A DNA stretch of 64,000 nt from Chloroflexota bacterium (GTDB taxonomy: Bacteria; Chloroflexota; Anaerolineae; Anaerolineales; Villigracilaceae). Below are positions 1-64,000 of the stretch, one piece after another. The first letter of the stretch is position 1; each line of letters starts with the position of its first letter. Below the pieces are notes generated by a model. It ran no database searches. It was given only the letters and a program-made list of their open reading frames with translations, and was not told the origin of the DNA. The stretch covers positions 1 through 64,000 of the forward strand of contig VGNE01000005.1 in NCBI GenBank assembly GCA_016866215.1, read 5' to 3'. The translations under genes and the position numbers were made by a program.

Positions 1-97
1 ATATAAAACACAACATGAACTTCCGCAGATTCATGCTCAGGGGTTTGAAAAAGGTAGAGATTGAGTGGGGCTTGGTCTGCATGGCTCACAATTTACG

Positions 98-130
98 AAA
101 ACTGGCGATCCCATGACCGCCAGTTTTTTT
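98..130 (+). terminator. Intrinsic terminator, possibly bidirectional
   Basis: Nine-base arms AAACTGGCG (98-106) and CGCCAGTTT (118-126) are separated by 11 bases and followed by a T run to 130. On the minus strand the hairpin is followed by TTTTCG, so it may also stop the recombinase transcript that ends at 213. Confidence 0.6.
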
Positions 131-212
131 ATCTCTCGCTCTCTCCTGACTCTTTTTCCATGTTTTCCATCCTCTTTTTAGACAACCCCTTGTTGTTATT
201 TTCTGAATTAGC

Positions 213-1775
213 TTATTGTGGTTTTGTATGGGTTGTAAAGTCTGAACGGAACTTCATGTGTATCCGTCGATTCTGATCAATTCGTGCTTCCTCCAAAACT
301 GTGTCCACGATTCGTTTTTTCAACACAAACACTTGATGCCTTTCCTCCGGGTTTTGAGGGTCGGCATGAATCAACTCAACTATCTCTGACTGCAGTTCAG
401 CCACATATTTCTTTATCTGTTCTTCCAAGCCAAGTGTTGTAAAATCATCTTTTGTTCGCTCAATGGTTGTCAGCCTGCGTTGCACTCCTCGTTCCTTCTC
501 ATACAGTACCTTCATCTGGGGAGTGAGCTCTTCATCAGGCATGCGTTCTTTGCAAGCTTTGGTGATGAATTCCTGACGTTCATCGTTTAGCCTTTTGAGT
601 TCCTTATGCAGACGTATCTCCTCTCGCTGCATTTGTTCGTAGTCTTTCTGTAACCGGGATACTTTAGCCTCCGCTTCAGCCAGAAGGTAAGCAGGGTTGG
701 TAATAAATTCGCTTACCTTCTCCCAGATTTGGGCTTCGGCTTGTTTGGCGCTGATTGACTTGGGACAATCCGAGGTGCGTAACTCCTTATGCGACTGCGG
801 ACAGAAATAGGTCCCGATGGGAGTCTTGCGCTCGATCCACTCCCCCTGCCTGCTGCGACGGTGGGTTGCTGTTTTTGCCTGCCAGGTCAGGTTACATGAG
901 CATTTTAGATGTCCGGAAAGCAGATAGTCATGGCGGATTTGTTGGGGTGAATTGGTTTTGTTCTTTTCTCGTTGCGTCCTGAACAACTCATAGGTGGGGG
1001 TATCGAGAATTGGCTCCACTGGGAGTTGGAAGGTTTCGCCATCACGCGACTGTTCCTTGTAGCCATAGGCATATTCTTTGGCGGATTCCAGGATACCCTG
1101 GATGCTGGAACGAGCCCAGTGGATATGTCTTGGTGTACTGCTCCCCTTCTGGGGAGCATTGCTGGTAATGAGTCTTTCACGAATTTGCAGCAATGGAACG
1201 CCCACGTTGTACCATTCGAAGATTTTCCGAACCCATTTTGCTTCCTCTTCGACAACATAAATCCTGTCGCCTATACGACAATAACCATAACGATCCTGCC
1301 CGGTATTTGCTTTTCCCGCTTTCAACCGCGCCTTGACACCCATTCCCAACCGTTCTTTCATACCATCCAGTTCCATCTGGGCAGCCCAAGCACGGACCGG
1401 AGCGATCTTGGAATCGAAATTTTCTTTTGCCAACAGGATTTCAATCTTATAGTCCTGGACGGTTTCCAAAACCGTCAACATGGAGCGCAATCCTCGGTAC
1501 AGCCTGTCTTCACGCCAGGCGAGAATAACATCGAACTCATCTCTGGCGGCGTCATTGAGCATGGCTAACAAACCGGGGCGATCTGAGCGACTGCCCGATG
1601 GCTCGACCAGTTTGTTGCCCGCGCGATATTTTTCCACATCGCGATAAACACGAACCACTTGCAATCCCTTTTCCTGAGCCAGATTCAAGCAATCTGTTTC
1701 CTGCTCAATTGGGCTGGAATTCGCCCCTTGTGTTTCTGATGATGTGCGGATATAGATTACTGCTCTGCGAGTCAT
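213..1775 (-). CDS. Large serine recombinase (site-specific integrase/resolvase family)
   Basis: A 520-residue protein of the large serine recombinase type, which cuts and rejoins DNA through a covalent phosphoserine intermediate. The N-terminal catalytic domain starts with YIRTSSETQG, where Ser12 is the likely nucleophile, and contains the arginine-rich REDRLYRG motif near residue 90. A recombinase domain follows around residues 150-270. A zinc-ribbon-like stretch (CSC near 295, then further Cys around 325-340) and a long charged coiled coil at about 360-480 complete the layout. The length is usual for the family. It stands alone on the minus strand, diverging from the SNF2 gene. A related C-terminal remnant lies at 7505-7822. 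No attachment site could be defined beside it. The gene appears intact. Confidence 0.9.
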   Translation of the reverse strand: MTRRAVIYIRTSSETQGANSSPIEQETDCLNLAQEKGLQVVRVYRDVEKYRAGNKLVEPSGSRSDRPGLLAMLNDAARDEFDVILAWREDRLYRGLRSMLTVLETVQDYKIEILLAKENFDSKIAPVRAWAAQMELDGMKERLGMGVKARLKAGKANTGQDRYGYCRIGDRIYVVEEEAKWVRKIFEWYNVGVPLLQIRERLITSNAPQKGSSTPRHIHWARSSIQGILESAKEYAYGYKEQSRDGETFQLPVEPILDTPTYELFRTQREKNKTNSPQQIRHDYLLSGHLKCSCNLTWQAKTATHRRSRQGEWIERKTPIGTYFCPQSHKELRTSDCPKSISAKQAEAQIWEKVSEFITNPAYLLAEAEAKVSRLQKDYEQMQREEIRLHKELKRLNDERQEFITKACKERMPDEELTPQMKVLYEKERGVQRRLTTIERTKDDFTTLGLEEQIKKYVAELQSEIVELIHADPQNPEERHQVFVLKKRIVDTVLEEARIDQNRRIHMKFRSDFTTHTKPQ

Positions 1776-2027
1776 TTGAATACCTTCAAAAAGAAAATAT
1801 GGAACTATCGGTTCAACTATACCGAAAATAATCGATGGGTGGTGTTGAAGTGTCGCTAAGAAATTCCGAGCATTGCCGCCATGTATCCCTGCGTGCGTGG
1901 ATATTACGGTGACTCAACCAATTATTCCTTCAACGAATAAGATCGCAGTCCGACCTCGTTTTGTTACCTTGCTAATCTGAACGAACTGGCACAAATTTAT
2001 TGTACAATGAACAACAAACAGATAATC

Positions 2028-5000
2028 ATGAACACTCTTCATGCACATTACCACTCCCCTCAAGCTTCGAACCAGACGGGCGGCATTTTATTTTGGATGG
2101 AAACATCCGACCAACCCACGCCCAAAAGCGGACGCTCCTCAAAAAAAGAAAAGTCACGCCTGCACCCATTTTGCGCAGATACGGACACGCTCAAACACGT
2201 GCTCAACATCGAGGGCACATCCAAAACCGTCACACTGCGCCTGCCTGCTGTCAAAGGGATTCCGTTCCCATCACCACAGTTGATTCACAATTGGGACTTG
2301 GACTCCAAAAATCCGAAACTCACCCCATTTCTTATAAATGGGATTTGGATGCGCCCGCCCGAAGCGATTTTCACGCTGTTGGCGGTTTCCTCCAACACGA
2401 ACGCTTCTTTCTCCCTCGCAGCGGATACCCGTTTCTGGACAATGGTCAGCGCTTTGAGTTTGGAGACTCTCGCGGCACACAAACTCCTCTCGATCATCGT
2501 GAGCGAAGGCAAGGATTATTACGCCCGTTGGCTGCCCGTGTTGGATTCGCCCAAAGACGCGGCGCGCTTGAAGCAACTCGAAGACGCCATGCCCGCTGTC
2601 TGCCGCGCGGGCTCGCCCGAATCTTCTCCAAAAAGTTTGTTGACCAGTTTCCTCAACACCTTCTGCGACGCGCTCGCGCGTGAGTGGGGCAAATCTACTG
2701 CGCCAAAACTGTATGATGATTCATCTGCAATAAACTGGATTAAAGCATTGTTCATCGAAAATGCCGCGATCAATTTATCATCGGCACAGGCGCAGAACCT
2801 TGCAACAAGTCACAAGGCATGGATGCGCAACCTGCACGTCGCGGGCGATGCCGCATTCCGAATTGCGTTTCGTCTCGAAGCGCCCGCTTTGCAACAACAA
2901 CCCTGGCAATTGCATTATCTGATTCAGGCAAAGGACGATCCCAGCCTGTTGATTTCCGCCGATGAAGTCTGGAAGAAGACCAGGGGCGCGTTGACGCATC
3001 TCGGTCATCGCTTTGAGCAGCCGCAGGAAAAATTGCTGACGGGCTTGGGCTATGCCGCGCGATTGTTCCCACCCGTGACCGAAAGCTTGAGAAGCAAACG
3101 TCCCACCGAATTAACGATAGACACCAACGGCGCGTACACGTTTTTGCGCGAGACTGCTCCGTTGCTCGAAGGCGCGGGCTTTGGCATTCTCGTCCCGCCG
3201 TGGTGGAACAAGAAGGGCACGCGGCTGGGCGTCAAGGTCAAAATGAAATCGCAGGGCAAGGATGCCGTCAAAGGACACATGTCCTTCGAGAGTCTGGTCA
3301 GGTATCAGTGGAAGTTGTCGCTGGGCGAGACCGAGTTGACCGAAGCCGAATTCAAGGCGTTGGCAAAGTTGAAATCGCCACTGATTCAAATCCGCGGACA
3401 GTGGGTTACGCTCAACGCGGAACAAATCGAAGCGGCGATCAAGTTTTGGGAAAAGAGTCAACTCGAAGGTGAGATGTCCCTGCTCGACGCGATGAAACTC
3501 GGCTTGGGCGGAGAAACGTCAGCGGGCGGGCTGCCCATCGACGGAATCGAATCCGACAAATGGTTATCCGAGTGGTTGAAGAAGTTCGAGCAAGCCGACA
3601 AACTCGAACAATTGCCGCAGCCCAAAAATTTGGATGGTCAACTGCGCCCGTATCAACTGTATGGATTTTCATGGCTGGCTTTTCTCCGCAAGTGGGGCAT
3701 GGGCGCATGTCTCGCCGACGACATGGGACTTGGAAAAACGATTCAAACCATCTCGTTGTTGCTGAACGAGAAAGGGACGAAGAAAAAATTACCCGCGCCT
3801 GCCTTGCTGATCGCGCCCACGTCGGTGGTGACCAACTGGGAGCGGGAGATTGGCAAATTCGCCCCAGGTTTGAAAACTTATGTCCATCGGGGAGGGAGCA
3901 GGCTAAGGGGCAAAGAGATGCGGGAGGCGGTCAAAGGTCAGGACGTGGTGCTGACCAGTTATCCCGTCGCGCGGCTCGACGCGGAATCTTTTCAATCCAT
4001 GAACTGGCTGGCGGTGATTTTGGACGAGGCGCAGAACATCAAAAATCCCGAAGCAAAACAGACGCAAGCCATCCGCAAGATTGGCGCCGAGTTTCGCATT
4101 GCGCTAACAGGCACGCCTGTGGAAAACCGTCTGTCCGAGTTGTGGTCAATCATGCACTTCCTGAACCCTGGTTATCTCGGCGCGCGCAAATCATTCCGCG
4201 AGAATTTTGCGCTGCCCATCGAACGCTATCACGATGAAGAAGCCATCAAGCAATTGAAGCAATTGACCACGCCATTCATTTTGCGGCGCGTCAAAACCGA
4301 TCCGCGCGTGATTTCAGATTTGCCCGATAAAGTGGAAACGAAAGTTTACTGCACGCTGACCGAGGAACAAGCTACGCTGTATGAGGCGGTGGTGCAGGAT
4401 GTAATGAAGCAGATCGAGGAGGAAGAAGGAATCAAGAGGCGCGGGCTGGTGTTGAGCATGATGATGCAGTTGAAGCAGATTTGCAATCATCCTGTGCAGT
4501 ATCTTCATCAAAAGAGCAAGGCTGGCGCGGATGTTTCGCTCGACAATCGCAGCGGAAAGTTGGAACGTCTCGGCGAGTTGTTGGAGGAAGTGCTGGCTGA
4601 CAATGACCGCGCTCTGATCTTCACGCAGTTTGCGGAGATGGGCGAAATGCTGGCGGATTATCTACCGAAAGCATTTGGCGCGGCAACTCAATTCCTGCAT
4701 GGCGGCACGTCCGCGAAGATGCGCGATCAGATGGTGAAGCGTTTCCAGGAGGATGAACACGCGCCGCCGATTTTTATTTTGTCGCTCAAAGCGGGCGGCA
4801 CGGGCTTGAACCTGACTCGCGCCAACCACGTCTTCCACTTCGACCGTTGGTGGAATCCCGCAGTGGAAAATCAAGCCACCGACCGCGCCTTTCGCATCGG
4901 GCAGAAGCGCAACGTGCAGGTGCATAAATTCGTCACAACGGGAACGCTCGAAGAGATGATCGACGACATGATCGAATCCAAAAAAGGACTGGCGCAAGCG

Positions 5001-5081
5001 GTGGTCGGTTCGGGGGAAAATTGGCTCACAGAAATGAGCACGGATGAATTGCGCCGTGTGGTCACGTTGAGGAGGCAGTGA
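2028..5081 (+). CDS. SNF2-family DEAD/DEAH-box helicase (YwqA/HepA-like)
   Basis: A SNF2-type ATP-dependent DNA translocase of about 1017 residues. The helicase core occupies the C-terminal half, with Walker A DDMGLGKTIQT around residue 565, the Walker B box DEAQNIKNP around 670, and helicase C-terminal motifs GGTGLNLTRANHV and DRAFRIGQKRNV near 925-960. The N-terminal half is the variable region seen in bacterial SNF2 proteins paired with SWIM proteins. The ATG at 2028 is preferred over the one at 2007, because a TACAAT -10-like box covers 2003-2008 and would place the transcript start after 2007. It overlaps the SWIM gene by four bases, so the two are co-transcribed, as in the B. subtilis ywqA-ywqB pair. 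A role in DNA repair, transcription or defence cannot be decided from sequence. Confidence 0.9.
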   Translation: MNTLHAHYHSPQASNQTGGILFWMETSDQPTPKSGRSSKKEKSRLHPFCADTDTLKHVLNIEGTSKTVTLRLPAVKGIPFPSPQLIHNWDLDSKNPKLTPFLINGIWMRPPEAIFTLLAVSSNTNASFSLAADTRFWTMVSALSLETLAAHKLLSIIVSEGKDYYARWLPVLDSPKDAARLKQLEDAMPAVCRAGSPESSPKSLLTSFLNTFCDALAREWGKSTAPKLYDDSSAINWIKALFIENAAINLSSAQAQNLATSHKAWMRNLHVAGDAAFRIAFRLEAPALQQQPWQLHYLIQAKDDPSLLISADEVWKKTRGALTHLGHRFEQPQEKLLTGLGYAARLFPPVTESLRSKRPTELTIDTNGAYTFLRETAPLLEGAGFGILVPPWWNKKGTRLGVKVKMKSQGKDAVKGHMSFESLVRYQWKLSLGETELTEAEFKALAKLKSPLIQIRGQWVTLNAEQIEAAIKFWEKSQLEGEMSLLDAMKLGLGGETSAGGLPIDGIESDKWLSEWLKKFEQADKLEQLPQPKNLDGQLRPYQLYGFSWLAFLRKWGMGACLADDMGLGKTIQTISLLLNEKGTKKKLPAPALLIAPTSVVTNWEREIGKFAPGLKTYVHRGGSRLRGKEMREAVKGQDVVLTSYPVARLDAESFQSMNWLAVILDEAQNIKNPEAKQTQAIRKIGAEFRIALTGTPVENRLSELWSIMHFLNPGYLGARKSFRENFALPIERYHDEEAIKQLKQLTTPFILRRVKTDPRVISDLPDKVETKVYCTLTEEQATLYEAVVQDVMKQIEEEEGIKRRGLVLSMMMQLKQICNHPVQYLHQKSKAGADVSLDNRSGKLERLGELLEEVLADNDRALIFTQFAEMGEMLADYLPKAFGAATQFLHGGTSAKMRDQMVKRFQEDEHAPPIFILSLKAGGTGLNLTRANHVFHFDRWWNPAVENQATDRAFRIGQKRNVQVHKFVTTGTLEEMIDDMIESKKGLAQAVVGSGENWLTEMSTDELRRVVTLRRQ

Positions 5082-5941
5082 TGTCCTACTTCTACTTCAA
5101 ACCAACCAAAGCCATCAAGTCTAAAGATGGTATTAAAGCCCAAAGTAAACGCGGGGCATTTGCGAAAAGCTGGTGGGCACAGAGATGGATCGCCGCATTG
5201 GAACGGCTTGTAGATTCAGGACGCCTCTCACGCGGACGAAGTTATGCGCGTCAGGGTCAGGTGCTTTCGATTGATGAAACCAAAGACGGGGTCGCGGCGC
5301 GTGTGCAGGGTTCGATGCGGACGCCGTACAAGATCAGTATTAAGATGAATCACTTGACCGACGCGGAATGGGACAAGGTCATTGACGTGCTGGCGGAGCA
5401 AGCCATCTTTACCGCGCAATTGCTGGCAGGTGAAATGCCGCAGGACATCGAGCAGGCATTCGAGAAGGCAAAGGTGAGTTTGTTCCCGTCCAATCGCAAA
5501 GACTTGCAAACGGATTGTTCATGTCCCGATTATTCCAATCCGTGCAAACACATTGCCGCGGCGCATTACATTTTGGGCGAACGATTCGATGAAGACCCAT
5601 TCCTGATTTTCCGCCTGCGCGGGCGGACGCAGGAACAAGTCATGCTGGAACTCCGCAAACGTCGCGTGGGAAGCGATGAAACCGAAGATGAAGTGGAAGA
5701 AACGGAAGTAGTCATTCCGCTCGAAGAACAGATCGAAAACTTCTGGGATTTGCGCGTGCCGCTGGAGGGATTCGCCGTGTCGATTCGTCCGCCCGTTATT
5801 GAAATGCCGTTACTCAAACGACTGGGTGAGGCGAACTTTGTCCCTGAGCCTGGACTGCAAAGCATGTTATCTGCCGCGTATCAGGCAGTCAGCCGAAAAG
5901 CGATTCAAACAGCATTTAAAGATATAAGCGAGGAGTCGTAA
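5078..5941 (+). CDS. SWIM zinc-finger protein, partner of the SNF2 helicase
   Basis: A 287-residue protein with a SWIM zinc finger near residues 145-165: CSCPDYSNPCKHIAA supplies the CxC...CxH ligands. The N-terminal part (YFKPTKAIKSKDGIKAQ, SWWAQRWIAALE) is typical of proteins encoded next to SNF2 helicases. The start overlaps the helicase stop as ATGA (5078-5081), which indicates translational coupling. The finger probably binds DNA or mediates protein contacts for the helicase. An acidic linker (DETEDEVEETE) lies around residue 205. The exact role is unknown. Confidence 0.85.
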   Translation: MMSYFYFKPTKAIKSKDGIKAQSKRGAFAKSWWAQRWIAALERLVDSGRLSRGRSYARQGQVLSIDETKDGVAARVQGSMRTPYKISIKMNHLTDAEWDKVIDVLAEQAIFTAQLLAGEMPQDIEQAFEKAKVSLFPSNRKDLQTDCSCPDYSNPCKHIAAAHYILGERFDEDPFLIFRLRGRTQEQVMLELRKRRVGSDETEDEVEETEVVIPLEEQIENFWDLRVPLEGFAVSIRPPVIEMPLLKRLGEANFVPEPGLQSMLSAAYQAVSRKAIQTAFKDISEES

Positions 5942-6029
5942 TAGGACAGTATGTTGGCGGAAAGGTTGGAGAATCAAGTCGAGATACATAAGGAGGCGTG
6001 GGTTGAAATCGTCTAACCTGCAATTATCA

Positions 6030-6058
6030 TTGCGCCAATTTGCCATTTATGGCATAAT
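6030..6058 (+). promoter_or_regulatory. Candidate abiE promoter with overlapping palindrome
   Basis: A TTGCGC -35-like box (6030-6035), a 17-base spacer and CATAAT (6053-6058) lie only six bases before the abiEi ATG. Transcription would start at about the start codon, so the mRNA would be leaderless or nearly so. The palindrome GCCATTTATGGC (6042-6053) sits in the spacer and could be an operator for the AbiEi repressor. This is inferred from sequence only. Confidence 0.45.
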
Positions 6059-6064
6059 AACTGC

Positions 6065-6700
6065 ATGAAATTTGATGATTTCCTTTCCTTAGTGGGAGAC
6101 CAACCTATTTTTGAAACAGGCTTACTACTTGTTGGGAATGTGGATCCCAACGATGTCCGTCGCCAACTCTCACGTTGGACGCGTGCGGGCAAGATTCGTC
6201 AACTGCGTCGCGGACTTTATGCCTTTGCACCTCCTCACAGTAAAGCCGTACCACATCCATTTTTAGTTGCCAACTCACTGGTCACTGGCTCGTATGTCAG
6301 CGGGACATCAGCCCTGGCACATTATGGCTTGATCCCTGAATATGTGCCCCGCACTTTCAGTGTGACATTATCGCGTCCTTCGCAATGGGACGGCGGGTTC
6401 ATCGTTCAGCATCTTGCTCTTCACTTATTCTTTGGCTATCAGTCGATTGAAGTTGCCAAAGGACAGTTTGCTTTCATTGCCCAACCTGAAAAAGCGATTC
6501 TGGATCTCGCACACTTAACGCCGAACTCAGATTCGAAAGAATATCTTACACAGCTCCGACTGCAAAATCTGGAAAGGCTGGATTTGAAACGGTTACGGGA
6601 ATTTGCAGAGCGTGCAGATAAACCCAAGTGGAAACGAGTTGCCAGTCAAGTTGCATCATTGGCATTACAGGAAGAAAGTGAATATAAGGAGTTACGGTGA
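6065..6700 (+). CDS. abiEi: AbiEi-family antitoxin/transcriptional repressor
   Basis: A 211-residue protein of the AbiEi family, the antitoxin of type IV toxin-antitoxin systems. The N-terminal winged-helix region (FETGLLLVGNVDPNDVRRQL then RGLYAFAPP) is followed by the C-terminal antitoxin domain, with the typical GSYVSGTSALAHYGLIPE and EKAILDLAHL blocks. In this family the antitoxin represses its own operon and counteracts the AbiEii nucleotidyltransferase without direct binding. It overlaps abiEii by four bases. The start follows a promoter-like sequence almost directly, with no clear ribosome-binding site. Confidence 0.85.
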   Translation: MKFDDFLSLVGDQPIFETGLLLVGNVDPNDVRRQLSRWTRAGKIRQLRRGLYAFAPPHSKAVPHPFLVANSLVTGSYVSGTSALAHYGLIPEYVPRTFSVTLSRPSQWDGGFIVQHLALHLFFGYQSIEVAKGQFAFIAQPEKAILDLAHLTPNSDSKEYLTQLRLQNLERLDLKRLREFAERADKPKWKRVASQVASLALQEESEYKELR

Positions 6701-7500
6701 AGGAATATCTGGCAACACTGATTCGTCCTGTATCTAATCCAATTGAGGCGCGCAACCTGACACGGGAATATTTACAGGCACTGATCTTACAAAGCTTGCA
6801 GCGAGCAGGAGCTATGACCGCTCTTGCTTTTCATGGTGGCACAGCACTGCGATTTCTTTTCTCGCTCCCACGATTTTCCGAAGATCTGGATTTTGCGCTT
6901 GAAGGAAACCCTTCTACTTACGATTTCCGTGCATATCTGCAATCCATTCGGAAAGATTTGGAGGCGCAGGGATATACCATCACGCTCAAAGTGAATGATG
7001 GAAAAACAGTTCACAGCGCCTTCGTACGTTTTCCCAACCTTTTGTTTGAATTGAGCTTGTCTCCTCATCGGGATGAGATACTGGCGGTGAAACTCGAGGT
7101 TGATACCAACCCGCCTGCTGGAGCCCAATTGGCAACATCGCTGGTTCGCCGCCATGTATTGCTTAATGTACAGCATCATGATCAGGCATCTCTGCTGGCT
7201 GGCAAGCTCCATGCTATTTTGCAAAGACCTTATTTCAAAGGACGTGACCTGTACGACATGATGTGGTATTTGAGCGACAGGGAGTGGCCTGCTCCCAATT
7301 TGGATTTGCTCAACAACGCCTTGAAGCAAACCAATTGGACCGGAGGACCATTATTATCGAATAACTGGCGTGAAGTAGTACACAAGAAAATTGAATCCAC
7401 ACCCTGGGAACAGGCAGTAGACGATGTTCGACCGTTCATCGCTTCAGTAGATGAACTTGAACTGTTGACAAAGGAGAATTTGCTTGATCTTCTCAGATAA
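6697..7500 (+). CDS. abiEii: AbiEii-family nucleotidyltransferase toxin
   Basis: A 267-residue toxin of the AbiEii/DUF1814 nucleotidyltransferase family. The signature motifs are present: GGTAL at residues 47-51, SEDLDF at 61-66 with the metal-binding aspartates D63 and D65, and KGRDLYDMMWYL near 180-191. It is expected to be a cytosolic GTP-dependent nucleotidyltransferase that arrests growth or aborts phage infection. The start lies inside the antitoxin stop (GTG at 6697, overlapping TGA). The reading frame is complete, so the module looks functional. Its neighbours are the SNF2/SWIM pair and a decayed recombinase. Confidence 0.85.
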   Translation: MKEYLATLIRPVSNPIEARNLTREYLQALILQSLQRAGAMTALAFHGGTALRFLFSLPRFSEDLDFALEGNPSTYDFRAYLQSIRKDLEAQGYTITLKVNDGKTVHSAFVRFPNLLFELSLSPHRDEILAVKLEVDTNPPAGAQLATSLVRRHVLLNVQHHDQASLLAGKLHAILQRPYFKGRDLYDMMWYLSDREWPAPNLDLLNNALKQTNWTGGPLLSNNWREVVHKKIESTPWEQAVDDVRPFIASVDELELLTKENLLDLLR

Positions 7501-7504
7501 CTTT

Positions 7505-7822
7505 TCACAGGGTCAAAGCGATACACTCGGCGCGGCACATATCATGTATACGGGTATAAATTTCGCCCCGCCTGGAATATGCCGCAGGGCTAAGGTTCTC
7601 CAAACCTGCATCTTGATCGAGGATCTTTTGTAAATCCAAACGAATCACAACATTTAGTTCTCGATTTTTGTTGATTGTCACCTCCTCAACCAAGGTATCT
7701 ACGACCTTCTTCTTGAGCAAGAACACTCCATGTCGCTCCTCTTCAGTTTGAGGAGCGGCTTCTTTTAACTCTACAACACCTACCTGTAAATCCGCCAGGT
7801 ACTCCTCAAATTTTGCTTCCCA
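7505..7822 (-). pseudogene. C-terminal remnant of a second serine recombinase
   Basis: The minus-strand frame resembles the C-terminus of the intact recombinase at 213-1775. EEYLADLQVGVVELKEAAPQ aligns with KKYVAELQSEIVELIHADPQ, and EEERHGVFLLKKKVVDTLVEE aligns with PEERHQVFVLKKRIVDTVLEE. The catalytic domain is absent, and upstream of about 7822 the frame runs into the antisense of another broken gene. The last codons, reading EIYTRIHDM then CRAECIALTL, carry copy 1 of a repeat found four more times in this window. Confidence 0.8.
7530..7567 (+). repeat. Recombinase-tail repeat, copy 1
   Basis: The core GTATACGGGTATAAATTTCG (7548-7567) is preceded by GCGGCACATATCAT. Read on the minus strand it encodes EIYTRIHDM and forms the very end of the recombinase remnant. 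Related copies are at 32725-32812, 53783-53852, 56170-56237 and 56567-56607, all in the same orientation. Confidence 0.7.
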
Positions 7823-7835
7823 GTAAAAAGCAAGT

Positions 7836-8294
7836 GTGTTGCTCGTCGCTGTGCTCGATGATCTGGCATCCATTCTAGCGGATGCCCCGGACGGGCAGGA
7901 GATTTCAAATTTGCGGGCGCGCGTCCATGCGGTTCAGGATGGACTGTTGAAGGAATCTCTGATCATAGCGCCTTTGTCCACGCTTGATCTTTTAACGCTG
8001 CATAAAGCCCCAGCGGAGATTCAAAGATTCGTCGAAGCGAAGCCAGCTCAAAGTCTGAGGAAGACGCGCACCTGTCCCGTGTGTGACGCGTTGAGCCGCG
8101 CCGCGTTCGATTTCTTCGTCGCGCTGGAGGGAAGCCTCATCAAGGAAGCGCAAGTGCGAAATGAGTTTGCATCCGTGCGCGGGCTGTGCAACCTGCATAC
8201 GTGGCAGTTCCAGAATGCTGCCGCACCGCAGGACATCAGCGTGGGTTATGTGCCGCTGGTGGTACGCACCGCGTTTACCAAAAGTGTGCAATAA
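7836..8294 (+). pseudogene. Fragment of a Cys-rich protein (DUF6062-like)
   Basis: A 152-codon frame contains CPVCDALSRAAFDFF and, about 60 residues later, LCNLHTWQ. This Cys/His pattern resembles DUF6062-type proteins, which carry CPVC modules and are much longer. The N-terminus runs straight out of the antisense of the recombinase remnant, and the C-terminus stops soon after the second motif, so both ends appear cut. Function unknown. The family call is tentative. Confidence 0.45.
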
Positions 8295-8364
8295 TAGGGA
8301 GAGTTTGGAAAGCCCGCCACTACGCCTGAGCCAAACCATTGGGCTTCCATCAGAATACCCAAAA

Positions 8365-9069
8365 ATGGTCACATCAATAATATCAACCGTTGTGTTTTTA
8401 GTATTTGTTCTTTTGATACATGGCGGAGGTTACTCTCCTCCGCCATGTTCATCTGAAAAACCTAACAGGGACTACATTGAAGCCAGCGTCCTTGTGGGCT
8501 GCCTGCTCATTGTCCCATTTGTCAAGTTCAACCTGTTCTGGTATTCTGGTTGGCAAAGCACTTACCTTGTATTTGGTGTTCTCTCTCCACTCATCATGGA
8601 ATTAGTTCTGCGAAAGCGTAAGTTGTCTGTAATTGGTTTTAGAATGCCGACAAATAAGAAGGTACTGTTTCTGATTGCTGGCATACTTGGCCTTTACATG
8701 ATCTCCAGGCTTGTTGTTCCTCTCTTTGTAGGCGCAGCATATACTTTCAATTGGCGGGGTTTCGTTTCAAACGCCATCATTTTTGCTTTTCTGGAAGAAG
8801 TGGTCTTCCGAGGATTGATTCAAACGCGGTTAGAGTCCGCGCTGGGTGCGGTATGGTCATGGGTTCTAACAGGGCTATTCTTCGGGTTCTATCACTACTA
8901 TGTGCATTATTTAGTACCAGGACAAGCACTGACTATCGCGAACTTATTCGAGTTGCTATTTCTAACCGCCTTTGGGATGATGCTTGGAGTTATTTTCGCA
9001 AAGACGAGAAGCTTGATTCCATCCTACCTTATTCATGCAGTAAACAACCTTTCAATATTCACTATGTAG
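8365..9069 (+). CDS. CPBP-family intramembrane metalloprotease
   Basis: A predicted multi-pass membrane protein of about 234 residues with the CPBP (Abi/CAAX protease) signature. The EEVVFRG motif supplies the glutamate pair and arginine, FFGFYHYYVHY supplies a histidine motif, and HAVNNLS near the C-terminus fits the third motif. The start at 8365 is the first ATG that opens a hydrophobic segment; a longer frame begins at 8161 but lies in unrelated sequence. An 11-base perfect inverted repeat (8419-8429 with 8437-8447, arms CATGGCGGAGG) lies inside the first codons, so the true N-terminus may be further in, near the conserved NRDYIEAS segment. The substrate is unknown. Confidence 0.7.
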   Translation: MVTSIISTVVFLVFVLLIHGGGYSPPPCSSEKPNRDYIEASVLVGCLLIVPFVKFNLFWYSGWQSTYLVFGVLSPLIMELVLRKRKLSVIGFRMPTNKKVLFLIAGILGLYMISRLVVPLFVGAAYTFNWRGFVSNAIIFAFLEEVVFRGLIQTRLESALGAVWSWVLTGLFFGFYHYYVHYLVPGQALTIANLFELLFLTAFGMMLGVIFAKTRSLIPSYLIHAVNNLSIFTM

Positions 9070-9125
9070 TTTAGTATGTAAGATTCTTCGGCTATAATTG
9101 AAAATGGCAGCTACCACAGCGTGAA

Positions 9126-9218
9126 GGCGGACGGGGCTATCCTCCTGAAAAACCTGCGAGGTTTGCATGGTTCTGTGCCGTAATGGGAGTGTCGTCCTGC
9201 AATCACCGCCCCACCGCC
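9126..9218 (+). other. Possible structured element between two single genes
   Basis: GGCGG-AC-GGGGC (9126-9137) can pair with GCCCC-A-CCGCC (9208-9218), closing about 70 bases that contain smaller stems such as ACCT-GCG-AGGT. The flanking intergenic stretch (9070-9262) has no reading frame. It could be an RNA motif or a repeat. No known family was recognised. Confidence 0.25.
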
Positions 9219-9262
9219 ACCGCAAACCGTTAAATGGCTAAATCAACAGAAAGCAGGAAAAA

Positions 9263-9976
9263 ATGAAACCTAATCAAATCTTGCGGATTCGCCCCCTTCT
9301 CTATGTCTTGGCATTTTTGATATTGACAGCGACGAGGTGTAGATCTGTTACTGACGTTTCACAACAACCAACCACGGGAGTCACTTTTCAACCAGCTGTA
9401 TTAGTCACTTTTGTGCCCGATGCTTCAGAAGGTGTCACAGAAGAAGCCATGGTCATAGCTAGGGACGTTTTACTAAAGCGTCTGGAACTGGCTGGCATCA
9501 AGGTTGTTAAAGCGACACTTGTCGATAGCTTCACTATTCAAGTCGAGTTGATGCAGGCTTCAGATATTCCAACAACAGTGCAACTCGGAACGACGGAAGG
9601 ACGGTTAATATTTTTTGGTTCTTCATCCTCGTTTTTAGAGGGTGAATTGGCACCATCCAACCTCAATATTATTTTATCGAACGAGGATATATCAGGGGCA
9701 CAATTGTTGCAGCAAGGTGAACAAATTCAGATAGGACTAGACCTTACTGCGACTGGGGGAAGCAAGCTGGCGGAGTTCACAAAGACGCATATAGGTGAGT
9801 ACATGGTCGTAGCATACGATGGGAAAGTGATAATGTCTCCCCAAATTCCAACAGAAATTCGAGATACGCATGTAATTATCTCTGGCAGTTTTACTTTGGA
9901 ATCAGGAAAAGTTCTGGTTATCCAATTGGGCAGCGGACGGCTCCCCATCAAACTCAATGCGGTTTATAAGCCATAA
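9263..9976 (+). CDS. Lipoprotein-like protein with a SecD P1-head domain
   Basis: A 237-residue exported protein. The first 27 residues are a hydrophobic signal ending in LTATRC, a possible lipobox. The C-terminal half resembles the P1 head region of SecD, the large periplasmic domain of the SecDF translocation motor: LAEFTKTHIGEYMVVAYDGK, then VIMSPQIPTEI, ISGSFTLESGKVLVIQL and LPIKLNAV follow the SecD pattern in order. The membrane domain of SecD is absent, so this is not a functional SecD. Such stand-alone head domains are of unknown function. The start is preceded by AGCAGGAAAAA. Confidence 0.7.
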   Translation: MKPNQILRIRPLLYVLAFLILTATRCRSVTDVSQQPTTGVTFQPAVLVTFVPDASEGVTEEAMVIARDVLLKRLELAGIKVVKATLVDSFTIQVELMQASDIPTTVQLGTTEGRLIFFGSSSSFLEGELAPSNLNIILSNEDISGAQLLQQGEQIQIGLDLTATGGSKLAEFTKTHIGEYMVVAYDGKVIMSPQIPTEIRDTHVIISGSFTLESGKVLVIQLGSGRLPIKLNAVYKP

Positions 9977-10145
9977 TAGCCGCCCAGCATCGTCTCCAGC
10001 CCCCTTCGGGAATGCTTAACGACGGACAACGGCTGCGCCGCGTTTTGCCAGAAATATGTAATTATTGAGAAAGAGTCTCGCCAATTCCGCCGCCGGTGTC
10101 GCTGAGACCATCCGGTAACTACTTTTCTCTAACAATTCGGAGGAA

Positions 10146-10665
10146 ATGGTGATTACTGAAGCAAGTTCCAAACCTAGATTCGGATTTACGAACTGGATTC
10201 GTTCATCTCAGGGCGACTGGGCGCTGTTATCAGTACTACTTCCAATCATCACCGTTCTTGGGTTGGGCGTAATTTCCGCATTGTTTTTTTTCGTCATCCT
10301 ATGCCGAGTTCTCAATTGAGAGAATTGGAATCATTGAAGGTCCCTATGGTTATCCTGCCATAGCAGGGACTATAACAAATTCGGGTAAGAAAACCGCTGA
10401 TGTAACCATTCTTGGCAAGTGTCTTGCAGATGAAATTCCAATTTTCTACGGGAAAAATTTTTACGATATGAGCTCATGGTTTTTCACAGGTAAACCCCAT
10501 GACCTACCAGAATATGAGAATACTTTGGCTCCTGGCAAAAGTGGAACTTTTCTTTTCCAACTCAATGACGCTGAGGCAAAGAATACGAAACGCATCGGTT
10601 TATTGACGATAGTTCTGGCAAGCGCTATCTCCTTGGTCCCCTCTATCTGCTCCTCGACGATGTAG
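10146..10665 (+). pseudogene. Small membrane-anchored protein, frameshifted at a T8 run
   Basis: The frame opens at 10146 with a cytosolic N-terminus and one membrane segment (LLSVLLPIITVLGLGVISAL), then stops at 10319. The next frame continues sensibly as YAEFSIERIGIIEGPYGYP and an extracellular domain rich in beta-type sequence (GTITNSGKKTADVTI). The switch falls at a run of eight T residues (10282-10289), so one base lost or gained there breaks the gene. The domain fades at about 10600, where a different gene fragment begins. It is either a pseudogene or a sequencing error in a homopolymer. Function unknown. Confidence 0.5.
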
Positions 10666-11111
10666 CCGGGGCGGTCAAGTCGTTTGCATGGTTTGAGCAA
10701 ATGTTTCCTGATGACATGGGCGAACCGGCGCACATGCTATGCTGGACATTAGCTTTATATCGTGCAGGAGATATGACCGGAGCATCTCACAAATTACTGC
10801 AAACAATGCTCTCTAATCTTTATCTGCTTCCGCAGTTAATTGGTCACAAGCAACCGCGCCTCAATATTTGGCATGGTTCTAATATTGAAGATAAAGCCTC
10901 TCTTCAATATATCCCACCAGAGATATGGAAATTATGGGATGCAGGGGCATTACAGTGGGTACAAGTGCAGTATGAGAGTGTGGAGTTTGGTTGGATTCGT
11001 AAGCGGTATATTGAGATCCATGGTCAGCTTCAAACCGAGCCCGAGGGCACACGGCGCAGTCAATTGGTCGCCGAAGCATTTGCACTTCGCAAGGCGCCGG
11101 GGCAGGTATAG
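10599..11111 (+). pseudogene. 5'-truncated fragment resembling a TPR-type protein
   Basis: From about 10599 the frame reads FIDDSSGKRYLLGPLYLLL, then AVKSFAWFEQMFPDDMGEP and MLCWTLALYRAGDMTGASHK, an alternating helical pattern like tetratricopeptide proteins. There is no start codon with a ribosome-binding site at its beginning. The upstream sequence belongs to another broken gene in a different frame, so the 5' end was lost by deletion or recombination. The first in-frame ATG is at 10701. Function not recognised. Confidence 0.5.
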
Positions 11112-11189
11112 CGTAGCGTGCCTAATACGGTATGGTTGGGTAATAGACAGATCTACCCGATGGCAGTTCCTTCGATAATCGAGGTGCAA

Positions 11190-11884
11190 ATGAAAACAAA
11201 TAAACTCATCATAGTCTTGCTTGTTGCCATCGTTGTGGCTTCTTGTTCCTCAACTCCAGCTTCCGTGCCAACAAAAAACCTCTCCCCAACACTGGAGAAT
11301 ACCAGCACGCCCAGTCCGACGGCTACACCTATCCCACAACCGGTGTGGGTATATGTTTCCGACTTGCAGCCCAACCTTGCAATGGTGGGATATTGGTCGT
11401 TTGCCATTGGAAAATACCCGGGCGGTGAAGGCAGTATGGTTAAAGGTCGCATGATCCAAAACGATCATCAGTCATATCCACACGGCCTATTTGTACATGC
11501 CCCATCCAATTTCGCTATGATTTGAATGGTGGTTATCAATCCTTCAAGTCCGAAATTTTCATCGACCAATCCATGCCCTGCGGTGACGGAGCTTGGTTTC
11601 AGGTTTACCTGGATGACGACCTGATCTACAGTCAACATGTGGATGCTCCAACGCAGGCAGGGTCTAATGATGCAAGATCTGTCGCACTAGATGTGAGTGG
11701 AGGAAATCAATTACTCCTGCACACCGACTCGGGCGAAAAAGAGAATATGAACTGCGACGCTACTATCTGGGGAGAACCGATGATTCTTACGGCTCCAATG
11801 CCAAAGGCAGCCGTGCCCACGACCGCCCCAATGGAGCATCCAATGCCACGAGCAGGAGGGCGGTCAACACCATGCCCAGCGTGA
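11190..11884 (+). pseudogene. Lipoprotein with NPCBM-like domain, broken by a one-base frameshift
   Basis: The ATG at 11190 opens a lipoprotein signal (MKTNKLIIVLLVAIVVASC, lipobox VASC) and a Thr/Ser/Pro linker. The domain then reads HGLFVHAPSNF, stops at 11525, and continues in the next frame as YDLNGGYQSFKSEIFIDQS and GDGAWFQVYLDDDLIY. Together these match the NPCBM/NEW2 carbohydrate-binding-like pattern. One extra C in TTCGCT at about 11511-11516 would restore one frame. The tail after about 11795 is antisense to a broken MFS gene, so the 3' end is also replaced. Probable pseudogene unless the base is a sequencing error. Confidence 0.6.
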
Positions 11885-12374
11885 AGAAAAAGATCCAGTG
11901 CCAGCCCGGTTGTTTGGTGATGACGCTTCCCAGAATGGGACTGATAAGGTTGGCAAGCAGTTATACGAAACTGAACATGCCGATCATGCGTCCGCGTTTT
12001 TCGGCTGGAAATAAGTCTGAGATCAGGGCGATGGAGACGGGTATCATCATGCCTGTGCCAAGTCCCTGCAGTACGCGGGCAACAATGAGATGCTCCATGG
12101 TGGGAGCCAGCCCGCCGTAGAACGTGCCCACTGCGAAAATAGACATGCCAAGCAAATAGAATTTCTTCCGCCCATATAGGTCTGCCATCTTTGAGAAGAT
12201 CGGTATCGTCAGCAGTGAAGCCAGCATATAACTCGAAAAGATCCAACTGTAGAGATAGTCGCCGCCGATTTTTGTGACGATGACAGGCATGGCAGTTGCC
12301 AAAACCAACTGCATGATGCCGATGCCAAACATGCCAAGGATGATGCCAATGAATGTCATCATGGAGAATTTCAT
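11830..12374 (-). pseudogene. Truncated DHA2-type MFS drug transporter
   Basis: The N-terminal third of an EmrB/QacA-like major facilitator. It holds four to five membrane segments, the motif KMADLYGRKKFYLLGM (MFS motif A) and VLQGLGTGMMIP. The frame stops at a TAA (11961-11963) exactly where the family would continue, because the same frame reads on as LLANLISPILGSVITKQ and GWHWIFFFTLGM. The stop fits a CAA-to-TAA change. Homology ends near 11830, so the C-terminal two thirds are missing too. The start is adjacent to the stop of the upstream PEP-synthase fragment, so the two genes were once an operon. Confidence 0.75.
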
Positions 12375-12638
12375 CTACTTTTCTGCTGTTTCCAAAATGC
12401 GGACGATGCCGTTCGAACCGTCCACTTCAACAAGCTGACCATCTTTCAATATGCTGGTAGCATCATCCAAACCTGATACGCATGGAATGCCATATTCACG
12501 TGCCACGACTGCGCCATGCTGAAGCGCGCCACCAATTTCGAGAATTATGCCTTTGGCGTTGATGAACAGCGGAGTCCAGCCAGGGTCGGTGGGGCATTCG
12601 GGAATGGCAAGTGTGTGTTTAGCCTGCAAGATTAACAA
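12375..12638 (-). pseudogene. C-terminal fragment of a PEP-utilising enzyme (PEP synthase/PPDK-like)
   Basis: The 87-codon frame is the C-terminal end of the swivelling phosphohistidine domain of PEP synthase-type enzymes. DPGWTPLFINAKGIILEIGG is followed by QHGAVVAREYGIPCV, in which the histidine is the normal phospho-carrier. The ATP-grasp and PEP/pyruvate domains are absent, and the first codons are not part of the family. It is therefore a remnant, followed at once by the broken MFS gene. Confidence 0.75.
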
Positions 12639-12698
12639 TTCTCAGGGGTAGTACAATTGCGCAATTGAAATTTGACCAGAGCCAACCGATTTTCCCAG

Positions 12699-14228
12699 AT
12701 GCATTCTCTTAATCCAAAAGGTATGTACCCCCGAAATATTTTACTGCGGTCATTACGCCTGACGTTATGGATCGTGCCAGGTGTGATGATGGCAATTGGT
12801 ATTGCCTTCACCCTGTTCGAGAATGCGCGCCATGTGGCTGACCGTGGCTGGCCCTGGCCGACTGTGTTTGGCTTGTCTGTGCTCGGGCTGGCTGGGCCAG
12901 TCTTATCCTGGTTAAGTCTATCCTGGGCAATCAGAACGGCAGAGGCGTATTTCAATTCAGAGACTCAATTAGCGGACCGTAACGCTGAACTGGCCGCCCT
13001 GAACGCGCTGGGGTTGGCCGCAAATAGTTCTTTGGATATGGAAAAGACCTTGGATACTGCCCTCCAGCAGACAATAAAAACACTAGGCGCCTCAGCTGGC
13101 ATGCTTTTTTTGCAGGAAAGTAAGGACGGTGGACTCCGCCTTGAAGCGCATCGCGGCATCTCTGTGGATATGGTGCGCAAAGAGGCGCGTCTGTCTCCCG
13201 GCCATTGTTTGTGCGGACAGGCTGTTAAAACCCGGCAGGTTTTGCTGGCACATGATGTCAGTGAAGACAGGCGTTGCACATCAAATTTATGTATCTGCGA
13301 AGGATTCCGGTCTGTAGCCTGTGCGCCGCTTGAGGTAAAGGGCCAATTGGTCGGCTTGCTGCAACTCGCCAGCCCGGAAGTCGGGCACTTCACAGAAAGC
13401 CAGAAGGATTTCCTGTTTGCCATTGCCAGGCAACTCGGCGTTTCTGTTGAGAATGCCCGTCTCTATGATGAAGTACGAGTCTTTAATGTTGAGTTGGAAA
13501 AGAAAATCAACCAGCGCACGCGTGAATTGGAGTCGGCGCGCTGGGCGCTGGCTGAGAAAGCCCGGCAGCTGCGGCGTTTATTGAGCGAATCGTACCGGGT
13601 GCAGGAGGATATTCAAGCGCGCATCGCTCATGACATGCACGACGGCGTGACGCAGATCATCATTGGCGCTCTCTATGAAACCCAGGCCGCCCGCCAGTCC
13701 CTGCTGGATGATCCAGATCGTGCCGCTGAGAATCTGGAACGAGCTCAAGTATTGCTCTCAGATGTAGAGACCGAGATCCGCCGTGTAATCTACGATATGC
13801 ACCCGCCTGTGTTGGATCAGATGGGACTGGTGGTTGCGCTCAAGCGGTTCGCCGCGACCTATCAAATCACCTTTAGTATCGAGTGTCAGATTGAGATTGC
13901 AGGCGAGCCACAGAGGCTGGCACGGGAAACCGAGATCACAATCTACAGAATTATTCAGGCCGCATTGCACAATGTAGCTACCCATGCGCAAGCCAAACGT
14001 GCAAAAGTTTATTTTGATTTTGGAACGGCTGCGCTTCAGGTGACGATCAAAGACGATGGCATTGGCTTTGACCCCGAAGCCGTGATGCGCCTGCCGGGTG
14101 AACACCTGGGATTGATTGGAATGAAGGAAAGAGCCGAAGGCCTAAAGGCGACTTTGGCGGTCAACTCAGCGCCTGGCAAAGGTTCACGCATAACACTGAG
14201 CGTACCTGCGCCGGTTTATTTGGAATAG
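12699..14228 (+). CDS. NarX-type sensor histidine kinase with a Cys-rich GAF domain
   Basis: A membrane sensor kinase of about 509 residues. Two membrane segments lie near residues 18-40 and 53-78, followed by a GAF domain (about 105-255), a coiled coil, a HisKA_3 dimerisation domain with AHDMHDGVTQ (phosphorylated His near 314) and an HATPase domain ending in GMKERAEGLKA. The GAF domain has six cysteines at about 170, 172, 193, 198, 200 and 208 (CLC, then CTSNLCIC, then C), a pattern suited to an Fe-S cluster or thiol redox switch; this is inference. The start is uncertain: a TTG at 12672 and an ATG at 12723 are alternatives, and none has a strong ribosome-binding site. It lies directly upstream of its regulator and the hdr-mvh cluster. 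Confidence 0.85.
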   Translation: MHSLNPKGMYPRNILLRSLRLTLWIVPGVMMAIGIAFTLFENARHVADRGWPWPTVFGLSVLGLAGPVLSWLSLSWAIRTAEAYFNSETQLADRNAELAALNALGLAANSSLDMEKTLDTALQQTIKTLGASAGMLFLQESKDGGLRLEAHRGISVDMVRKEARLSPGHCLCGQAVKTRQVLLAHDVSEDRRCTSNLCICEGFRSVACAPLEVKGQLVGLLQLASPEVGHFTESQKDFLFAIARQLGVSVENARLYDEVRVFNVELEKKINQRTRELESARWALAEKARQLRRLLSESYRVQEDIQARIAHDMHDGVTQIIIGALYETQAARQSLLDDPDRAAENLERAQVLLSDVETEIRRVIYDMHPPVLDQMGLVVALKRFAATYQITFSIECQIEIAGEPQRLARETEITIYRIIQAALHNVATHAQAKRAKVYFDFGTAALQVTIKDDGIGFDPEAVMRLPGEHLGLIGMKERAEGLKATLAVNSAPGKGSRITLSVPAPVYLE

Positions 14229-14231
14229 ACA

Positions 14232-14885
14232 ATGACTCAAGAGTGGCAGTCCATACGCATAATGATAGTTGACGATCATCCTGTCGTCCGTCAGGGATTA
14301 AGGAGTTTGTTAGCCGGTCACCCTGATCTTGAAATCATCGGTGAAGCTGAAGATGGCACCGAAGTATTGCCTTTTCTGTCCAGCCATTCAGTTGATGTTA
14401 TTTTATTGGATATTCAAATGAACAGCCAGGGTGGGATTGAGGTTGCCCGCCGTGTCCGTGTTGCTCATCCAAACGTCAAGGTCGTGATCCTCACCACCTA
14501 TGATGACGAGAGCCTGTTACGCGCGGCCATGGAAGCAGGAGTGCATGGTTTTTTGCTCAAGAATATTTCGCATGAAACCCTGCCCGATTCCATCCGCGCT
14601 GTGATGAAAGGCGAGAAGTTACTAAGTCCCGGGCTGGTCAGCAATGTAGTTGAGCAATACCAGAAACTGGCGCATGCTCAAGCTAAAAAAGATGCCGGGT
14701 TGTCTCCCGATGAATTACAAGTGCTGGCTGCCATCGCCGAAGGCGCCGGTAATAAAGAACTGGGCGAAAAATTCTTCTGGAGCGAAGCGACTGTTAAGCG
14801 ACGCGTTCAGGAGATCGTTGAGAAAATGGGGGTGTCCAACCGCACACAGGCAATAGCTGAGGCTCTTCGCAAAGGATGGATCTAA
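14232..14885 (+). CDS. NarL/FixJ-type response regulator
   Basis: A 217-residue response regulator. The receiver domain (1-125) has the acidic pocket MIVDDHP, phospho-acceptor Asp60 in VILLDIQM, and the conserved Lys in GFLLKN. A C-terminal LuxR-type helix-turn-helix (LSPDELQVLAAIAEGAGNKE then EATVKRRVQEIVEKMGV) binds DNA. It follows the kinase by three bases and is surely its partner. The HTH differs from the NarL norm in carrying VKRRVQEI where VKxHxxxI is usual. It probably controls the hydrogenase/Hdr cluster that follows, in whose upstream region lie two direct repeats. Confidence 0.9.
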   Translation: MTQEWQSIRIMIVDDHPVVRQGLRSLLAGHPDLEIIGEAEDGTEVLPFLSSHSVDVILLDIQMNSQGGIEVARRVRVAHPNVKVVILTTYDDESLLRAAMEAGVHGFLLKNISHETLPDSIRAVMKGEKLLSPGLVSNVVEQYQKLAHAQAKKDAGLSPDELQVLAAIAEGAGNKELGEKFFWSEATVKRRVQEIVEKMGVSNRTQAIAEALRKGWI

Positions 14886-14890
14886 AAGCG

Positions 14891-14921
14891 AGTTGACCCG
14901 TTCGGCTCACAAGTTGACCCG
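14891..14921 (+). promoter_or_regulatory. Direct repeat AGTTGACCCG spaced 21 bp, candidate operator
   Basis: AGTTGACCCG occurs at 14891-14900 and again at 14912-14921, two helical turns apart, in the 126-base gap before hdrC. Each copy contains TTGACC, which could also serve as a -35 box, with TACATG 17 bases after the second. It is a plausible binding site for the response regulator encoded just upstream. Confidence 0.4.
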
Positions 14922-15011
14922 AATGTAAATTGTAAGTACATGACCCTTTGGATAAACTAGGATGAAATAGTCCTCGCGTCTATTTCATCTTTCGCTGCCA
15001 AAAGGATGCTC

Positions 15012-15548
15012 ATGGCTTTCCGAGACGAAATCCAAACCCTTAGCGGGCAAAACGTCAACTTGTGTTTCCAGTGCAGCAAATGCTCCTCTGGTTGTCCACT
15101 GGCAGATAAGATGGATCTTAAACCGGCCCAGGTGATACACAGCATCCGCCTGGGCCGTGCCGATTCAGTGCTCAATAGCCAGTCTATCTGGTTGTGCGTG
15201 GATTGCGAAACCTGCACATCGCGCTGTCCGCAAGGTGTGGAACCGGCCTCGGCCATGTCCGCCGCGCGTGTTCTGGCTCTGCAAAAAGGTATCAAGCCCA
15301 GCGTGAAAGTGATTGGGATTTATTATCGCGGCTTCGTGGACAACATGCGTCTGAATGGAAAAATCCATGATGCCTCTGTGGCTGGCATTACGCAACTGCT
15401 CACAGGTCAACTGATCGCAGACTTGCCTCTGGCGATGAAACTGCTCGTGCGCGGACGCGTCAAGCCTCCGCCTCTTCCCCTCGGCGGAGGCAGGTTCCGC
15501 AAAATTTATCGCAACGCCCTCGCCAGAGAAAAGGAGTCACGCGCATGA
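15012..15548 (+). CDS. hdrC: HdrC-like iron-sulfur subunit
   Basis: Heterodisulfide reductase subunit C-like protein, about 178 residues. It carries two classical [4Fe-4S] motifs: C18-x2-C21-x2-C24-x3-C28 (CFQCSKCSSGCP) and C62-x2-C65-x2-C68-x3-C72 (CVDCETCTSRCP). In Hdr complexes this subunit passes electrons between HdrA and HdrB. The ATG at 15012 is preferred over 15006 because AAGGA lies seven bases before it. It overlaps hdrB by four bases. The C-terminal tail PPPLPLGGGRFRK is encoded by a small GC-rich inverted repeat (CCTCCGCC...GGCGGAGG). Bacteria without CoM/CoB use such proteins with other electron acceptors, so the name reflects family only. Confidence 0.9.
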   Translation: MAFRDEIQTLSGQNVNLCFQCSKCSSGCPLADKMDLKPAQVIHSIRLGRADSVLNSQSIWLCVDCETCTSRCPQGVEPASAMSAARVLALQKGIKPSVKVIGIYYRGFVDNMRLNGKIHDASVAGITQLLTGQLIADLPLAMKLLVRGRVKPPPLPLGGGRFRKIYRNALAREKESRA

Positions 15549-16468
15549 GACTCGGCTACTATCCTGGCTGCTCACTCGAGGGCATCAGCGCAGAATACGA
15601 CGAATCCATCCGTGCGTTATTTGCTCATCTCGAAATCACCATGGAAGACCTGCCCGATTGGATCTGTTGCGGCACGCTGGCCGCGCCGTCGCTTTCCCGT
15701 CTGTTGGGATTGGCAACACCTCTTTGGAACGTTGCTCAGGCCGAAAAAGCGGGATACGAAAAAGTGATTGCTCCATGCAGCGCCTGTCTCTATCATTTTA
15801 AACATGCCACCAATGTTGTAATGGAAAACCCGCCTCTGCGCGCGGAAGTGGAGGCGGTTCTCGAACTCCCGTTGAATTCACCGCCGCCGACAATTCATCC
15901 GCTCGAGCTGTTGAGCGATGATGGCTTCGAGGCACTCATACGCGGATCAGTGAAGCGCGACCTATCTGACCTCAAAGCGGTCTGCTATTACGGGTGCCAT
16001 ATTTCGCGTCCCGCCAAGCTGATGCAGTTCGATGACCCCGAAAATCCACAAAGCATGGATCGCTTGCTCAATTGGGTTGGCATTCAAACTTTGGACTGGC
16101 CGCGCAAAGTGGATTGCTGCGGCGCGCACTTCAGCATGATCAAACCCGATTATGTTGTTGACATGTGCCAGCACTTATTCGAGTCTGCGCTTGAGGCAGG
16201 AGCCGAAGCGATCATCGTTGGTTGCCCGATGTGCCATGCCAATCTTGATACTCGCCAGGAAGCAATTGCCGCGAAATTAGGACACGCACTCAATATGCCT
16301 GTCCTTTATTTTTCTCAAGTTCTTGGTTATGCCTTCGGCTTGCCTGACAAAGAACTCGGATTCAAACGTCACATCGTTGACCCGTTGCCGCTTCTCAAGT
16401 GTCTAAAGTCTCCACTTCCCACTTTAGTCACTTCAGGCACTTCACACTTTCCCCACTCCACACTTTAG
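15545..16468 (+). CDS. hdrB: HdrB-like subunit with two CCG domains
   Basis: A 307-residue HdrB-like protein. In the methanogen enzyme this subunit holds two non-cubane [4Fe-4S] clusters that reduce the disulfide. Both CCG motifs are complete: C9, C41-C42, C78, C81 and C147/C151, C191-C192, C227, C230. The substrate here is unknown. The last 23 or so residues (from KCLKSPLPTLVTS to the stop) are not part of the family; they are encoded by CACTTTAG-type repeats (16399-16475) that have extended the C-terminus. The gene overlaps hdrC by ATGA and is followed by hdrA after 16 bases. Confidence 0.9.
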   Translation: MRLGYYPGCSLEGISAEYDESIRALFAHLEITMEDLPDWICCGTLAAPSLSRLLGLATPLWNVAQAEKAGYEKVIAPCSACLYHFKHATNVVMENPPLRAEVEAVLELPLNSPPPTIHPLELLSDDGFEALIRGSVKRDLSDLKAVCYYGCHISRPAKLMQFDDPENPQSMDRLLNWVGIQTLDWPRKVDCCGAHFSMIKPDYVVDMCQHLFESALEAGAEAIIVGCPMCHANLDTRQEAIAAKLGHALNMPVLYFSQVLGYAFGLPDKELGFKRHIVDPLPLLKCLKSPLPTLVTSGTSHFPHSTL

Positions 16469-16475
16469 TCACTTT
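16399..16475 (+). repeat. CACTTTAG repeat array A
   Basis: Tandem, imperfect units of CACTTTAGTCACTT, with shorter variants such as CTCCACTTCCC, cover the end of hdrB and the gap to hdrA. Related arrays occur at 19972-20106, 21103-21200, 21625-21740 and 24631-24711, and none was seen outside the hdr-mvh cluster. Confidence 0.75.
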
Positions 16476-16484
16476 TTCAACCCT

Positions 16485-19400
16485 ATGAACAATTCCTTCC
16501 CTTCTCCTCTTGGAAAAAGCAACAAACCCGTTGGCGCAGTCATGGTCGTTGGCGGCGGGATCGCTGGAATGCAAGCCAGCCTCGATCTGGCCGATTCGGG
16601 TTTCAAGGTTTATCTGGTGGAAAAGCAACCAGCCATCGGCGGACACATGGCTGCGTTGGATAAAACTTTCCCAACGAATGATTGTGCCATGTGCACGATC
16701 AGTCCGCGCTTGGTGGCAACGGCAGGGCATCGTAACATTTCGGTGCTGACCGATACGGAGTTGTTGAAACTTGATGGCGAGGCGGGACATTTCAGCGCGA
16801 CTGTGCGACATAAGCCGCGTTACATTGACGTGAGCAAATGCACCGCTTGCGGCGATTGCGCCTCCGTCTGCCCGATCACCGTCACAGATAACTTCAACGG
16901 CGATTTGACGCAAAGCGTGCGCAAGGCTACTTATAAACTTTATCCACAGGCCGTGCCGAATGCGTTTGCCATCGAGAAAAAGGGAATCGCACCATGCCGT
17001 GACGCCTGTCCTGCGGGTCAGCGCGCGCAGGGTTATATCGCCATGATCCGCGAAGGTCGTTATGCTGAAGCCTTGCGCGTCATTAAGGAAGACAATCCTT
17101 TTCCGGGAATTTGCGGGCGGATCTGCAATCATAGGTGTGAGACGGCTTGCAATCGAAACCTTGTTGATGAGCCAATCTCTATCGCTGCCCTCAAACGATT
17201 TGTCACTGATAAAGTTTATGCTGAAGCATATGTCGCGCCGCAGCCAGCCTCACGTAAATTCGATGAACGGGTGGCAGTGATTGGGTCAGGTCCATGCGGA
17301 TTGACGGCTGCCAAAGATTTGGTTGTGGCCGGTTATGGCGTCACCATCTTCGAAGCGTTGCCTGTCGCAGGCGGGATGTTGCGAGTCGGCATCCCTGAAT
17401 ATCGCCTGCCCACATGGATCATCAATCGCGAAATTCAGGAAATCCTTGACCTGGGCGTCGAGTTGAGGTTGAACACTCCTGTCAATAATCTGGATGATGT
17501 TTTCGCACAAGGTTTTAGCTCGGTGTTGATCGCGGTGGGTGCGCACGAGGGGAAGAAGTTGCCAATCCCAGGCGCGGATCATCCCGATGTGTTGGTCAAT
17601 ACGATTTTCCTGCGTGATGTGCGGATGGGCAATGGTCCCAATTTGCAAGACCGACATGTGCTTGTACTCGGCGGGGGAAATGTCGCCATGGACTGCGCGC
17701 GCACAGCCCTGCGTCTCGGTGCGAAACAAGTGGATATGGCCTTCCTTGAATCACGCGAGAAGATGCCCGCGCGTGAAGATGAGATTGCCGAAGCGGCCGA
17801 AGAAGGCATCGCGTTTTATCCCAGCCGATCTTTCACACGAATTCTTTCGGATAATGGACAGATCAGCGGCGTGGAAGCGGTGAATGTCTCCTTTATGCAG
17901 TTTGAAGCGGACGGTTCGTTGACGCTCGAAACTGTGCCCAGCAGCGAACATACACTCGACTGTGACATGGTTATCTTTGCCATTGGTCAGCGCGCGGGAT
18001 TGGCTTTCATCCCTGAAGATGGCAGCGTGGGAATCACCCGTCAGAGAACGGTCGCCGTCAACCCCAACACGTTCGCCACAAGTCGTGCGGGAGTGTTTGC
18101 TGCGGGTGACGCGACTACAGGTACAGCCGTCGTCATTGATGTGGTCGCCGCAGGACATAAGTCCGCAGATAACATCCATAAGTATTTGCGGGGCGAGAAT
18201 CTGGAATTACGCAGCCACGCTGATTTGCCAGTGATAAAGATGAACCCAACCGAGGTCGCAGAGCAGATCCGCAGCGGGGAAATCAGAGTCCAGCCTCGGG
18301 TCAGGATGGAAGCGTTAAATCCCGATTCGCGCACGCACTCCTTTGAGGAGGTCAATCGCGGGTACACGGAAGAAGAAGCGCGCGCCGAAGCATCGCGTTG
18401 TTTGCAATGCGGTGTCTGTTCAGAATGTCTTGCCTGTTATTACAAATGCGGCGCGGGCGCGATTGACCATAATCAGACCGCGCGCACCGAACAGATTGAA
18501 GTCGGCGCTGTGATCCTTGCTGCGGGCTTTGAACTTTACGATGCGCATCTCTCTGGCGAATATGGTTTTGGGCGTTATCCCAACGTGGTCACCAGCCAGC
18601 AATACGAACGTATTCTTTCACCGAGCGGGCCGTACAGCGGACACCTCAAACGTCCATCCGATGAGCAGGAGCCAAAACGCATCGCGTGGATTCAATGTGT
18701 GGGTTCACGCAGCGCCGACCGCAACTGGTGCTCGGCGGTGTGCTGCATGTACGCCACCAAGCAAACCATCATCACGCAGGAGCACGCGCCTGGCACGGAT
18801 TGCACGGTTTTCTACATTGACTTTCGCGCATACGGCAAAGGCTTCGATGCGTATTTTGAACGTGCAAAAACTTCGGGTGTGCGCTATGTTCGCGCTATGC
18901 CTTCAATTATTAGACAGGATGCGGCGACGGAGAATCTCGAAATCCAATATGCACTTCCCGATGGCAGCCTCCTCACGGAGACCTTTGACATGGTCGTGCT
19001 TTCTGTCGGTTTGCAGGCCCCGAAAGGAATGGGTCATCTTGCCGAAGAATTGAAAGTAGATTTGACTGCAGATGGATTCTGCAAAACGACCAATCTCTCG
19101 CCGCTCAACACCAGCCGCGAAGGAGTTTACGTCTGCGGGCCGTTTGCCGAACCGAAAGATATTCCCGAAACAGTGATGTCGGCCAGCGCGGCTGCGGTGC
19201 GTGCGATGACGCTTCTCGCCGAGGGACGTCACACGCTCGTCGCGCCGAAAGTTTATCCGCCAGAAATTGACGTGGCGGGGCAGGAGCCGCGCGTGGGTGT
19301 CTTCGTTTGTCACTGTGGTACGAATATCGCAGGTGTGATTGACGTGGCCTCTGTCACGGAGTATGCGCGCAGTCTGCCTAATGTTGTTGTAGCCGATCAC

Positions 19401-21101
19401 AACCTGTTCACCTGTTCAACAGATTCACAAGCCAAGATCAAAGCAGCGATTAAGGAATACAACCTCAACCGCGTGGTGGTCGCATCTTGCACGCCGCGCA
19501 CGCATGAGCCATTGTTCCAAAATGCAATTCGTGAAGCAGGATTGAATTTCTATTTGTTTGAACTGGCGAACATCCGCGACCAGTGTTCATGGGTGCATCG
19601 CGACCAACCCGAGGCCGCAACGCGAAAAGCCAAGGACCTTGTCCGCATGGCGGTGACGAAGGTGCGGATGGACGAACCGTTGCAACGCAAGTCACTCGAA
19701 TTCAATCACGACGCGCTGGTTATCGGCGGCGGCGTGGCAGGGATGACTGCCGCGAACGAACTCGCGGATCAAGGTTTCAAAGTTTCCATTGTCGAGCGCG
19801 AAGGCGAACTGGGCGGCAACATGCGGCATTTGCATTTCCTGCTCAGTCACGTCGAGCCGCAGACTTTACTCAAGAAAATGGTTGAGAGGACGATCAATCA
19901 TCCAAACATTCACACATTCCTCAATGCTGAGATTGCCTCGTTTGCAGGAAGTTTGGGTAAGTTCACAACGACAGTTCGAAGTGCGGAGTTCGAAGTGCCT
20001 AAAGTGCAAAGTGGGGATGATCCCAACTCCGCACTTCGAACTTTAGACACTTCCCACTTCCCACTTCCAACTTTAGACACTTCCCACTTTAGACACTTCA
20101 CCCTTCACCACGGCGTGGTCATCGTCGCGACGGGCGCACAGGCTTATCAACCAACCGAATATCTTTATGGACAGGACAAGCGCGTCCTCACGCAACTTGA
20201 ATTGGAAGAGTTGCTTTCAAATCGCCAACCCTTCGACTTCGCTCAGGGCGAGTCGGAAATCAAAAACCTAAGATCCATCGTGATGATCCAATGCGTAGGG
20301 TCGCGCACCGCCGAACGCCCGTATTGCAGTCGTCTGTGTTGCGGACAAGCGGTCAAGAATGCAATGGAGATCAAGAAGATCAGTCCGCAGACCGAGGTTT
20401 ATATCCTGTATCGCGACATGCGGACTTATGGCTTGATGGAGCCTTACTATCGTCAAGCACGTGCGGACGGTGTAACTTTCCTGCGCTTCGATGCGGAACG
20501 CTCGCCAGAAGTCCACGCGGGAGATGCGCTGCAAGTTATTGTCCACGATGAGATGCTTGATGCGGATGTGGCGCTGGAAGCGGATCGAATCGTCTTGTCG
20601 GTGGCAGTTGTCCCGAGGGATGATGCGGGTGAAGTCGCCCAATTGCTGAAAGTGCCGCGCACAGCGGACGGTTTCTTCCAGGAGGCGCATCTCAAATTGC
20701 GTCCCGTTGATTTTGCTTCGGATGGAATCTTCCTGTGCGGGATGGCGCATTACCCCAAGAAGGCGCTGACCGAAACTGTGACACAAGCCCTCGCGGCAGC
20801 GGGACGCGCCCCAACGGTGCTTTCAAATCACACTATCGAGATCGAGCCGATCATTTCCCACGTCAATGAAGATAAATGCGACGGCTGCGCGTATTGCGTG
20901 GATCCGTGTCCGTTCAAAGCCATCACGTTGGTCGAATATCAAAACGAAGCAGGTCAGACCAAGAAACGTGTTGTGGTTGACGAGACGGTTTGTAAAGGTT
21001 GTGGTACTTGCCAGGCAACCTGCCCGAAAAACGCGATCTTCGTTTGGCATTTCAAACTGGATACCCTGCGCGCTATGACTATGGCTGCGCTTGGGAAGTG
21101 A
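16485..21101 (+). CDS. hdrA: Fused HdrA-NADPH oxidoreductase-HdrA flavoprotein
   Basis: A 1538-residue fusion. Module 1 is HdrA-like: FAD fold VVGGGIAGM at about 21-29 and [4Fe-4S] Cys 119, 122, 125, 129. It is interrupted by a complete GltD/NfnB-like module: Cys-rich CRDACPAGQ (171) and CGRICNHRCETACNR (210), FAD fold VIGSGPCG (266), NAD(P) fold VLGGGNVAMD (395), and AAGDATTGT (540). HdrA module 1 then resumes with CLQCGVCSECLACYYKCG (about 639). From about 935 a second, complete HdrA follows: CHCGTN, FAD fold VIGGGVAGM (1080) and two C-terminal ferredoxin motifs (about 1465 and 1503). HdrA is the bifurcating flavoprotein of Mvh-Hdr complexes; here NAD(P)H exchange is likely built in. Repeat-derived insertions lie at about residues 1164-1207 and 1248-1256. 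Confidence 0.9.
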   Translation: MNNSFPSPLGKSNKPVGAVMVVGGGIAGMQASLDLADSGFKVYLVEKQPAIGGHMAALDKTFPTNDCAMCTISPRLVATAGHRNISVLTDTELLKLDGEAGHFSATVRHKPRYIDVSKCTACGDCASVCPITVTDNFNGDLTQSVRKATYKLYPQAVPNAFAIEKKGIAPCRDACPAGQRAQGYIAMIREGRYAEALRVIKEDNPFPGICGRICNHRCETACNRNLVDEPISIAALKRFVTDKVYAEAYVAPQPASRKFDERVAVIGSGPCGLTAAKDLVVAGYGVTIFEALPVAGGMLRVGIPEYRLPTWIINREIQEILDLGVELRLNTPVNNLDDVFAQGFSSVLIAVGAHEGKKLPIPGADHPDVLVNTIFLRDVRMGNGPNLQDRHVLVLGGGNVAMDCARTALRLGAKQVDMAFLESREKMPAREDEIAEAAEEGIAFYPSRSFTRILSDNGQISGVEAVNVSFMQFEADGSLTLETVPSSEHTLDCDMVIFAIGQRAGLAFIPEDGSVGITRQRTVAVNPNTFATSRAGVFAAGDATTGTAVVIDVVAAGHKSADNIHKYLRGENLELRSHADLPVIKMNPTEVAEQIRSGEIRVQPRVRMEALNPDSRTHSFEEVNRGYTEEEARAEASRCLQCGVCSECLACYYKCGAGAIDHNQTARTEQIEVGAVILAAGFELYDAHLSGEYGFGRYPNVVTSQQYERILSPSGPYSGHLKRPSDEQEPKRIAWIQCVGSRSADRNWCSAVCCMYATKQTIITQEHAPGTDCTVFYIDFRAYGKGFDAYFERAKTSGVRYVRAMPSIIRQDAATENLEIQYALPDGSLLTETFDMVVLSVGLQAPKGMGHLAEELKVDLTADGFCKTTNLSPLNTSREGVYVCGPFAEPKDIPETVMSASAAAVRAMTLLAEGRHTLVAPKVYPPEIDVAGQEPRVGVFVCHCGTNIAGVIDVASVTEYARSLPNVVVADHNLFTCSTDSQAKIKAAIKEYNLNRVVVASCTPRTHEPLFQNAIREAGLNFYLFELANIRDQCSWVHRDQPEAATRKAKDLVRMAVTKVRMDEPLQRKSLEFNHDALVIGGGVAGMTAANELADQGFKVSIVEREGELGGNMRHLHFLLSHVEPQTLLKKMVERTINHPNIHTFLNAEIASFAGSLGKFTTTVRSAEFEVPKVQSGDDPNSALRTLDTSHFPLPTLDTSHFRHFTLHHGVVIVATGAQAYQPTEYLYGQDKRVLTQLELEELLSNRQPFDFAQGESEIKNLRSIVMIQCVGSRTAERPYCSRLCCGQAVKNAMEIKKISPQTEVYILYRDMRTYGLMEPYYRQARADGVTFLRFDAERSPEVHAGDALQVIVHDEMLDADVALEADRIVLSVAVVPRDDAGEVAQLLKVPRTADGFFQEAHLKLRPVDFASDGIFLCGMAHYPKKALTETVTQALAAAGRAPTVLSNHTIEIEPIISHVNEDKCDGCAYCVDPCPFKAITLVEYQNEAGQTKKRVVVDETVCKGCGTCQATCPKNAIFVWHFKLDTLRAMTMAALGK
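19972..20106 (+). repeat. CACTTTAG repeat array B inserted in hdrA
   Basis: Inside hdrA, AGTTCGAAGTGCGGAGTT (19973-19990) is the reverse complement of AACTCCGCACTTCGAACT (20027-20044), and the unit GACACTTCCCACTT recurs behind it. The array forms a large hairpin. It is read in frame as about 43 Ser/Thr/Leu-rich residues (TLDTSHFPLPTLDTSHFRHF) and leaves the gene open. Confidence 0.75.
20228..20250 (+). repeat. Short intragenic repeat (TTCGACTTCGCTCAGG type) in hdrA
   Basis: CCCTTCGACTTCGCTCAGGG is read in frame as PFDFAQG in the second HdrA module. The same element in the opposite orientation occurs twice in hypF (26951-27012), and a variant occurs in the allH gene (36852-36874). Confidence 0.65.
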
Positions 21102-21102
21102 C

Positions 21103-21200
21103 AAGTGCCTAGAGTGAGAAAAAACCTAGAGTGAGAAAGTGCCTAAAGTGAGAAAGTGCCTAAAGTGAAAAAGTGTGAAGTGGCTAAAGTAAAAAGTGGC
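21103..21200 (+). repeat. CACTTTAG repeat array C (inverted orientation)
   Basis: Units of AAAGTGCCTAAAGTGAGA repeat four to five times just after the hdrA stop. The orientation is opposite to arrays A and D, so arrays C and D face each other around the four-helix-bundle gene. Confidence 0.8.
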
Positions 21201-21206
21201 GAGGTG

Positions 21207-21569
21207 TTAAGTTTTGGCGCTGCGATGAATAGACGTGAAAAGTGCGAGGAGTTGGCTGCATTCGTCCATGTCGGCTTTGAAGGATTCGGCGGAAAGCCAG
21301 CCCACTTCGGTGATGACCTCCAGCCAATATTGAGTTTCGCTGGACTCTTTTTCGCAGATGGAGATGATGTGTTTGAAATCCGCTTTGCTCACCGCGCGAT
21401 TTGCCTCCCGATAATTCGCGCCAACAGAAGTGCCAGACCTGACCATTTGCCGCGCAATCGAATCCGCCTCTCGGCTATGTGGCAGGCGCGAAGCCAATTG
21501 GATCATCCTCACAGCAAATGCCTTCGTCCGTTTTTCCAACTGCTGACCGAATTCCTTATTTGTTGCCAT
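21207..21569 (-). CDS. Four-helix-bundle protein (S23/IVP family)
   Basis: A 120-residue protein of the four-helix-bundle family first known from intervening sequences in 23S rRNA genes (S23/IVP, related in fold to Avd of diversity-generating retroelements). The family pattern is clear: FGQQLEKRTKAFAVRMIQLA, then SIARQMVRSGTSVGANYREA, SKADFKHIISICEKESSETQ, YWLEVI and ECSQLLALFTSIHRS. It has a strong ribosome-binding site (AAGGAGG, seven bases before the ATG). It is on the strand opposite to the operon it interrupts, between hdrA and mvhD, and inverted arrays of CACTTTAG repeats flank it. Family members bind nucleic acid or partner proteins, and no enzymatic activity is established. The position suggests it arrived as an insertion together with the repeats. 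Confidence 0.85.
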   Translation of the reverse strand: MATNKEFGQQLEKRTKAFAVRMIQLASRLPHSREADSIARQMVRSGTSVGANYREANRAVSKADFKHIISICEKESSETQYWLEVITEVGWLSAESFKADMDECSQLLALFTSIHRSAKT

Positions 21570-21624
21570 GACTTCCTCCTTGAATTGAGTGATTTGATTT
21601 TCCAGCCACTTCGATTTTACTCGT

Positions 21625-21740
21625 GTCAGACACTTTAGTCACTTTGCACTTTAGCCACTTCCAAAGGAAATAGGCAAAATGAATCCCACACCTTCAACTT
21701 CCCCCACTTTAGCCACTTTAGCCACTTCACACTTCGAACC
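21625..21740 (+). repeat. CACTTTAG repeat array D, reaching into mvhD
   Basis: GACACTTTAGTCACTTTGCA and CCCACTTTAGCCACTTTAGC units flank and overlap the mvhD start. The array supplies the first 20 or so codons of mvhD and possibly displaced its original ribosome-binding site. Confidence 0.75.
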
Positions 21741-22131
21741 CGTGATCATCGTCTACACCTGTTACTGGTGTTCTTACACCGCTGCGGATTTGGCAGGAAC
21801 ATCACGCTTGCAATATCCACCGAATATTCGAATCATTCGTGTCCAGTGCAGCGGGATGGTGCATCCCAACCTTGTAATTGACGCGCTGACAAACGGTGCG
21901 GACGGCGTGTTGATGTGCGGGTGCCATGAGGGGGACTGCCACTACCTCGAAGGCAACCTGCGTGCCAAGTCCCGCGCGGATGCGATCAAGATGATGCTGG
22001 AGGATTTTGCCCTCGAGCCTGAACGCTATCGGCTTGAATGGGTGGCGGCTTCCGAAGGTCCGCGTTTTGCAGAGGTGATGACGGAAATGGTGGAGCAGGT
22101 CAAAAGAGTCGGGCCGAGTCCGTACAAGTAG
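21679..22131 (+). CDS. mvhD: MvhD-like [2Fe-2S] electron-transfer subunit
   Basis: A 150-residue protein of the MvhD/FlpD hydrogenase-delta family, which links the hydrogenase or another dehydrogenase to HdrA. The cysteines expected for a [2Fe-2S] centre are present: YTCYWCSYTAADLAG (about 27-30), VQCSGMV (about 56) and CGCHEGDCHY (about 79-86). The N-terminal 20 residues (NPTPSTSPTLATLATSHF) come from CACTTTAG repeats rather than from the family. The start at 21679 has AAAGGA about 10 bases upstream. An in-frame start inside the conserved region is not available, so the extension is probably translated. Confidence 0.9.
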   Translation: MNPTPSTSPTLATLATSHFEPVIIVYTCYWCSYTAADLAGTSRLQYPPNIRIIRVQCSGMVHPNLVIDALTNGADGVLMCGCHEGDCHYLEGNLRAKSRADAIKMMLEDFALEPERYRLEWVAASEGPRFAEVMTEMVEQVKRVGPSPYK

Positions 22132-22257
22132 TTCTCGCCAAATGGAGTCCAAAGTCTCCAGACTTTGGATTCCAGATCAAAATCAAGAAGGAGGTGCCAT
22201 CATTCAAAAATGGTTTTTCAGTACATCGTTTGTTCACAATATTAGTAAGGAGGAACA

Positions 22258-23184
22258 ATGCCAGTCAAAGTAGCACAAGAATGGTTTGCCATTTGCGGCG
22301 GTTGCGAAGTGACCGTGCTCGACATTGGCGAACCTTTGCTCGACCTCCTGCCCGAACTTGAGTTTGTCCATTTTCCAGTCATTATGGATCACAAACTCTT
22401 CGGGCAGACGGGTGAAAACAACACAGCGGATATTCCGCAAGCCGATGTCGGCATCATCACGGGCGGGATCCGCAACGAGGAGAACAGACATCTTGCCGAG
22501 TTGATGCGTTCCCGCGTGAACTTCCTGATTGCGATGGGATCCTGCGCCTGCTATGGCGGAATCCCAGCCTTGGCAAACCAGTTTCCGTTGGAAGATCTCT
22601 ACGATCGCGTCTATCGAGGGAATTCAACCACCGACTCTGGCGAGACGCCAAAAGGAGCGGTGCCTGCCTTGCTCGACCGTGTCTACGCGGTGGACGAGGT
22701 GGTGAAAGTGGATCTGAAGCTACCCGGTTGCCCCACCACGCCCGACATGTTCGCGGCGGCAGTCATGCATCTGTTGAAAGGGACGCCCTTCGCCCTCGAA
22801 GAGAAGAGCGTCTGCGACCAGTGCCCGACCATCCGTGAGAAAAAAGCGGTCGCCACTTTGAAGCGTCCGCTGGAGCCGATCGAGGGCGCAGGCGAACCGC
22901 TCGAAACTGTGCGCTGTCTGATGGAACAGGGTTTCCTGTGCCAGGGACCAGCCACCCGCGCGGGATGCGGCGGAATGGACGGCGGCACGCCGCGTTGCGT
23001 CAAAGCCTACATGCCCTGCCGCGGTTGTTACGGTCCATTGCGTGACGATGCCAACCCCATGGTGGACATGATGGGGGCGCTCTCAACCATTGGTCTTGAC
23101 CCCGCTCAAATTTCCGACCGAGCGGCACAATTCAATCGCTTCGCAGGCGCAAAAGGCCGCCTGCGCGCGGCGCCAAAGAGGTGA
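22258..23184 (+). CDS. mvhG: [NiFe] hydrogenase small subunit, group 3 (MvhG-like)
   Basis: A 308-residue small subunit of a cytosolic group 3 [NiFe] hydrogenase, holding the Fe-S relay to the active site. The proximal-cluster motif is CGGC at residues 13-16, with further cysteines in GSCACYGG and [10 protein letters not shown]-terminal region rich in cysteines ([34 protein letters not shown]) would bind the medial and distal clusters. There is no Tat signal, which fits a soluble enzyme. It has a good ribosome-binding site (AGGAGG) and is followed three bases later by the large subunit. With MvhD, MvhA and HdrABC it forms the predicted Mvh-Hdr complex. Confidence 0.93.
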
Positions 23185-23187
23185 GCC

Positions 23188-24630
23188 ATGGGCAAAACAC
23201 TTGTCATCCAACCTGTCAGTCGAATCGAAGGCCACGCCAAGATCACCATCCAATTGGATGATGCCGGCGACGTGGCTGATGCCCGCGTCAATGTTATTGA
23301 ATTGCGCGGCTTCGAGAAATTCTGCGTCGGCAAGCCTGTTGAGGAAATGCCGCGCATCACCACACGCATCTGCGGCGTCTGTCCCTGGTCGCATCACCTG
23401 GCTTCAGCCAAAGCAAATGACGCTGTGTTCGGTGTCGAACCAGCCCCGGCGGGGGTAAAGCTGCGCCGACTCTGCAACAGCATCGCCTACATGGAGGAGC
23501 ACATCCTTCACTTCTACATCCTCGGCGGTCCGGACTTCGTCATGGGGCCAAGCTCTGATTATGCGGCACGCAACGTGATCGGGATCGTCGGCGCTGTGCC
23601 TGATGTTGCCAAGCAGGTCGTCAAAGTACGGCACATGTGCGCGAAAATGCTTGAGACCATCGCTGGGAAATCCATCCATCCAGACGCAGCTGTCCCCGGC
23701 GGATTCAGCAAACCGCTTCAAAAGGAGGAGCGCGATGCGCTTCTTCCAATGGCGCAGGAATGCCTGGAACTTGCCAAATTCAGCATTAAGTTCGCTAAGG
23801 ATAATATCTTCCCCAAATATCTCGATGCCGTGAAAACCATCGGTACAATGACTTCTGGTTTTTTGGGGACGGTTGCTGCCGATGGAGCGCTCGATCTGTA
23901 TGACGGCAAACTGCGTATGATGTATTCCGACGGTTCGTATGAGGATTTCGCCACCAATGATTACGCCGATTACATCGGCGAACACGTCGAAGACTGGACC
24001 TATCTGAAGTTTCCGTATGCCAAGAAGCGCGGACCCTTCCTGCTCGAAGACAACGCGCCGAGTCTCTATCGCGTCAACACGCTGGCGCGCATCAACGTGG
24101 CAGATTACATCCCAACCCCGTTGGCGCAAAAAGAACTGGAAGAATTCCGCGCCAACTTCGGTCGCCCCGCGCAACTGACACTTCTCTATCACTGGGCGCG
24201 CTTGATCGAATTGCTCTACAACGCGGAAACGGCTGTCCAGTTGCTGAACGATCCTGAGATCACCAGCCGCGCGACGCGCGTCAAAGTGACGCCGCGCGCC
24301 GCGCGTGGTGTGGGTGTGGTCGAAGCCCCGCGCGGGACTCTCATCCACGATTACACTACCGACGACAATGGCATATTGACTCACGTCAACCTGATCGTGG
24401 CTACCTGCCAGAACAACTCAGCCATCAACCTCTCGGTCAGGCAGGCTGCGAAGACCTTGATCAAAAGCGGCAATTATGACCAGGGCACGCTCAACACGGT
24501 CGAGATGGCGATCCGCGCCTACGATCCGTGTTTATCGTGTGCCACACACAAACTCGATGGATCAATTCCAGTCAAACTGGATATCGTTGGACCTGACGGT
24601 AAACTGCTTGACACGCTAACGAATCAATAA
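23188..24630 (+). CDS. mvhA: [NiFe] hydrogenase large subunit, group 3c-like (MvhA)
   Basis: A 480-residue catalytic subunit that oxidises or produces H2. Both Ni-Fe ligand motifs are intact: RICGVC with C62 and C65, and DPCLSCATH with C448 and C451. The 26 residues after His454 are the C-terminal extension normally removed by the maturation protease, which is encoded downstream. All four ligands are cysteine, so it is not a selenoenzyme. Pairing with MvhD/HdrABC genes points to group 3c, which couples H2 to HdrA. GAGG precedes the ATG. Confidence 0.93.
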
Positions 24631-24711
24631 GTGGCCAAAGTGTGGAGTGACTAAAGTGCGAAAAAGGGATGCGATCATTTTAGTCACTTTAGTCACTTCC
24701 CACTTCCCATC
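24631..24711 (+). repeat. CACTTTAG repeat array E (inverted pair)
   Basis: GTGGAGTGACTAAAGTG (24644-24660) is followed by TTTAGTCACTTTAGTCACTT (24679-24698) in the opposite orientation. The gap between mvhA and the protease gene can therefore fold into a hairpin. It is the last array in the cluster. Confidence 0.75.
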
Positions 24712-25218
24712 ATGGATACACTTCCCTCCTTCTGCCGTGCGCGTGTGCTCATCCTCGGCGTGGGCAACGTCCTCTTTGGCAACGACGGTTTCGGGCCGCA
24801 AGTGATTGACTATCTCACTCGTCACTATGTCATCCCGGAGGATATTTATGCCATAGATGTCGGCACTGGCGCGCGCAAAGTATTATTCACCGTTACGCTC
24901 AGTCAAACTCGTCCGCAGGAACTTGTCATCGCGGACGCGGTGGATTGGGGACAGGAAATCGGAAGCGTTCTTGAAATTCCTGTCGAGTTATTGCCAGTTA
25001 CCAAAGTGGATGATTTTTCGCTGCATCAAGTCCCGACCTCCAATATGCTGCGCGAGTTGCAGGACGACTGCGGCGTAAAGGTCAGCGTGGTCGTCTGCGA
25101 CGTAGGCGAAATCCCACAGGTGATCGAACCAGGCCTCTCGTCCGCGATTGAAGCGGCTGTTGTCACTGCCGGGGAAAAGATGGCATCTCGTTACGAACTA
25201 CGGCTGCTCCTGCCATAG
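24712..25218 (+). CDS. Hydrogenase maturation endopeptidase (HyaD/FrcD family)
   Basis: A 168-residue protease that should remove the C-terminal tail of MvhA after nickel insertion. The N-terminal motif GVGNVLFGNDGFG carries the metal-probing acidic residue, with NDG in place of the more common DDG, as in several group 3 proteases. A second acidic site is present in IYAIDVGTG, and a His in FSLHQVP fits the third. It follows the large subunit after repeat array E, so array E may have displaced its original upstream region; no clear ribosome-binding site remains beyond the repeat. Confidence 0.9.
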   Translation: MDTLPSFCRARVLILGVGNVLFGNDGFGPQVIDYLTRHYVIPEDIYAIDVGTGARKVLFTVTLSQTRPQELVIADAVDWGQEIGSVLEIPVELLPVTKVDDFSLHQVPTSNMLRELQDDCGVKVSVVVCDVGEIPQVIEPGLSSAIEAAVVTAGEKMASRYELRLLLP

Positions 25219-25285
25219 ACTGTGATTCATCGTGACTGGCAGGTGGTCAAAAGCCATGAGTTGGCCTAAAAAATTATCCGAATCT

Positions 25286-25331
25286 GAGGAAAGTTGTCCG
25301 TAAATACGATTACTTTCCTCACTTTGTTTTT
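25286..25331 (+). terminator. Intrinsic terminator after the mvh genes
   Basis: GAGGAAAGT (25286-25294) pairs with ACTTTCCTC (25312-25320), followed by a T-rich ACTTTGTTTTT. The 17-base loop is long. It would separate the hdr-mvh-protease transcript from hypA. Confidence 0.5.
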
Positions 25332-25364
25332 AGACTGAAGGTAGTTTAATTAAAGTTGGAAGCC

Positions 25365-25706
25365 ATGCACGAACTTGCCGTAACCCAAAGCATTCTGGAT
25401 ATATCCCTCCGCCATGCGAAAGACGCGGGCGCAAAACAGATCACGGGTATTAGTCTTGTGATTGGAGAATTTGCGTCCATTGTGGATGACTCCGTTCAAT
25501 TTTACTGGGAGATGATTGCCGACGGCACAATCGCGCAAGGCGCGCAATTGCATTTTGAGCGTATCCGCGGCGAGATGATCTGTGCCAATTGCAAACATTC
25601 CTTTCATCCCGATGATATTGACTTTGTGTGTCCAAACTGCGAGAGTCCATTTGTACAAATCACTAAAGGCGATGAGTTTCGAGTGGATAGTATTGACGTT
25701 GAATAA
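25365..25706 (+). CDS. hypA: Hydrogenase nickel-incorporation protein HypA
   Basis: A 113-residue HypA, the nickel carrier that works with HypB. The start must be the ATG at 25365 because the family begins MHELA, where His2 binds nickel; a TTG three codons earlier is not used. The structural zinc site is complete (CANCKH and CPNCES). It is the first gene of hypABFCDE and lies 147 bases after the protease, behind a terminator-like hairpin. Confidence 0.95.
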   Translation: MHELAVTQSILDISLRHAKDAGAKQITGISLVIGEFASIVDDSVQFYWEMIADGTIAQGAQLHFERIRGEMICANCKHSFHPDDIDFVCPNCESPFVQITKGDEFRVDSIDVE

Positions 25707-25717
25707 GTGGAGTCCAC

Positions 25718-26380
25718 ATGACCACACGTGTTCCTGTTGTTGAAAAAATCCTTTCTGCCAATGATCGCATCGCTGAAGAGAACCACGCTCGCATTGAATC
25801 TGCGGGAGTGTTTTCCATTAATATTATGGCTGCACCCGGCGCGGGCAAGACCTCGTTGATCGAACAAACCCTGCCGCGCTTGAAAGGTAAACTGCGTGTG
25901 GCTGTTGTGGATGGCGACATCGCCACTTCGATTGACGCAGACCGCGCCGCTAAAGCAGGCGCACAGGCCGCTATTCAGATCAACACGGGTGGCGACTGTC
26001 ATCTCGATGCGATCATGTTGCGCAGCGCGCTCGAACAACTCGACCTGACTCAATTCGATCTGCTCATCGTCGAAAATGTTGGCAACCTCGTTTGCCCCGC
26101 CAGTTTCAAGTTGGGTACGCATAAATCTGTGCTTGTTGCTTCCATCCCCGAAGGCGACGATAAACCCTATAAATATCCCGGCATGTATCGAGGCGTGGAT
26201 GCGCTTGTCATCAACAAAATTGACCTGCTGCCTTACATTCCCTTCAAAATGGATTACTTCGAGCGCGGTGTGCAAGTTCTCAACCCTGGCGTGCTCACCT
26301 TTCCGCTCTCCTGCCGCACAGGCGAGGGATTGGATGTTTGGATTGAATGGCTCACGCAACACGCAACTCATAAAAAATGA
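25718..26380 (+). CDS. hypB: Hydrogenase nickel-incorporation GTPase HypB
   Basis: A 220-residue GTPase that drives nickel delivery to the large subunit. The P-loop is APGAGKTS near residue 39, the metal-site Cys/His pair is in GGDCHLD, and INKIDLLPY contains the NKxD guanine motif. There is no N-terminal His-rich stretch, so it has no obvious nickel store. It overlaps hypF by ATGA. Confidence 0.95.
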   Translation: MTTRVPVVEKILSANDRIAEENHARIESAGVFSINIMAAPGAGKTSLIEQTLPRLKGKLRVAVVDGDIATSIDADRAAKAGAQAAIQINTGGDCHLDAIMLRSALEQLDLTQFDLLIVENVGNLVCPASFKLGTHKSVLVASIPEGDDKPYKYPGMYRGVDALVINKIDLLPYIPFKMDYFERGVQVLNPGVLTFPLSCRTGEGLDVWIEWLTQHATHKK

Positions 26381-28755
26381 CATCTGGCGCGCGTATTCAC
26401 ATCACCGGCATCGTTCAAGGCGTCGGCTTTCGACCCTTTGTTTACAACCTTGCCACGCGCCTCGACCTCAAAGGCTGGGTGAAAAATACCTCCGCCGGTG
26501 TTGAAATAGAAGTGGATGGGGATAAAGTCGCTTTGGATTCTTTCGTCCGACGTTTACGGGACGAAGCCCCGGTGCTTTCCCGCATTGATGAATTCTCCGC
26601 TTCCTTCCGCCCTGCAAACGGATTCTGTTCATTTGATATTCGCCACTCTGAATCCATCCCCTCCGCCTTCCAGCCTATCTCGCCAGATGTCGCCATCTGT
26701 GAAGATTGTTTGCGCGAACTCTTTGATCCATCCGATAGACGTTATCGCTATCCGTTCATCAACTGCACCAACTGCGGACCACGCTTCACGATCATCCAGG
26801 ATATTCCTTATGACCGCCCAAAAACGACCATGTCTTCCTTTGCTTTATGCCCCGATTGCGAACGCGAATACACTGACCCTTCAAATAGAAGATTTCACGC
26901 CCAGCCTGTTGCGTGTTCCGTCTGTGGCCCACAAGTTTGGCTCGAATTACGCAACCCTGCCCTGAGCGAAGTCGAAGGGACGCAACCCTGCCCTGAGCGA
27001 AATCGAAGGGACGCAACAGGTGAGGATGCCATTCTCGAAACACAACATCTTCTCGCTGAAGGGAAAATCCTCGCCATCAAAGGTTTGGGCGGATTTCATT
27101 TAGCCTGTGACGCAACCAATTCAGCTGCTGTATCCGAATTGCGCAATCGTAAACTCCGCGTGGACAAACCCTTTGCATTAATGATGCCCGATCTCGAAAC
27201 AATAGAAAAACATTGTTTCATCAGTGATGCCGAACGCGAGTTGTTGCAATCAACTGCCCGCCCGATCGTTTTGTTGCGCCGCAAACCCGAATCAAACATC
27301 GCCAAAGAAGTTGCGCCGAATCAGGATTGGATCGGCGTTATGCTCCCCTACACTCCTCTGCACTACCTACTGTTTGCTGACATCGTCCGCGTAGGGGATA
27401 GCTATTCACTGTTCACTGCCCTTGTCATGACCAGTGGAAACCTAAGCGAAGAACCCATTGCAATTGATAACGAAGATGCTCGCGAGCGGCTTTCAAAATT
27501 AGCCGACGCATTCTTGATGCACAACCGTGATATTCATGTGAGATGCGACGACTCAGTGGCGCGAGCATTTACGGATTACGAATTAAGCGACACGCAACAT
27601 GCAATACGAAACACGTATCCCATCCGTCGTTCTCGTGGTTATTCTCCATTCCCCGTCAAACTTCCCTGGGATGTTCCGCCTCTTCTTGCGGCTGGCTCTG
27701 AATTAAAAAACACATTTTGTATCACGAATAAGAACTACGCTTTTCTCAGTCATCACATTGGTGATATGGAAAATTATGAAACTTTGAAATCTTTCGAGCA
27801 AGGCGTGGAATATTTCGAGAAATTATTCCGTGTGAAGCCTGAGGCGCTTGCGTGTGACATGCACCCGAATTATTTAGCGACACGATATGCGCTGGAGCGG
27901 GCTGAACGCGAAAACATTCCAACCTTCAGTGTTCAACATCATCATGCGCATATCGCTGCTTGCATGGCTGAGCATGGGCTGGATGGTTCACATCCTGTGA
28001 TTGGTATTGCATTTGACGGCACAGGTTATGGCGACGACGGTACGATTTGGGGTGGGGAAATTTTAATTGCAGATTACAAGTCGTATCAACGCGCCGCACA
28101 TTTGGAATACTTCCCTTTGCCTGGCGGGGACGCAGCCATCAAGAGACCTGCCCGCACTGCGCTGGCTTTGCTTTGGTCACTGGGACTGGATTGGGATGAA
28201 CGGCTTGCCCCTGTGGCGGAGTTCTGCGCTGAAGATCAAGTCACATTACGCGCGCAGTTGGAAAAGAAGATCAACGCGCTGATGACTTCGTCAATGGGGA
28301 GGTTGTTCGATGCGGCGGCGGCGTTGGCGGGCGTTCGGCAAATGGTCAACTACGAGGGGCAGGCGGCGATTGAGTTCGAGGCGTTGGCGGATCCGACTGA
28401 GGCTGGGAAATATTCCCTGTCGCTGAATCAGACTCAAGGTGGAGTCAGAAGCGGAATCCGGTCGCTTGTAAAAGATGTGCTGACAGGTGTCCCCACCCCA
28501 ATAATTTCGGCGCGTTTCCATAATGGCTTAGCTGAGGCAGCGCGCGTAGCCGCACTTGAGATTAAGCGAAAAACAGGAATTAGCAAAATGATTTTATCGG
28601 GCGGGGTCTGGCAGAACATTACCTTGCTTAGACGTACTTTGTCACTTTTACGGAATGAAGGTTTTGTTGTGTACATCCATCGTGAAGTGCCGACCAATGA
28701 TGGCGGCCTGTCGCTTGGGCAGGCGGTCATCGCAGCAATGAGAATGAGAGGTTGA
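26377..28755 (+). CDS. hypF: Carbamoyltransferase HypF
   Basis: A 792-residue HypF that makes the cyanide ligands of the Ni-Fe site from carbamoyl phosphate and transfers the thiocarbamate to HypE. Domains in order: acylphosphatase (VQGVGFRPFVYNLA), two zinc fingers (CEDCLRELFDP, CTNCGPRFT, CPDCEREYTDP, CSVCGP), a YrdC-like domain, and a Kae1-like domain with HHHAHIAACMAEHG. Between the second zinc finger and the YrdC domain, residues about 192-212 are encoded by two tandem 31-base repeats (26951-27012). The first copy reads NPALSEVEG; the second is read in another frame. The gene stays open. The neighbouring carbamoyl-phosphate-forming system at 33-37 kb is independent. Confidence 0.95.
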   Translation: MTSGARIHITGIVQGVGFRPFVYNLATRLDLKGWVKNTSAGVEIEVDGDKVALDSFVRRLRDEAPVLSRIDEFSASFRPANGFCSFDIRHSESIPSAFQPISPDVAICEDCLRELFDPSDRRYRYPFINCTNCGPRFTIIQDIPYDRPKTTMSSFALCPDCEREYTDPSNRRFHAQPVACSVCGPQVWLELRNPALSEVEGTQPCPERNRRDATGEDAILETQHLLAEGKILAIKGLGGFHLACDATNSAAVSELRNRKLRVDKPFALMMPDLETIEKHCFISDAERELLQSTARPIVLLRRKPESNIAKEVAPNQDWIGVMLPYTPLHYLLFADIVRVGDSYSLFTALVMTSGNLSEEPIAIDNEDARERLSKLADAFLMHNRDIHVRCDDSVARAFTDYELSDTQHAIRNTYPIRRSRGYSPFPVKLPWDVPPLLAAGSELKNTFCITNKNYAFLSHHIGDMENYETLKSFEQGVEYFEKLFRVKPEALACDMHPNYLATRYALERAERENIPTFSVQHHHAHIAACMAEHGLDGSHPVIGIAFDGTGYGDDGTIWGGEILIADYKSYQRAAHLEYFPLPGGDAAIKRPARTALALLWSLGLDWDERLAPVAEFCAEDQVTLRAQLEKKINALMTSSMGRLFDAAAALAGVRQMVNYEGQAAIEFEALADPTEAGKYSLSLNQTQGGVRSGIRSLVKDVLTGVPTPIISARFHNGLAEAARVAALEIKRKTGISKMILSGGVWQNITLLRRTLSLLRNEGFVVYIHREVPTNDGGLSLGQAVIAAMRMRG
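26951..27012 (+). repeat. Tandem 31-bp repeat inside hypF
   Basis: Two 31-base units beginning GCAACCCTGCCCTGAGCGAA differ at one base. Each holds the element CCCTGAGCGAAGTCGAAGGG. Because 31 is not a multiple of three, the two copies are read in different frames. Confidence 0.75.
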
Positions 28756-28756
28756 T

Positions 28757-29005
28757 ATGTGTTTAGCTGTGCCAGGAAAGATTGTTGAGATTTACGAAGC
28801 GGATGGACTGAAAATGGCGAAGGTGGATTTCGGCGGAGTTTTCCGCGAGACCTGTCTGGAGTATGTGCCTGAGGCGAAGGCGGGAGAGTATTGCGTAATT
28901 CACGTTGGATTTGCGATCAGTTTGATGAACGAATCCGAGGCGATGGAAACGCTCGACCTGCTCAGGCAGATTGATAATTTTGACGAAGAGATTGGACCGG
29001 GATGA
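28757..29005 (+). CDS. hypC: Hydrogenase assembly chaperone HypC
   Basis: An 82-residue HypC that carries the Fe(CN)2CO unit with HypD and inserts it into the large subunit. It begins MCLAVPGKI, where Cys2 is the essential ligand, and ends in the family helix (ETLDLLRQID). It follows hypF directly after one base. A long palindromic repeat separates it from hypD. Confidence 0.95.
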   Translation: MCLAVPGKIVEIYEADGLKMAKVDFGGVFRETCLEYVPEAKAGEYCVIHVGFAISLMNESEAMETLDLLRQIDNFDEEIGPG

Positions 29006-29098
29006 TGTCATTGCGAGCGCACTTCGCGAAGCAATCTCCAATTAAGCGGAGATTGCCCCATCGGGGTCGGGAAGTGCGCCCTCCTCGCAATGACATGA
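29004..29098 (+). repeat. Long inverted repeat of the TCATTGCGAG/GAAGCAATCTCC family
   Basis: TGTCATTGCGAGCGCACTTC with GAAGCAATCTCC is followed by GGAGATTGC and GAAGTGCGCCCTCC...CGCAATGACA, giving a stem of about 40 base pairs. A second copy lies at 36018-36138. It fills the gap between hypC and hypD. Confidence 0.7.
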
Positions 29099-29105
29099 GG
29101 TGTTT

Positions 29106-30188
29106 ATGAAATACGTTACTGAATATCGCGATGCAAATTTGGTGAAAGGCGTGATCGAAGAGATTCGACGCACCGTAACGCGCCCGTGGACGTTAATGGA
29201 AATCTGCGGCGGTCAGACGCATGCCATTGTCCGTCATGGCATTGACCAACTGCTCCCGCCCGAAATTGAATTGGTGCATGGACCGGGCTGTCCTGTGTGT
29301 GTGACGCCGCTGGAGTTGATAGACAAAGCATTGACGATTGCGGCACAGCCCGATGTGATCTTCTGTTCGTATGGCGACATGTTGCGTGTGCCAGGTTCTG
29401 GGCGTGATCTATTTTCGGTCAAGGCTCAGGGTGGGGATGTCCGCGTGGTTTATTCGCCATTGGATGCGGTAAAGCTTGCACAGCAAAACCCCGATAAGCA
29501 AGTGGTCTTTTTTGCAATTGGATTCGAAACGACCGCGCCTCCCAATGTGATGAGCGTATTGCAGGCGCAGAGACTTGGGCTCGCGAATTATTCCATCCTG
29601 GTTTCGCATGTCTGTGTGCCGCCTGCGATTCATGCGATACTCGGTTCGCTGTCGAATCGTGTGCAGGGCTTCTTGCTGGCGGGGCATGTCTGCGCGGTGA
29701 TGGGATATCACGAATACCCGGAGATTGCCGAAAAATACAAAGTGCCGATGGCGGTGACTGGCTTCGAGCCGCTCGATATTGTGCAAGGCATTCTCGATAC
29801 TGTGCGCATGCTCGAAGCAGGCAAAGCGGAGGTTTTTAATTCATATTCACGTGCGGTTACATTTGAAGGGAACATCCCGGCTCAAAAATCCATTGCACAG
29901 GTTTTTGAATTGCTGGATCGCAAATGGCGCGGCATTGGGACAATTCCACAAAGCGGCTGGGGGCTGCGCCCTGAGTTTGATTCGTTCAATGCTGAAAAAC
30001 GCTTTGACGTTCATGCCATTCAAACAGAAGAATCGCCGTTGTGCATTGCAGGTCTAATTTTGCAGGGGCTCAAGAAACCGCACGATTGCTCGGCGTTTGG
30101 AAGTGTTTGCTCGCCTGAAAATCCACTGGGTGCGACAATGGTTTCCTCCGAGGGTGCGTGTGCGGCGTATTATAAATATGGAAGATGA
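29106..30188 (+). CDS. hypD: Hydrogenase Fe-cofactor scaffold HypD
   Basis: A HypD of about 360 residues, the [4Fe-4S] protein on which the Fe(CN)2CO unit is built. The conserved motifs are [32 protein letters not shown] and the cluster-binding C-terminus ([20 protein letters not shown]). The ATG at 29106 follows GAGGTG; a GTG six bases earlier is less likely. HypE should follow directly, but a RAYT transposase gene with its palindromes sits between. Confidence 0.95.
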
Positions 30189-30197
30189 ATCGGAGAA

Positions 30198-30282
30198 TCG
30201 GAGTCCGCAAGTTATACTTGCGGATTGTTCAGAATATAATTCATATAGACAGTCCCGAAGTAGAACTTCTGGACTCCGCGAC
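30198..30282 (+). repeat. REP-like palindrome pair, left of the RAYT gene
   Basis: CCGCAAGT-TAT-ACTTGCGG (30205-30223) and GTCCCGAAGT-AGA-ACTTCTGGAC (30252-30274, one mismatch) lie immediately after hypD. The same pair, in the same order and orientation, follows the transposase gene at 30841-30905. Confidence 0.85.
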
Positions 30283-30293
30283 GGAGCATAAAA

Positions 30294-30833
30294 ATGGACG
30301 ATGTTTACAAGTCACATTTAAGTACACCTCCACATTGGTTTGTTTCTAATGCCATTTATATTGTTACAGGCGCTACTCTTTATAAAAGGCCGCTTTTAGA
30401 CTCTGATCCCAAGCGAGCTAATTTTTGCGAAACACTCATTGAACGGGCGGGTATTCTAGGCTGGTCACTGGAAGCCTGGGTCGTGATGTCAAACCATTAT
30501 CATTTTGTTGGCAGAAGTCCAGAAGATGCGCTTTCTTTGAAAGCATTGATTCAAGGGGTTCATTCGATTAATGCGAAATTTATAAACCGAATTGATGAAA
30601 CGCCGGGGCGGAGAGTTTGGTATAACTATTGGGATACTTGTATTAAAAATGAAACTTCGTATTACGCTCGGATGCTTTATGTCATGATAAACCCTCTAAA
30701 GCACGGGCTGGTTCAGAATCCAGAAGATTATCCGTTTTCAAGTTGCAAATATTTTCTTGAGAATTCGGAGCCAGAATTTCAGAAAATGGTCTTTTCCTGT
30801 ACCGAAGACGCGCAAGTGGAAGATGATTATTAG
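30294..30833 (+). CDS. REP-associated tyrosine transposase (RAYT, Y1 family)
   Basis: A 179-residue Y1 single-strand transposase. The HUH motif is NHYHF in WVVMSNHYHF, and a likely catalytic tyrosine lies in the helix YYARMLYVMINPLKHGLV, followed by the family block YPFSS. RAYTs are domesticated relatives of IS200/IS605 transposases that recognise extragenic palindromes, and both flanks here carry such palindromes. It interrupts the hyp operon between hypD and hypE, in the same direction as the operon, so hypE may still be co-transcribed. The ATG lies 20 bases after the left palindrome, with GGAG about nine bases upstream. Confidence 0.9.
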   Translation: MDDVYKSHLSTPPHWFVSNAIYIVTGATLYKRPLLDSDPKRANFCETLIERAGILGWSLEAWVVMSNHYHFVGRSPEDALSLKALIQGVHSINAKFINRIDETPGRRVWYNYWDTCIKNETSYYARMLYVMINPLKHGLVQNPEDYPFSSCKYFLENSEPEFQKMVFSCTEDAQVEDDY

Positions 30834-30840
30834 CAGAAAT

Positions 30841-30905
30841 TGGAGTCCGCAAGTTCTACTTGCGGATTGCGCAAAAATGTCCCGAAGTAGAACTTCGGGA
30901 CTCCG
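30841..30905 (+). repeat. REP-like palindrome pair, right of the RAYT gene
   Basis: CCGCAAGT-TCT-ACTTGCGG (30848-30866) and GTCCCGAAGT-AGA-ACTTCGGGAC (30879-30901, perfect) are separated by 12 bases. They match the left pair. They end 15 bases before the hypE start and could also act as mRNA stem-loops. Confidence 0.85.
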
Positions 30906-30916
30906 GAAGGTAAATT

Positions 30917-31987
30917 ATGTCTGAAACTCCAGTTAACATCGAAGGCGCAGTCTGCGCGCCGCCATTAACTCACAACGAACAAATCGTCATGGGACATGGC
31001 GCAGGCGGACGCATGAGTCACCAGTTGATTCAAAAAGCGTTCCTGTCTGCATTTGATAATCCCGCTTTGCGGGCAGGCGATGACGCGGCACGGCTTGAAT
31101 CGGATCTGCACCACACGTCGAATCTCGCCATCAGCACTGACGCGCATGTTGTCACGCCGTTGTTTTTTCCTGGCGGAGATATTGGTCGTCTGGCGGTGTG
31201 CGGCACAGTAAATGATGTGGCGATGTTGGGCGCAAAGCCGTTGTATTTAACTGCGGGATTTATTCTGGAAGAAGGTTTGCCGATGGAAACACTTCGGCGC
31301 GTGGTTGCTTCAATGAAAGCTGCGGCTGAGGAAGCCGGCGTACAAATTGTGGCGGGAGATACCAAGGTTGTACAAAAAGGTAAAGCAGATGGCCTATACA
31401 TCACAACGGCAGGTGTCGGTGTGGTGCGAGCTGACGTCAGCATTGGCGGAGCGCAGGCTAAATTTGGTGATGTCATCATCCTCTCTGGTTCGATTGGCGA
31501 TCATGGTATTGCCGTCCTCGGCGCGCGTGGTGAATTGGGATTTCAGTCCACCATTCAAAGCGACGTGGCTCCGCTCAATCATTTGATTGATGCGATGCTC
31601 GATGCGAGCAATAATATTCATGTTCTACGCGATCCCACACGCGGCGGATTGGCGACCACGTTGAACGAAATTGCGACTCAATCTAATGTTGGTATTTTAC
31701 TGGATGAAAAAACGATTCCCGTCCACCCCGAAGTTGGTGCGGCTTGCGAGATGCTTGGATTCGACCCGTTATACATCGCCAACGAAGGCAAGCTGGTGAC
31801 GATGGTCGCGCGTGAAGATGCGGAATCTGTTTTGCAAATTATGCGCGCCACACGTTATGGCGAGGATGCAGTCATCATTGGCGAAGTCACCGCCGAGCCG
31901 CATGGACGTGTTCTGCTGAAGACTGCCCTCGGGAGTACGCGTGTGGTGGATATGCTGGCGGGTGAAATGCTGCCACGGATTTGTTGA
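30917..31987 (+). CDS. hypE: Carbamoyl dehydratase HypE
   Basis: A 356-residue HypE that dehydrates the thiocarbamate made by HypF into thiocyanate, the cyanide source. It begins with an extra 20 or so residues before the family motif MGHGAGGRMSHQLI. The ATP-binding segments (GDDAARLE, GTVNDVAMLGA, RDPTRGGLATTLNE) are intact. The protein ends in PRIC, where the terminal Cys carries the substrate. It completes the hyp set after the RAYT insertion, with GGAAGG upstream of the ATG. Confidence 0.95.
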   Translation: MSETPVNIEGAVCAPPLTHNEQIVMGHGAGGRMSHQLIQKAFLSAFDNPALRAGDDAARLESDLHHTSNLAISTDAHVVTPLFFPGGDIGRLAVCGTVNDVAMLGAKPLYLTAGFILEEGLPMETLRRVVASMKAAAEEAGVQIVAGDTKVVQKGKADGLYITTAGVGVVRADVSIGGAQAKFGDVIILSGSIGDHGIAVLGARGELGFQSTIQSDVAPLNHLIDAMLDASNNIHVLRDPTRGGLATTLNEIATQSNVGILLDEKTIPVHPEVGAACEMLGFDPLYIANEGKLVTMVAREDAESVLQIMRATRYGEDAVIIGEVTAEPHGRVLLKTALGSTRVVDMLAGEMLPRIC

Positions 31988-31998
31988 GCCTTGTGTGC

Positions 31999-32349
31999 AT
32001 GAATAAAAAATACGGCTGTTCATCTTTTGAGTGTTGGAATCTTTTTCCATTGCACATGGAATTTCTGCTAGTAGGCTGGCTCATCCAACTGGCGATGGGC
32101 GTTGCCTTCTGGATCATTCCACGCTTCAGCAGCGGTTCTTCACACGGACCTTTGGGGCTGGTCTGGCTTTCGTTTGCCTTGCTCAACACTGGAATTTTAA
32201 TCACCGTACTTCAATCCTGGTTTCCCGTTGCCGTTTTGATAGGGCGAATTGCCGAGGTCGTTGCAGGGATTCTGTTTGTCGCTGGTTCCTGGCGGCGTAT
32301 CAAACCGCATGGAGTGATGCAGCAACATCGGATGCAACACAAAATATGA
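31999..32349 (+). CDS. Small membrane protein, possibly N-terminally truncated
   Basis: A 116-residue hydrophobic protein with three to four membrane segments (FLLVGWLIQLAMGVAFWIIP, LVWLSFALLNTGILITVL, VAVLIGRIAEVVAGILFVAG). The first segment carries PLHMEFLLVGW, reminiscent of membrane proteins related to the cbb3-type oxidase subunit I fold. Such proteins normally have at least one further segment before this point, which is missing here, so the 5' end may be lost. The start follows the hypE stop by 11 bases without a clear ribosome-binding site. Function unknown. Confidence 0.45.
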   Translation: MNKKYGCSSFECWNLFPLHMEFLLVGWLIQLAMGVAFWIIPRFSSGSSHGPLGLVWLSFALLNTGILITVLQSWFPVAVLIGRIAEVVAGILFVAGSWRRIKPHGVMQQHRMQHKI

Positions 32350-32724
32350 GCGGAAGTACTGGGCGTGGAATTTGTGTGCAGTCAGATACAATACAATGAA
32401 TACGCCAGTAAATTGGTGGCGTTCCCCAATGCTCATCTTAAGGTGACTCAGTTAGGTCTGTTGGGTCGCCCTGTTCCGATCTCATGTCACCACATCGAAC
32501 TGGCGGATTACATCCACCCTCGGGGGAGGATATTTCTCTGGATACCAAAAACACCGGCGTAGGCAGGTCACTAAGCATTTATTGTGGATGATATTGATGC
32601 GGAGTTCAATCGACTCAAGGGGTTGGGGTTAAGTTCAAAGCTAATTAACTCATCGCAATCGAAGCCGATGTAATCTTGAAATCGTTGCAACCACCGCCAT
32701 AATAAACCCGTGACCTTAGAAAAA
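32350..32724. other. Stretch without a recognisable gene
   Basis: This gap holds only short frames with no family resemblance. It lies between the end of the hyp region and a recombinase-tail repeat, and it may be debris from past insertions. Confidence 0.5.
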
Positions 32725-32812
32725 ATGTATTTACACCTGCAATCTAACCTGCCAAGCGGGGTATGTATCATGTATATGGATATAAATTTCGTTTACGAAC
32801 GTAGGCGGCAGT
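32725..32812 (+). repeat. Recombinase-tail repeat, copy 2
   Basis: CCTGCCAAGCGGGGTATGTA (32750-32769) leads into CATGTATATGGATATAAATTTCG and TACGAACGTAGGCGGCAG. On the minus strand it reads FVNEIYIHIHDTYPAWQVRL then a stop, parallel to the other copies. No recombinase coding sequence lies upstream of it. Confidence 0.65.
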
Positions 32813-32835
32813 AACAAACCACCTTTGGACAATTT

Positions 32836-32882
32836 CAAATAAAAACCACAAGCGGCAAGGAATTCCCTGCCGCTTGTGGTTC
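32836..32882 (-). terminator. Strong intrinsic terminator of the fdrA operon
   Basis: On the minus strand AACCACAAGCGGCAGGG pairs with CCTTGCCGCTTGTGGTT across a short loop and is followed by TTTTATTT. It stands about 40 bases beyond the last fdrA piece, as expected for the end of the long minus-strand operon. Confidence 0.85.
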
Positions 32883-32919
32883 ACGCACTTCACTATCTTT
32901 TCGTTCAGGGGATATTCTT

Positions 32920-33105
32920 CTATAACAGTTGATCCAACAGATCTATCAGCTCCGGATCCCCTCCGGCAGGGGGAATCCAGTCTACTTGCACGACTTCGAC
33001 ATGTTGCTCCTCAAGACTCTCGGCGAATTTCTTCAAGCCCAGATTGATCACAACGATTGGTTTTTGCAGGAGTTCAATGATTTTGGATTCCATGAGCCTT
33101 CTCAT
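32920..33105 (-). CDS. FdrA C-terminal domain as a separate small protein
   Basis: A peptide of up to 61 residues corresponding to the last 50 or so residues of full-length FdrA. PIVVINLGLKKFAESLE and DWIPPAGGDPELIDLLDQL match the C-terminal end of the E. coli protein. Its ATG overlaps the stop of the middle piece (ATGA, 33102-33105), so translation is coupled. An internal ATG four codons later (MESKIIELLQK) is an alternative start. A separate C-terminal FdrA peptide is, to my knowledge, also annotated in other bacteria, so this split is probably natural. It forms part of the oxamate carbamoyltransferase. Confidence 0.8.
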   Translation of the reverse strand: MRRLMESKIIELLQKPIVVINLGLKKFAESLEEQHVEVVQVDWIPPAGGDPELIDLLDQLL

Positions 33106-34226
33106 CTCAACAATTCACAACAAAAGGACGCGGTTTTGGCATTGCTCTGAAAAACGATAACGCCCGCTTCTTTGAGCAACTTGATCTGCAGATTCAAATC
33201 CTGCGGGTCGCCATCCGTGCCGCAAATGGAAGCAACGACAGTTAAATTTCCGCCGCGTTTTTGGGCGGTCTGTTTTGCGCCAATGATCGCGTCCAACAAC
33301 TCGCCGACAGGATCCATCGAGGCGTTGTAGCCGAGGATGAAGTCGAGGAGCAGGACGGCAGTTTGCGGGTCGCGTGCTTCGGTCAGGATGCGCTGTTTGC
33401 GTAACGTCCCATCAATCATCGGGTGCGGCCTGCCAAGCGTATATTCGTCGGAGCCCATATCCACAATCGTATGCTCCACACTGTGATCAGAATCATGAAG
33501 CTTGTCTTTTGCCTCGAGTGGCGCATTGGAATGGATGACGATCCCAGCGTCCCGGAAAATCTGCTGGGACTGATAACAGAATGTGCCTCCCGCAAATACA
33601 CCGCGCACATATTTTTGTTCAGAATGCCACAAGGCTTTTTCGCGTGATGTCCATGCCAGTTCTTCGGGTGTAAATTCGGCTTTTTCAATAACAGATTCTC
33701 CACCAGCCAGGTTGATGGAAAACTGGACCGCCCTGTCAATCGTGAATGCGCGTTGGAAATTTACATTCGCTTCGTGCGATCCAGCGCGCGTGCCCAGGAA
33801 ACATCCGATGACGGGTTTCGTGCAAGTCTGCTTCGAAAGACGCGCCAACGTTTTTGCGCCGGGCGGCTTCGAGATGATGGCAATGACCTTCGTAGCAGAA
33901 TCCGCTTCCAGCGCGTCAAGAGCCGCAAGAGTTGTGAGTCCGCCGATTGAGTCGGATAGGTCATGCCCGCCCGTGCCGATGGCATGCGAGATGCCAAATC
34001 CCGCGTTGTGAACCTGACTGGTAAATTCCTGGAGACCTGTTCCCGCCGCGCCAATTGCCCCGATTTGACCTTTGCGGACAACGTTCGCGAACCCGATGCC
34101 CACGCCTCCGATCAGACTCGTGCCGCAGTCTGGTCCCATGACGAGAAGTTTTTTCTCCGCCGCAAACTGTTTCAACTCGAGTTCGTCTTCAATAGAAACA
34201 TTGTCGCTGAACAGAAATACATTCAA
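33102..34226 (-). CDS. fdrA: FdrA middle part (oxamate carbamoyltransferase subunit AllF-like)
   Basis: The CoA-ligase-like core of FdrA, 374 codons if started at the TTG at 34226. FSDNVSIEDELELK, VMGPDCGTSLIGGVGIGFAN, GAAGTGLQEFTSQVHNAG and GRPHPMIDGTLR follow E. coli FdrA in order. FdrA with the AllG and AllH proteins forms oxamate carbamoyltransferase, which splits oxalurate into oxamate and carbamoyl phosphate. The frame is open upstream of the TTG and reads SLEAGLNVFLFSDN, which continues the conserved sequence. The N- and middle pieces therefore look like one gene with a single-base shift near 34238, rather than two genes with a designed restart. Confidence 0.85.
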   Translation of the reverse strand: MNVFLFSDNVSIEDELELKQFAAEKKLLVMGPDCGTSLIGGVGIGFANVVRKGQIGAIGAAGTGLQEFTSQVHNAGFGISHAIGTGGHDLSDSIGGLTTLAALDALEADSATKVIAIISKPPGAKTLARLSKQTCTKPVIGCFLGTRAGSHEANVNFQRAFTIDRAVQFSINLAGGESVIEKAEFTPEELAWTSREKALWHSEQKYVRGVFAGGTFCYQSQQIFRDAGIVIHSNAPLEAKDKLHDSDHSVEHTIVDMGSDEYTLGRPHPMIDGTLRKQRILTEARDPQTAVLLLDFILGYNASMDPVGELLDAIIGAKQTAQKRGGNLTVVASICGTDGDPQDLNLQIKLLKEAGVIVFQSNAKTASFCCELLR

Positions 34227-34633
34227 TCCCGCTTCGAGGCTTTGCGCGCTTCACGCGCCGCATACTCCCCAGGGACGGATATCACCACGAGATTGGCATG
34301 GGGCTTCTGCGCCAAGCCATCTTCAAAAGAGTGCGGATTGGACGTATTCGCAACCTGCACACCGCCAAGCAGATATTCATCGAGTTTGCCCAACACATCG
34401 TTAACGGTCTGTGACGTATCCGCAATGACCACGACAATCAAATCGTTGGGCTGGGCGGAGTCAATCTGTGCGTCGTGAATGCCGATGTCAGCGAGAAGTC
34501 CCTTGTTGGTTTCGCTGCCCATCAAGACTGCATTTTGCTGGACGCCGCTCACATCCGAGATGCGTTTGCTGATCCCCATCAGAAACACGGAGTCATAATA
34601 TTGGTTCTTGCGAATGACAAAGCCAGATGGCAT
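34223..34633 (-). CDS. fdrA: FdrA N-terminal part, separated by a frameshift
   Basis: The N-terminal 136 residues of FdrA: RKNQYYDSVFLMGISKRISD, VLMGSETNKGLLADIG and VISVPGEYAAREARKA match the E. coli protein. After ARKA the frame goes to SKRD and stops at 34223, while the next frame supplies the expected LEAGLNVF. One lost C in AAAGCCTCG (about 34238) explains the break. The ATG at 34633 has AAAGGA before it; a longer frame to 34774 runs through a palindromic element and is not used. It is either a sequencing error, a recent mutation or a rare natural split. Confidence 0.75.
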   Translation of the reverse strand: MPSGFVIRKNQYYDSVFLMGISKRISDVSGVQQNAVLMGSETNKGLLADIGIHDAQIDSAQPNDLIVVVIADTSQTVNDVLGKLDEYLLGGVQVANTSNPHSFEDGLAQKPHANLVVISVPGEYAAREARKASKRD

Positions 34634-34652
34634 GAGAAATCCTTTGTGGGGA

Positions 34653-34740
34653 GTGTGTCGCACCATGTTAAACGGGGGATTTTCCAGCGAAAACGATCTC
34701 CGCTTAACTGCGTTCTGCTCAAAGTGTGGTGCGACACACC
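34653..34740 (-). repeat. 88-bp palindromic element between allG and fdrA
   Basis: GTGTGTCGCACCA (34653-34665) is the exact reverse complement of TGGTGCGACACAC (34728-34740). Inner arms GTTAAACGG and CCGCTTAAC pair with one mismatch. It resembles a small non-autonomous element or a regulatory stem-loop. It ends five bases from the end of the allG gene. Confidence 0.7.
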
Positions 34741-34745
34741 CTCGG

Positions 34746-35993
34746 CTAGGCGCTGTATCTTTTTCCGAAGGCAATCAACGCCTTCTTGAAACATTCCGCA
34801 GGGGCACGCAGGAGACCCGCGCCGATCTTGGGATAGCCAGAGTCTTTGTGCGCGATGGCGGTGTCAATGATCGGTGTGATGTTGTTTTGCACCACCAGAC
34901 GGATGTCAATGCCAATGGGCGCGCCCGCGAAGCCGAGGATGGGCATTCGATAGTTGGGATGAACGCCCACCGTGATCTTCCCCATCTCGCGGGAATAATT
35001 CAACGCTTCTTCGGGCGTGCCGCCAACGAGACTGAGAATCCCTGGCGCGCCGCCGATGACGAAGCCGCCCCAGCCGACAGTTTCGGTAATGGCGGAGTCG
35101 CCCATGTCCAAGCCCGCGTCTTCGACAGAGTAGCCAGGCATGTACAGTCCGTTCACGACAGGCGCGGGAGCCGTGAACCACTCGTCGCCGAGTCCGCTGA
35201 CGCGGATGCCGAACTCCACTCCGTTGCGGCACATGGCTGTGACGACTGTGCTGTATTCGATGTCGCACGCAGGATCGGCAATTGCTTTCCCTGCCGCCAT
35301 CGCCAGCCCCAAGAAGATCAACTCGTGGTTGGTGATGTATTTGAGCGTGCCGATTACTGAGCCTTTGTTTTCATATTCCGTTTGAGCGATGGCAACAGCC
35401 ATCGCATTGGCAAACAAACTCGATGAGGCGGTGTGACGGTTATGCAATTCATCGCCCATTTGAAGCGCCTTGGCGATGATCGGTTTCAAATCCAAGCCGC
35501 CGATGGTGTGCAACGCCTTTCTCAAAGTTGGCGCCCACACATCACGCCACATGCGAAGACCTTGTATTGCCTGCTCACTGTAATCGCCAAATTGCTGGTT
35601 GCCTTCCACCTGGCGGCAGAAGGCGCGGTTGCCAAAGGCTTTGTTCTCCACAACCCACAGCGGCAGGGATGGCGAAATCGTCCCCGCCATTGGACCGACG
35701 TTCTGATGATGGTGGTTCGGTTCAAGATGGATCTCACCTTTATCGAGTATGTTTCTGGCTTCGTCGGGAGTCTTCGCCCAGCCTTCGTAGATGACCATGC
35801 CGATGATCGCGCCCTGCATTGCACCGCACATGCGGTTCCACTCAATTGGCGGACCGGCGTGGGTGATCATTTTGTCCTTCATGCCAAGGATGACTTCGCG
35901 CGCGGGCGCGATATCCACGAGGACGGGTTCGCCGAGGGTGAGGCGACGCGCGGCTTCCTCGTTGGCTTTTTCGATCTTTTGTTTGATGTCCAT
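34746..35993 (-). CDS. allG: DUF1116 protein, oxamate carbamoyltransferase subunit (AllG/YlbE-like)
   Basis: A 415-residue DUF1116 protein. E. coli YlbE (AllG) of this family is one of the three proteins needed for oxamate carbamoyltransferase in allantoin breakdown. Typical blocks are WNRMCGAMQGAIIGMVIYEG, HHHQNVGPMAGTISPSLP, GDELHNRHTASSSLFANAM, CRNGVEFGIRVSGLGDEWF and FAGAPIGIDIRLVV. The ATG at 35993 is chosen because AAAGGAA lies seven bases before it; the frame itself continues nine codons upstream. It stands between allH and fdrA in the same operon. Confidence 0.9.
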   Translation of the reverse strand: MDIKQKIEKANEEAARRLTLGEPVLVDIAPAREVILGMKDKMITHAGPPIEWNRMCGAMQGAIIGMVIYEGWAKTPDEARNILDKGEIHLEPNHHHQNVGPMAGTISPSLPLWVVENKAFGNRAFCRQVEGNQQFGDYSEQAIQGLRMWRDVWAPTLRKALHTIGGLDLKPIIAKALQMGDELHNRHTASSSLFANAMAVAIAQTEYENKGSVIGTLKYITNHELIFLGLAMAAGKAIADPACDIEYSTVVTAMCRNGVEFGIRVSGLGDEWFTAPAPVVNGLYMPGYSVEDAGLDMGDSAITETVGWGGFVIGGAPGILSLVGGTPEEALNYSREMGKITVGVHPNYRMPILGFAGAPIGIDIRLVVQNNITPIIDTAIAHKDSGYPKIGAGLLRAPAECFKKALIAFGKRYSA

Positions 35994-36017
35994 GTTGATT
36001 CCTTTCGGTGCTTCCGC

Positions 36018-36138
36018 CATTGCGAGGAGCGTTCGCCGCGACGAAGCAATCTCCTTTTTAATGGTGTTGGGGATTGCTTTGCCGTCTGGTCTCGATACGC
36101 CGCTTCGCGGCTACTCGACCAGCGGCTCACAATGACGG
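36018..36138 (+). repeat. Composite palindromic repeat (TCATTGCGAGG family)
   Basis: CCATTGCGAGGAGCG and CGACGAAGCAATCTCC are followed, inverted, by GGGGATTGCTTTGCCG and CTCACAATGACGG. Nested inside is GGTCTCGATACGCCGC-TTCGCGGCTACTCGACCA, itself a hairpin. It fills the allH-allG gap and runs into the last codons of allH. A relative lies at 29004-29098. Confidence 0.7.
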
Positions 36139-37059
36139 GGTGGCAATGAGTAATCCCGCCAACATTCCTGTGAGCAAATCCCACCCAGTGGAGTGACCGA
36201 TTCGGGTCAATTGCGAAACGGACGGGGAAATGTTTTCGAACGATTCGCTGATGAGAATGCCATTGAGGATGTAATGCAATGGCTCGATGGCGTGTCCGCT
36301 GGCGTGGTCTTTCAACAAGGCAAAACTGATTGGATGAGTGCGCGAACGATACGATTCGATTGGAATCCTGTAATTGGTGAAATCCAAAGCGGGGTACGCA
36401 TTTTGGAGATGATGAATGGCAAAGGACAAGCCGCCGAGGAAATCATCACCAGACGGAGTAAGACCTGCGCCCAGCCCAATGATTTTGTCTGCAAGTTCAG
36501 GGAGACGGGAGGGTTGATGTTCGAGACAGACGCGTGCTGCATCCAACACCAGAGGATGGGAGAATTGGAGAATTGGGTCAGTGAATCCCGATGAGGGTTC
36601 GGGTGATTCATTTTTAGAGAGAGAGATAATCTGCGGGATGAAATGTCCAAAGCCTTTGGCTTGGGGTGTATCCAGGTGCGAAAATAAGGAATCAACGCTC
36701 GGGGGGAGCAGTGTAATTTCGAGAATTTGATCCGCGCGCGGGGCAGCCCATAGGGGATAATCGCAAATCTCGAGGAGGGAATCAGGATCAATTATCAGAT
36801 GATGATTCTGCACATGAAACCGTGACCCAGCCAAAAGTTCAGGAAGAGGCGCTGTCCTGAGCCTGTCGAAGGGCGTAGAGACTTGAGCGCAGCGTCGGTG
36901 CATGGGGACGTCGCCTGCCGTGATCCAGAAAAGTTCATCCGTCTCGGTCAAGAGATAGATCGCTTTCGAGAAGACCGCAAGAACTTTCCCGCGCTGACCA
37001 TTTGCAATGCAGTCGCGGGCGGTCGTTCCGAGTTGAGTGAAGGCGGATACTGGTTTCAT
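36127..37059 (-). CDS. allH: DUF2877 protein, oxamate carbamoyltransferase subunit (AllH/YlbF-like)
   Basis: A 310-residue DUF2877 protein corresponding to E. coli YlbF (AllH), the third component of oxamate carbamoyltransferase. The family hallmark LGAGLTPSGDDFLGGL lies near residue 195, preceded by a long insert-prone region. Residues around 62-70 (TPFDRLRTAPLPE) come from a short intragenic repeat (36852-36874) also seen in hypF and hdrA. The last few codons overlap a palindromic repeat. It is preceded by a perfect 30-base palindrome after the BMP gene, and its ATG has a weak ribosome-binding site. Confidence 0.85.
   Translation of the reverse strand: MKPVSAFTQLGTTARDCIANGQRGKVLAVFSKAIYLLTETDELFWITAGDVPMHRRCAQVSTPFDRLRTAPLPELLAGSRFHVQNHHLIIDPDSLLEICDYPLWAAPRADQILEITLLPPSVDSLFSHLDTPQAKGFGHFIPQIISLSKNESPEPSSGFTDPILQFSHPLVLDAARVCLEHQPSRLPELADKIIGLGAGLTPSGDDFLGGLSFAIHHLQNAYPALDFTNYRIPIESYRSRTHPISFALLKDHASGHAIEPLHYILNGILISESFENISPSVSQLTRIGHSTGWDLLTGMLAGLLIATPSL
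36852..36874 (+). repeat. Short intragenic repeat in allH
   Basis: GTCCTGAGCCTGTCGAAGGGC is a variant of the CCTGAGC..TCGAAGGG element found in hypF and hdrA. It is read in frame on the minus strand as PFDRLRT. Confidence 0.65.
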
Positions 37060-37067
37060 GGCGGGTT

Positions 37068-37097
37068 GGGCATCGGCGGAAATTTCCGCCGATGCCC
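37068..37097 (-). promoter_or_regulatory. Perfect 30-bp palindrome, intercistronic stem-loop
   Basis: GGGCATCGGCGGAAA and its exact complement form a perfect stem between the BMP gene stop (37114) and the allH start (37059). No T run follows, so a full terminator is unlikely. It may stabilise the mRNA 3' end of the abundant binding protein. Confidence 0.6.
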
Positions 37098-37113
37098 GTT
37101 GAAAGTGAAATTT

Positions 37114-38265
37114 TTACTTCGGGCTGCCGATCACGCCTTCGACAAACCAGTCCACCGAACCCATGAGGTCGTCGGTGAGGGTTTCGCCTTCCGCGACCTT
37201 GATGTTTCCATCCTGATCCTTGATGGGTCCCGCGAAGACCACGATCTTGCCTGCCTCAATATCCGCTTCCGTTTGCATGACAAGGTCCTGCACTTCCTGC
37301 GGAACTTTGGGTCCGAACGGCGCGATTGCCATACAGCCATCGGCGATGCCGCAGCGCAGGAAGATCGGTTCCCAGGTGCCGTCGAGGACAGTGGAGGTGA
37401 GCCAGGTCAGCTTGCCGCCGAGGGTGTAGCCCGTGCCGCTGATCCAGTATTCGGGGGCGAACTGCTGCGCCGCCAATGACTGGAAGCCGATGGAATACAC
37501 GCCACGCGACTCAGCGGTGGAGATGATGGTGGAGGGTGAATCCACGTGCATCGTGATCACGTCCACGTCCTGGTTGATGAGCGAGTTGGTGGTGTCGGCT
37601 TCTTTGGCGCGGTCACCCCAACTAAAGGTGTACGCCACGATGGTTTCAACATCGGGATTGACCGATTTCGCACCTCGCGTAAAGGCGTTGATAAAGGTCA
37701 ACGTCCAGCCGAGCGGGAAGGCGGCAACGAAACCGAGTCTGTTGCTCGTGGTCATCTTGCCCGCTGCAACGCCCATCAGGTACCAGCCATCCGGCGGGGC
37801 GCCGAAGAAGTTGGCAAAGTTCGGGCCCATCTCCCAGCCGCCCGCGTGTTCGAAGATCACGTCGGGGTACTTATTCGACAGTTCCAGCGCGGGATACTGG
37901 TGGTTGAAGGCGGTGGCGATGATCATCTTCGCGCCCTGGCTGATCATGTTCTCCATGGTGGAGGTGGCGCCCGCTTCGTCTGGCACGTTTTCGGCTTCGA
38001 TGATCTGGACGCATTCGATGTTGTCCTTGATCGCCATCACGGCTTCGTGCATGGCTTGATTGTATCCCGCGTCGGTGATGGGACCGCCGTACAGCGCGCC
38101 GATGAGCAGACACTGACCCGCTTCGGTCGGGACTTCGGTGGGGACCTCCGTCGCGGGCGGCTCAGTCGCGACGACGGGCGGTTCCGTCGGGACGGCAGTC
38201 GTTTGTCCGCACGCGCTGAGCAACAGCGCGGCGAGGACGAGGACGTAAAACAGTTTCTTGTTCAT
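37114..38265 (-). CDS. BMP-family ABC transporter substrate-binding lipoprotein
   Basis: A 383-residue solute-binding lipoprotein of the BMP (Med/PnrA) family. The signal MNKKLFYVLVLAALLLSAC ends in a clear lipobox, followed by a Pro/Thr/Glu linker, then the binding domain (LIGALYGGPITDAGYNQAMH, VIFEHAGGWEMGPNF, YWISGTGYTLGGK). Known members bind nucleosides and related purines. Co-location with allH, allG and fdrA suggests a purine-derived ligand such as a nucleoside, allantoin or a ureide; this is inference. It is followed by the palindrome and allH, 55 bases away. Confidence 0.9.
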   Translation of the reverse strand: MNKKLFYVLVLAALLLSACGQTTAVPTEPPVVATEPPATEVPTEVPTEAGQCLLIGALYGGPITDAGYNQAMHEAVMAIKDNIECVQIIEAENVPDEAGATSTMENMISQGAKMIIATAFNHQYPALELSNKYPDVIFEHAGGWEMGPNFANFFGAPPDGWYLMGVAAGKMTTSNRLGFVAAFPLGWTLTFINAFTRGAKSVNPDVETIVAYTFSWGDRAKEADTTNSLINQDVDVITMHVDSPSTIISTAESRGVYSIGFQSLAAQQFAPEYWISGTGYTLGGKLTWLTSTVLDGTWEPIFLRCGIADGCMAIAPFGPKVPQEVQDLVMQTEADIEAGKIVVFAGPIKDQDGNIKVAEGETLTDDLMGSVDWFVEGVIGSPK

Positions 38266-38286
38266 CTTCTACTCCTTTTGAATTTT

Positions 38287-38333
38287 CCCTCACCCCTGCC
38301 CCTCTCCCAACGGGAGAGAGGGTGGAGGTGGGG
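38287..38333 (+). repeat. GC-rich inverted repeat between permease and BMP genes
   Basis: CCTCACCCCTGCCCCTCTCCC with GGGAGAGAGGGTGGAGGTGGG forms an imperfect stem of about 20 bases. The sequence type is a common extragenic palindrome. It lies just downstream of the permease stop on the minus strand. Confidence 0.55.
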
Positions 38334-38343
38334 GCTAAACAAC

Positions 38344-39261
38344 TTATTCCGTTCCGTGATAGACGCACCCAAGGCTGGCGGGAGCGGACTGTCTGCGGTT
38401 GCCGCCCCAGGCGATGAGCACGAGAATGGTCAAAACGTACGGGATGGTGTCCAGCAGGAACGGCGAGACCTGAACACCGCTGGATTGGAGCAGGAGTTGA
38501 AACGCGACCGCGCCGCTGAAAACCAGCGCGCCGACGATGGCACGCATAGGATGCCATCGTGAAAAGATCACCAGCGCCACAGCGATGAAGCCGCGCCCGG
38601 CAGTCATGTACTCGGTCCAATTCATGGTGTAGGCGATGGAGAGATGCGCGGCGCCGAGTCCGGCAAGCAATCCGCTGAGGAAAAGCGCCTGGTAGCGGAT
38701 CAGGCGCGGGTCCCGCCCCGAAGCGAAAGCGGTATCCGCATTTTCTCCGACGGCGCGCAAGCCAAGTCCCCAGCGTGTGCGGAAAAGAATCCACCAGACC
38801 AGGATCGCCGTCGGAATCGAGAGGTGGATGAGAATGTCAAAACTAAAAAGGGAGGTGTACAATTGCGGCAGGCCGGAAGTACCGGGCAGTGGAATTCTGG
38901 GCAGACCGTTGATGCGCGCGCCGACGTAGGGCTTGCCGATCAACGCGCTCAAGCCGAAGCCGAAGAACATCAACGCCAGACCGCTGGCAAGTTGATTTGC
39001 CTTGCGATGGATGACGAGATAACCGAGGATCATGTTCGTCAAACCGCCGATCAGCGCCGCCGCCAGCAAGCCCAGAAAGGGGTTGCCCGTGATGACGGTG
39101 ACGGCGAATCCCGACGACGCGCTGACCAGCAGGACGCCTTCGAGACCGAGATTGACGATACCCGATCGCTGGCCGATCACTTCACCGAGTGTGGTGTAGA
39201 GAAGCGACGTACCTGAAAAAATGGCGCTGGATAGAACTCCGAGAATAGATAGCAGGCTCAT
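38344..39261 (-). CDS. BMP-type ABC transporter permease 2
   Basis: A 305-residue inner-membrane permease with eight or more hydrophobic segments. The conserved GIVNLGLEGVLLVSA and ANQLASGLALMFFGFGLSAL blocks and the G-rich loop near the ATPase contact site are typical of the YufQ/NupC-type permease of BMP transporters. It overlaps the other permease gene by ATGA (39258-39261), so the pair is translationally coupled and should form a heterodimer. Confidence 0.9.
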   Translation of the reverse strand: MSLLSILGVLSSAIFSGTSLLYTTLGEVIGQRSGIVNLGLEGVLLVSASSGFAVTVITGNPFLGLLAAALIGGLTNMILGYLVIHRKANQLASGLALMFFGFGLSALIGKPYVGARINGLPRIPLPGTSGLPQLYTSLFSFDILIHLSIPTAILVWWILFRTRWGLGLRAVGENADTAFASGRDPRLIRYQALFLSGLLAGLGAAHLSIAYTMNWTEYMTAGRGFIAVALVIFSRWHPMRAIVGALVFSGAVAFQLLLQSSGVQVSPFLLDTIPYVLTILVLIAWGGNRRQSAPASLGCVYHGTE

Positions 39262-40310
39262 GCTTTTTTCCCTTCAAAGAATCTGGGGCTGGCAAGCACC
39301 ACGAACAACGCCAACGCCAGCAGGATGTTGATGACCGCGTAGGGCAAGCCTTGAGTCAGTTGCAGGAGGTTGCCGCCTGTGGTGATGACCGCGACCACGA
39401 AGGACATCAGGAAAATGCCGATAGGATCGCCGCCAGCCAGCCAGCAGATGAGAAATCCCATGAAACCAAGTCCCATCGAGAAGTTCAGCAGGAGCACGCC
39501 GTAGAAACCTGAGACCTGTGCCATGCCTGCCAGTCCGGCGATGGCGCCGCCGATGCACATGACCGTTACGAGATAACCTTTAAGTGGAATCCCATTGCGG
39601 CGTGCGGCTTGGGCGTTTCCGCCGATGGCGCGCATTTCCAAACCCCAGCGCGTGTATTTCATGATGAACCAGAATAAGGCGAGCAAAACCAAAGCGAACA
39701 CAAATCCGAGATGAACGCGCGTGTCGAAGAATGTTGGAAGTCGCGCCGCGGAAACAAAGTTGTCTGTCTTGACCGTATCCATCGGCGAATGCCAGAATCC
39801 GAAGATGAGGAAACCGACGATCTTGGGCGCGATGGAATTCATCAGCAAGGTTGCGATGGTTTCGTTAACCAGCCCGATGGATTTGAGATAGCCGGGGACG
39901 AACGCCCACAACGCGCCGCCGATCATGCCGAGCAGGGTCATCAACGGAAGCAGAATCCATGCGGGCTTGTTTTGAAAGGCGAGCGCACCCCAGGTGGCGA
40001 ACGCCGCGCCGATGTACACTTGCCCCTCGCCGCCGACGTTGATCAGTCCAACGCGCGCGGGCAGCGCAACCGCCAGCGCAGTGAGCAACATTGGGATCAT
40101 CGCGAGCAGGACCTCGGAAAATCCGTACGTACTGCCGAGTGTGGCGCTGAAAATATCCCGATACGATTGAATCGGGTCTTTGCCTGTCACCAGCAAGATG
40201 ATCCCAAAGAGCAACAGCGCGAGCAGAATCATCAGCAGGTAGCGGATGAGGTTGTTTACCAGTGGATTGGATAATGAAACGCGCGGAAATGTTTTAGCCG
40301 TTTGCGACAT
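39258..40310 (-). CDS. BMP-type ABC transporter permease 1
   Basis: A 350-residue permease of the YufP/NupB type with about nine membrane segments. Family blocks include LPARVGLINVGGEGQVYIGA, NETIATLLMNSIA and RWGLEMRAIGGNAQAARRNGI. It overlaps the ATPase gene by 17 bases upstream and the second permease by four bases downstream. It belongs to the importer that feeds the oxamate carbamoyltransferase operon. Confidence 0.9.
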   Translation of the reverse strand: MSQTAKTFPRVSLSNPLVNNLIRYLLMILLALLLFGIILLVTGKDPIQSYRDIFSATLGSTYGFSEVLLAMIPMLLTALAVALPARVGLINVGGEGQVYIGAAFATWGALAFQNKPAWILLPLMTLLGMIGGALWAFVPGYLKSIGLVNETIATLLMNSIAPKIVGFLIFGFWHSPMDTVKTDNFVSAARLPTFFDTRVHLGFVFALVLLALFWFIMKYTRWGLEMRAIGGNAQAARRNGIPLKGYLVTVMCIGGAIAGLAGMAQVSGFYGVLLLNFSMGLGFMGFLICWLAGGDPIGIFLMSFVVAVITTGGNLLQLTQGLPYAVINILLALALFVVLASPRFFEGKKA

Positions 40311-41838
40311 GTTCCACCTTCGAGCCAGTCATCAGATGACCTACCTGGTAAATATCCGTTTCGGGCGGTTTGAATTCACCCACGATCCTGCCGCCGTACA
40401 ACACGAGCAATCTATCACTGAGGGTGAATAACTCCTCCAAATCTTCGGAGACGAGCAACACGCCTGCGCCGCCCTCTCGCGCCTGGATCAACGCCTGGCG
40501 CGCGGCAAGCGCGCTTTGCACGTCCAGCCCGCGAGTCAGATACGAAGCGACAATCAGACGCGGATCGTGAGTCATTTCGCGCAAAATCACCATGCGCTGT
40601 AAATTCCCGCCAGAAAGCGATTTGGCAATCGTATAAAAATTGACGGGAAATTCGAGTCTCTTCGCGGTTTGTTGGATATCCGCTTTGACCACTCCCCAAT
40701 CCATCGCGAAACCGCCATTGCGCGCATAACGCCAGGTCTGGGTCAATGCCATGTTTTCCAGCACGGTCATGAACGGGACGGACGCCATCGCCAGCGGATT
40801 CTCAGGGATGAAACTGACTCCGTTCTTTCGCATCGCGCCTACGGGACGGTTGGTGAGGTTTTTTCCAAAAAGATATTTCTCTCCCCTGACGCAGAGTTCC
40901 ATTCCCAGCACAACATCGCATAGTTCTTTCTGTCCGTTGCCTGAGACTCCCGCAACGCCGACGATTTCGCCTGGACGAATTTGCAGGTTAATTCCTTTGA
41001 GACTCATTCCCGCACCCTCCACATAAGTCTCGACGCCGCGTAATTCCAGCACGGGTGTTGACATTTCGTCGCGTTTGGGTTCGGCGATCTTCAACCCCGA
41101 AAGTTCCTTCTCGAACATCAACGCCACCAGTTTTTCTTCGGTGGCTTCGGCGCGGAGAAGCGACCCCGCCACGCGTCCGCCGCGCAGGACGGTGATGCGG
41201 TCCGCGCATTCCAGCACTTCCTTCAACTTGTGGGTGATGAGGACGATGGCGTAACCGTCCTTGCGAAGATTATCCAAAACCCCGAACAAGGCTTCGACCT
41301 CATGCGGAGCCAGCACGCGCGTCGGCTCGTCCAATATCAAGAGGCGCGCATTCGAAAGCAATAACTTTAGGATCTCCACCTTCTGTTGTTCGCCGATGGA
41401 CAGTTGCGAGACCAGCGCGCGCGGGTTGACCTCCAAACCATATTGCTTCGAGACTTCGTTGATGCGCTCGTCAATTTCCTGCGGTTTCAGCACCGCCTTT
41501 AAATCCGGCAGGAACAGTGCGATGTTCTCTGCCACACTAAAGGCGGGAATCAAATTGAGGTCCTGGAAGACCATTCCGATGCGGTACTCGTGAGCGTCAC
41601 GCGGCGAGCGGATCGTTATCGATTTCCCGTTCAACTGAATCTCACCCGCGTCCGCACGGTAAAAACCGAACAGGATTTTCATCAATGTGCTTTTCCCCGC
41701 ACCGTTTTCCCCAAGCAGGGCATGGATTTCGGAACCGAAAATATCGAGGTCAATGTGATCGTTTGCCAGTGTCATCGGAAAACGCTTCGTGACACCGCGC
41801 AGCGCGATCATGGGAGTTTGGTTTTGTGGATTGGGCAT
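40294..41838 (-). CDS. BMP-type ABC transporter ATPase with two nucleotide-binding domains
   Basis: A protein of about 514 residues with two ABC cassettes, as in YufO/NupA. Cassette 1 is canonical: GENGAGKSTLMK, LSIGEQQKVEIL and LLILDEPTRVL. Cassette 2 is degenerate, as is usual for the family: GVSGNGQKEL replaces Walker A, LSGGNLQRMVIL is kept, and LIVASYLTRGLD lacks the catalytic Glu. The ATG at 41838 is preferred over 41844 because GGAAGG lies six bases before it. It is the first gene of the nine-gene minus-strand operon, which runs to 32920. Confidence 0.92.
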   Translation of the reverse strand: MPNPQNQTPMIALRGVTKRFPMTLANDHIDLDIFGSEIHALLGENGAGKSTLMKILFGFYRADAGEIQLNGKSITIRSPRDAHEYRIGMVFQDLNLIPAFSVAENIALFLPDLKAVLKPQEIDERINEVSKQYGLEVNPRALVSQLSIGEQQKVEILKLLLSNARLLILDEPTRVLAPHEVEALFGVLDNLRKDGYAIVLITHKLKEVLECADRITVLRGGRVAGSLLRAEATEEKLVALMFEKELSGLKIAEPKRDEMSTPVLELRGVETYVEGAGMSLKGINLQIRPGEIVGVAGVSGNGQKELCDVVLGMELCVRGEKYLFGKNLTNRPVGAMRKNGVSFIPENPLAMASVPFMTVLENMALTQTWRYARNGGFAMDWGVVKADIQQTAKRLEFPVNFYTIAKSLSGGNLQRMVILREMTHDPRLIVASYLTRGLDVQSALAARQALIQAREGGAGVLLVSEDLEELFTLSDRLLVLYGGRIVGEFKPPETDIYQVGHLMTGSKVEHVANG

Positions 41839-41966
41839 GAACATCCTTCCGATAAACGGGAAGATAGAAACAGCGCAGGTTATTTCTGTATGCCCATGAT
41901 ATGGGACAGCCTGAATTTTTATAAGCGTAGAAAGCGGGGATTTTTCGTTCCGTATCTAATACGCAA

Positions 41967-41997
41967 ACCGACCTCAGTATTTTGTACTGAGGTCGGT
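41967..41997. terminator. Perfect hairpin between the methyltransferase and ABC genes
   Basis: ACCGACCTCAGTA (41967-41979) and TACTGAGGTCGGT (41985-41997) form a 13-pair stem with a five-base loop. There is no clear T run on either side. It probably ends the restriction-modification transcript on the minus strand. Confidence 0.5.
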
Positions 41998-42023
41998 GAG
42001 GGGCAGCGAATGCTCTTGAAGTG

Positions 42024-43016
42024 TTACTGCGCGTCTTTAGATTTTGTCACATATGTTGCTTTCTTCTGCAACAAAGTGGGCTGAACAACAAAATCAATTG
42101 GGTCTGGGGTTTTCTCTTTTGGCTTGTGACCATTCCCGTTTGCTCTTATCAACTTCTTTTCTGTTGAGGTTAACTGCGGCGGGAACAATTGCGCGGCGTC
42201 AACATCTCGAATACTCTGTAGCTTTCCAATATAGTACGAGACATAAAAGCCGTTGTATAAAGAAGGTTCAACTTTTACCAGTTTGTCTTCCGCGATTTTC
42301 TTGTACATTGGGTCAAGTTCAAGTCCAATGTAATGCCTGCCCAACGCTTTCGCGGCAATGGCTGTAGTGCCAGTTCCCAAGAATGGATCCAAAACAACAT
42401 CGCCAGGATCTGTACTCATCAAAACAATACGTTCCAATAGGCGAATTGGAAGTTGACAGGGATGTTCGTCGCGCCTTACATTGTGCCTGATACGGTGAAT
42501 GTCTGTCCAAACATCACTGACTAATGCGCCGAAGGGGTGCATTTGATCCTTCTTACCGCCGTAGTCCTTCAAATAACTATCGCATACACGGCATTTTCTA
42601 TGAGGCGCTCGAATCTCGTAGAATTTGAAATCCTTTGGTTGTTTGGTATAAAACAAAACGCCATAATGGGCTGGTAAAAGGGTCTTGCCTAATGGGTTAC
42701 TCATTGCGTCCCATGCGATCCAGTGGCGAAAATAGGCGGTCTCATTCAGAATAGCCGCATAGTAAGTTAACCACTTCGGGATGTTATGAACAAAAATCGA
42801 GCCGGTGGGTTTCGTGACTCTAACTAATTCGTCGAGCCACAATTTACACCATGCAAGATACTCTTCATCAGCACGTTGGTCTTTATAGGAAGTGTATTTC
42901 TTTTCGAGGTTAAATGGAGGATCGGCAAAGCACATGTCCACACTATCCGATTCAATGTTGGACAGGCTTTCGAGACAATCGCCCAATGTAACTTTATCGA
43001 GATACTTTTTTATCAT
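42024..43016 (-). CDS. Type II DNA methyltransferase (beta class, N6-adenine or N4-cytosine)
   Basis: A 330-residue DNA amino-methyltransferase. The catalytic motif IV DPPFNL is near residue 33 and the SAM-binding motif LDPFLGTGTTAIAA is near 213. The order IV then I defines the beta class. A Cys pair (CRVC) lies in the middle target-recognition region. It would protect the sites cut by the endonuclease encoded 22 bases upstream on the same strand. The C-terminal 60 residues are lysine-rich. Recognition sequence unknown. Confidence 0.9.
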   Translation of the reverse strand: MIKKYLDKVTLGDCLESLSNIESDSVDMCFADPPFNLEKKYTSYKDQRADEEYLAWCKLWLDELVRVTKPTGSIFVHNIPKWLTYYAAILNETAYFRHWIAWDAMSNPLGKTLLPAHYGVLFYTKQPKDFKFYEIRAPHRKCRVCDSYLKDYGGKKDQMHPFGALVSDVWTDIHRIRHNVRRDEHPCQLPIRLLERIVLMSTDPGDVVLDPFLGTGTTAIAAKALGRHYIGLELDPMYKKIAEDKLVKVEPSLYNGFYVSYYIGKLQSIRDVDAAQLFPPQLTSTEKKLIRANGNGHKPKEKTPDPIDFVVQPTLLQKKATYVTKSKDAQ

Positions 43017-43038
43017 GGCAATACCTGTAATTCACAAT

Positions 43039-43977
43039 CTACTTCTTGAAAAATTTCTTTGGGATATGATTCAAAACAATTGGCTCAAGTTGGTCAAGCG
43101 TTTGCATGTTAAGACAGTAGTGACAGCCTTCATGTATCTTACGCAAATCAGAACGACGAGCAAGCCAGCCTGCTCCATCTACGACATTGACGAACACCCT
43201 TTGGTTGTTTGGGTAGCGAACATTCTCGCCAACTATTTTTTGATACATGGCTTGTTGCTCATTGGCTCTGGTTGTCTGATTGCTTGAAGTGGTTTCCATG
43301 TACGAAACCATTACCATGACATAAGGCTCTTCAAGGGAAGGGATTGCATGGTCAATCTCCTTCCCGACCAGTTTTACTTGTCCATGTGCGTGTGTAACGC
43401 CAAACTTTTTCTGTACCTTATCAAGAATACCACTAACCTGACGTTCAACAAATGCACCCTTTTGGTCAGTATATTCACCTGCCAGTTTCTTTCGGACGAT
43501 ATTTCCAATCACATTTTGGTCACGAATGATTTCAGACCAATTTGCTGGAAGTGAAAGTTGGTCAAGGTAAAAGTCTGCAACTTGTTCTGTCAAAAGTCTG
43601 CTGTCTCTGCCTTCTAAAAATAAACGAGCGATTTGTTCGGCAAAAGCATCGTCCTTCTTGATTTTTTCATAAATTCTTGGCGCACTCCATTCGGGTCCGA
43701 AATCTTGTGCCGCGAATCTTTGCGCTGTGATGATTCTCAAAAACTTTTCCTGGGAGAGATTCGTTAGGGCAAGCAAAACTCCCAAGAAGTTTTCATCTTT
43801 TTGCAAAAACTGCTTCAGGTTTTGGGCGGGGTCTGCGCTGGACTCGAAATGCAAAAGTTCTGAAACAATGCCGCTCACTCGCTCGCGCATCAATTGTTCA
43901 AGTTCAGGAATCCTCAGCAAGGGCATACAAGTTCGGATGAAATCTTCAAATGATGGTTTTGCGACAGCCATTGCCAT
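43039..43977 (-). CDS. Probable type II restriction endonuclease
   Basis: A 312-residue protein encoded directly upstream of the methyltransferase. The N-terminal 180 residues are helical. The C-terminal half holds a likely nuclease core: VGKEIDHAIPSLEEPYVMVM then VSYMETTSSNQTTRANEQQA. An Asp followed by a beta strand fits the start of a PD-(D/E)xK fold, but the usual ExK is not evident and the Glu in YMETT may replace it. The end carries HEGCHYCLNM. The restriction role is inferred from context and this motif. It starts at ATG 43977, or at a second ATG two codons in. Confidence 0.6.
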   Translation of the reverse strand: MAMAVAKPSFEDFIRTCMPLLRIPELEQLMRERVSGIVSELLHFESSADPAQNLKQFLQKDENFLGVLLALTNLSQEKFLRIITAQRFAAQDFGPEWSAPRIYEKIKKDDAFAEQIARLFLEGRDSRLLTEQVADFYLDQLSLPANWSEIIRDQNVIGNIVRKKLAGEYTDQKGAFVERQVSGILDKVQKKFGVTHAHGQVKLVGKEIDHAIPSLEEPYVMVMVSYMETTSSNQTTRANEQQAMYQKIVGENVRYPNNQRVFVNVVDGAGWLARRSDLRKIHEGCHYCLNMQTLDQLEPIVLNHIPKKFFKK

Positions 43978-44107
43978 AAAAAGTGTCTTCTTTTTTGATT
44001 ATATCAATTTTATTCAATTTTGGCACATATGTTCGATATGATTTTCAACGCAGAATCATCCACCTGTAGCCTCTTGGACAAATACCTTTGCTATCGGGAA
44101 AACGGCT

Positions 44108-44746
44108 TTACTCAATCAACCCATGCTCGCGCGCATACCTCACCAGTTCCACGCGGCTTTGCAGACCAAGTTTCCCGCATAAATTAGCGCGGTGGCTTTC
44201 CGCCGTGCGGATGCTGATATTCAACTCTTCACCGATCTGCTTATTGGTATAACCCTGTACGATCAGTTTGAGCACTTCGATCTCGCGCGGTGTCAGTGTT
44301 TCGGCAGATTTTGGTGCCGCGATAACGGCGGGTACTTCATCCTTTAAGAGCAGGCGAAGCATGGAGGGATCAACGTACAGGTCGCCGCGCAGGATGGTGC
44401 GGATGGCGGAAATCAACTCGGTCTCGGCGGCATGCTTCAAGATATAGCCGCCTGCCCCAGCTCTGAGCGCCTCTTTCAACAACGCCTGATCTTCATGAAT
44501 GGTCAGGATTAAGATATGCAGGGAGGGAAACTGCGGTTTGATTCTCCTTGTGATCGAAATCCCATCCAGGTCGGGCATGCTGATATCGAGCACCAGCACG
44601 TCAGGCTGAGTCTTCGCGACCAGATCAAGCGTTTCGTATCCGCCCGTTGCTTCGCCGACCAGTTCCATCGTGGTTTCGGTATGGATCAGCACGCGCAATC
44701 CCGCACGGACAATGGCGTGGTCGTCTGCGATCAAAACCCTAATCAT
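44108..44746 (-). CDS. NarL/FixJ-type response regulator
   Basis: A 212-residue regulator. The receiver has LIADDHAIVRAGL, phospho-acceptor Asp54 in VLVLDISMPDLDG and the Lys in YILKHA. A canonical LuxR HTH follows (LTPREIEVLKLIVQGYTNKQ, SIRTAESHRANLCGKLGL). The gene overlaps the kinase gene by eight bases. Targets are not evident, and no operator-like repeat was seen nearby. Confidence 0.92.
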   Translation of the reverse strand: MIRVLIADDHAIVRAGLRVLIHTETTMELVGEATGGYETLDLVAKTQPDVLVLDISMPDLDGISITRRIKPQFPSLHILILTIHEDQALLKEALRAGAGGYILKHAAETELISAIRTILRGDLYVDPSMLRLLLKDEVPAVIAAPKSAETLTPREIEVLKLIVQGYTNKQIGEELNISIRTAESHRANLCGKLGLQSRVELVRYAREHGLIE

Positions 44747-46793
44747 TGCAAGGCACCTCCACTTTGACCGTTGTCCCTTTTCCGGGCGAACTCTCGATGG
44801 TGAACGTCCCGCCCAGCATCTCGACCCGTTCCCTCATGCCGAACAATCCGATCTGATCTTCCGCCATCGCTGAAGCGGGAATGAAACCGACGCCATCGTC
44901 CTCAACAATTACACTCAAACATTTCGTCGTCCGGCTCAGCAATACGTCCACGCGCGTGGCTTTGGCGTGGAGCATCACATTCGTAAGCGATTCTTGAACG
45001 ATGCGAAATAATGCGGTCTCTATTTCGATGGGCAGCCGTTTATCGTTAATACCCACCGTTTCGAACTCGATCTTTACATTATTCTGGCGGCTGAATTCCT
45101 GGATGAATTGTCCGAGCGCTGTCACGAGTCCAAGATGATCGAGACTCGCAGGTCGAAGGTTGACCGCAAGGCGATGCAGGTTTTCCTGGATCATATTGGC
45201 GGTTCGTTTCAACTCGGCGGCGCGCACATGGATCGCGGCGGGATCGTTTGCATCGCGTTCAAGCAGTCCGAGCTGAACTGTCAACGCGGCGAGCAGTTGT
45301 CCTGATTCGTCGTGCAATTCGCGGGAAAGATGGAGGCGCTCCTCCTCCTGCGCCTTTATCAAACGCTGAGAGAGAGCGTGCAACTGGCGATTGGTCATCC
45401 GCACCTCGTCTAACAGCCACGCGTTTTGAATCGCGACAGCCGCCAGATTGACAAAAGACTGGATCAGAATTCGCTTGTCTTCCGAAAAGAAATCCCTGCG
45501 CTTGCTGAGCATCTTCAGCGCGCCGATGGGCTGATTGCTGAACGTCAGCGGAAACGCCGCATACGTCTGATAGGTCGCGTCCATCCCATCGGAAACGCTG
45601 TCCATCATTTCAATAAAAACGCCCTGCAATTGGGATTGCGGCTCGCGTTCCCACTTCTTTTTTTGGATGACCACCGCCTCGACGGGCATCCCGTGGACGG
45701 CGGACGTACGCGGCTCGCCACCCTCGCGGCAGGGCGCGTCGATCCAAGCAACGTCCAAGCCCAAACGCGTCACCGCCAAACGACAGATGATGTGATAAAT
45801 ACTGGCGACCTCGAAGTTATCCAGAAATATCCCCGATGAATCGTTCAATGTGGACAATTCCTCGGCTCGCTGCTGCAATGCCTCGGCTGCATTCCGCCGC
45901 TCGATGGTCGCTGCGGCAAGGATCAGCGCGGTCAATGAGACGACCGCTGTAAAAGTCTGCAAAAGGACGAGGCTATCGTTCATCGACTCGAGCGAGAACG
46001 GCCCCAATCCCTGCACCGTCCCCCAAATGGCAATCCCCGAAACGACGAAGATAGCGAGCGTCGCCCCATGCTGTTCCAATCGCAACGCCGCCCAGATGAT
46101 GAACGGGAAGACCAGATAGATCAAAGCCTGATGGAAGATTCCGTCGGGCGGCTCGCTGCCGAAAACGTACCAGGTCACAGATGCCAGCAAGATAAGAAGT
46201 ATGAAACCCTCCCAATACTGGATGCTTCGTGACCTAAGCGAGGGCAAGTGCGTCCAGACCAGCAAGGCTGGCGTGACAACGAGCGCGCCAAGCAGGTTGC
46301 CAATCCACCACGTGGACCAAATCGCCCAAAACACCGACGGTTCCGCCTGCCTCGCAAACATCAATGTATACGTTCCAATCGTAGCGCTGATGGCGGCGCT
46401 GAACAAGGAAACGACTCCCAACCCTACTACATCACGAATCCGATCCATGGAATTATGGAAGTTAACGACGCGTTTTAGCAAATATGCCCCTGTGAGCGCC
46501 TCGAGCGTATTACCTATCGCAAGCCCCACTGCAACGACAGGATCCGCACCCGTGAACAGCGACCCAAATAAAACGCCAATGCTGATCCCAGGCCAAACGT
46601 TGAATCCAAAAACCAGAAGCGCAGCAAGCGCGATTCCTGTCGGCGGCCAGACTGGCGACGTGTTGAATTGCACGTACGCCATCTTCAGTCCCACCCGCGC
46701 GATGAGGTGGTAAATTATTGCCAGGGCAAGGATTTTTAGCAAATAGATTGCCACGGATTTGGGGGCCGGCAAAATGGATTTCATCGAAGACAT
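44739..46793 (-). CDS. MASE1-domain sensor histidine kinase
   Basis: A 684-residue membrane kinase. Residues 1-300 form a MASE1 domain with about eight membrane segments (FNTSPVWPPTGIALAALLVF is its hallmark). A GAF domain follows at about 315-450, then a HisKA_3 helix with SRELHDESGQLLAALTVQLG (phosphorylated His in ELHDE) and an HATPase domain ending in GMRERVEMLGGTFTIESSPG. The signal is unknown. It is co-transcribed with the NarL-type regulator and diverges from the operon starting at 47206. Confidence 0.92.
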   Translation of the reverse strand: MSSMKSILPAPKSVAIYLLKILALAIIYHLIARVGLKMAYVQFNTSPVWPPTGIALAALLVFGFNVWPGISIGVLFGSLFTGADPVVAVGLAIGNTLEALTGAYLLKRVVNFHNSMDRIRDVVGLGVVSLFSAAISATIGTYTLMFARQAEPSVFWAIWSTWWIGNLLGALVVTPALLVWTHLPSLRSRSIQYWEGFILLILLASVTWYVFGSEPPDGIFHQALIYLVFPFIIWAALRLEQHGATLAIFVVSGIAIWGTVQGLGPFSLESMNDSLVLLQTFTAVVSLTALILAAATIERRNAAEALQQRAEELSTLNDSSGIFLDNFEVASIYHIICRLAVTRLGLDVAWIDAPCREGGEPRTSAVHGMPVEAVVIQKKKWEREPQSQLQGVFIEMMDSVSDGMDATYQTYAAFPLTFSNQPIGALKMLSKRRDFFSEDKRILIQSFVNLAAVAIQNAWLLDEVRMTNRQLHALSQRLIKAQEEERLHLSRELHDESGQLLAALTVQLGLLERDANDPAAIHVRAAELKRTANMIQENLHRLAVNLRPASLDHLGLVTALGQFIQEFSRQNNVKIEFETVGINDKRLPIEIETALFRIVQESLTNVMLHAKATRVDVLLSRTTKCLSVIVEDDGVGFIPASAMAEDQIGLFGMRERVEMLGGTFTIESSPGKGTTVKVEVPCND

Positions 46794-47205
46794 TATACGA
46801 CGAGCAACCAGATACGAAACTTAAAAGGTATCCTTTCTTGAAATGACAAAAATCCCCAAATTTGTGAACTTATCCCCTCGTTTTCCAAAACAGTCTACCC
46901 AATTAAAATATCGGTTAGTGTTTTCGTAGATTTTCGAAGGGTGATGGTTTACAAGAAAAGTCATTACATTCATACCTTCCCTCATCTGCTGAACAATCTA
47001 CAATTCGCACTCGCATGAAGTATCGGTTTCTTTCGTTACGTAACTTGCTCGCCCCCATTCTACATTCTGCTATGATCGCCCTGGGTGGCGCAATTCCAGG
47101 TTCCGATTCAAAGACTATAGCGAAAGCATTTCCTGACTAATCCTTGGTGTATTCAGCGATTCCCAGTTGGATGCACTTTTTTATGTGTTGAAAGGAGCAA
47201 AAATC
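46794..47205. other. 412-base divergent intergenic region
   Basis: The region separates the minus-strand kinase operon from the plus-strand flavodoxin operon, so it must hold both promoters. No strong -35/-10 pair, hairpin or coding sequence was identified; a TATGAT at 47071-47076 is a possible -10 box. Confidence 0.4.
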
Positions 47206-47727
47206 TTGAAACAAAAAATCCTGGTTACCTACGCCAGCCGCTTCGGTTCCACCGAAGGTGTGGCACAAGCCATTGGAAAAACACTGTCTGAAGCCGGCGC
47301 AGATGTGGATGTCCTACCCATGAGCGGGGTTAAGGATCTATCCATATACAAGTCCGTCGTGGCAGGCAGTGCCATCAATGGCGGTGCATGGCTTCCGGAA
47401 GCCATGCAGTTTGTACGCGCACATCAAGCCGAGTTGAAACACAAACCGTTTGCCTCATTCTTAGTTTGCATGACGCTGACCATGAAAAACGGCGAGCAAT
47501 ATCGCAGTCATGTCTCCTCATGGCTGGAGCCTGTCCGCGCGTTGGTGAGACCCGTGAGTGAAGGCTTGTTCGCAGGTAGGTTGGACATCCGCAAAATTCC
47601 CTCATTCAGCGACCGCCTGAAATTTCGATTGAGCGTTTTGTTCGGTGTCTGGAAGGAAGGCGACCATCGCGATTGGGACGCCATCCAAAAATGGGCAAGA
47701 GAGTTGAAACTGTTGTTTACAAAATGA
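47206..47727 (+). CDS. Flavodoxin-fold protein (HemG-like)
   Basis: A 173-residue flavodoxin-domain protein. The FMN phosphate loop is TYASRFGSTEGVAQAIG, followed by VVAGSAINGGAWLPEAMQFV, the pattern of menaquinone-dependent protoporphyrinogen oxidase HemG and related flavodoxins. The TTG at 47206 is chosen as start because AAAGGAG precedes it by nine bases and the family begins KQKILVTYAS. It is the first gene of an eight-gene operon without other haem genes, so a general electron-transfer role is as likely as haem synthesis. Confidence 0.8.
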   Translation: MKQKILVTYASRFGSTEGVAQAIGKTLSEAGADVDVLPMSGVKDLSIYKSVVAGSAINGGAWLPEAMQFVRAHQAELKHKPFASFLVCMTLTMKNGEQYRSHVSSWLEPVRALVRPVSEGLFAGRLDIRKIPSFSDRLKFRLSVLFGVWKEGDHRDWDAIQKWARELKLLFTK

Positions 47728-47776
47728 TAAGAGAATCACAAATGCCTTGAATTCAAACGAGAAGGAAAGGATGCAT

Positions 47777-48409
47777 ATGAAATCTACCCGAGTTTTGTTC
47801 GAAACCATCGTCGTCGGCGTCATTACCCTGACGGGTATGTTATTCATTCCATCTGCAAAACTCCTTTTTGCCATGCTCCCGGTGGCATACCTGCTCATCG
47901 AACGTCGCCTCCGCAAACGGACGTGGGGCGATTTGGGCTTCAATGGTCGAATCTTCTGGGCGGATTTGCGCGTCAACTGGATTTTGTTCGTGTTCATGGG
48001 ATTCGTGATCCAACCTGCAACAGCACTATGGGCAAAAACATATTTTCCTGAATTCCTGGCGCACGTCCAGGCGCGGCTGCCTTTCGAGAATGGGCTGGGC
48101 TGGGGAATCCTCCTGCCGCTGCTCGCGATTTCACTTATCGGCGAGGAGATGACATATCGCACGCTGATCCAGGGTCGGCTGTCCCAGTTCATTGGAACGC
48201 CGGCGGGAATTGGTGTGGCTTCGCTTCTGTTTGGGTTGGCGCACTTCGTGCCGGGACCGGGTATCGTCGTGTTGACCGATGTCGGTCTGATCGTTGTCTC
48301 CTCCCTGTTTTATGGCGTGTTGTTTGCCCGCTGTAACAACCTGTGGGTCGTCTGGCTGGCTCACCTGTTGGGCGATATTTTTGGGTTGATCATTTTGGCT
48401 ACGGTCTAA
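47777..48409 (+). CDS. CPBP-family intramembrane metalloprotease
   Basis: A protein of about 210 residues with six to seven membrane segments and CPBP motifs: GEEMTYRTLIQGRL supplies the Glu pair and Arg, FGLAHFVPGPG the first His, and VWLAHLLGDIFG the last motif. The ATG at 47777 follows AGGAAAGG. It is the second such protease in the window and is not closely similar to the one at 8365-9069. It lies 49 bases after the flavodoxin. Substrate unknown. Confidence 0.85.
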   Translation: MKSTRVLFETIVVGVITLTGMLFIPSAKLLFAMLPVAYLLIERRLRKRTWGDLGFNGRIFWADLRVNWILFVFMGFVIQPATALWAKTYFPEFLAHVQARLPFENGLGWGILLPLLAISLIGEEMTYRTLIQGRLSQFIGTPAGIGVASLLFGLAHFVPGPGIVVLTDVGLIVVSSLFYGVLFARCNNLWVVWLAHLLGDIFGLIILATV

Positions 48410-48411
48410 CG

Positions 48412-49674
48412 ATGATGCATATCACCATCTTCGGCGCGGGTTCCCAGGGCGATATTCAACCCTGCTTGCGTCTTGGGAAAGGTTTGCAGAACTCTGGCTT
48501 TCAGATTCTTTTGGCGGCTCCGCAAAATTTTGCCGGGTTGATCGGCGAGCAAGGCGTGCCGTTTTATTCATTACGCGGCGATGTGCAAAAAATCATGTCG
48601 AGCGAGACGGGGCAAAGTTTCATGGAAAACGGCAACACAAACTTGTTTCAATCCATTCGCGCCATGCGAAAGATGGTTGGGCAGGTCGCCATTCAAATGG
48701 CGGAGGATGTGTTGGATGCCTGCCGCGATGCCAGTGCGCTTATCACGCTGGCGGTCTTTGCCCCGTTTGGAAAGACGATTGCCGAGATCTGCGGTATCCC
48801 GCTCATCCTTGTCGAGCCGACGCCCGTGCTCCCGACGCGCAACTTTCCCGCCCCAGGATGGATCGTGCAAAAGAATCTCGGTGGGATACACAATCGCCTA
48901 TCAGGCTTTGTCATGCTGAATGTCATCTGGCAATGGTATCGTCCTTTTGTGAACGAATTTCGTGAGCGCTTTGGTTTGCGGCGCATGAACGCCTCAGACT
49001 TTCATCACATTCTGAACTCCACTATTTTGCTGAGCGCCTACAGCCCGAAAGTGATTCCCCATCCGCGCGATTGGTCGGATAACGTCCATATCACAGGACA
49101 CTGGTTTCAAGATTCGCAATCCGTCTGGCAGCCTTCTGTTGAGTTGGAAAATTTTCTCGCACAAGGGGAATCGCCTGTGTATGTTGGGTTTGGCAGTATG
49201 GCAGGGTGCGATCCTGAACGTCTCACCGCGCTTGTGCTTGAAGCGTTATCGAAGAGCGGTCAACGCGGCGTGCTTGCGACAGGATGGGGAGGCTTGAACA
49301 CCACGAACGCGCCAAAGCATGTATTTGTGTTGGACTCTGCGCCGCATGGCTGGCTCTTCCCACGAATGTCGGCAGTTGTGCATCACGGCGGCGCAGGGAC
49401 GACCGCCGAGGGCTTGCGGGCAGGCATGCCAACTGTAATCGTTCCGTTTATTGTGGACCAACGCTTTTGGGGAGAGCGGTTGTATGAAATAGGCGTTGGG
49501 GTGAAGCCGATGCCAGCCAAAGGGTTGACGGCGGATAAATTGGCAGAATCAATTCACAGGGCGGTAAGCGAAGCGCAGATCAGGCAAAGAGCCGAGTCGC
49601 TTGGGAAGATGATCCGCTCGGAGGATGGCATCGGCAATGCGGTGAAAATCGTCACGCATTATTTGGGAGCATGA
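48412..49674 (+). CDS. MGT-like glycosyltransferase (GT1/UGT family)
   Basis: A protein of about 420 residues with the two-Rossmann GT-B layout. The N-terminal acceptor half starts HITIFGAGSQGDIQPCLRLG. The donor half carries VYVGFGSMAG and the signature HHGGAGTTAEGLRAGMPTVI-VPFIVDQRFWGERL. These enzymes glycosylate sterols, lipids or natural products using a nucleotide sugar. The start (ATG at 48412 or 48415) is three to six bases after the previous stop, so translation is probably coupled. The next gene begins one base after its stop. Confidence 0.9.
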   Translation: MMHITIFGAGSQGDIQPCLRLGKGLQNSGFQILLAAPQNFAGLIGEQGVPFYSLRGDVQKIMSSETGQSFMENGNTNLFQSIRAMRKMVGQVAIQMAEDVLDACRDASALITLAVFAPFGKTIAEICGIPLILVEPTPVLPTRNFPAPGWIVQKNLGGIHNRLSGFVMLNVIWQWYRPFVNEFRERFGLRRMNASDFHHILNSTILLSAYSPKVIPHPRDWSDNVHITGHWFQDSQSVWQPSVELENFLAQGESPVYVGFGSMAGCDPERLTALVLEALSKSGQRGVLATGWGGLNTTNAPKHVFVLDSAPHGWLFPRMSAVVHHGGAGTTAEGLRAGMPTVIVPFIVDQRFWGERLYEIGVGVKPMPAKGLTADKLAESIHRAVSEAQIRQRAESLGKMIRSEDGIGNAVKIVTHYLGA

Positions 49675-49675
49675 C

Positions 49676-50479
49676 ATGAGTGACAAGAGTTATCAACTCG
49701 TCCCCTTCCCCAAAATCCGCCGCTTGATGGTGGATGGCGGATACATGGCGCGCCAGAAGCATTTGATCCACGGCTTGGTGGAAATGGATGTCACTCACGC
49801 CCGTCGGATGATCCACGAACACAAGGCGCGGACAGAACAGGTGTTATCGTTCACCGCTTTCATCATAGCGTGCCTTGGACAGGTTGTGGATAGGAACAAG
49901 CACATGCAAGCCGTACGTACCTGGCGGGAAAAACTGGCGCTCTTCGATGACGTGGATGTGAACACGATGTTTGAGGTCGAAGTCGATGGTCGCAAGATCA
50001 TCCGCCCGCACATCATTCGGGCGGTGAATAGAAAGTCCCTGCGCGAAATCCATGACGAGATCAGAGCCTTTCAAAGCGATCACGAGCATGGACGGGAAGC
50101 GAAGTTTATTGACAGTTTCGTTCTTCTGCCTGCCTTCATCCGCCGATTCTTTTTGGGGATTCTATTCAAGAGTCCGCAGATGTTGAAAGAAATGAACGGC
50201 ACAGTCTCTTTGACCGCTGTGGGCATGTTCGGTAACGGCGGCGGTTGGGGCATCCCCGTTTCCAATCACACGCTTCAAATCACGTTGGGCGGACTGGCAG
50301 AGAAGCCTGTGCTGAATAACGGTCAACTGGAAAACCACGAGTTTCTATGTGTGACGATCAGCATCGACCACGATATTGTGGACGGCGCTCCTGCAACCCG
50401 CTTCATCCAAAGGTTGAAGGAACTGGTCGAAAGCGGTTATGGCATTGGAGAGTTCATCGAAAGAGCAGAGGCAAAATGA
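49676..50479 (+). CDS. Stand-alone 2-oxoacid dehydrogenase E2-type acyltransferase
   Basis: A 267-residue protein equal to the catalytic domain of dihydrolipoamide acyltransferase, without lipoyl or subunit-binding domains. The catalytic block is ISIDHDIVDGAPATRFIQRL (HxxxDG type). GTVSLTAVGMFGNGGGWGIP matches the substrate-channel region. No E1 or E3 gene is nearby, so it is not part of a dehydrogenase complex. Such free E2-like proteins probably transfer acyl groups to lipids or small molecules, in keeping with its neighbours, a glycosyltransferase and a methyltransferase. It overlaps the methyltransferase by ATGA. Confidence 0.85.
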   Translation: MSDKSYQLVPFPKIRRLMVDGGYMARQKHLIHGLVEMDVTHARRMIHEHKARTEQVLSFTAFIIACLGQVVDRNKHMQAVRTWREKLALFDDVDVNTMFEVEVDGRKIIRPHIIRAVNRKSLREIHDEIRAFQSDHEHGREAKFIDSFVLLPAFIRRFFLGILFKSPQMLKEMNGTVSLTAVGMFGNGGGWGIPVSNHTLQITLGGLAEKPVLNNGQLENHEFLCVTISIDHDIVDGAPATRFIQRLKELVESGYGIGEFIERAEAK

Positions 50480-51315
50480 ATATCGAGATCATCAAACAAC
50501 TGCAGGAAAAACCCGAGCCCTTCACCCCCGGCGAACCGCTCTTTTGGGATGACCCGCATATTTCGGCGCAGATGTTGAAATGGCATCTCAATCCGGAGAA
50601 TGACGTTGCCAGCCGCCGACCGGAAACGATTCAAAAATCGGTGAGTTGGCTGATCGCTTCCCTCGGACTTCAGGCGGGTGACTCCATCCTGGACCTGGGC
50701 TGCGGTCCAGGGCTTTATACAGCCCGTCTGGCGGAACGGGGCTTGCGCGTCACGGGTGTGGATTATTCCCACCGCTCGATTGAGCATGCAACGGAATTTG
50801 CCCGCCAGCACAATCTGGATATTCGCTACCGCTATCAGGATTACCTGACACTCGAGGATGAAAATCAATACGATGCGGCGCTCCTGATCTACGGCGACTT
50901 TTGTCCACTTTCACCCGAACAGCGCAGTAGACTGCTTGGAAACGTTCACTGTGCCCTCAAACCCGGCGGACATTTTGTCCTTGATGTAACCACACCCACC
51001 CATCGCAAAAAACACGGCAATCGCAATGGATGGTATGCAGTTGAGACCGGATTCTGGAAGCGGCGTCCGCACCTGGTTCTGGAGGAAGGGTTTGACTATC
51101 CCGAACAATCCATCTTTCTGGATCAAGCCATCGTGATCGAGGAAGGCGGCAAGGTCTCGGTATATCGCAATTGGTTTCAGGATTTCATACGCGAAACCAT
51201 CGCAAGCGAGTTGGAGGCTGGCGGCTTTACGGTGAAAAGCGTCTGGAACGATCTCACTGGAACTCCCTTCTCAGAAGATACCGAGTGGATCGGCATTGTC
51301 GCGCGAAAAAAATGA
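50476..51315 (+). CDS. Class I SAM-dependent methyltransferase
   Basis: A 279-residue methyltransferase with motif I ILDLGCGPGLYTARLAERG near residue 73 and acidic GVDYSHRSIEHA. The middle part reads YDAALLIYGDFCPLSPEQRS and LKPGGHFVLDVTTPTHRKK, followed by a C-terminal domain resembling small-molecule methyltransferases. The ATG at 50476 overlaps the acyltransferase stop. Substrate unknown; context suggests a lipid or secondary metabolite. Confidence 0.9.
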   Translation: MNIEIIKQLQEKPEPFTPGEPLFWDDPHISAQMLKWHLNPENDVASRRPETIQKSVSWLIASLGLQAGDSILDLGCGPGLYTARLAERGLRVTGVDYSHRSIEHATEFARQHNLDIRYRYQDYLTLEDENQYDAALLIYGDFCPLSPEQRSRLLGNVHCALKPGGHFVLDVTTPTHRKKHGNRNGWYAVETGFWKRRPHLVLEEGFDYPEQSIFLDQAIVIEEGGKVSVYRNWFQDFIRETIASELEAGGFTVKSVWNDLTGTPFSEDTEWIGIVARKK

Positions 51316-51441
51316 GCGATCGAGATGAGCAATATTGTGCCGTGCGCCGGGGATGATCCCTGAAAGAGAGGTGCACTCTGGCAATAATGAGCGTGTTTGT
51401 CTTTCGTTTTCTAAAATAAATCTTGCAGAAAGGTAACACAA

Positions 51442-52179
51442 ATGTCCGATCTGAAACAAAATGAAAGCCAATGGAAAAGTATTTATATCGTTGGCGGAAT
51501 TGCCGCCATCCTGTCGTTGGTCGCAGTCGTGCTGGATATCTTCATCGGCTCTGCAACGGGAGGGAACCTGTCAGAACTCCCGCAAACGGCAGTGGAGCGT
51601 TTCGCTCAATTTCAACAAAATGCCTGGCTGGGCTTGTATAACCTTGATCTGCTGAATACGGTCAATCAGTTGATTTCGATCCCGGTCTATTTCGCGTTAT
51701 ATGCCGCCCTTCGCAAAACAAACAAGCCGTATGCCTTGCTTGCGCTCATCATCTTCCTGCATGGTACCGCCATCTTCGTATCCAACAACACCGCCCTCCC
51801 GATGTTGGAGTTAAGCAGGAAGTATGCCCTTGCGGATGAAATGCAAAAGTCTTTGCTTGCTGCCGCTGGTGAAGCCATGCTGGTCCGCGGCGAACATGGC
51901 AGTTTGGGTGTGTTTTTTAGCTTCCTCCTGCCGACCCTTTCCGCGTTGGTCTTTTCCTTTGTGATGTTACAGGGAAATGTGTTTAGCAAGGCAAATGCCT
52001 ATGTCGGCATCCTTGGCAATGCCTTGATGCTGGTCTATATCCTGTTGGTCACCTTTGCGCCAACCGTCAAGAACATGGCAATGGCGTTTGCCATGCCCGG
52101 CGGGCTGCTGCTCCTGGCATGGATGGTTATGCTCACCCTTCGTTTATTTCGTTTGGGAACTTCACGGGATGACAGCTAG
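51442..52179 (+). CDS. DUF4386-like membrane protein
   Basis: A 245-residue membrane protein with six predicted segments, starting IYIVGGIAAILSLVAVVLDI and ending GGLLLLAWMVMLTLRLFRLG. The layout and the loop between segments 1 and 2 (LGLYNLDLLNTVNQLISIPV) resemble DUF4386 proteins, which have no known function. It has AGAAAGG about 10 bases before the ATG and lies 126 bases after the methyltransferase, the largest gap in the operon. Confidence 0.7.
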   Translation: MSDLKQNESQWKSIYIVGGIAAILSLVAVVLDIFIGSATGGNLSELPQTAVERFAQFQQNAWLGLYNLDLLNTVNQLISIPVYFALYAALRKTNKPYALLALIIFLHGTAIFVSNNTALPMLELSRKYALADEMQKSLLAAAGEAMLVRGEHGSLGVFFSFLLPTLSALVFSFVMLQGNVFSKANAYVGILGNALMLVYILLVTFAPTVKNMAMAFAMPGGLLLLAWMVMLTLRLFRLGTSRDDS

Positions 52180-52202
52180 CCGTTCCTACACAAAGAGAGA
52201 AA

Positions 52203-53018
52203 ATGAAAATCCTATATATTCTTGCTGCGATCTTCGCAGCCCTGATCCTCATCGGCTGGATCGGATCGAACGTACAACCCAAATCCTTTTCAATGCCCGC
52301 GCTTCAAAAAATCGATACAAAAACTGTTCCGCTTCCAAGTGGCTTGCCAGTACCCGTTGAACGCTTTTATCGCACTGTGTATGGTGACAAGATCCCAGTG
52401 ATCGATACCGCCGTGTTCGTCGGGCGCGGACGGATTCGTCCGTTTGGGGTCTGGCTCCCTGCTCGTTTTGTCTTTGTCCATAATGCTGGAAAGGATTACC
52501 GCCACTATATTGAGGCGACATTTTTTGGAATGCCTTTCCTAAAAGTAAACGAAGGCTATCTGGATGGCGAAAGTTTTTTTGAGAGTCCGATGGGTACATT
52601 CTATGATGACCCCAACACCAACCAGGGCGCGAATCTGGCCGTTTGGGCGGAGGCGGGGTGGTTCCCTTCGATCTGGCTGACCGATTCCCGGGTCCGCTGG
52701 GAGGCGGTGGATGAGAACACCACTTTGTTGTTCGTGCCGTTCGAAGATCAAGTCGAGAATTTTGTCGTGCGTTTCAATCCACAAACTGGTTTGATCGATA
52801 CGATGGAAGGCATGCGCTATCGCGAAGCCGGCGATGGCAAATCCAAGGTCCTATGGATCACGCGCAATGAACCCGGGAACACGCTGCCGGATATGAAGAT
52901 CAGCGCGGTCGGTTCCGCCACCTGGCTGGATCGGGGCAGTCCCTGGGCATATTTTTCACTGGAAGACACAGCCTATAACGTGGATGTCAGCGAATACATC
53001 CGCGCTCGCGGGCAATGA
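52203..53018 (+). CDS. DUF6544-like membrane-anchored protein
   Basis: A 271-residue protein with one N-terminal membrane anchor (ILYILAAIFAALILIGWIG) and a soluble domain resembling DUF6544: LPVPVERFYRTVYG, RIRPFGVWLPARFVFVHNAG, YRHYIEATFFGMPFLKVNEG, AEAGWFPSIWL and RFNPQTGLIDTMEGMRYR. Function unknown. The domain is on the outer face if the anchor is a signal-anchor. It follows the DUF4386-like gene after 23 bases. Confidence 0.7.
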   Translation: MKILYILAAIFAALILIGWIGSNVQPKSFSMPALQKIDTKTVPLPSGLPVPVERFYRTVYGDKIPVIDTAVFVGRGRIRPFGVWLPARFVFVHNAGKDYRHYIEATFFGMPFLKVNEGYLDGESFFESPMGTFYDDPNTNQGANLAVWAEAGWFPSIWLTDSRVRWEAVDENTTLLFVPFEDQVENFVVRFNPQTGLIDTMEGMRYREAGDGKSKVLWITRNEPGNTLPDMKISAVGSATWLDRGSPWAYFSLEDTAYNVDVSEYIRARGQ

Positions 53019-53044
53019 GCATCCAAAAATAGAAAAGAGGCAAG

Positions 53045-53776
53045 ATGACAACTGCAAATGTTTCCAACAACGGCTCTGAACAAACGATTTCCCACTCGGT
53101 CGGGTTCTATACGGCGATCTTCACTGTGATCATGACGGTGGTCACGTTCGGCTTTGCGATCACCGCCATTCCCATTTCTGGAGCAAACTGCGGCGATCTT
53201 TGCATCGAGTATCCATACTTGAATACTTTATCGCAATTTCCAAAGGATTATCTCTGGATGCCGCTTGCGATCATCCTGACGCTATCCTATTTGGTGCCGA
53301 TGGTTTCCATCCATGTGTACGCATCCAATCAAAGGAAGATCTTCAGCCAGATCGGACTGTCCTTTGCGCTCCTGGCAACAATGGTCCTGGTAGGTGATTA
53401 TTTTGTACAGTTCTCGGTCGTCCCGATCAGTCTGATGAGCGGGGAAACAGAAGGGATCACCTTGTTGACGCAATACAACGCGCACGGTATTTTCATCGTT
53501 CTGGAGGAATTGGGCTATCTGCTGATGAGCCTCTCCTTCCTATTCATGGCGCCTGTGTTCATCAACAAGACCCGCCTGGAAGCTGCTGTCCGTTGGGTAT
53601 TTATCATCAGTTTCCTTCTGACCGTCCTTGCCCTAACCTTGATCTCGATCAATTATGGGCTGGATCGACAGGATCGTTTTGAGGTTGCGGTAATCTCCAT
53701 CGATTGGCTGGTGTTGATCGTCAATGGAGTGCTGTTGAGTATGGTGTTCAAGCGGCAACTGATAAAAACCAAATAA
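53045..53776 (+). CDS. Seven-segment membrane protein of unknown family
   Basis: A 243-residue protein with about seven hydrophobic segments (FYTAIFTVIMTVVTFGFAIT, WMPLAIILTLSYLVPMVSI, IGLSFALLATMVLVGDYFVQ and others) and a Cys pair (NCGDLCIEYP) in the first outer loop. No family was recognised with confidence. It is the last gene of the operon, 26 bases after its neighbour with GAGGCAAG before the ATG, and is followed by a repeat and a terminator. Confidence 0.75.
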   Translation: MTTANVSNNGSEQTISHSVGFYTAIFTVIMTVVTFGFAITAIPISGANCGDLCIEYPYLNTLSQFPKDYLWMPLAIILTLSYLVPMVSIHVYASNQRKIFSQIGLSFALLATMVLVGDYFVQFSVVPISLMSGETEGITLLTQYNAHGIFIVLEELGYLLMSLSFLFMAPVFINKTRLEAAVRWVFIISFLLTVLALTLISINYGLDRQDRFEVAVISIDWLVLIVNGVLLSMVFKRQLIKTK

Positions 53777-53782
53777 TCGGCA

Positions 53783-53852
53783 ACTCGTTTTATACATCAC
53801 AACCGCAATCGGATCTGCCCAGCGGGGTACATATCGGGTATACGGGTATAAA
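53783..53852 (+). repeat. Recombinase-tail repeat, copy 3
   Basis: CTGCCCAGCGGGGTACATAT (53806-53825) leads into GGGTATACGGGTATAAATT. On the minus strand it reads IYTRIPDMYPAGQIRLRL then a stop. Similarity to copy 2 extends over about 70 bases. It lies just past the end of the eight-gene operon. Confidence 0.65.
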
Positions 53853-53910
53853 TTCAGACCTCAAAATTTGGTACCCGCCAAATAGAGAATAAAAATCGAA
53901 AAACGAATGA

Positions 53911-53940
53911 ACACCCCCACGTATAGGGGTGTTTTCGCTT
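53911..53940 (+). terminator. Intrinsic terminator of the 47-53.8 kb operon
   Basis: ACACCCC (53911-53917) and GGGGTGT (53926-53932) form a stem followed by TTTCGCTT. It lies 135 bases after the last gene. Confidence 0.65.
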
Positions 53941-54056
53941 AAAACATTCCCATAAACAATCAATCCACTTGTTGCTGTCTATCGACAGCTTATCCAATCC
54001 TAGACCCTGCCTGCTTTATACTGATCTTAGAAATCCACCACTAAAAGCAGGTTCCT

Positions 54057-54786
54057 ATGCAGAATTATTCAACCGTTCTAGATCAAACCACATGGGGAAT
54101 CCATCTCAACTCCGGGGCACTTCGCCTCCCCACCGAACCCTCCTTCCTGGCTTACTCAACTTCAGCAGCAAGACTGGCAACGGAGAGGAGTTGTCCTATG
54201 GGATGCAATTCTTCACATTGTTGCTCATCTCTATGCAGAATCTGCGCTTGAACTTCTTGAGTACCTGCAAGATAATGATACATGGAAGACGGAAGGTCTG
54301 GTCATCAGCTCGCCAGCTTTCCAACTCTCCACCAATAACACAAGCACTCCATCTACAAAGGTTGGAAGAGATTGGGTGCTGAAAAACCAAATAGAACTTG
54401 TCCCAAATCAAGTACAGACCCTTTTTGAATTCCTCTCAGCACAAGAGAGCTTGTTGAAACGCATTTCATCGTATGACAAAGAAGATGCGAAACAAGCCCT
54501 CAGTAAGGTTTATCGGCTTATCGCTGACTACGGCAGAAAAGTACGGGAACGAAAAGGAGCCAGAGAACTGATTGAAAACAGGGAGCCGAAGGTTATACCC
54601 ACCTCGATCCCACGCGGTAGTTATTTCACGGTTTATCAGGCTGCACAGGTTTGCCATGTCACCTCAAAACAGATCAGAACCTGGGTCAGAAAAGGCAAAC
54701 TTAAGGCATTCGATCTGCTAGGATTGGGACTCATTATTGAAGCCGATAAGCTAAATGAATTCCTATACAAGAAGGCTCATGTTTAG
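54057..54786 (+). pseudogene. Frameshifted HTH (MerR/excisionase-type) DNA-binding protein
   Basis: The 3' part (from 54376, GTG) is open and encodes an excisionase-like HTH: SYFTVYQAAQVCHVTSKQIR, TWVRKGKLKAFDLLG, IIEADKLNEFL. The same frame extends upstream as LTQLQQQDWQRRGVVLWDAI, HIVAHLYAESALELLEYLQ and KTEGLVISSPAF, coding-quality sequence without a start. The ATG at 54057 (MQNYSTVLDQTTWG) is in another frame, and the join needs a one-base shift before about 54150. If repaired the protein has about 240 residues. It may have regulated a mobile element, or the shift may be a sequencing error. Confidence 0.55.
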
Positions 54787-54947
54787 CATTAAAATCAATG
54801 ACTGTTAATTGTTCATAAGGGCTTCAAGTGTAGTAAAAGGTTGCCTCGGCTCCATCACTTCATTAAGTGAACTCTTATGATCCTTCCGTCTCATCATCCG
54901 ACTCTACTGATTAATTCAGAGTATATATAACCTGCAATAATCAGCTA

Positions 54948-55538
54948 TTACTCAGCACTACTAAGCAGTTCCTTCCAAAGGGAGCTAAGCCCCAACCGAG
55001 TAACCCATTCCTGAATATAGACTAAATCGATCTGCTTCTTTTTCGCCTGCAAGATGGCAGCAATATCACGAGAATGCTTCGGCTGTTGACTGATGCTGAA
55101 GTAGAGTAACTTGTATAGGATCAAATCTTCCGGCGAATGAACATATACTCGCCCAATCGGTGGCCCATAGTCCACGCGTTGCCTTCGCTGGAAGGCACTA
55201 AGACGGAGTTCATCCCCTTGGCGTACCGGATATAAGTCCGCCTTGAATCCGCTATGCATGTGAATAGCATTGATGGGAATATCTGCCCTATCTTCTAGGA
55301 TTGTACCCAGAATAATCTCGGCAGGAACCAACATGTCTCTTTTTTCAAGTTCTTTGGAGAATTTTTGGATCGACCCAATAGGCAGGTTGATCACAATATC
55401 AATATCCTGGGTTGCTCTTGGCTCACCCCAGGCCCACTCGGCAATCGCACCACCAATGAGATAATCGACATGTGCAGCCTTCAATGCATCCAGCATCAAT
55501 TTGAGAAAGTCAACAATGTCCAATGTTTGTTTTGTCAT
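54948..55538 (-). CDS. Nucleotidyltransferase-fold protein, probable TA-type toxin or enzyme
   Basis: A 196-residue protein of the nucleotidyltransferase superfamily. The catalytic pattern is YLIGGAIAEWAWGEPRATQDIDIVI, with the GG motif and the DxD metal pair, and later HSPEDLILYKLLYFSISQQP, then KHSRDIAAIL. The family is close to proteins annotated as nucleotidyltransferases in toxin-antitoxin or resistance settings. It overlaps by four bases with an HTH protein encoded upstream, the arrangement of a two-gene module. It is different from the AbiEii protein at 6697-7500. Activity is inferred. Confidence 0.7.
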   Translation of the reverse strand: MTKQTLDIVDFLKLMLDALKAAHVDYLIGGAIAEWAWGEPRATQDIDIVINLPIGSIQKFSKELEKRDMLVPAEIILGTILEDRADIPINAIHMHSGFKADLYPVRQGDELRLSAFQRRQRVDYGPPIGRVYVHSPEDLILYKLLYFSISQQPKHSRDIAAILQAKKKQIDLVYIQEWVTRLGLSSLWKELLSSAE

Positions 55539-56071
55539 AGCCTGTAGGCTCGCTCCAATGCCATGAGATTTGCTTCTGTTAGCGAAAGATTGGGATTGTC
55601 ATGGCGAATGCGAAAGGCAACCACCTTGCGTGCCGTGTCACTGATTGAGCAGCCTTGCCGAAAACGATCTGCCAAGGTTAGCCGGTGATAGATCTCAATC
55701 TGGCGAGCATCTACTTCTTTTACACTGCTACGCAGGATCTTTTGGAGTTCTGAAGATATGGCAGGCTGCCCTTCAAGATAATAGCCGGTTTGAGGTTTGT
55801 TGCGGTTGTAAGATAATGTAAAACCTGCTGCCTTGAATGCTTTTTTTATCACTTGCATGTCGCGATAGAAGGTATCCTCCCAAGCAGAAACGCCAAAACA
55901 ATCTTTTCCGAGCCGCAGTTCTACCCGTTTCATGAGCTGGGTTCTTGTGAGGTAGCGCTCATGCCAAAGTATCTGTAAGAGAGCAGATCGGCGCCCAGTG
56001 GTAAGGTCACGCTGAATGGCATCCTGTAAGATAATTCCCTGAGCTTTTGTGTAAGAGAGGTTCTGGCTCAT
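55535..56071 (-). CDS. HTH protein paired with the nucleotidyltransferase
   Basis: A 178-residue protein with a helical N-terminus. GRRSALLQILWHERYLTRTQ-LMKRVE looks like a winged-helix or HTH_11 DNA-binding segment, followed by EDTFYRDMQVIKKAFKAAGF typical of transcriptional regulators that precede a WYL domain, but there is no WYL domain. The remainder is helical (SSVKEVDARQIEIYHRLTLA). Its stop overlaps the nucleotidyltransferase start, so it probably represses the pair and may act as antitoxin. Confidence 0.6.
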   Translation of the reverse strand: MSQNLSYTKAQGIILQDAIQRDLTTGRRSALLQILWHERYLTRTQLMKRVELRLGKDCFGVSAWEDTFYRDMQVIKKAFKAAGFTLSYNRNKPQTGYYLEGQPAISSELQKILRSSVKEVDARQIEIYHRLTLADRFRQGCSISDTARKVVAFRIRHDNPNLSLTEANLMALERAYRL

Positions 56072-56169
56072 AAGAATATTATAACTGATTTATAAATCAG
56101 TATCAATAGTGAATGTAAGAGATCGATATTGGACAAATGCAGACAGATTTCTTTATTAAAGTTGGACAC

Positions 56170-56237
56170 ATAACCGCCACGCGTGGCACATATCTGGTAT
56201 GCGGGTATAAATTTCGTAGACGAACGTAGGCGGCACG
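56170..56237 (+). repeat. Recombinase-tail repeat, copy 4
   Basis: CGTGGCACATATCTGGTATG leads into CGGGTATAAATTTCG and ACGAACGTAGGCGGCACG. On the minus strand it reads FVYEIYTRIPDMCHAWRL and stops soon after. The last part matches copy 2 over TACGAACGTAGGCGGCA (one base different). Confidence 0.65.
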
Positions 56238-56424
56238 TAGGCGCCGAAAATATACGAAATTTCTCGTATTCTTAATTTCAACACTGGTTTGCAGGTCAGG
56301 TAAAGATGAACAGCAGTGGAGGTTTACTCCGCTGCTTTTGTTTTTATGTACTTGCCCAACTTTACTTCCGGTCTGCAAACCAGAAAAAAAACAACGAATC
56401 TGCCCTATGTGTGGCTATGAACCG

Positions 56425-56538
56425 GTGAGTCTCTCGGCGCGGGCGTATCATCGCATTCTCAAACTCGCATGCACGATCGCGGACCTGGCGGGCAGCGCCT
56501 CAATCCAGCAGGCCCACATTGCTGAGGCGTTGCAGTAA
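56425..56538 (+). pseudogene. C-terminal scrap of a YifB/ComM-type Mg-chelatase-like ATPase
   Basis: [20 protein letters not shown] then [16 protein letters not shown] is the conserved C-terminal helix bundle of YifB/ComM. Only about 37 codons remain; the ATPase domain is absent, and the upstream codons ([13 protein letters not shown]) are unrelated. It is a remnant left by a deletion or insertion at a yifB locus. Confidence 0.75.
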
Positions 56539-56566
56539 CGTCCGAAGTTGATGATGGGGTGATTTT

Positions 56567-56607
56567 TTACGGCTACAAATTTAACATTCGAGCATAGGCG
56601 GCAGAAA
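56567..56607 (+). repeat. Recombinase-tail repeat, copy 5 (diverged)
   Basis: TACGGCTACAAATTTAACATTCGAGCATAGGCGGCAG resembles the right half of copies 2 and 4 (TATAAATTTCGT..ACGAACGTAGGCGGCAG) with several changes. On the minus strand the frame is broken by a stop. Confidence 0.4.
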
Positions 56608-56639
56608 AGTACGGTTTTTTGGGCGTTTTTCCTCTGGGA

Positions 56640-57020
56640 ACTGAGTGACACGCCGATCAGCTTATCAATCAAAAGTAGTTGAGACTTTTCTCTGCTATTT
56701 TTGATTCATTTTCTCCACTAACCTTCAAACTCTGATATTTGCACCGAATTACCAATCGCGACTCAAGAAAAACCCAGTCGCATCCTGAAAGATGGAGCAC
56801 AACACTCTGCCAGAGGGGAACAAATTACTGATACAGAAGGGCGTGCTGGCATTTGCACATCCATTCACCGCCACTCAACTTGTTGATGTGGTTTGAAGTA
56901 AAAGCATCCTGTTTGCCCAGACAGCAAATCAACCGAGATTGTTTGGTTCCTTCGGATAAGTGAAGGCGGGGGCGCGCTCAACCAATATGCGAAGGCGAAT
57001 GTGGTCGAAATTGCTGGACC
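56640..57020. other. Stretch without a complete gene
   Basis: Only a short terminal frame is visible (EIVWFLRISEGGGALNQYAK then ANVVEIAGP and stop, 56928-57022), which may be the end of a lost gene. Nothing else in the stretch was recognised. Confidence 0.4.
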
Positions 57021-58022
57021 CTAATCTGTGCCCGCTCTAGCAGTTGCAGATCGCGTTAACAACCCGACGACCCAGTTGAGTCCTAGATAAATCCCGTAGA
57101 TGAGGAACACAATCAAGTAATCAAGAATGGGGATGCGAATGACCTCATTGATCTGGTTGAAACGTCCCATGATCCCGTAACTGGTCACAACGGCGGCCAC
57201 GAACACCGTGGCGAGTCCGCGTTTGACCCAGGTGTTCAAGTCCACCCCGTACATTTGGGTCAGCACGACCATCGCGCCAAAACCAAAGGCGAACATCGAC
57301 CACATTTCCTGTCCCTGAAAGACGGCTACGGCCACGGCATGGATCAACACAAAAGCCTCAAGGAAGAACGTCCACCACTTGTTAAGGTGGGCGCGATTAA
57401 ACAACAGGATAGATTGAGCGATGATGAGAAAGTTGTAGTAGAAACCCATCAAGTGGCCGACCGTGTCAACGGTGGGGTGATACCAGTAATCGTAGATGAT
57501 CGCCTATGAAAAGATGTAGCCATGATAGCGCTTGATGATCTCCATAAAACCCTGGTGAAACTTGAACTTTTTTCCGAAGATCAATCCTCTGCGCGGCGTT
57601 TCGAGAATGATGATAAAGATCAGCATGAGAGCCACCGAACCGAGCGCGGTGATTTCTGGCATATCCTGCGCGAGGCCATCGTAAAAAAGTTGCGTCTGAA
57701 CGATGTGCAGTAGCGAAAAGACCACGTTCACCGCGATCATCGCCCAGTTGAATCAGCGCAGGTCGTTGGAGTATTTTGGCTTCTCGCGGCGCGCGTACCA
57801 AATGATGCCCCATGCCAGCAGGTTGTGCAAAATGTAGCCGAGTCAGGCAGTCAGGCGCGCCATGTCGCTTCTTTCGACCAGGCGTCAGGGATAGACACAC
57901 GGGACAGTGTGGCCGACAATCTCAAAACGCGTCAAGCTGGCGGCGGTGATGCCGATGATGGCAGTCAGCGCGGCAGATGCGAACACGCCGATCCAGATAT
58001 ATTTCAACGATGAATTTTTTAT
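57021..58022 (-). pseudogene. Integral membrane protein gene with four in-frame stops
   Basis: One frame of 334 codons runs without a frameshift and encodes a polytopic membrane protein (LHNLLAWGIIWYARREKPKY, MIAVNVVFSLLHIVQTQLFY, WWTFFLEAFVLIHAVAVAVF). It contains stops at 57885-57887, 57843-57845, 57753-57755 (all TGA) and 57504-57506 (TAG). Each stop sits where tryptophan fits well (FNWAM follows the third). The expected start reads ATA at 58022 where ATG would fit. All five changes are G to A on the coding strand, since TGG is used at about ten other Trp sites. The gene is non-functional as read. Family not recognised. Confidence 0.7.
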
Positions 58023-58050
58023 TGCAACCTCGATAGATACATATGCGGGA

Positions 58051-58442
58051 CTAAAATCCCCGCCGCTGGCCTGACCAGGGGGCGGGCGCGCCGTTTCGGA
58101 ATTCTTCCACACTCGGAGCGCGCAGTTGGACGAGTCGCCATGTGCCGCACAGATAACTTAAGATGAGCAGGGCGATGAACGTGTAGAGACTGCCTGCAAA
58201 GAAACCGAGCGTCAGCATGGCGATCGTCCAAAGGATGGCGGCGGGCAGGGACTTTTCGCGGTAGATGATCCACATCGAGAAGAGTGTGAAGCCCGTGTAC
58301 AAGTCCACGAGCGAGACAATGCCCCACGGCAAGACGGCGAGTTGACCGCCTTCGCCCGCGAAGTCACCGATGGTGAAGCCGTAGATCAGAACGGCGGTCA
58401 TGGCGAAGAAGTCGAACAGGAAGATAATTTTGCGAGTTTCAT
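58051..58442 (-). pseudogene. DUF1475-like membrane protein with a 5' frameshift
   Basis: From 58401 the frame encodes a four-segment membrane protein: GEGGQLAVLPWGIVSLVDLY, TGFTLFSMWIIYREKS, ILWTIAMLTLGFFAGSLYTF, as in DUF1475 proteins. The probable start ATG lies at 58442 in another frame (MKLAK), and adding one A to the AAAA run at 58428-58431 gives MKLAKIIFLFDFFAM, the expected N-terminus. Translation from the internal ATG at 58401 would lose the first segment. It is co-oriented with, and just upstream of, the stop-ridden membrane gene. Confidence 0.6.
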
Positions 58443-58509
58443 TACAACACCAGAAAGATTCCCGTCACGATCTCGGCGGCGCGGCCGAGTTTTGGGGATA
58501 TGCTTCAGT

Positions 58510-58944
58510 TCACGATGACAGTCGTTCCCAGGATTCGATTTCACCAGGAATAACTTCCATCAGCGGGTGCGGCTGAACATCTGTGGCTGAGGTATTGCGC
58601 TTATGTCGCGGCGGATCGCGGCGGAGCAGTTTGTTTTGCAGGCGCGCCCACTCGTAGCGCATCTGTCCCTCTGTCACGCGGATTTTTGGGGAGGGACGCG
58701 TTACTTCGAGTTTGCGGATGTCGAAGCGATAGCTCCGCCGTTCCGCCTCCCAATACACATCCAACAGATAGGCGTTGATGGCCGCCTGCGGATCGGGCTG
58801 GGCCTTGAAGCGTTCCAGTTGAGGATGATTTTTGTAGCCGTGCGTTTGTCCCGACAGCACGGCTTGGGCTAACAATCCCTCGTGCCACAAGGCAACCAGC
58901 CCTTTGGCATCCAGGTAGGATGGATGAAGACTCCACAACCGCAT
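58510..58944 (-). CDS. Pyrimidine-dimer DNA glycosylase-like protein (Pyr_excise family)
   Basis: A 144-residue protein of the T4 endonuclease V-like family. MRLWSLHPSYLDAKGLVALW, GLLAQAVLSGQTHGYKNHPQ, LERF and the helical segment INAYLLDVYWEAERRSYRFD are typical. Enzymes of this family remove UV photoproducts and nick DNA in base-excision repair; cellular members are less well characterised. The start is ATG 58944. Its upstream neighbour is only a remnant, so the promoter must lie in or before the fused fragment. Confidence 0.85.
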   Translation of the reverse strand: MRLWSLHPSYLDAKGLVALWHEGLLAQAVLSGQTHGYKNHPQLERFKAQPDPQAAINAYLLDVYWEAERRSYRFDIRKLEVTRPSPKIRVTEGQMRYEWARLQNKLLRRDPPRHKRNTSATDVQPHPLMEVIPGEIESWERLSS

Positions 58945-58949
58945 TTTCT

Positions 58950-59042
58950 TTAGCCCAAACGTGGAATCAAAACGGGCGTGTTCTTTTTATACGCTTCGTA
59001 ATCCGCCTGCCCACCCCATTTTTTATCGGCTTTCTTCTCAAG
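58950..59042 (-). pseudogene. C-terminal remnant of a DUF1295 membrane reductase
   Basis: LEKKADKKWGGQADYEAYKK then NTPVLIPRLG and stop is the usual C-terminus of DUF1295 (steroid 5-alpha reductase-like) proteins. Only about 30 codons remain. It joins the preceding gene at about 59040 in a different frame, which marks a deletion endpoint. Confidence 0.7.
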
Positions 59043-59781
59043 CAAAGGAACGCCGCTGGTCGGTGAGGATCAGGACGCCTTCCTGCAACGGTTCGCGTTT
59101 TATCCAGGATCGTTTACGCTGGCTGGACATGGCTGGTCGGCGCAGGGCATATAGAATGCGCTCATCGGGCGCGAGATGTTCGCCAACGTAGTACTGGAAG
59201 CGATAGGGGAGCTCAAAGAATGTGTATTCGGCAGGTGTGTAGTGTTCGACCTCGGCAAAGCTGGGAGCCGGGCGGCTTAGATTCAATGGTTTCCAGGCGG
59301 GATCAACCTGGCGGTGATTATCTCGGGCTTGCTTCTGACGATAGCGTAGTGTGGCAGAATGCAAGGTTGGCTCCAACTCCGCCAGCATGAGCCATTGCCA
59401 GTGCCCCGGATACGTCCGATGTAAAATTGTGACGATTTCGGCGCGTTGCTTCTCGTTGAGTTCATCCAGGCAGTGAATTGCAAATTCGTCGGCAACAGGA
59501 GAAACCAGCAGGATGGGAGCTTCGGCGTTTCTCTGAAGCGCTCCCAGCAATCGGCTTTCCATCTCTGTATGAACGGGATGTGAGACACTGCCCAATACAA
59601 GAACAGCGAAAGGTTCATCGAACGATGTCAATGCAGTCGGAAGGATGCCCACATCAAACGGGAGGGAATCGCCGGGATACACAACCTTTTCTAACCGCAG
59701 GGTATCTGAATCTACGGCATAATACTGCCCTGTCGCACGCCCCGGTTGGACAATTTTGATTTCAAGAAGATGTTCCGTCAT
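59038..59781 (-). pseudogene. Inorganic-pyrophosphatase-like protein, 3'-truncated
   Basis: The N-terminal part resembles family I pyrophosphatase (YYAVDSDTLRLEKVVYP then LPFDVGILPTAL and FAVLVLG), but the catalytic DxDPxD aspartates are replaced (SFDEPFAVLV), so it is probably not active. The C-terminal part (YVGEHLAPDERILYALRRPA then EGVLILTDQR) looks like a bacterial PH-like domain. The frame ends at 59038, immediately after LTDQR, by fusion to the DUF1295 remnant; PH-like domains continue for 60 or more residues past this motif. The protein may still be made, but it is truncated. Confidence 0.55.
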
Positions 59782-59791
59782 GGCAAAATAA

Positions 59792-59830
59792 ATAGCCTCT
59801 ACCGAAAAAAGGGAAATCGGTAGAGGCTAT
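59792..59830. terminator. Perfect 14-bp hairpin upstream of the pyrophosphatase-like gene
   Basis: ATAGCCTCTACCGA (59792-59805) pairs exactly with TCGGTAGAGGCTAT (59817-59830). On the minus strand the stem is followed by TTATTTT and lies 11 bases before the start at 59781, so it could attenuate that gene. It may also be a stray terminator from a deleted gene. Confidence 0.55.
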
Positions 59831-59976
59831 CAGTCGGCGAAGACGGTTTTGGCGAGCCTCATCGCCAGCGGTTTGATGAATTTATTTTATCACAATCATA
59901 GGATGCTCGCCGATACGTAACCTTACAAGTACATTGAAGCGATATGGCGATTCTGAGCGCTAGCAATCACGCAACC

Positions 59977-60465
59977 TCACGACAATAATTCTGCGACGGC
60001 GTATTTCACATGGATATGGGTTGTATCGAGGAACGGTATGCCATGATATTGAGAGTCCTTCAAAATGAGCGGAAGTTCTGTTCCACCCAGGACTAAGCCC
60101 TCAATTCCCTGCTCGCTTATCATTCGATCTACAATCCCCAACAGGCGCTCACGCGTTTCAGGAAGGAGAATGCCAGGAACCAGTTCAGTCAAGTACTTGT
60201 CATGGATGTAATCCTGATCCTCAGTTCCAGGCACCGAAAGTTCGATCCCTGCTTTGGAAAATACATCTGAATAGAATTGTCCCTGCATGGTGAAACGGAT
60301 CCCAAACAAGCCGACCTTTTTCAGACCAAGCCGTACTGCTTCCTGGCGGGCGGCTTCGACGATGCTGATAAGCGGAATCGGCGACTGACGCTGAATTTCA
60401 TCGAAAACGATATGCGGAGTGTTGGCGGCTAGCAAACCGAAATCCCTGCCTGCCTGTGCCAGTTT
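59977..60465 (-). pseudogene. 5'-truncated aspartate/glutamate racemase family gene
   Basis: From about 60465 the frame matches the Asp/Glu racemase family: GLLAANTPHIVFDEIQ includes the first half-site (LAANTPH, where family members have CNTxH or ANTxH). LKKVGLFGIRFTMQGQFY and GIEGLVLGGTELPLIL follow, the latter where the second catalytic Cys often lies in GCTE and is Gly here (GGTE). The N-terminal 50 or so residues are missing, and the preceding codons (REL then CDGFPAWRHP) are unrelated. It is a remnant. Confidence 0.7.
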
Positions 60466-60771
60466 CTTCCAAATGCAAAAAACAGGATGACGCCAAGCAG
60501 GAAAGCCATCGCATAGTTCACGGGATGCCATTTTGTCCTTCATTTTTTTCCTGCGTTGCCCGCCGCGCAGTTACGAAGCGGCAAGGCAGGGTATCCACAG
60601 TGCAGGTCGGCTCGGAAACGCTGAAAAGCGGTTTTCTGCCCGATTCGATATGGGCAAAATCGCCTATTACCGAGGGGGACAAATCGTCCCAGCCCAATCG
60701 GGACGCCTGCCTCATGACAGGAGGACAGTGATTACAGCAAAATAATCATGCCAGTAAAAGGAGAATGCAAA
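60466..60771. other. Stretch without a recognisable gene
   Basis: Short frames on both strands show no family resemblance. The last 60 bases carry the promoter region and AAGGAG of the cytochrome gene. A small GC-rich hairpin (GCGTTGCCCGCCGCGCAG) is visible near 60552. Confidence 0.4.
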
Positions 60772-62172
60772 ATGAATCACAAAAAATTATTCCCGATGTT
60801 CTTCCTGCTCGCAGGTGGAATCGTGTTGATTCTTTCTGCCTGCACTAGCCAATCCGGGTTGACGGGAAATCCCGTCCGGGGCGGTCAATTGTATGATAAA
60901 TGGTGGGTTGTCATTGGCGTGGATGCGCCAACGGGGGATCAGTCGTTGTGGAAGACGCAATCCACCAACACGCGCAACGGCGCCGATACCTGGCGTTGCA
61001 AGGAATGTCATGGCTGGGATTACAAGGGCAAGGATGGCGCTTATGGTTCCGGCTCGCACTTCACCGGGTTCGTCGGAGTCATAAACGCATCGGGAAAGAA
61101 GCCCACAGAACTCCTTGCCATCCTTAAAGGTTCCACCAGCCCCGATCACAATTTTTCCAAGGTGATGGACGAGCAGGCGTTGACCGATCTGGCGTTGTTT
61201 CTTAATCAAGGGCTGACTGACGATGCCGTGATCGTCAATAACGACAAGTCCCCCGTCAACGGAAACACCGGCGCAGGCGCAGTGGTCTTCTCGCTCTGCG
61301 CCACTTGCCATGGCCCGCAGGGCACAGCCATCAATTTCGGCAACGAAAGCGGACCGGAATATCTGGGCACGATCGCCGAGGAGAATCCCTGGGAATTCCT
61401 GCACAAAGCCCGCTTTGGGCAACCAGGGGTGATGATCATGCCGACCGGCTTCACCATGAACCGCGCAGATCAGGAGTATGCGGATCTCCTGGCTTACGTG
61501 CAGACATTGCCTGTTGAATCACCCGTAACCGAAGGCGGCCGTCTTTATGACAAGTGGTGGGCAGCCATTGGGGTGGATGCGCCCTCCGGCAACCAGCCTC
61601 TGTGGGCAACCCAGTCCACCAACACGCGCAGCGGCGCCGATACCTGGCGCTGCAAGGAATGTCATGGCTGGGATTACAAAGGCATGGACGGCGTGTATGG
61701 CTCAGGCTCGCATCGCACAGGTTTTCCCGGCGTCATGGCTGCCGCCACAATGAATACAGCAGAAGTAACCGCCTGGCTTACCGGCGGAAAAAACGCCGAT
61801 CACGATTTCTCTCCCTATCTGAATGAGGCGCAGATCAACATGCTGGCGGCATTCATTCAGCGGGGCGTCGCGGATAGATCATCCTACATCGCCGCGGACG
61901 GAACCGTCAACGGCGACGCGGCGCGCGGTGAGACGAACTATACAGCGGTCTGCATTCGGTGTCACGGCGTGGACGGGAAAACGATCAACTTTGGCGACGC
62001 AGACAAGCCGGAGTACGTTGGCACGGTCGCGGCTGACAATCCATGGGAAGCCTTTCACAAGGTTTCCTTTGGACAGCCGGGCCAGAACATGCCCGCAGGA
62101 CTGAACTTTGGCTGGTCGCTACAGGATATCGCCGACCTGGCCGCCTACCTCCAAACATTGCCGACAAAATAA
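60772..62172 (+). CDS. Tetraheme c-type cytochrome lipoprotein built from a tandem duplication
   Basis: A 466-residue exported protein. The signal (LFPMFFLLAGGIVLILSAC) ends in a lipobox. Two similar halves follow. Each has a first haem module with WRCKECHGWDYKG, preceded by YDKWW.-IGVDAP and TQSTNTR.-GADT, and a second module with CATCHGPQG or CIRCHGVDG followed by INFG.-PEY.GT and NPWE. Total CxxCH sites: four. The halves are very alike (WRCKECHGWDYKG identical), pointing to a fairly recent duplication. The ATG at 60772 has AAGGAG about 11 bases before it. Role: extracytoplasmic electron transfer; partners unknown. The next gene is a diheme cytochrome. Confidence 0.88.
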   Translation: MNHKKLFPMFFLLAGGIVLILSACTSQSGLTGNPVRGGQLYDKWWVVIGVDAPTGDQSLWKTQSTNTRNGADTWRCKECHGWDYKGKDGAYGSGSHFTGFVGVINASGKKPTELLAILKGSTSPDHNFSKVMDEQALTDLALFLNQGLTDDAVIVNNDKSPVNGNTGAGAVVFSLCATCHGPQGTAINFGNESGPEYLGTIAEENPWEFLHKARFGQPGVMIMPTGFTMNRADQEYADLLAYVQTLPVESPVTEGGRLYDKWWAAIGVDAPSGNQPLWATQSTNTRSGADTWRCKECHGWDYKGMDGVYGSGSHRTGFPGVMAAATMNTAEVTAWLTGGKNADHDFSPYLNEAQINMLAAFIQRGVADRSSYIAADGTVNGDAARGETNYTAVCIRCHGVDGKTINFGDADKPEYVGTVAADNPWEAFHKVSFGQPGQNMPAGLNFGWSLQDIADLAAYLQTLPTK

Positions 62173-62312
62173 GCCGCTTCCCAAAAATGAGATTCTGCAA
62201 TCCGCCTGTCCCTTCGATGGCAGGCGGGTTGACTACATGAGGAGGCACCGCATCACGAAAAAAAAGAAGACGAATTACGAGCAAATAATTACACCAATAA
62301 AAGGAGGCAGGC

Positions 62313-63203
62313 ATGAAAAAAATATTCAAATGGATTGGGGTGGTGCTGGGCGGGTTGATCGGGCTGATCGTGCTGCTCGCAATTGGATTGTACTTCGTAG
62401 GGAATGCGCGCATGAACAAAACGTACAACATTCAACCTGAGGCAGTGACCATTCCCACCGACGAGGGGTCCATCGAGCGGGGACAGCGTTGGGCGAGATC
62501 CCTGGGCTGCACCGGCTGTCACGGTGAAGACCTTTCGGGGACAGTCATGTTCGACGATCCGGCTTTGGGATACATCCCCGTCCCGAACCTGACCGCGGGT
62601 GAGGGAGGCGCGGGACGTGACTTCACCGACGCCGATTGGATCCTTGCCGTCCGTCACGGGATAGATCCGCACGAGGGCCGGCCGCTGTTGGGTATGCCGT
62701 CCGGCGATTATTCCTACATGACCGACGAAGACCTCGGCGAACTGATCGCTTTTCTGAAGAGCGCGCCGCCCGTGGAGAACGACCTGGGCGAGATACGGCT
62801 GACTTTCCTGGCGAAGGTGATGCTGGCTGCCGGGGCATTCGGTGAGGAGGTTTTGTCAGCCGAGATCATTGATCACAGCGGCGCAGCGCGTCCGTCGCCA
62901 GTGGAGCCGGGCGCAAGCGTGGAATACGGCGATTACCTCGTGCGGATCGTCGGCTGCCGCACCTGCCATGGCGCGGAACTGGCGGGCGGGAAACACCCCG
63001 AGCCCGGCGCGCCTCCCGGACCGAACATCACGCCCGGCGGCTCGTTCGGCGAATGGTCGCTGGAGGATTTCCGCACCGCCGCAGCCACCCGCCAGAGCAA
63101 ATACATGCCTTGGGAAGCCTTTGCGGGCATGTCGAACCATGAACTCGAGGCGATCTACCTGTATCTGCAATCCCTCCCTGCCTTGGAGAATGCGATCAAA
63201 TGA
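62313..63203 (+). CDS. Membrane-anchored diheme cytochrome c
   Basis: A 296-residue protein with one N-terminal membrane helix (WIGVVLGGLIGLIVLLAIGL) and two cytochrome c domains. Haem 1 is CTGCHGEDLSG with the distal Met probably in GMPSGDYSYMTDED. Haem 2 is CRTCHGAELAG with MPWEAFAGMSNHEL. The pattern resembles membrane-bound cytochromes that serve dehydrogenases. A strong ribosome-binding site (AAAGGAGG) precedes the ATG. It follows the tetraheme cytochrome by 140 bases in the same direction. Confidence 0.9.
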   Translation: MKKIFKWIGVVLGGLIGLIVLLAIGLYFVGNARMNKTYNIQPEAVTIPTDEGSIERGQRWARSLGCTGCHGEDLSGTVMFDDPALGYIPVPNLTAGEGGAGRDFTDADWILAVRHGIDPHEGRPLLGMPSGDYSYMTDEDLGELIAFLKSAPPVENDLGEIRLTFLAKVMLAAGAFGEEVLSAEIIDHSGAARPSPVEPGASVEYGDYLVRIVGCRTCHGAELAGGKHPEPGAPPGPNITPGGSFGEWSLEDFRTAAATRQSKYMPWEAFAGMSNHELEAIYLYLQSLPALENAIK

Positions 63204-63221
63204 CGCGAAGAACAGACGTTA

Positions 63222-63285
63222 GAGAACGTCCTCTACGCACCAATCATGCGTAAGAGACGCTCTCCCCTGGCACTGCCCGCCAGGG
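63222..63285 (+). repeat. Two hairpins after the diheme cytochrome gene
   Basis: GAGAACGTCCTCTACGCA (63222-63239) pairs imperfectly with TGCGTAAGAGACGCTCTC (63247-63264), and CCCTGG pairs with CCAGGG (63265-63285). Neither has a T run. They could be extragenic palindromes or an mRNA-stabilising structure. Confidence 0.45.
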
Positions 63286-63337
63286 CAAGTGTAGCGTCGG
63301 AATGAGCAAAGGTACACATACAAGAAAGGAATCAACA

Positions 63338-63769
63338 ATGGCTACGCTTCAAACCTCAATCATCATCAATCGTCCCATTGACGAGGTCTTTGCCTATGTC
63401 ACAGATCTCAGCAACAACGTCAAGTGGATGACCGGCGTGATCGCCGCAGAAATGACCTCTCCCGGGTCGGTGAATGTGGGCGCCACGTACCGCTTCGACA
63501 TCAAAACCATGGGCATGACCCTGGAGACGAAGGGCGAAGTGACCGCCTACGAACCGCCGACCCGATACGCCTGGAAGGCGACTTCGGGTCCGTTCCCGAT
63601 GTCGGGCAGCACCACATTCGAGTCGGTCGAGGGCGGCACGCGCGTCACGGACATGATCGAAGCCGAACCGGGCGGCTTCTTCAAACTGGCGGAACCTCTG
63701 TTGATAAAACAGCAGCAAAGCCAGATGGAAGCGGATATGAAGAAGTTGAAGGAAATTATGGAAGCATAA
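63338..63769 (+). CDS. SRPBCC-family protein (polyketide cyclase/START-like)
   Basis: A 143-residue protein with a START-like fold: IIINRPIDEVFAYVTDLSNN at the start, then VNVGATYRFDIKTMGMTLET, PPTRYAWKATSGPFPMSGST and TTFESVEGGTRVTDMIEAEP. It forms a hydrophobic cavity for a small ligand, but the ligand cannot be told from sequence. The ATG at 63338 follows AAAGGA; an earlier ATG at 63302 has none. It ends one base before the next gene. Confidence 0.88.
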   Translation: MATLQTSIIINRPIDEVFAYVTDLSNNVKWMTGVIAAEMTSPGSVNVGATYRFDIKTMGMTLETKGEVTAYEPPTRYAWKATSGPFPMSGSTTFESVEGGTRVTDMIEAEPGGFFKLAEPLLIKQQQSQMEADMKKLKEIMEA

Positions 63770-63770
63770 C

Positions 63771-64000
63771 ATGAACGCTCAAACCACTTTCAACTTCCAA
63801 TGGCTCAGCCCGCTGGGGATCGCGGTAATTCTTTTTCTCCTGTCCGCGGCCATCAATGTGCTCACTCCCATCGCAGGTTTGTTCATAATGCATCGCTACG
63901 GTCCCATTTCACCCCAGACTTCCCAATACTTTGTCTTCAGCGCCAGAGCGGAGGAGACTTGGTTGGGCAAGTCCCCAGCACAACTGGTGGAAGAATTCCC
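63771..64000 (+). CDS. Membrane protein, cut by the window end
   Basis: An ATG one base after the SRPBCC stop opens a frame that runs to the window edge (76 codons). It starts with a soluble stretch and a membrane helix (LGIAVILFLLSAAINVLTPI). Family not recognised. It is probably co-transcribed with the SRPBCC gene. Confidence 0.6.
   Translation, partial: MNAQTTFNFQWLSPLGIAVILFLLSAAINVLTPIAGLFIMHRYGPISPQTSQYFVFSARAEETWLGKSPAQLVEEF

Follow-up and report, generated by a model that had tools for sequence, protein, structure and literature searches.

An IVP/S23 gene between inverted short-repeat arrays is a probable member of a widespread class of small mobile elements

The window analyzed here is a stretch of 64,000 nucleotides from a Chloroflexota bacterium (contig VGNE01000005.1 of assembly GCA_016866215.1). 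An open reading frame of 120 amino acids is located on its minus strand at 21207-21569. In profile searches the predicted protein matched TIGR02436 with 88.3 bits (cut-off 24) and PF05635 with 70.6 bits (cut-off 33.8) and belongs to the S23/IVP family of four-helix-bundle proteins. The gene is preceded by a fused, hdrA-like gene (16485-21101, plus strand) and followed by mvhD (FlpD; 21679-22131, plus strand), the product of which matched PF02662 with 175 bits. The left arm, array C (21096-21198), contains nine inward-reading AAGTG-type units and no CACTT. The right arm, array D (21607-21734), consists of two blocks (21607-21660 and 21705-21734) with nine CACTT-type units and no AAGTG, and is inverted relative to array C. 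A search for inverted pairs revealed that 20 nt of the left arm (21171-21190) are perfectly complementary to 21715-21734; a second pair of 22 nt (21177-21198 and 21640-21661) matches at 91%. The locus therefore has the layout given in a preliminary description of this DNA, a minus-strand IVP gene between inverted arrays in an operon, and the arms extend slightly beyond the coordinates given there. The first unit of the left arm, from 21096, includes the hdrA stop codon. The outer portion of array D falls within the mvhD reading frame and overlaps approximately its first 20 codons. Like the 23S rRNA intervening sequences, the unit has an S23p reading frame between inverted ends, but it sits between hdrA and mvhD and not within a 23S rRNA gene.

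Arms were scored by comparing the upstream flank of a gene with the reverse complement of its own downstream flank, or with that of other copies. The window unit had an own-arm inverted score of 40. The genome has 18 other IVP and GxxExxY copies, and in 36 scored comparisons with their arms this value was never equalled; the match between the two arms of the window unit is thus beyond chance. A clean empty site between hdrA and mvhD was not obtained, the nearest MvhD homologues being 54% identical. Of seven hdr-mvhD junction spacers tested against shuffles, five contained a clear inverted unit and two (L050, L053) did not.

One repeat family occupies 8.3 kb of the window, with three gene-less relatives beside the gene-bearing unit. 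Unit A (16397-16474), at the junction preceding hdrA, is lopsided and has one AAGTG followed by seven CACTT. Unit B (19979-20098) has four AAGTG followed by seven CACTT and lies in frame within hdrA. Unit E (24629-24723), at the 3' end of the gene at 23188-24630, has three AAGTG followed by four CACTT. These units were defined by repeat count and folding, and unit B also by comparison with homologues. In the region of unit B the window HdrA has 44 residues, compared with 10-11 in its two closest homologues, resulting in a net insert of 33-34 aa. Dating unit B from solved HdrA structures was dropped, because other sequence occupies that place, and closer homologues were used instead. A different, CCTTCGACTTCGCTCAGGG-like repeat is found at 20229-20260 (in hdrA) and at 26949-27017, with a 31-nt tandem at 26949.

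The predicted RNA of the window units folded better than shuffled sequences, with z of -5.7 (B), -4.3 (E) and -5.6 (A). The same was true for all six units that were chosen for folding (z -3.4 to -6.3). Such values would also be obtained if the IVP protein were a passenger or a local regulator, the arrays were RNA structures selected for operon decoupling or autoregulation, and ordinary recombination and plasmid transfer moved them. That no catalytic domain was recognized in IVP fits this explanation as well. The position of unit B inside the coding gene hdrA speaks against it, and together with the evidence on homology limits, empty sites and spacer bases given below we consider it unlikely.

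Genome-wide, exact CACTTTAGNCACTT was found 11 times, and all 11 matches are located at C5:16420-24698. When up to one mismatch was allowed, 20 of 24 matches fell at C5:16397-24698. The reversed pattern, used as control, also gave 21 matches in the genome. Thus, the count of CACTTTAGNCACTT carries little information by itself, and it is the clustering that matters. Local hopping might explain why AAGTG is clustered in one operon, as might import of an already decorated operon. In another part of the same genome (L286, 17221-17320) we observed an inverted unit without a gene; its GTACACAGGTAAACAGG-type repeat is also that of the IVP copy L012 elsewhere.

The profile search detected 13 TIGR02436 matches in the window genome. 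Both flanks of these IVP copies contain short repeats, inverted relative to each other, and the repeat differs for nearly every copy; L006 and L007 have one repeat in common. The AAAGTG repeat had been expected at all IVP copies, which was wrong, as IVP lineages differ in repeat. The genome further encodes six full-length GxxExxY genes (TIGR04256), one with an internal stop, that follow the same inverted-repeat plan; a seventh, short match was left out. For the 13 IVP and six GxxExxY copies the mean own-pair score was 35 versus 17 for cross pairs, and none of 20000 permutations was as high. In this first scoring L009 (IVP) and L017 (GxxExxY) failed to stand out. When the flanks were extended slightly, each of the 13 IVP copies in the window genome scored at least 26.

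IVP genes were present in 24 of 25 genomes (window genome counted), with 142 matches altogether. We analyzed 101 of these loci: 13 own, 28 given out and 60 fetched. Own inverted pairs exceeded the 95th percentile of cross pairs at 88 of the 101 loci and the 99th percentile at 61, compared with 21 and 15 in the direct orientation control. Thirteen loci stayed at or below the 95th-percentile threshold. As a further control, ordinary genes from 200 kb of the window genome were scored in the same way with near-identical flank lengths. Here, only 6 of 174 exceeded the IVP 95th-percentile score and none scored above 31. The score was exceeded by one of 57 small genes and by 3 of 48 ordinary genes within the window, hdrA being among the latter. 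The preliminary description had named IVP genes of the clade without repeats as the outcome that would speak against it, and this outcome did not appear: 88 of 101 loci pass. Its expectation that IVP flanks would carry the same repeats in inverted arrangement held for the inverted arms at these 88 loci and failed for the identity of the repeat, which differs between IVP lineages.

The arms were strongly periodic in 142 of 202 cases, compared with 6 after shuffling. The best lag was 7 or 14 for 127 of the 202 IVP arms and 8 or 15 for another 50. For GxxExxY, own pairs exceeded the 95th percentile at 25 of 35 loci (direct orientation 7 of 35); 19 of 70 arms were strongly periodic (none of 70 when shuffled), and the best lag was 8, 9 or 10 for 49 of the 70 arms and 7 for two. 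Hence the repeat period tracks the protein family, 7-8 for IVP and 8-10 for GxxExxY. Both in the window genome (L014-L019) and among the fetched loci L156-L184, GxxExxY (PDDEXK_3) genes are mostly located between inverted arrays of 8-10-nt repeats. At IVP loci, the matched arm mostly begins at the stop codon of the upstream co-directional reading frame (77 of 83 within 40 nt, median -2, with mechanical ORF calls).

Short tandem repeats slip, and unit numbers vary between near-identical copies (L295 versus L302), so that the arrays could be passive products of replication slippage unrelated to the gene. This is extremely improbable. The two arms of a locus match each other and not those of other copies, while control genes are without arms (1 of 57 small genes). 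Neighbouring units vary in the spacer with the core fixed, and the core of an IVP copy predicts dispersed arrays (see below).

Arms were compared between loci in pairs of IVP genes without homologous neighbours. Over 4906 such pairs, arm similarity rose with protein identity (Mantel r 0.24, 0 of 2000 permutations). At 70% protein identity or above, the arms were in common in 11 of 17 of these pairs, compared with at most 0.3% per bin among IVP pairs below 50% identity. The main DNA match of the 17 pairs was confined to gene and arms, reaching no more than about 130 nt beyond the profile match on either side, in loci that extend 500 to 1500 nt. L006 and L007 form a pair inside one genome, with homology confined to gene and arms. 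Some of the 17 pairs had extra small matches between arrays, in L034/L036 one to an array about 930 nt downstream. Among eight further, hand-picked pairs, the matches of L226/L248 and L209/L214 also stopped near gene and arms. Homologous flanks were found for L205/L217, L186/L187, L204/L233, L208/L216 and L208/L227, and L195/L202 gave a partial match. For GxxExxY, 582 of 595 pairs were without common context; arm similarity again followed protein identity (r 0.52, 0 of 2000 permutations), and all four pairs with at least 70% identity had arms in common. Thus, IVP genes that are related but have unrelated neighbours often retain a common repeat, and their homology stops at the arms, which demonstrates, at the level of sequence, that arms and gene are one evolving unit that moves as a whole. 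This agrees with the small element with inverted ends that the preliminary description had seen in the locus: 88 of 101 loci have such ends, and gene and arms travel together. A passenger or regulator gene moved by ordinary recombination does not readily account for homology that is limited to gene and arms at non-homologous places, even within one genome (L006/L007).

Filled and empty sites were compared at two places. Within the genus, seven genomes (G000, G001, G015, G011, G014, G010 and G002) carry an IVP unit in the pheS-pheT operon, and so does G004, at a contig edge. The spacer is 8 and 9 bp long in G003 and G008, and 81-91 bp without IVP in G005, G006 and G007. The units of G000, G001, G015 and G011 have a TTAGG-type repeat in common, those of G014 and G010 a TAGA-type repeat. 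Between the two groups the proteins are 54-55% identical where compared, and those of the TAGA group are 74-76% identical to L031, which is located elsewhere. Because the TAGA group is closer to L031 than to the TTAGG group, the pheS-pheT junction was probably hit more than once. Five long IVP-free pheS-pheT spacers were tested for an inverted unit against 60 shuffles, and the signal was clear in L149 (0/60) and marginal in L145 (2/60). In the other three it was weak (L139 and L140; 4/60 and 8/60) or not seen (L153; 31/60).

The second place is a conjugative plasmid of the MPF_T type. Plasmid C of Trichormus variabilis ATCC 29413 and a Scytonema plasmid carry an IVP unit between two of its genes. 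This unit is exactly absent from five plasmids found in other Nostocales, two of which are identical in this region. The spacer measures 441 bp when filled and 13 bp when empty, corresponding to an insert of 428 bp. Within the nearest 400 nt, 397-399 positions are identical on the left and 389-393 on the right, with 97% identity overall. GTAA flanks the insert on both sides and may represent a 4-bp duplication. A Nostoc plasmid (C052, 90.6% identical) has a shortened, older remnant of the unit at the same site. The flank tree is consistent with either an ancestral empty state or exact excision. The exact presence and absence of 428 bp, together with the possible duplication, is a further argument against a passenger or regulator carried along by recombination and plasmid transfer. 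Two other candidates for presence and absence, Calothrix PCC 7716 versus NIES-4105 (about 90% identity) and nrdB-nrdA (about 85% identity), were not counted due to blurred boundaries.

Further observations were made on plasmids. The near-identical copies L295 and L302 differ in the number of left-arm heptamers, which indicates recent slippage. On other Nostoc plasmids, unannotated stretches (H24-H26) match part of the arms only. A search with the IVP protein L044 identified relatives in 29 plasmid records, of which 10 are typed as conjugative; at the same sensitivity, 50,697 phage records yielded no relative. On a Nostoc plasmid (L296, 2360-2880), an IVP unit with GGGAGTA-type heptamers lies antisense between nrdB and nrdA, in the same geometry as the window copy. 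Two IVP genes on cyanobacterial plasmids (L308, 2477-2836; L309, 2471-2827) lie within CRISPR-cas operons, between cas6 and cas4 and between cas10/cmr2 and cmr3, and may therefore be misread as CRISPR-associated.

The analysis was extended across phyla with a single protein, L044, as query. The best 80 of at least 500 named loci were kept, and 77 of these were usable; owing to this selection the set represents one IVP clade. Inverted short-repeat arms were visible by eye at most of the 77 loci kept from the best 80 of at least 500. In this same selection the mean own score was 36 and the mean cross score 24, and 19 of 77 own pairs exceeded the cross 95th percentile (direct orientation 12 of 77). 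The cross scores are high because the heptamer TCAGCNN recurs. Strong periodicity was detected in 127 of 154 arms of these best-scoring loci, compared with one when shuffled. On a tree of 76 proteins, 41 of them labelled TCAGC, the label changed 17 times versus 25.5 times after shuffling (0 of 500 as low). TCAGC copies occur in at least 11 phyla named in the record titles, and phylum labels require 37 changes on the same tree, in which 6 of 73 forks are well supported.

We also counted arrays in 30 named genomes. TCAGCNNTCAGCNNTCAGC, a triple TCAGCNN heptamer, was present in 27 of them (overlapping matches counted). Many of the matches lie in inverted units without a gene. The highest numbers were 580 in Stenomitos frigidus and 565 in a Phycisphaerae MAG, with 9 and 1 matches for the reversed controls there; the reversed control did not exceed 9 in any of the 30 genomes. 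The same genomes have between 1 and 16 IVP matches each. One unlabelled genome was left out when array counts were compared with the core of the fetched IVP copy. In 19 genomes in which this copy has TCAGC arms the median array count was 66. In 10 genomes with another core the median was 1, yet two of them had 85 and 102 (p = 0.0006). Similarly, where the IVP copy has TTAGC arms (three genomes), TTAGCNN was counted 196, 86 and 17 times; in the other 26 the median was 0, yet 72, 28 and 14 were reached in three (p = 0.002). Many TCAGC arrays were present in G039 and G053 though their fetched copy is not labelled TCAGC, and TTAGC arrays in G049, G051 and G054 though theirs is not labelled TTAGC. 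The reversed TTAGC control was not clean, with 46 matches in G030 and 34 in G040. These matches perhaps belong to another heptamer family.

In G040 all 59 TCAGCNNTCAGCNNTCAGC matches were read by hand, and the two-strand clusters within 200 bp were ordered TCAGC and then complement in 10 of 10 cases. Twenty gene-less units were fetched, picked for having both arms. In a typical unit of this kind, a loop separates about four heptamers from another four or so in inverted orientation. The loops of these 20 units did not resemble each other above the shuffled level (mean score 12.0 versus 12.1 shuffled). Spacer bases in the two arms of the same unit agreed at 0.44, compared with 0.41 across units (1379 of 5000 permutations as high), and at 25 IVP loci with TCAGC arms own and cross values were 0.45 and 0.46. 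Spacer bases thus match no better within than between units, so that cores are kept and perfect stems are not. The conservation of cores next to unrelated loops suggests a binding or functional constraint, which is in favour of regulatory arrays. The unmatched spacer bases are not, since perfect stems would not have been maintained. The gene-less units that have the core of the resident IVP, together with units A, B and E of the window, support the proposal in the preliminary description that the remaining arrays are non-autonomous offspring, as REPs are to RAYTs.

The units have the REPIN-type trait of inverted doublets that fold as hairpins and are dispersed in many copies. In accessible sections of PMC3116915, REPINs are likewise extragenic hairpin doublets with many copies, and gene-less forms are related to a gene-bearing form. 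Based on this likeness, a Y1/HUH transposase (RAYT-like) could mobilize the units in trans, with IVP and GxxExxY as cargo. The carried proteins do not have a Y1/HUH domain in the scans made; Pfam scans of the proteins tried gave PF05635/PF22296 or PF13366 only. The ends differ from REPINs as well: instead of single palindromes they are tandem arrays, with units of 7-9 nt in which the core is fixed and the spacer varies. The core also differs between elements. Moreover, core and period of the arms track the carried gene family and clade, which an enzyme acting in trans would not explain. We therefore regard mobilization by such a transposase as improbable.

Another candidate activity is reverse transcription. 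IVP would in this case be an Avd-like partner of a reverse transcriptase, and the transcript of the unit would be copied and inserted by target-primed reverse transcription. The L044 protein matched bAvd (PF22296) with 24 bits, below the cut-off of 40, and homology of IVP and Avd is discussed in the accessible part of PMC10053308; both point to a related fold in the Avd of diversity-generating retroelements. Five weak IVP matches adjoin RVT_1 matches in G004, G014 and G022. These matches (21-29 bits; G014:C63, G004:C34/C59/C249 and G022:C153) are probably Avd genes of diversity-generating retroelements. In contrast, no reverse transcriptase adjoins the window unit, and the sole RVT_1 match of the window genome is on C53, whereas the unit is on C5. 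Fourteen of the 25 genomes (71-99% complete) gave no RVT_1 match; each of these has IVP genes, for example 10 in G015, 10 in G011 and 16 in G017. Because these genomes without RVT_1, some of them incomplete, all carry IVP genes, a role as reverse transcriptase partner is very improbable.

The nearest known kind of element are the 23S rRNA intervening sequences, and the elements described here look like their general, non-rRNA form. Both have an S23p family reading frame in an insert with inverted ends, and the lengths are similar (428 nt in Coxiella, 428 bp for the Trichormus plasmid insert). According to the accessible sections of PMC4990558, the Coxiella sequence has three tandem heptamers upstream of the S23p reading frame, mobility of such sequences has long been suspected, and the Coxiella S23p is probably not made in vivo. 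The present units differ in being located in protein operons outside rRNA genes and in having repeat arrays as both arms, with a core that goes with the IVP clade. Furthermore, gene-less units are abundant in some genomes, and GxxExxY is a second gene family on the same plan. MITEs and insertion sequences also have inverted ends, and a short target duplication is possible in one case here. Different from these, the carried proteins have no recognized transposase, and the gene-less copies have arm cores in common but not internal sequence.

Several heptameric repeats are known, among them the cyanobacterial STRR. Others are GGGAATC in Xanthomonas and GGGGA(C/T)T in Nostoc (PMC4692102, accessible sections). 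As far as described there, the Xanthomonas heptamers have variable positions and mostly four units per array, and convergent pairs number 70 in Xcc and 75 in Xac; our gene-less units share this layout. The same sections place 90% of the comparable arrays between the same genes in two Xanthomonas species, which indicates little current movement. This low turnover is in favour of selected, regulatory arrays. They further state that there is generally no association with mobile elements and that inverted pairs are few in Nostoc. For TAACTGA arrays in Beggiatoaceae, a repeat-binding protein was suggested as a possible mobile element (PMC4679880, accessible sections). The accessible sections of these two reports differ from our findings in giving no link to IVP and not containing the term S23. 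A connection between IVP genes and genome-wide inverted repeat arrays was not found in the open-licence PMC literature, among the matches listed.

In summary, the existence of the element and its mobility on an evolutionary time scale are well supported, and the comparisons support the mobile-unit reading of the locus, which is broader than first proposed. The element would consist of a short gene, from IVP/S23 or, in a sister version, from GxxExxY/PDDEXK_3, that is flanked by two inverted arrays. Each array would commonly have about 3 to 5 inward-facing units of conserved core and variable spacer bases, TCAGC+NN being the commonest lineage seen. We infer that the protein, as a pentameric ring, may bind the arrays of core and spacer in single-stranded form, at times when transcription or replication lets the arms fold out. 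Binding would mark both the unit and its copies without a gene, and some host or element activity would then join them into new sites. Positions at gene junctions would mainly result from selection against insertion in genes, and unit numbers would drift through slippage. Binding by the own protein could keep the core uniform inside an element and allow divergence between elements. The window copy likely belongs to a class of small mobile elements, each a short gene between inverted short-repeat arrays, that operates in this way.

The TRAP ring wraps spaced triplets. By analogy, the combination of a five-fold ring with a heptamer of fixed pentamer and two free bases suggests a single strand wrapped round the ring. 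According to PMC4990558, the four-helix bundles of S23p are arranged as a pentameric torus, and the PDB entries 2gsc and 2rld contain five chains each. An IVP ring protein as reader of the repeats is plausible on these grounds of sequence and analogy. In its favour, protein family and clade predict period and core, and the spacers are free though pairing would favour a stem. Against the explanation as a whole, the loops of gene-less units are unlike those expected of copies of a recent master, the window arrays are clustered in one operon rather than dispersed, the Xanthomonas arrays show little current movement, and the Coxiella S23p is stated to be probably not produced in vivo. Since no catalytic domain was recognized in IVP in Pfam scans of the proteins tried, something else would have to cut and join. 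More tentatively, and with some doubt on our side, a non-catalytic ring family (IVP/S23, kin of the Avd of diversity-generating retroelements) may read its own element, each pentameric ring recognizing tandem, single-stranded 5-nt cores with 2-nt spacers at the two inverted ends. It would mark copies with and without a gene for mobilization and shift its core specificity in the course of evolution. The rRNA intervening sequences, the Xanthomonas, Nostoc and TAACTGA heptamers and the nuclease-like GxxExxY elements would then be one class.

The element class is widespread and has been little noticed; its members insert at gene junctions, occur in many bacterial phyla and have relatives that carry no gene. 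Its recognition gives a genomic role to two common families of 'hypothetical' proteins, the four helix bundle protein and the GxxExxY protein, and explains their presence inside unrelated operons such as hydrogenase, pheS-pheT, nrdB-nrdA and CRISPR-cas. It also joins three old puzzles, the rRNA intervening sequences, the dispersed heptamer arrays and the Avd-like rings. For IVP and GxxExxY genes, the operon neighbourhood is an unsafe guide to function.
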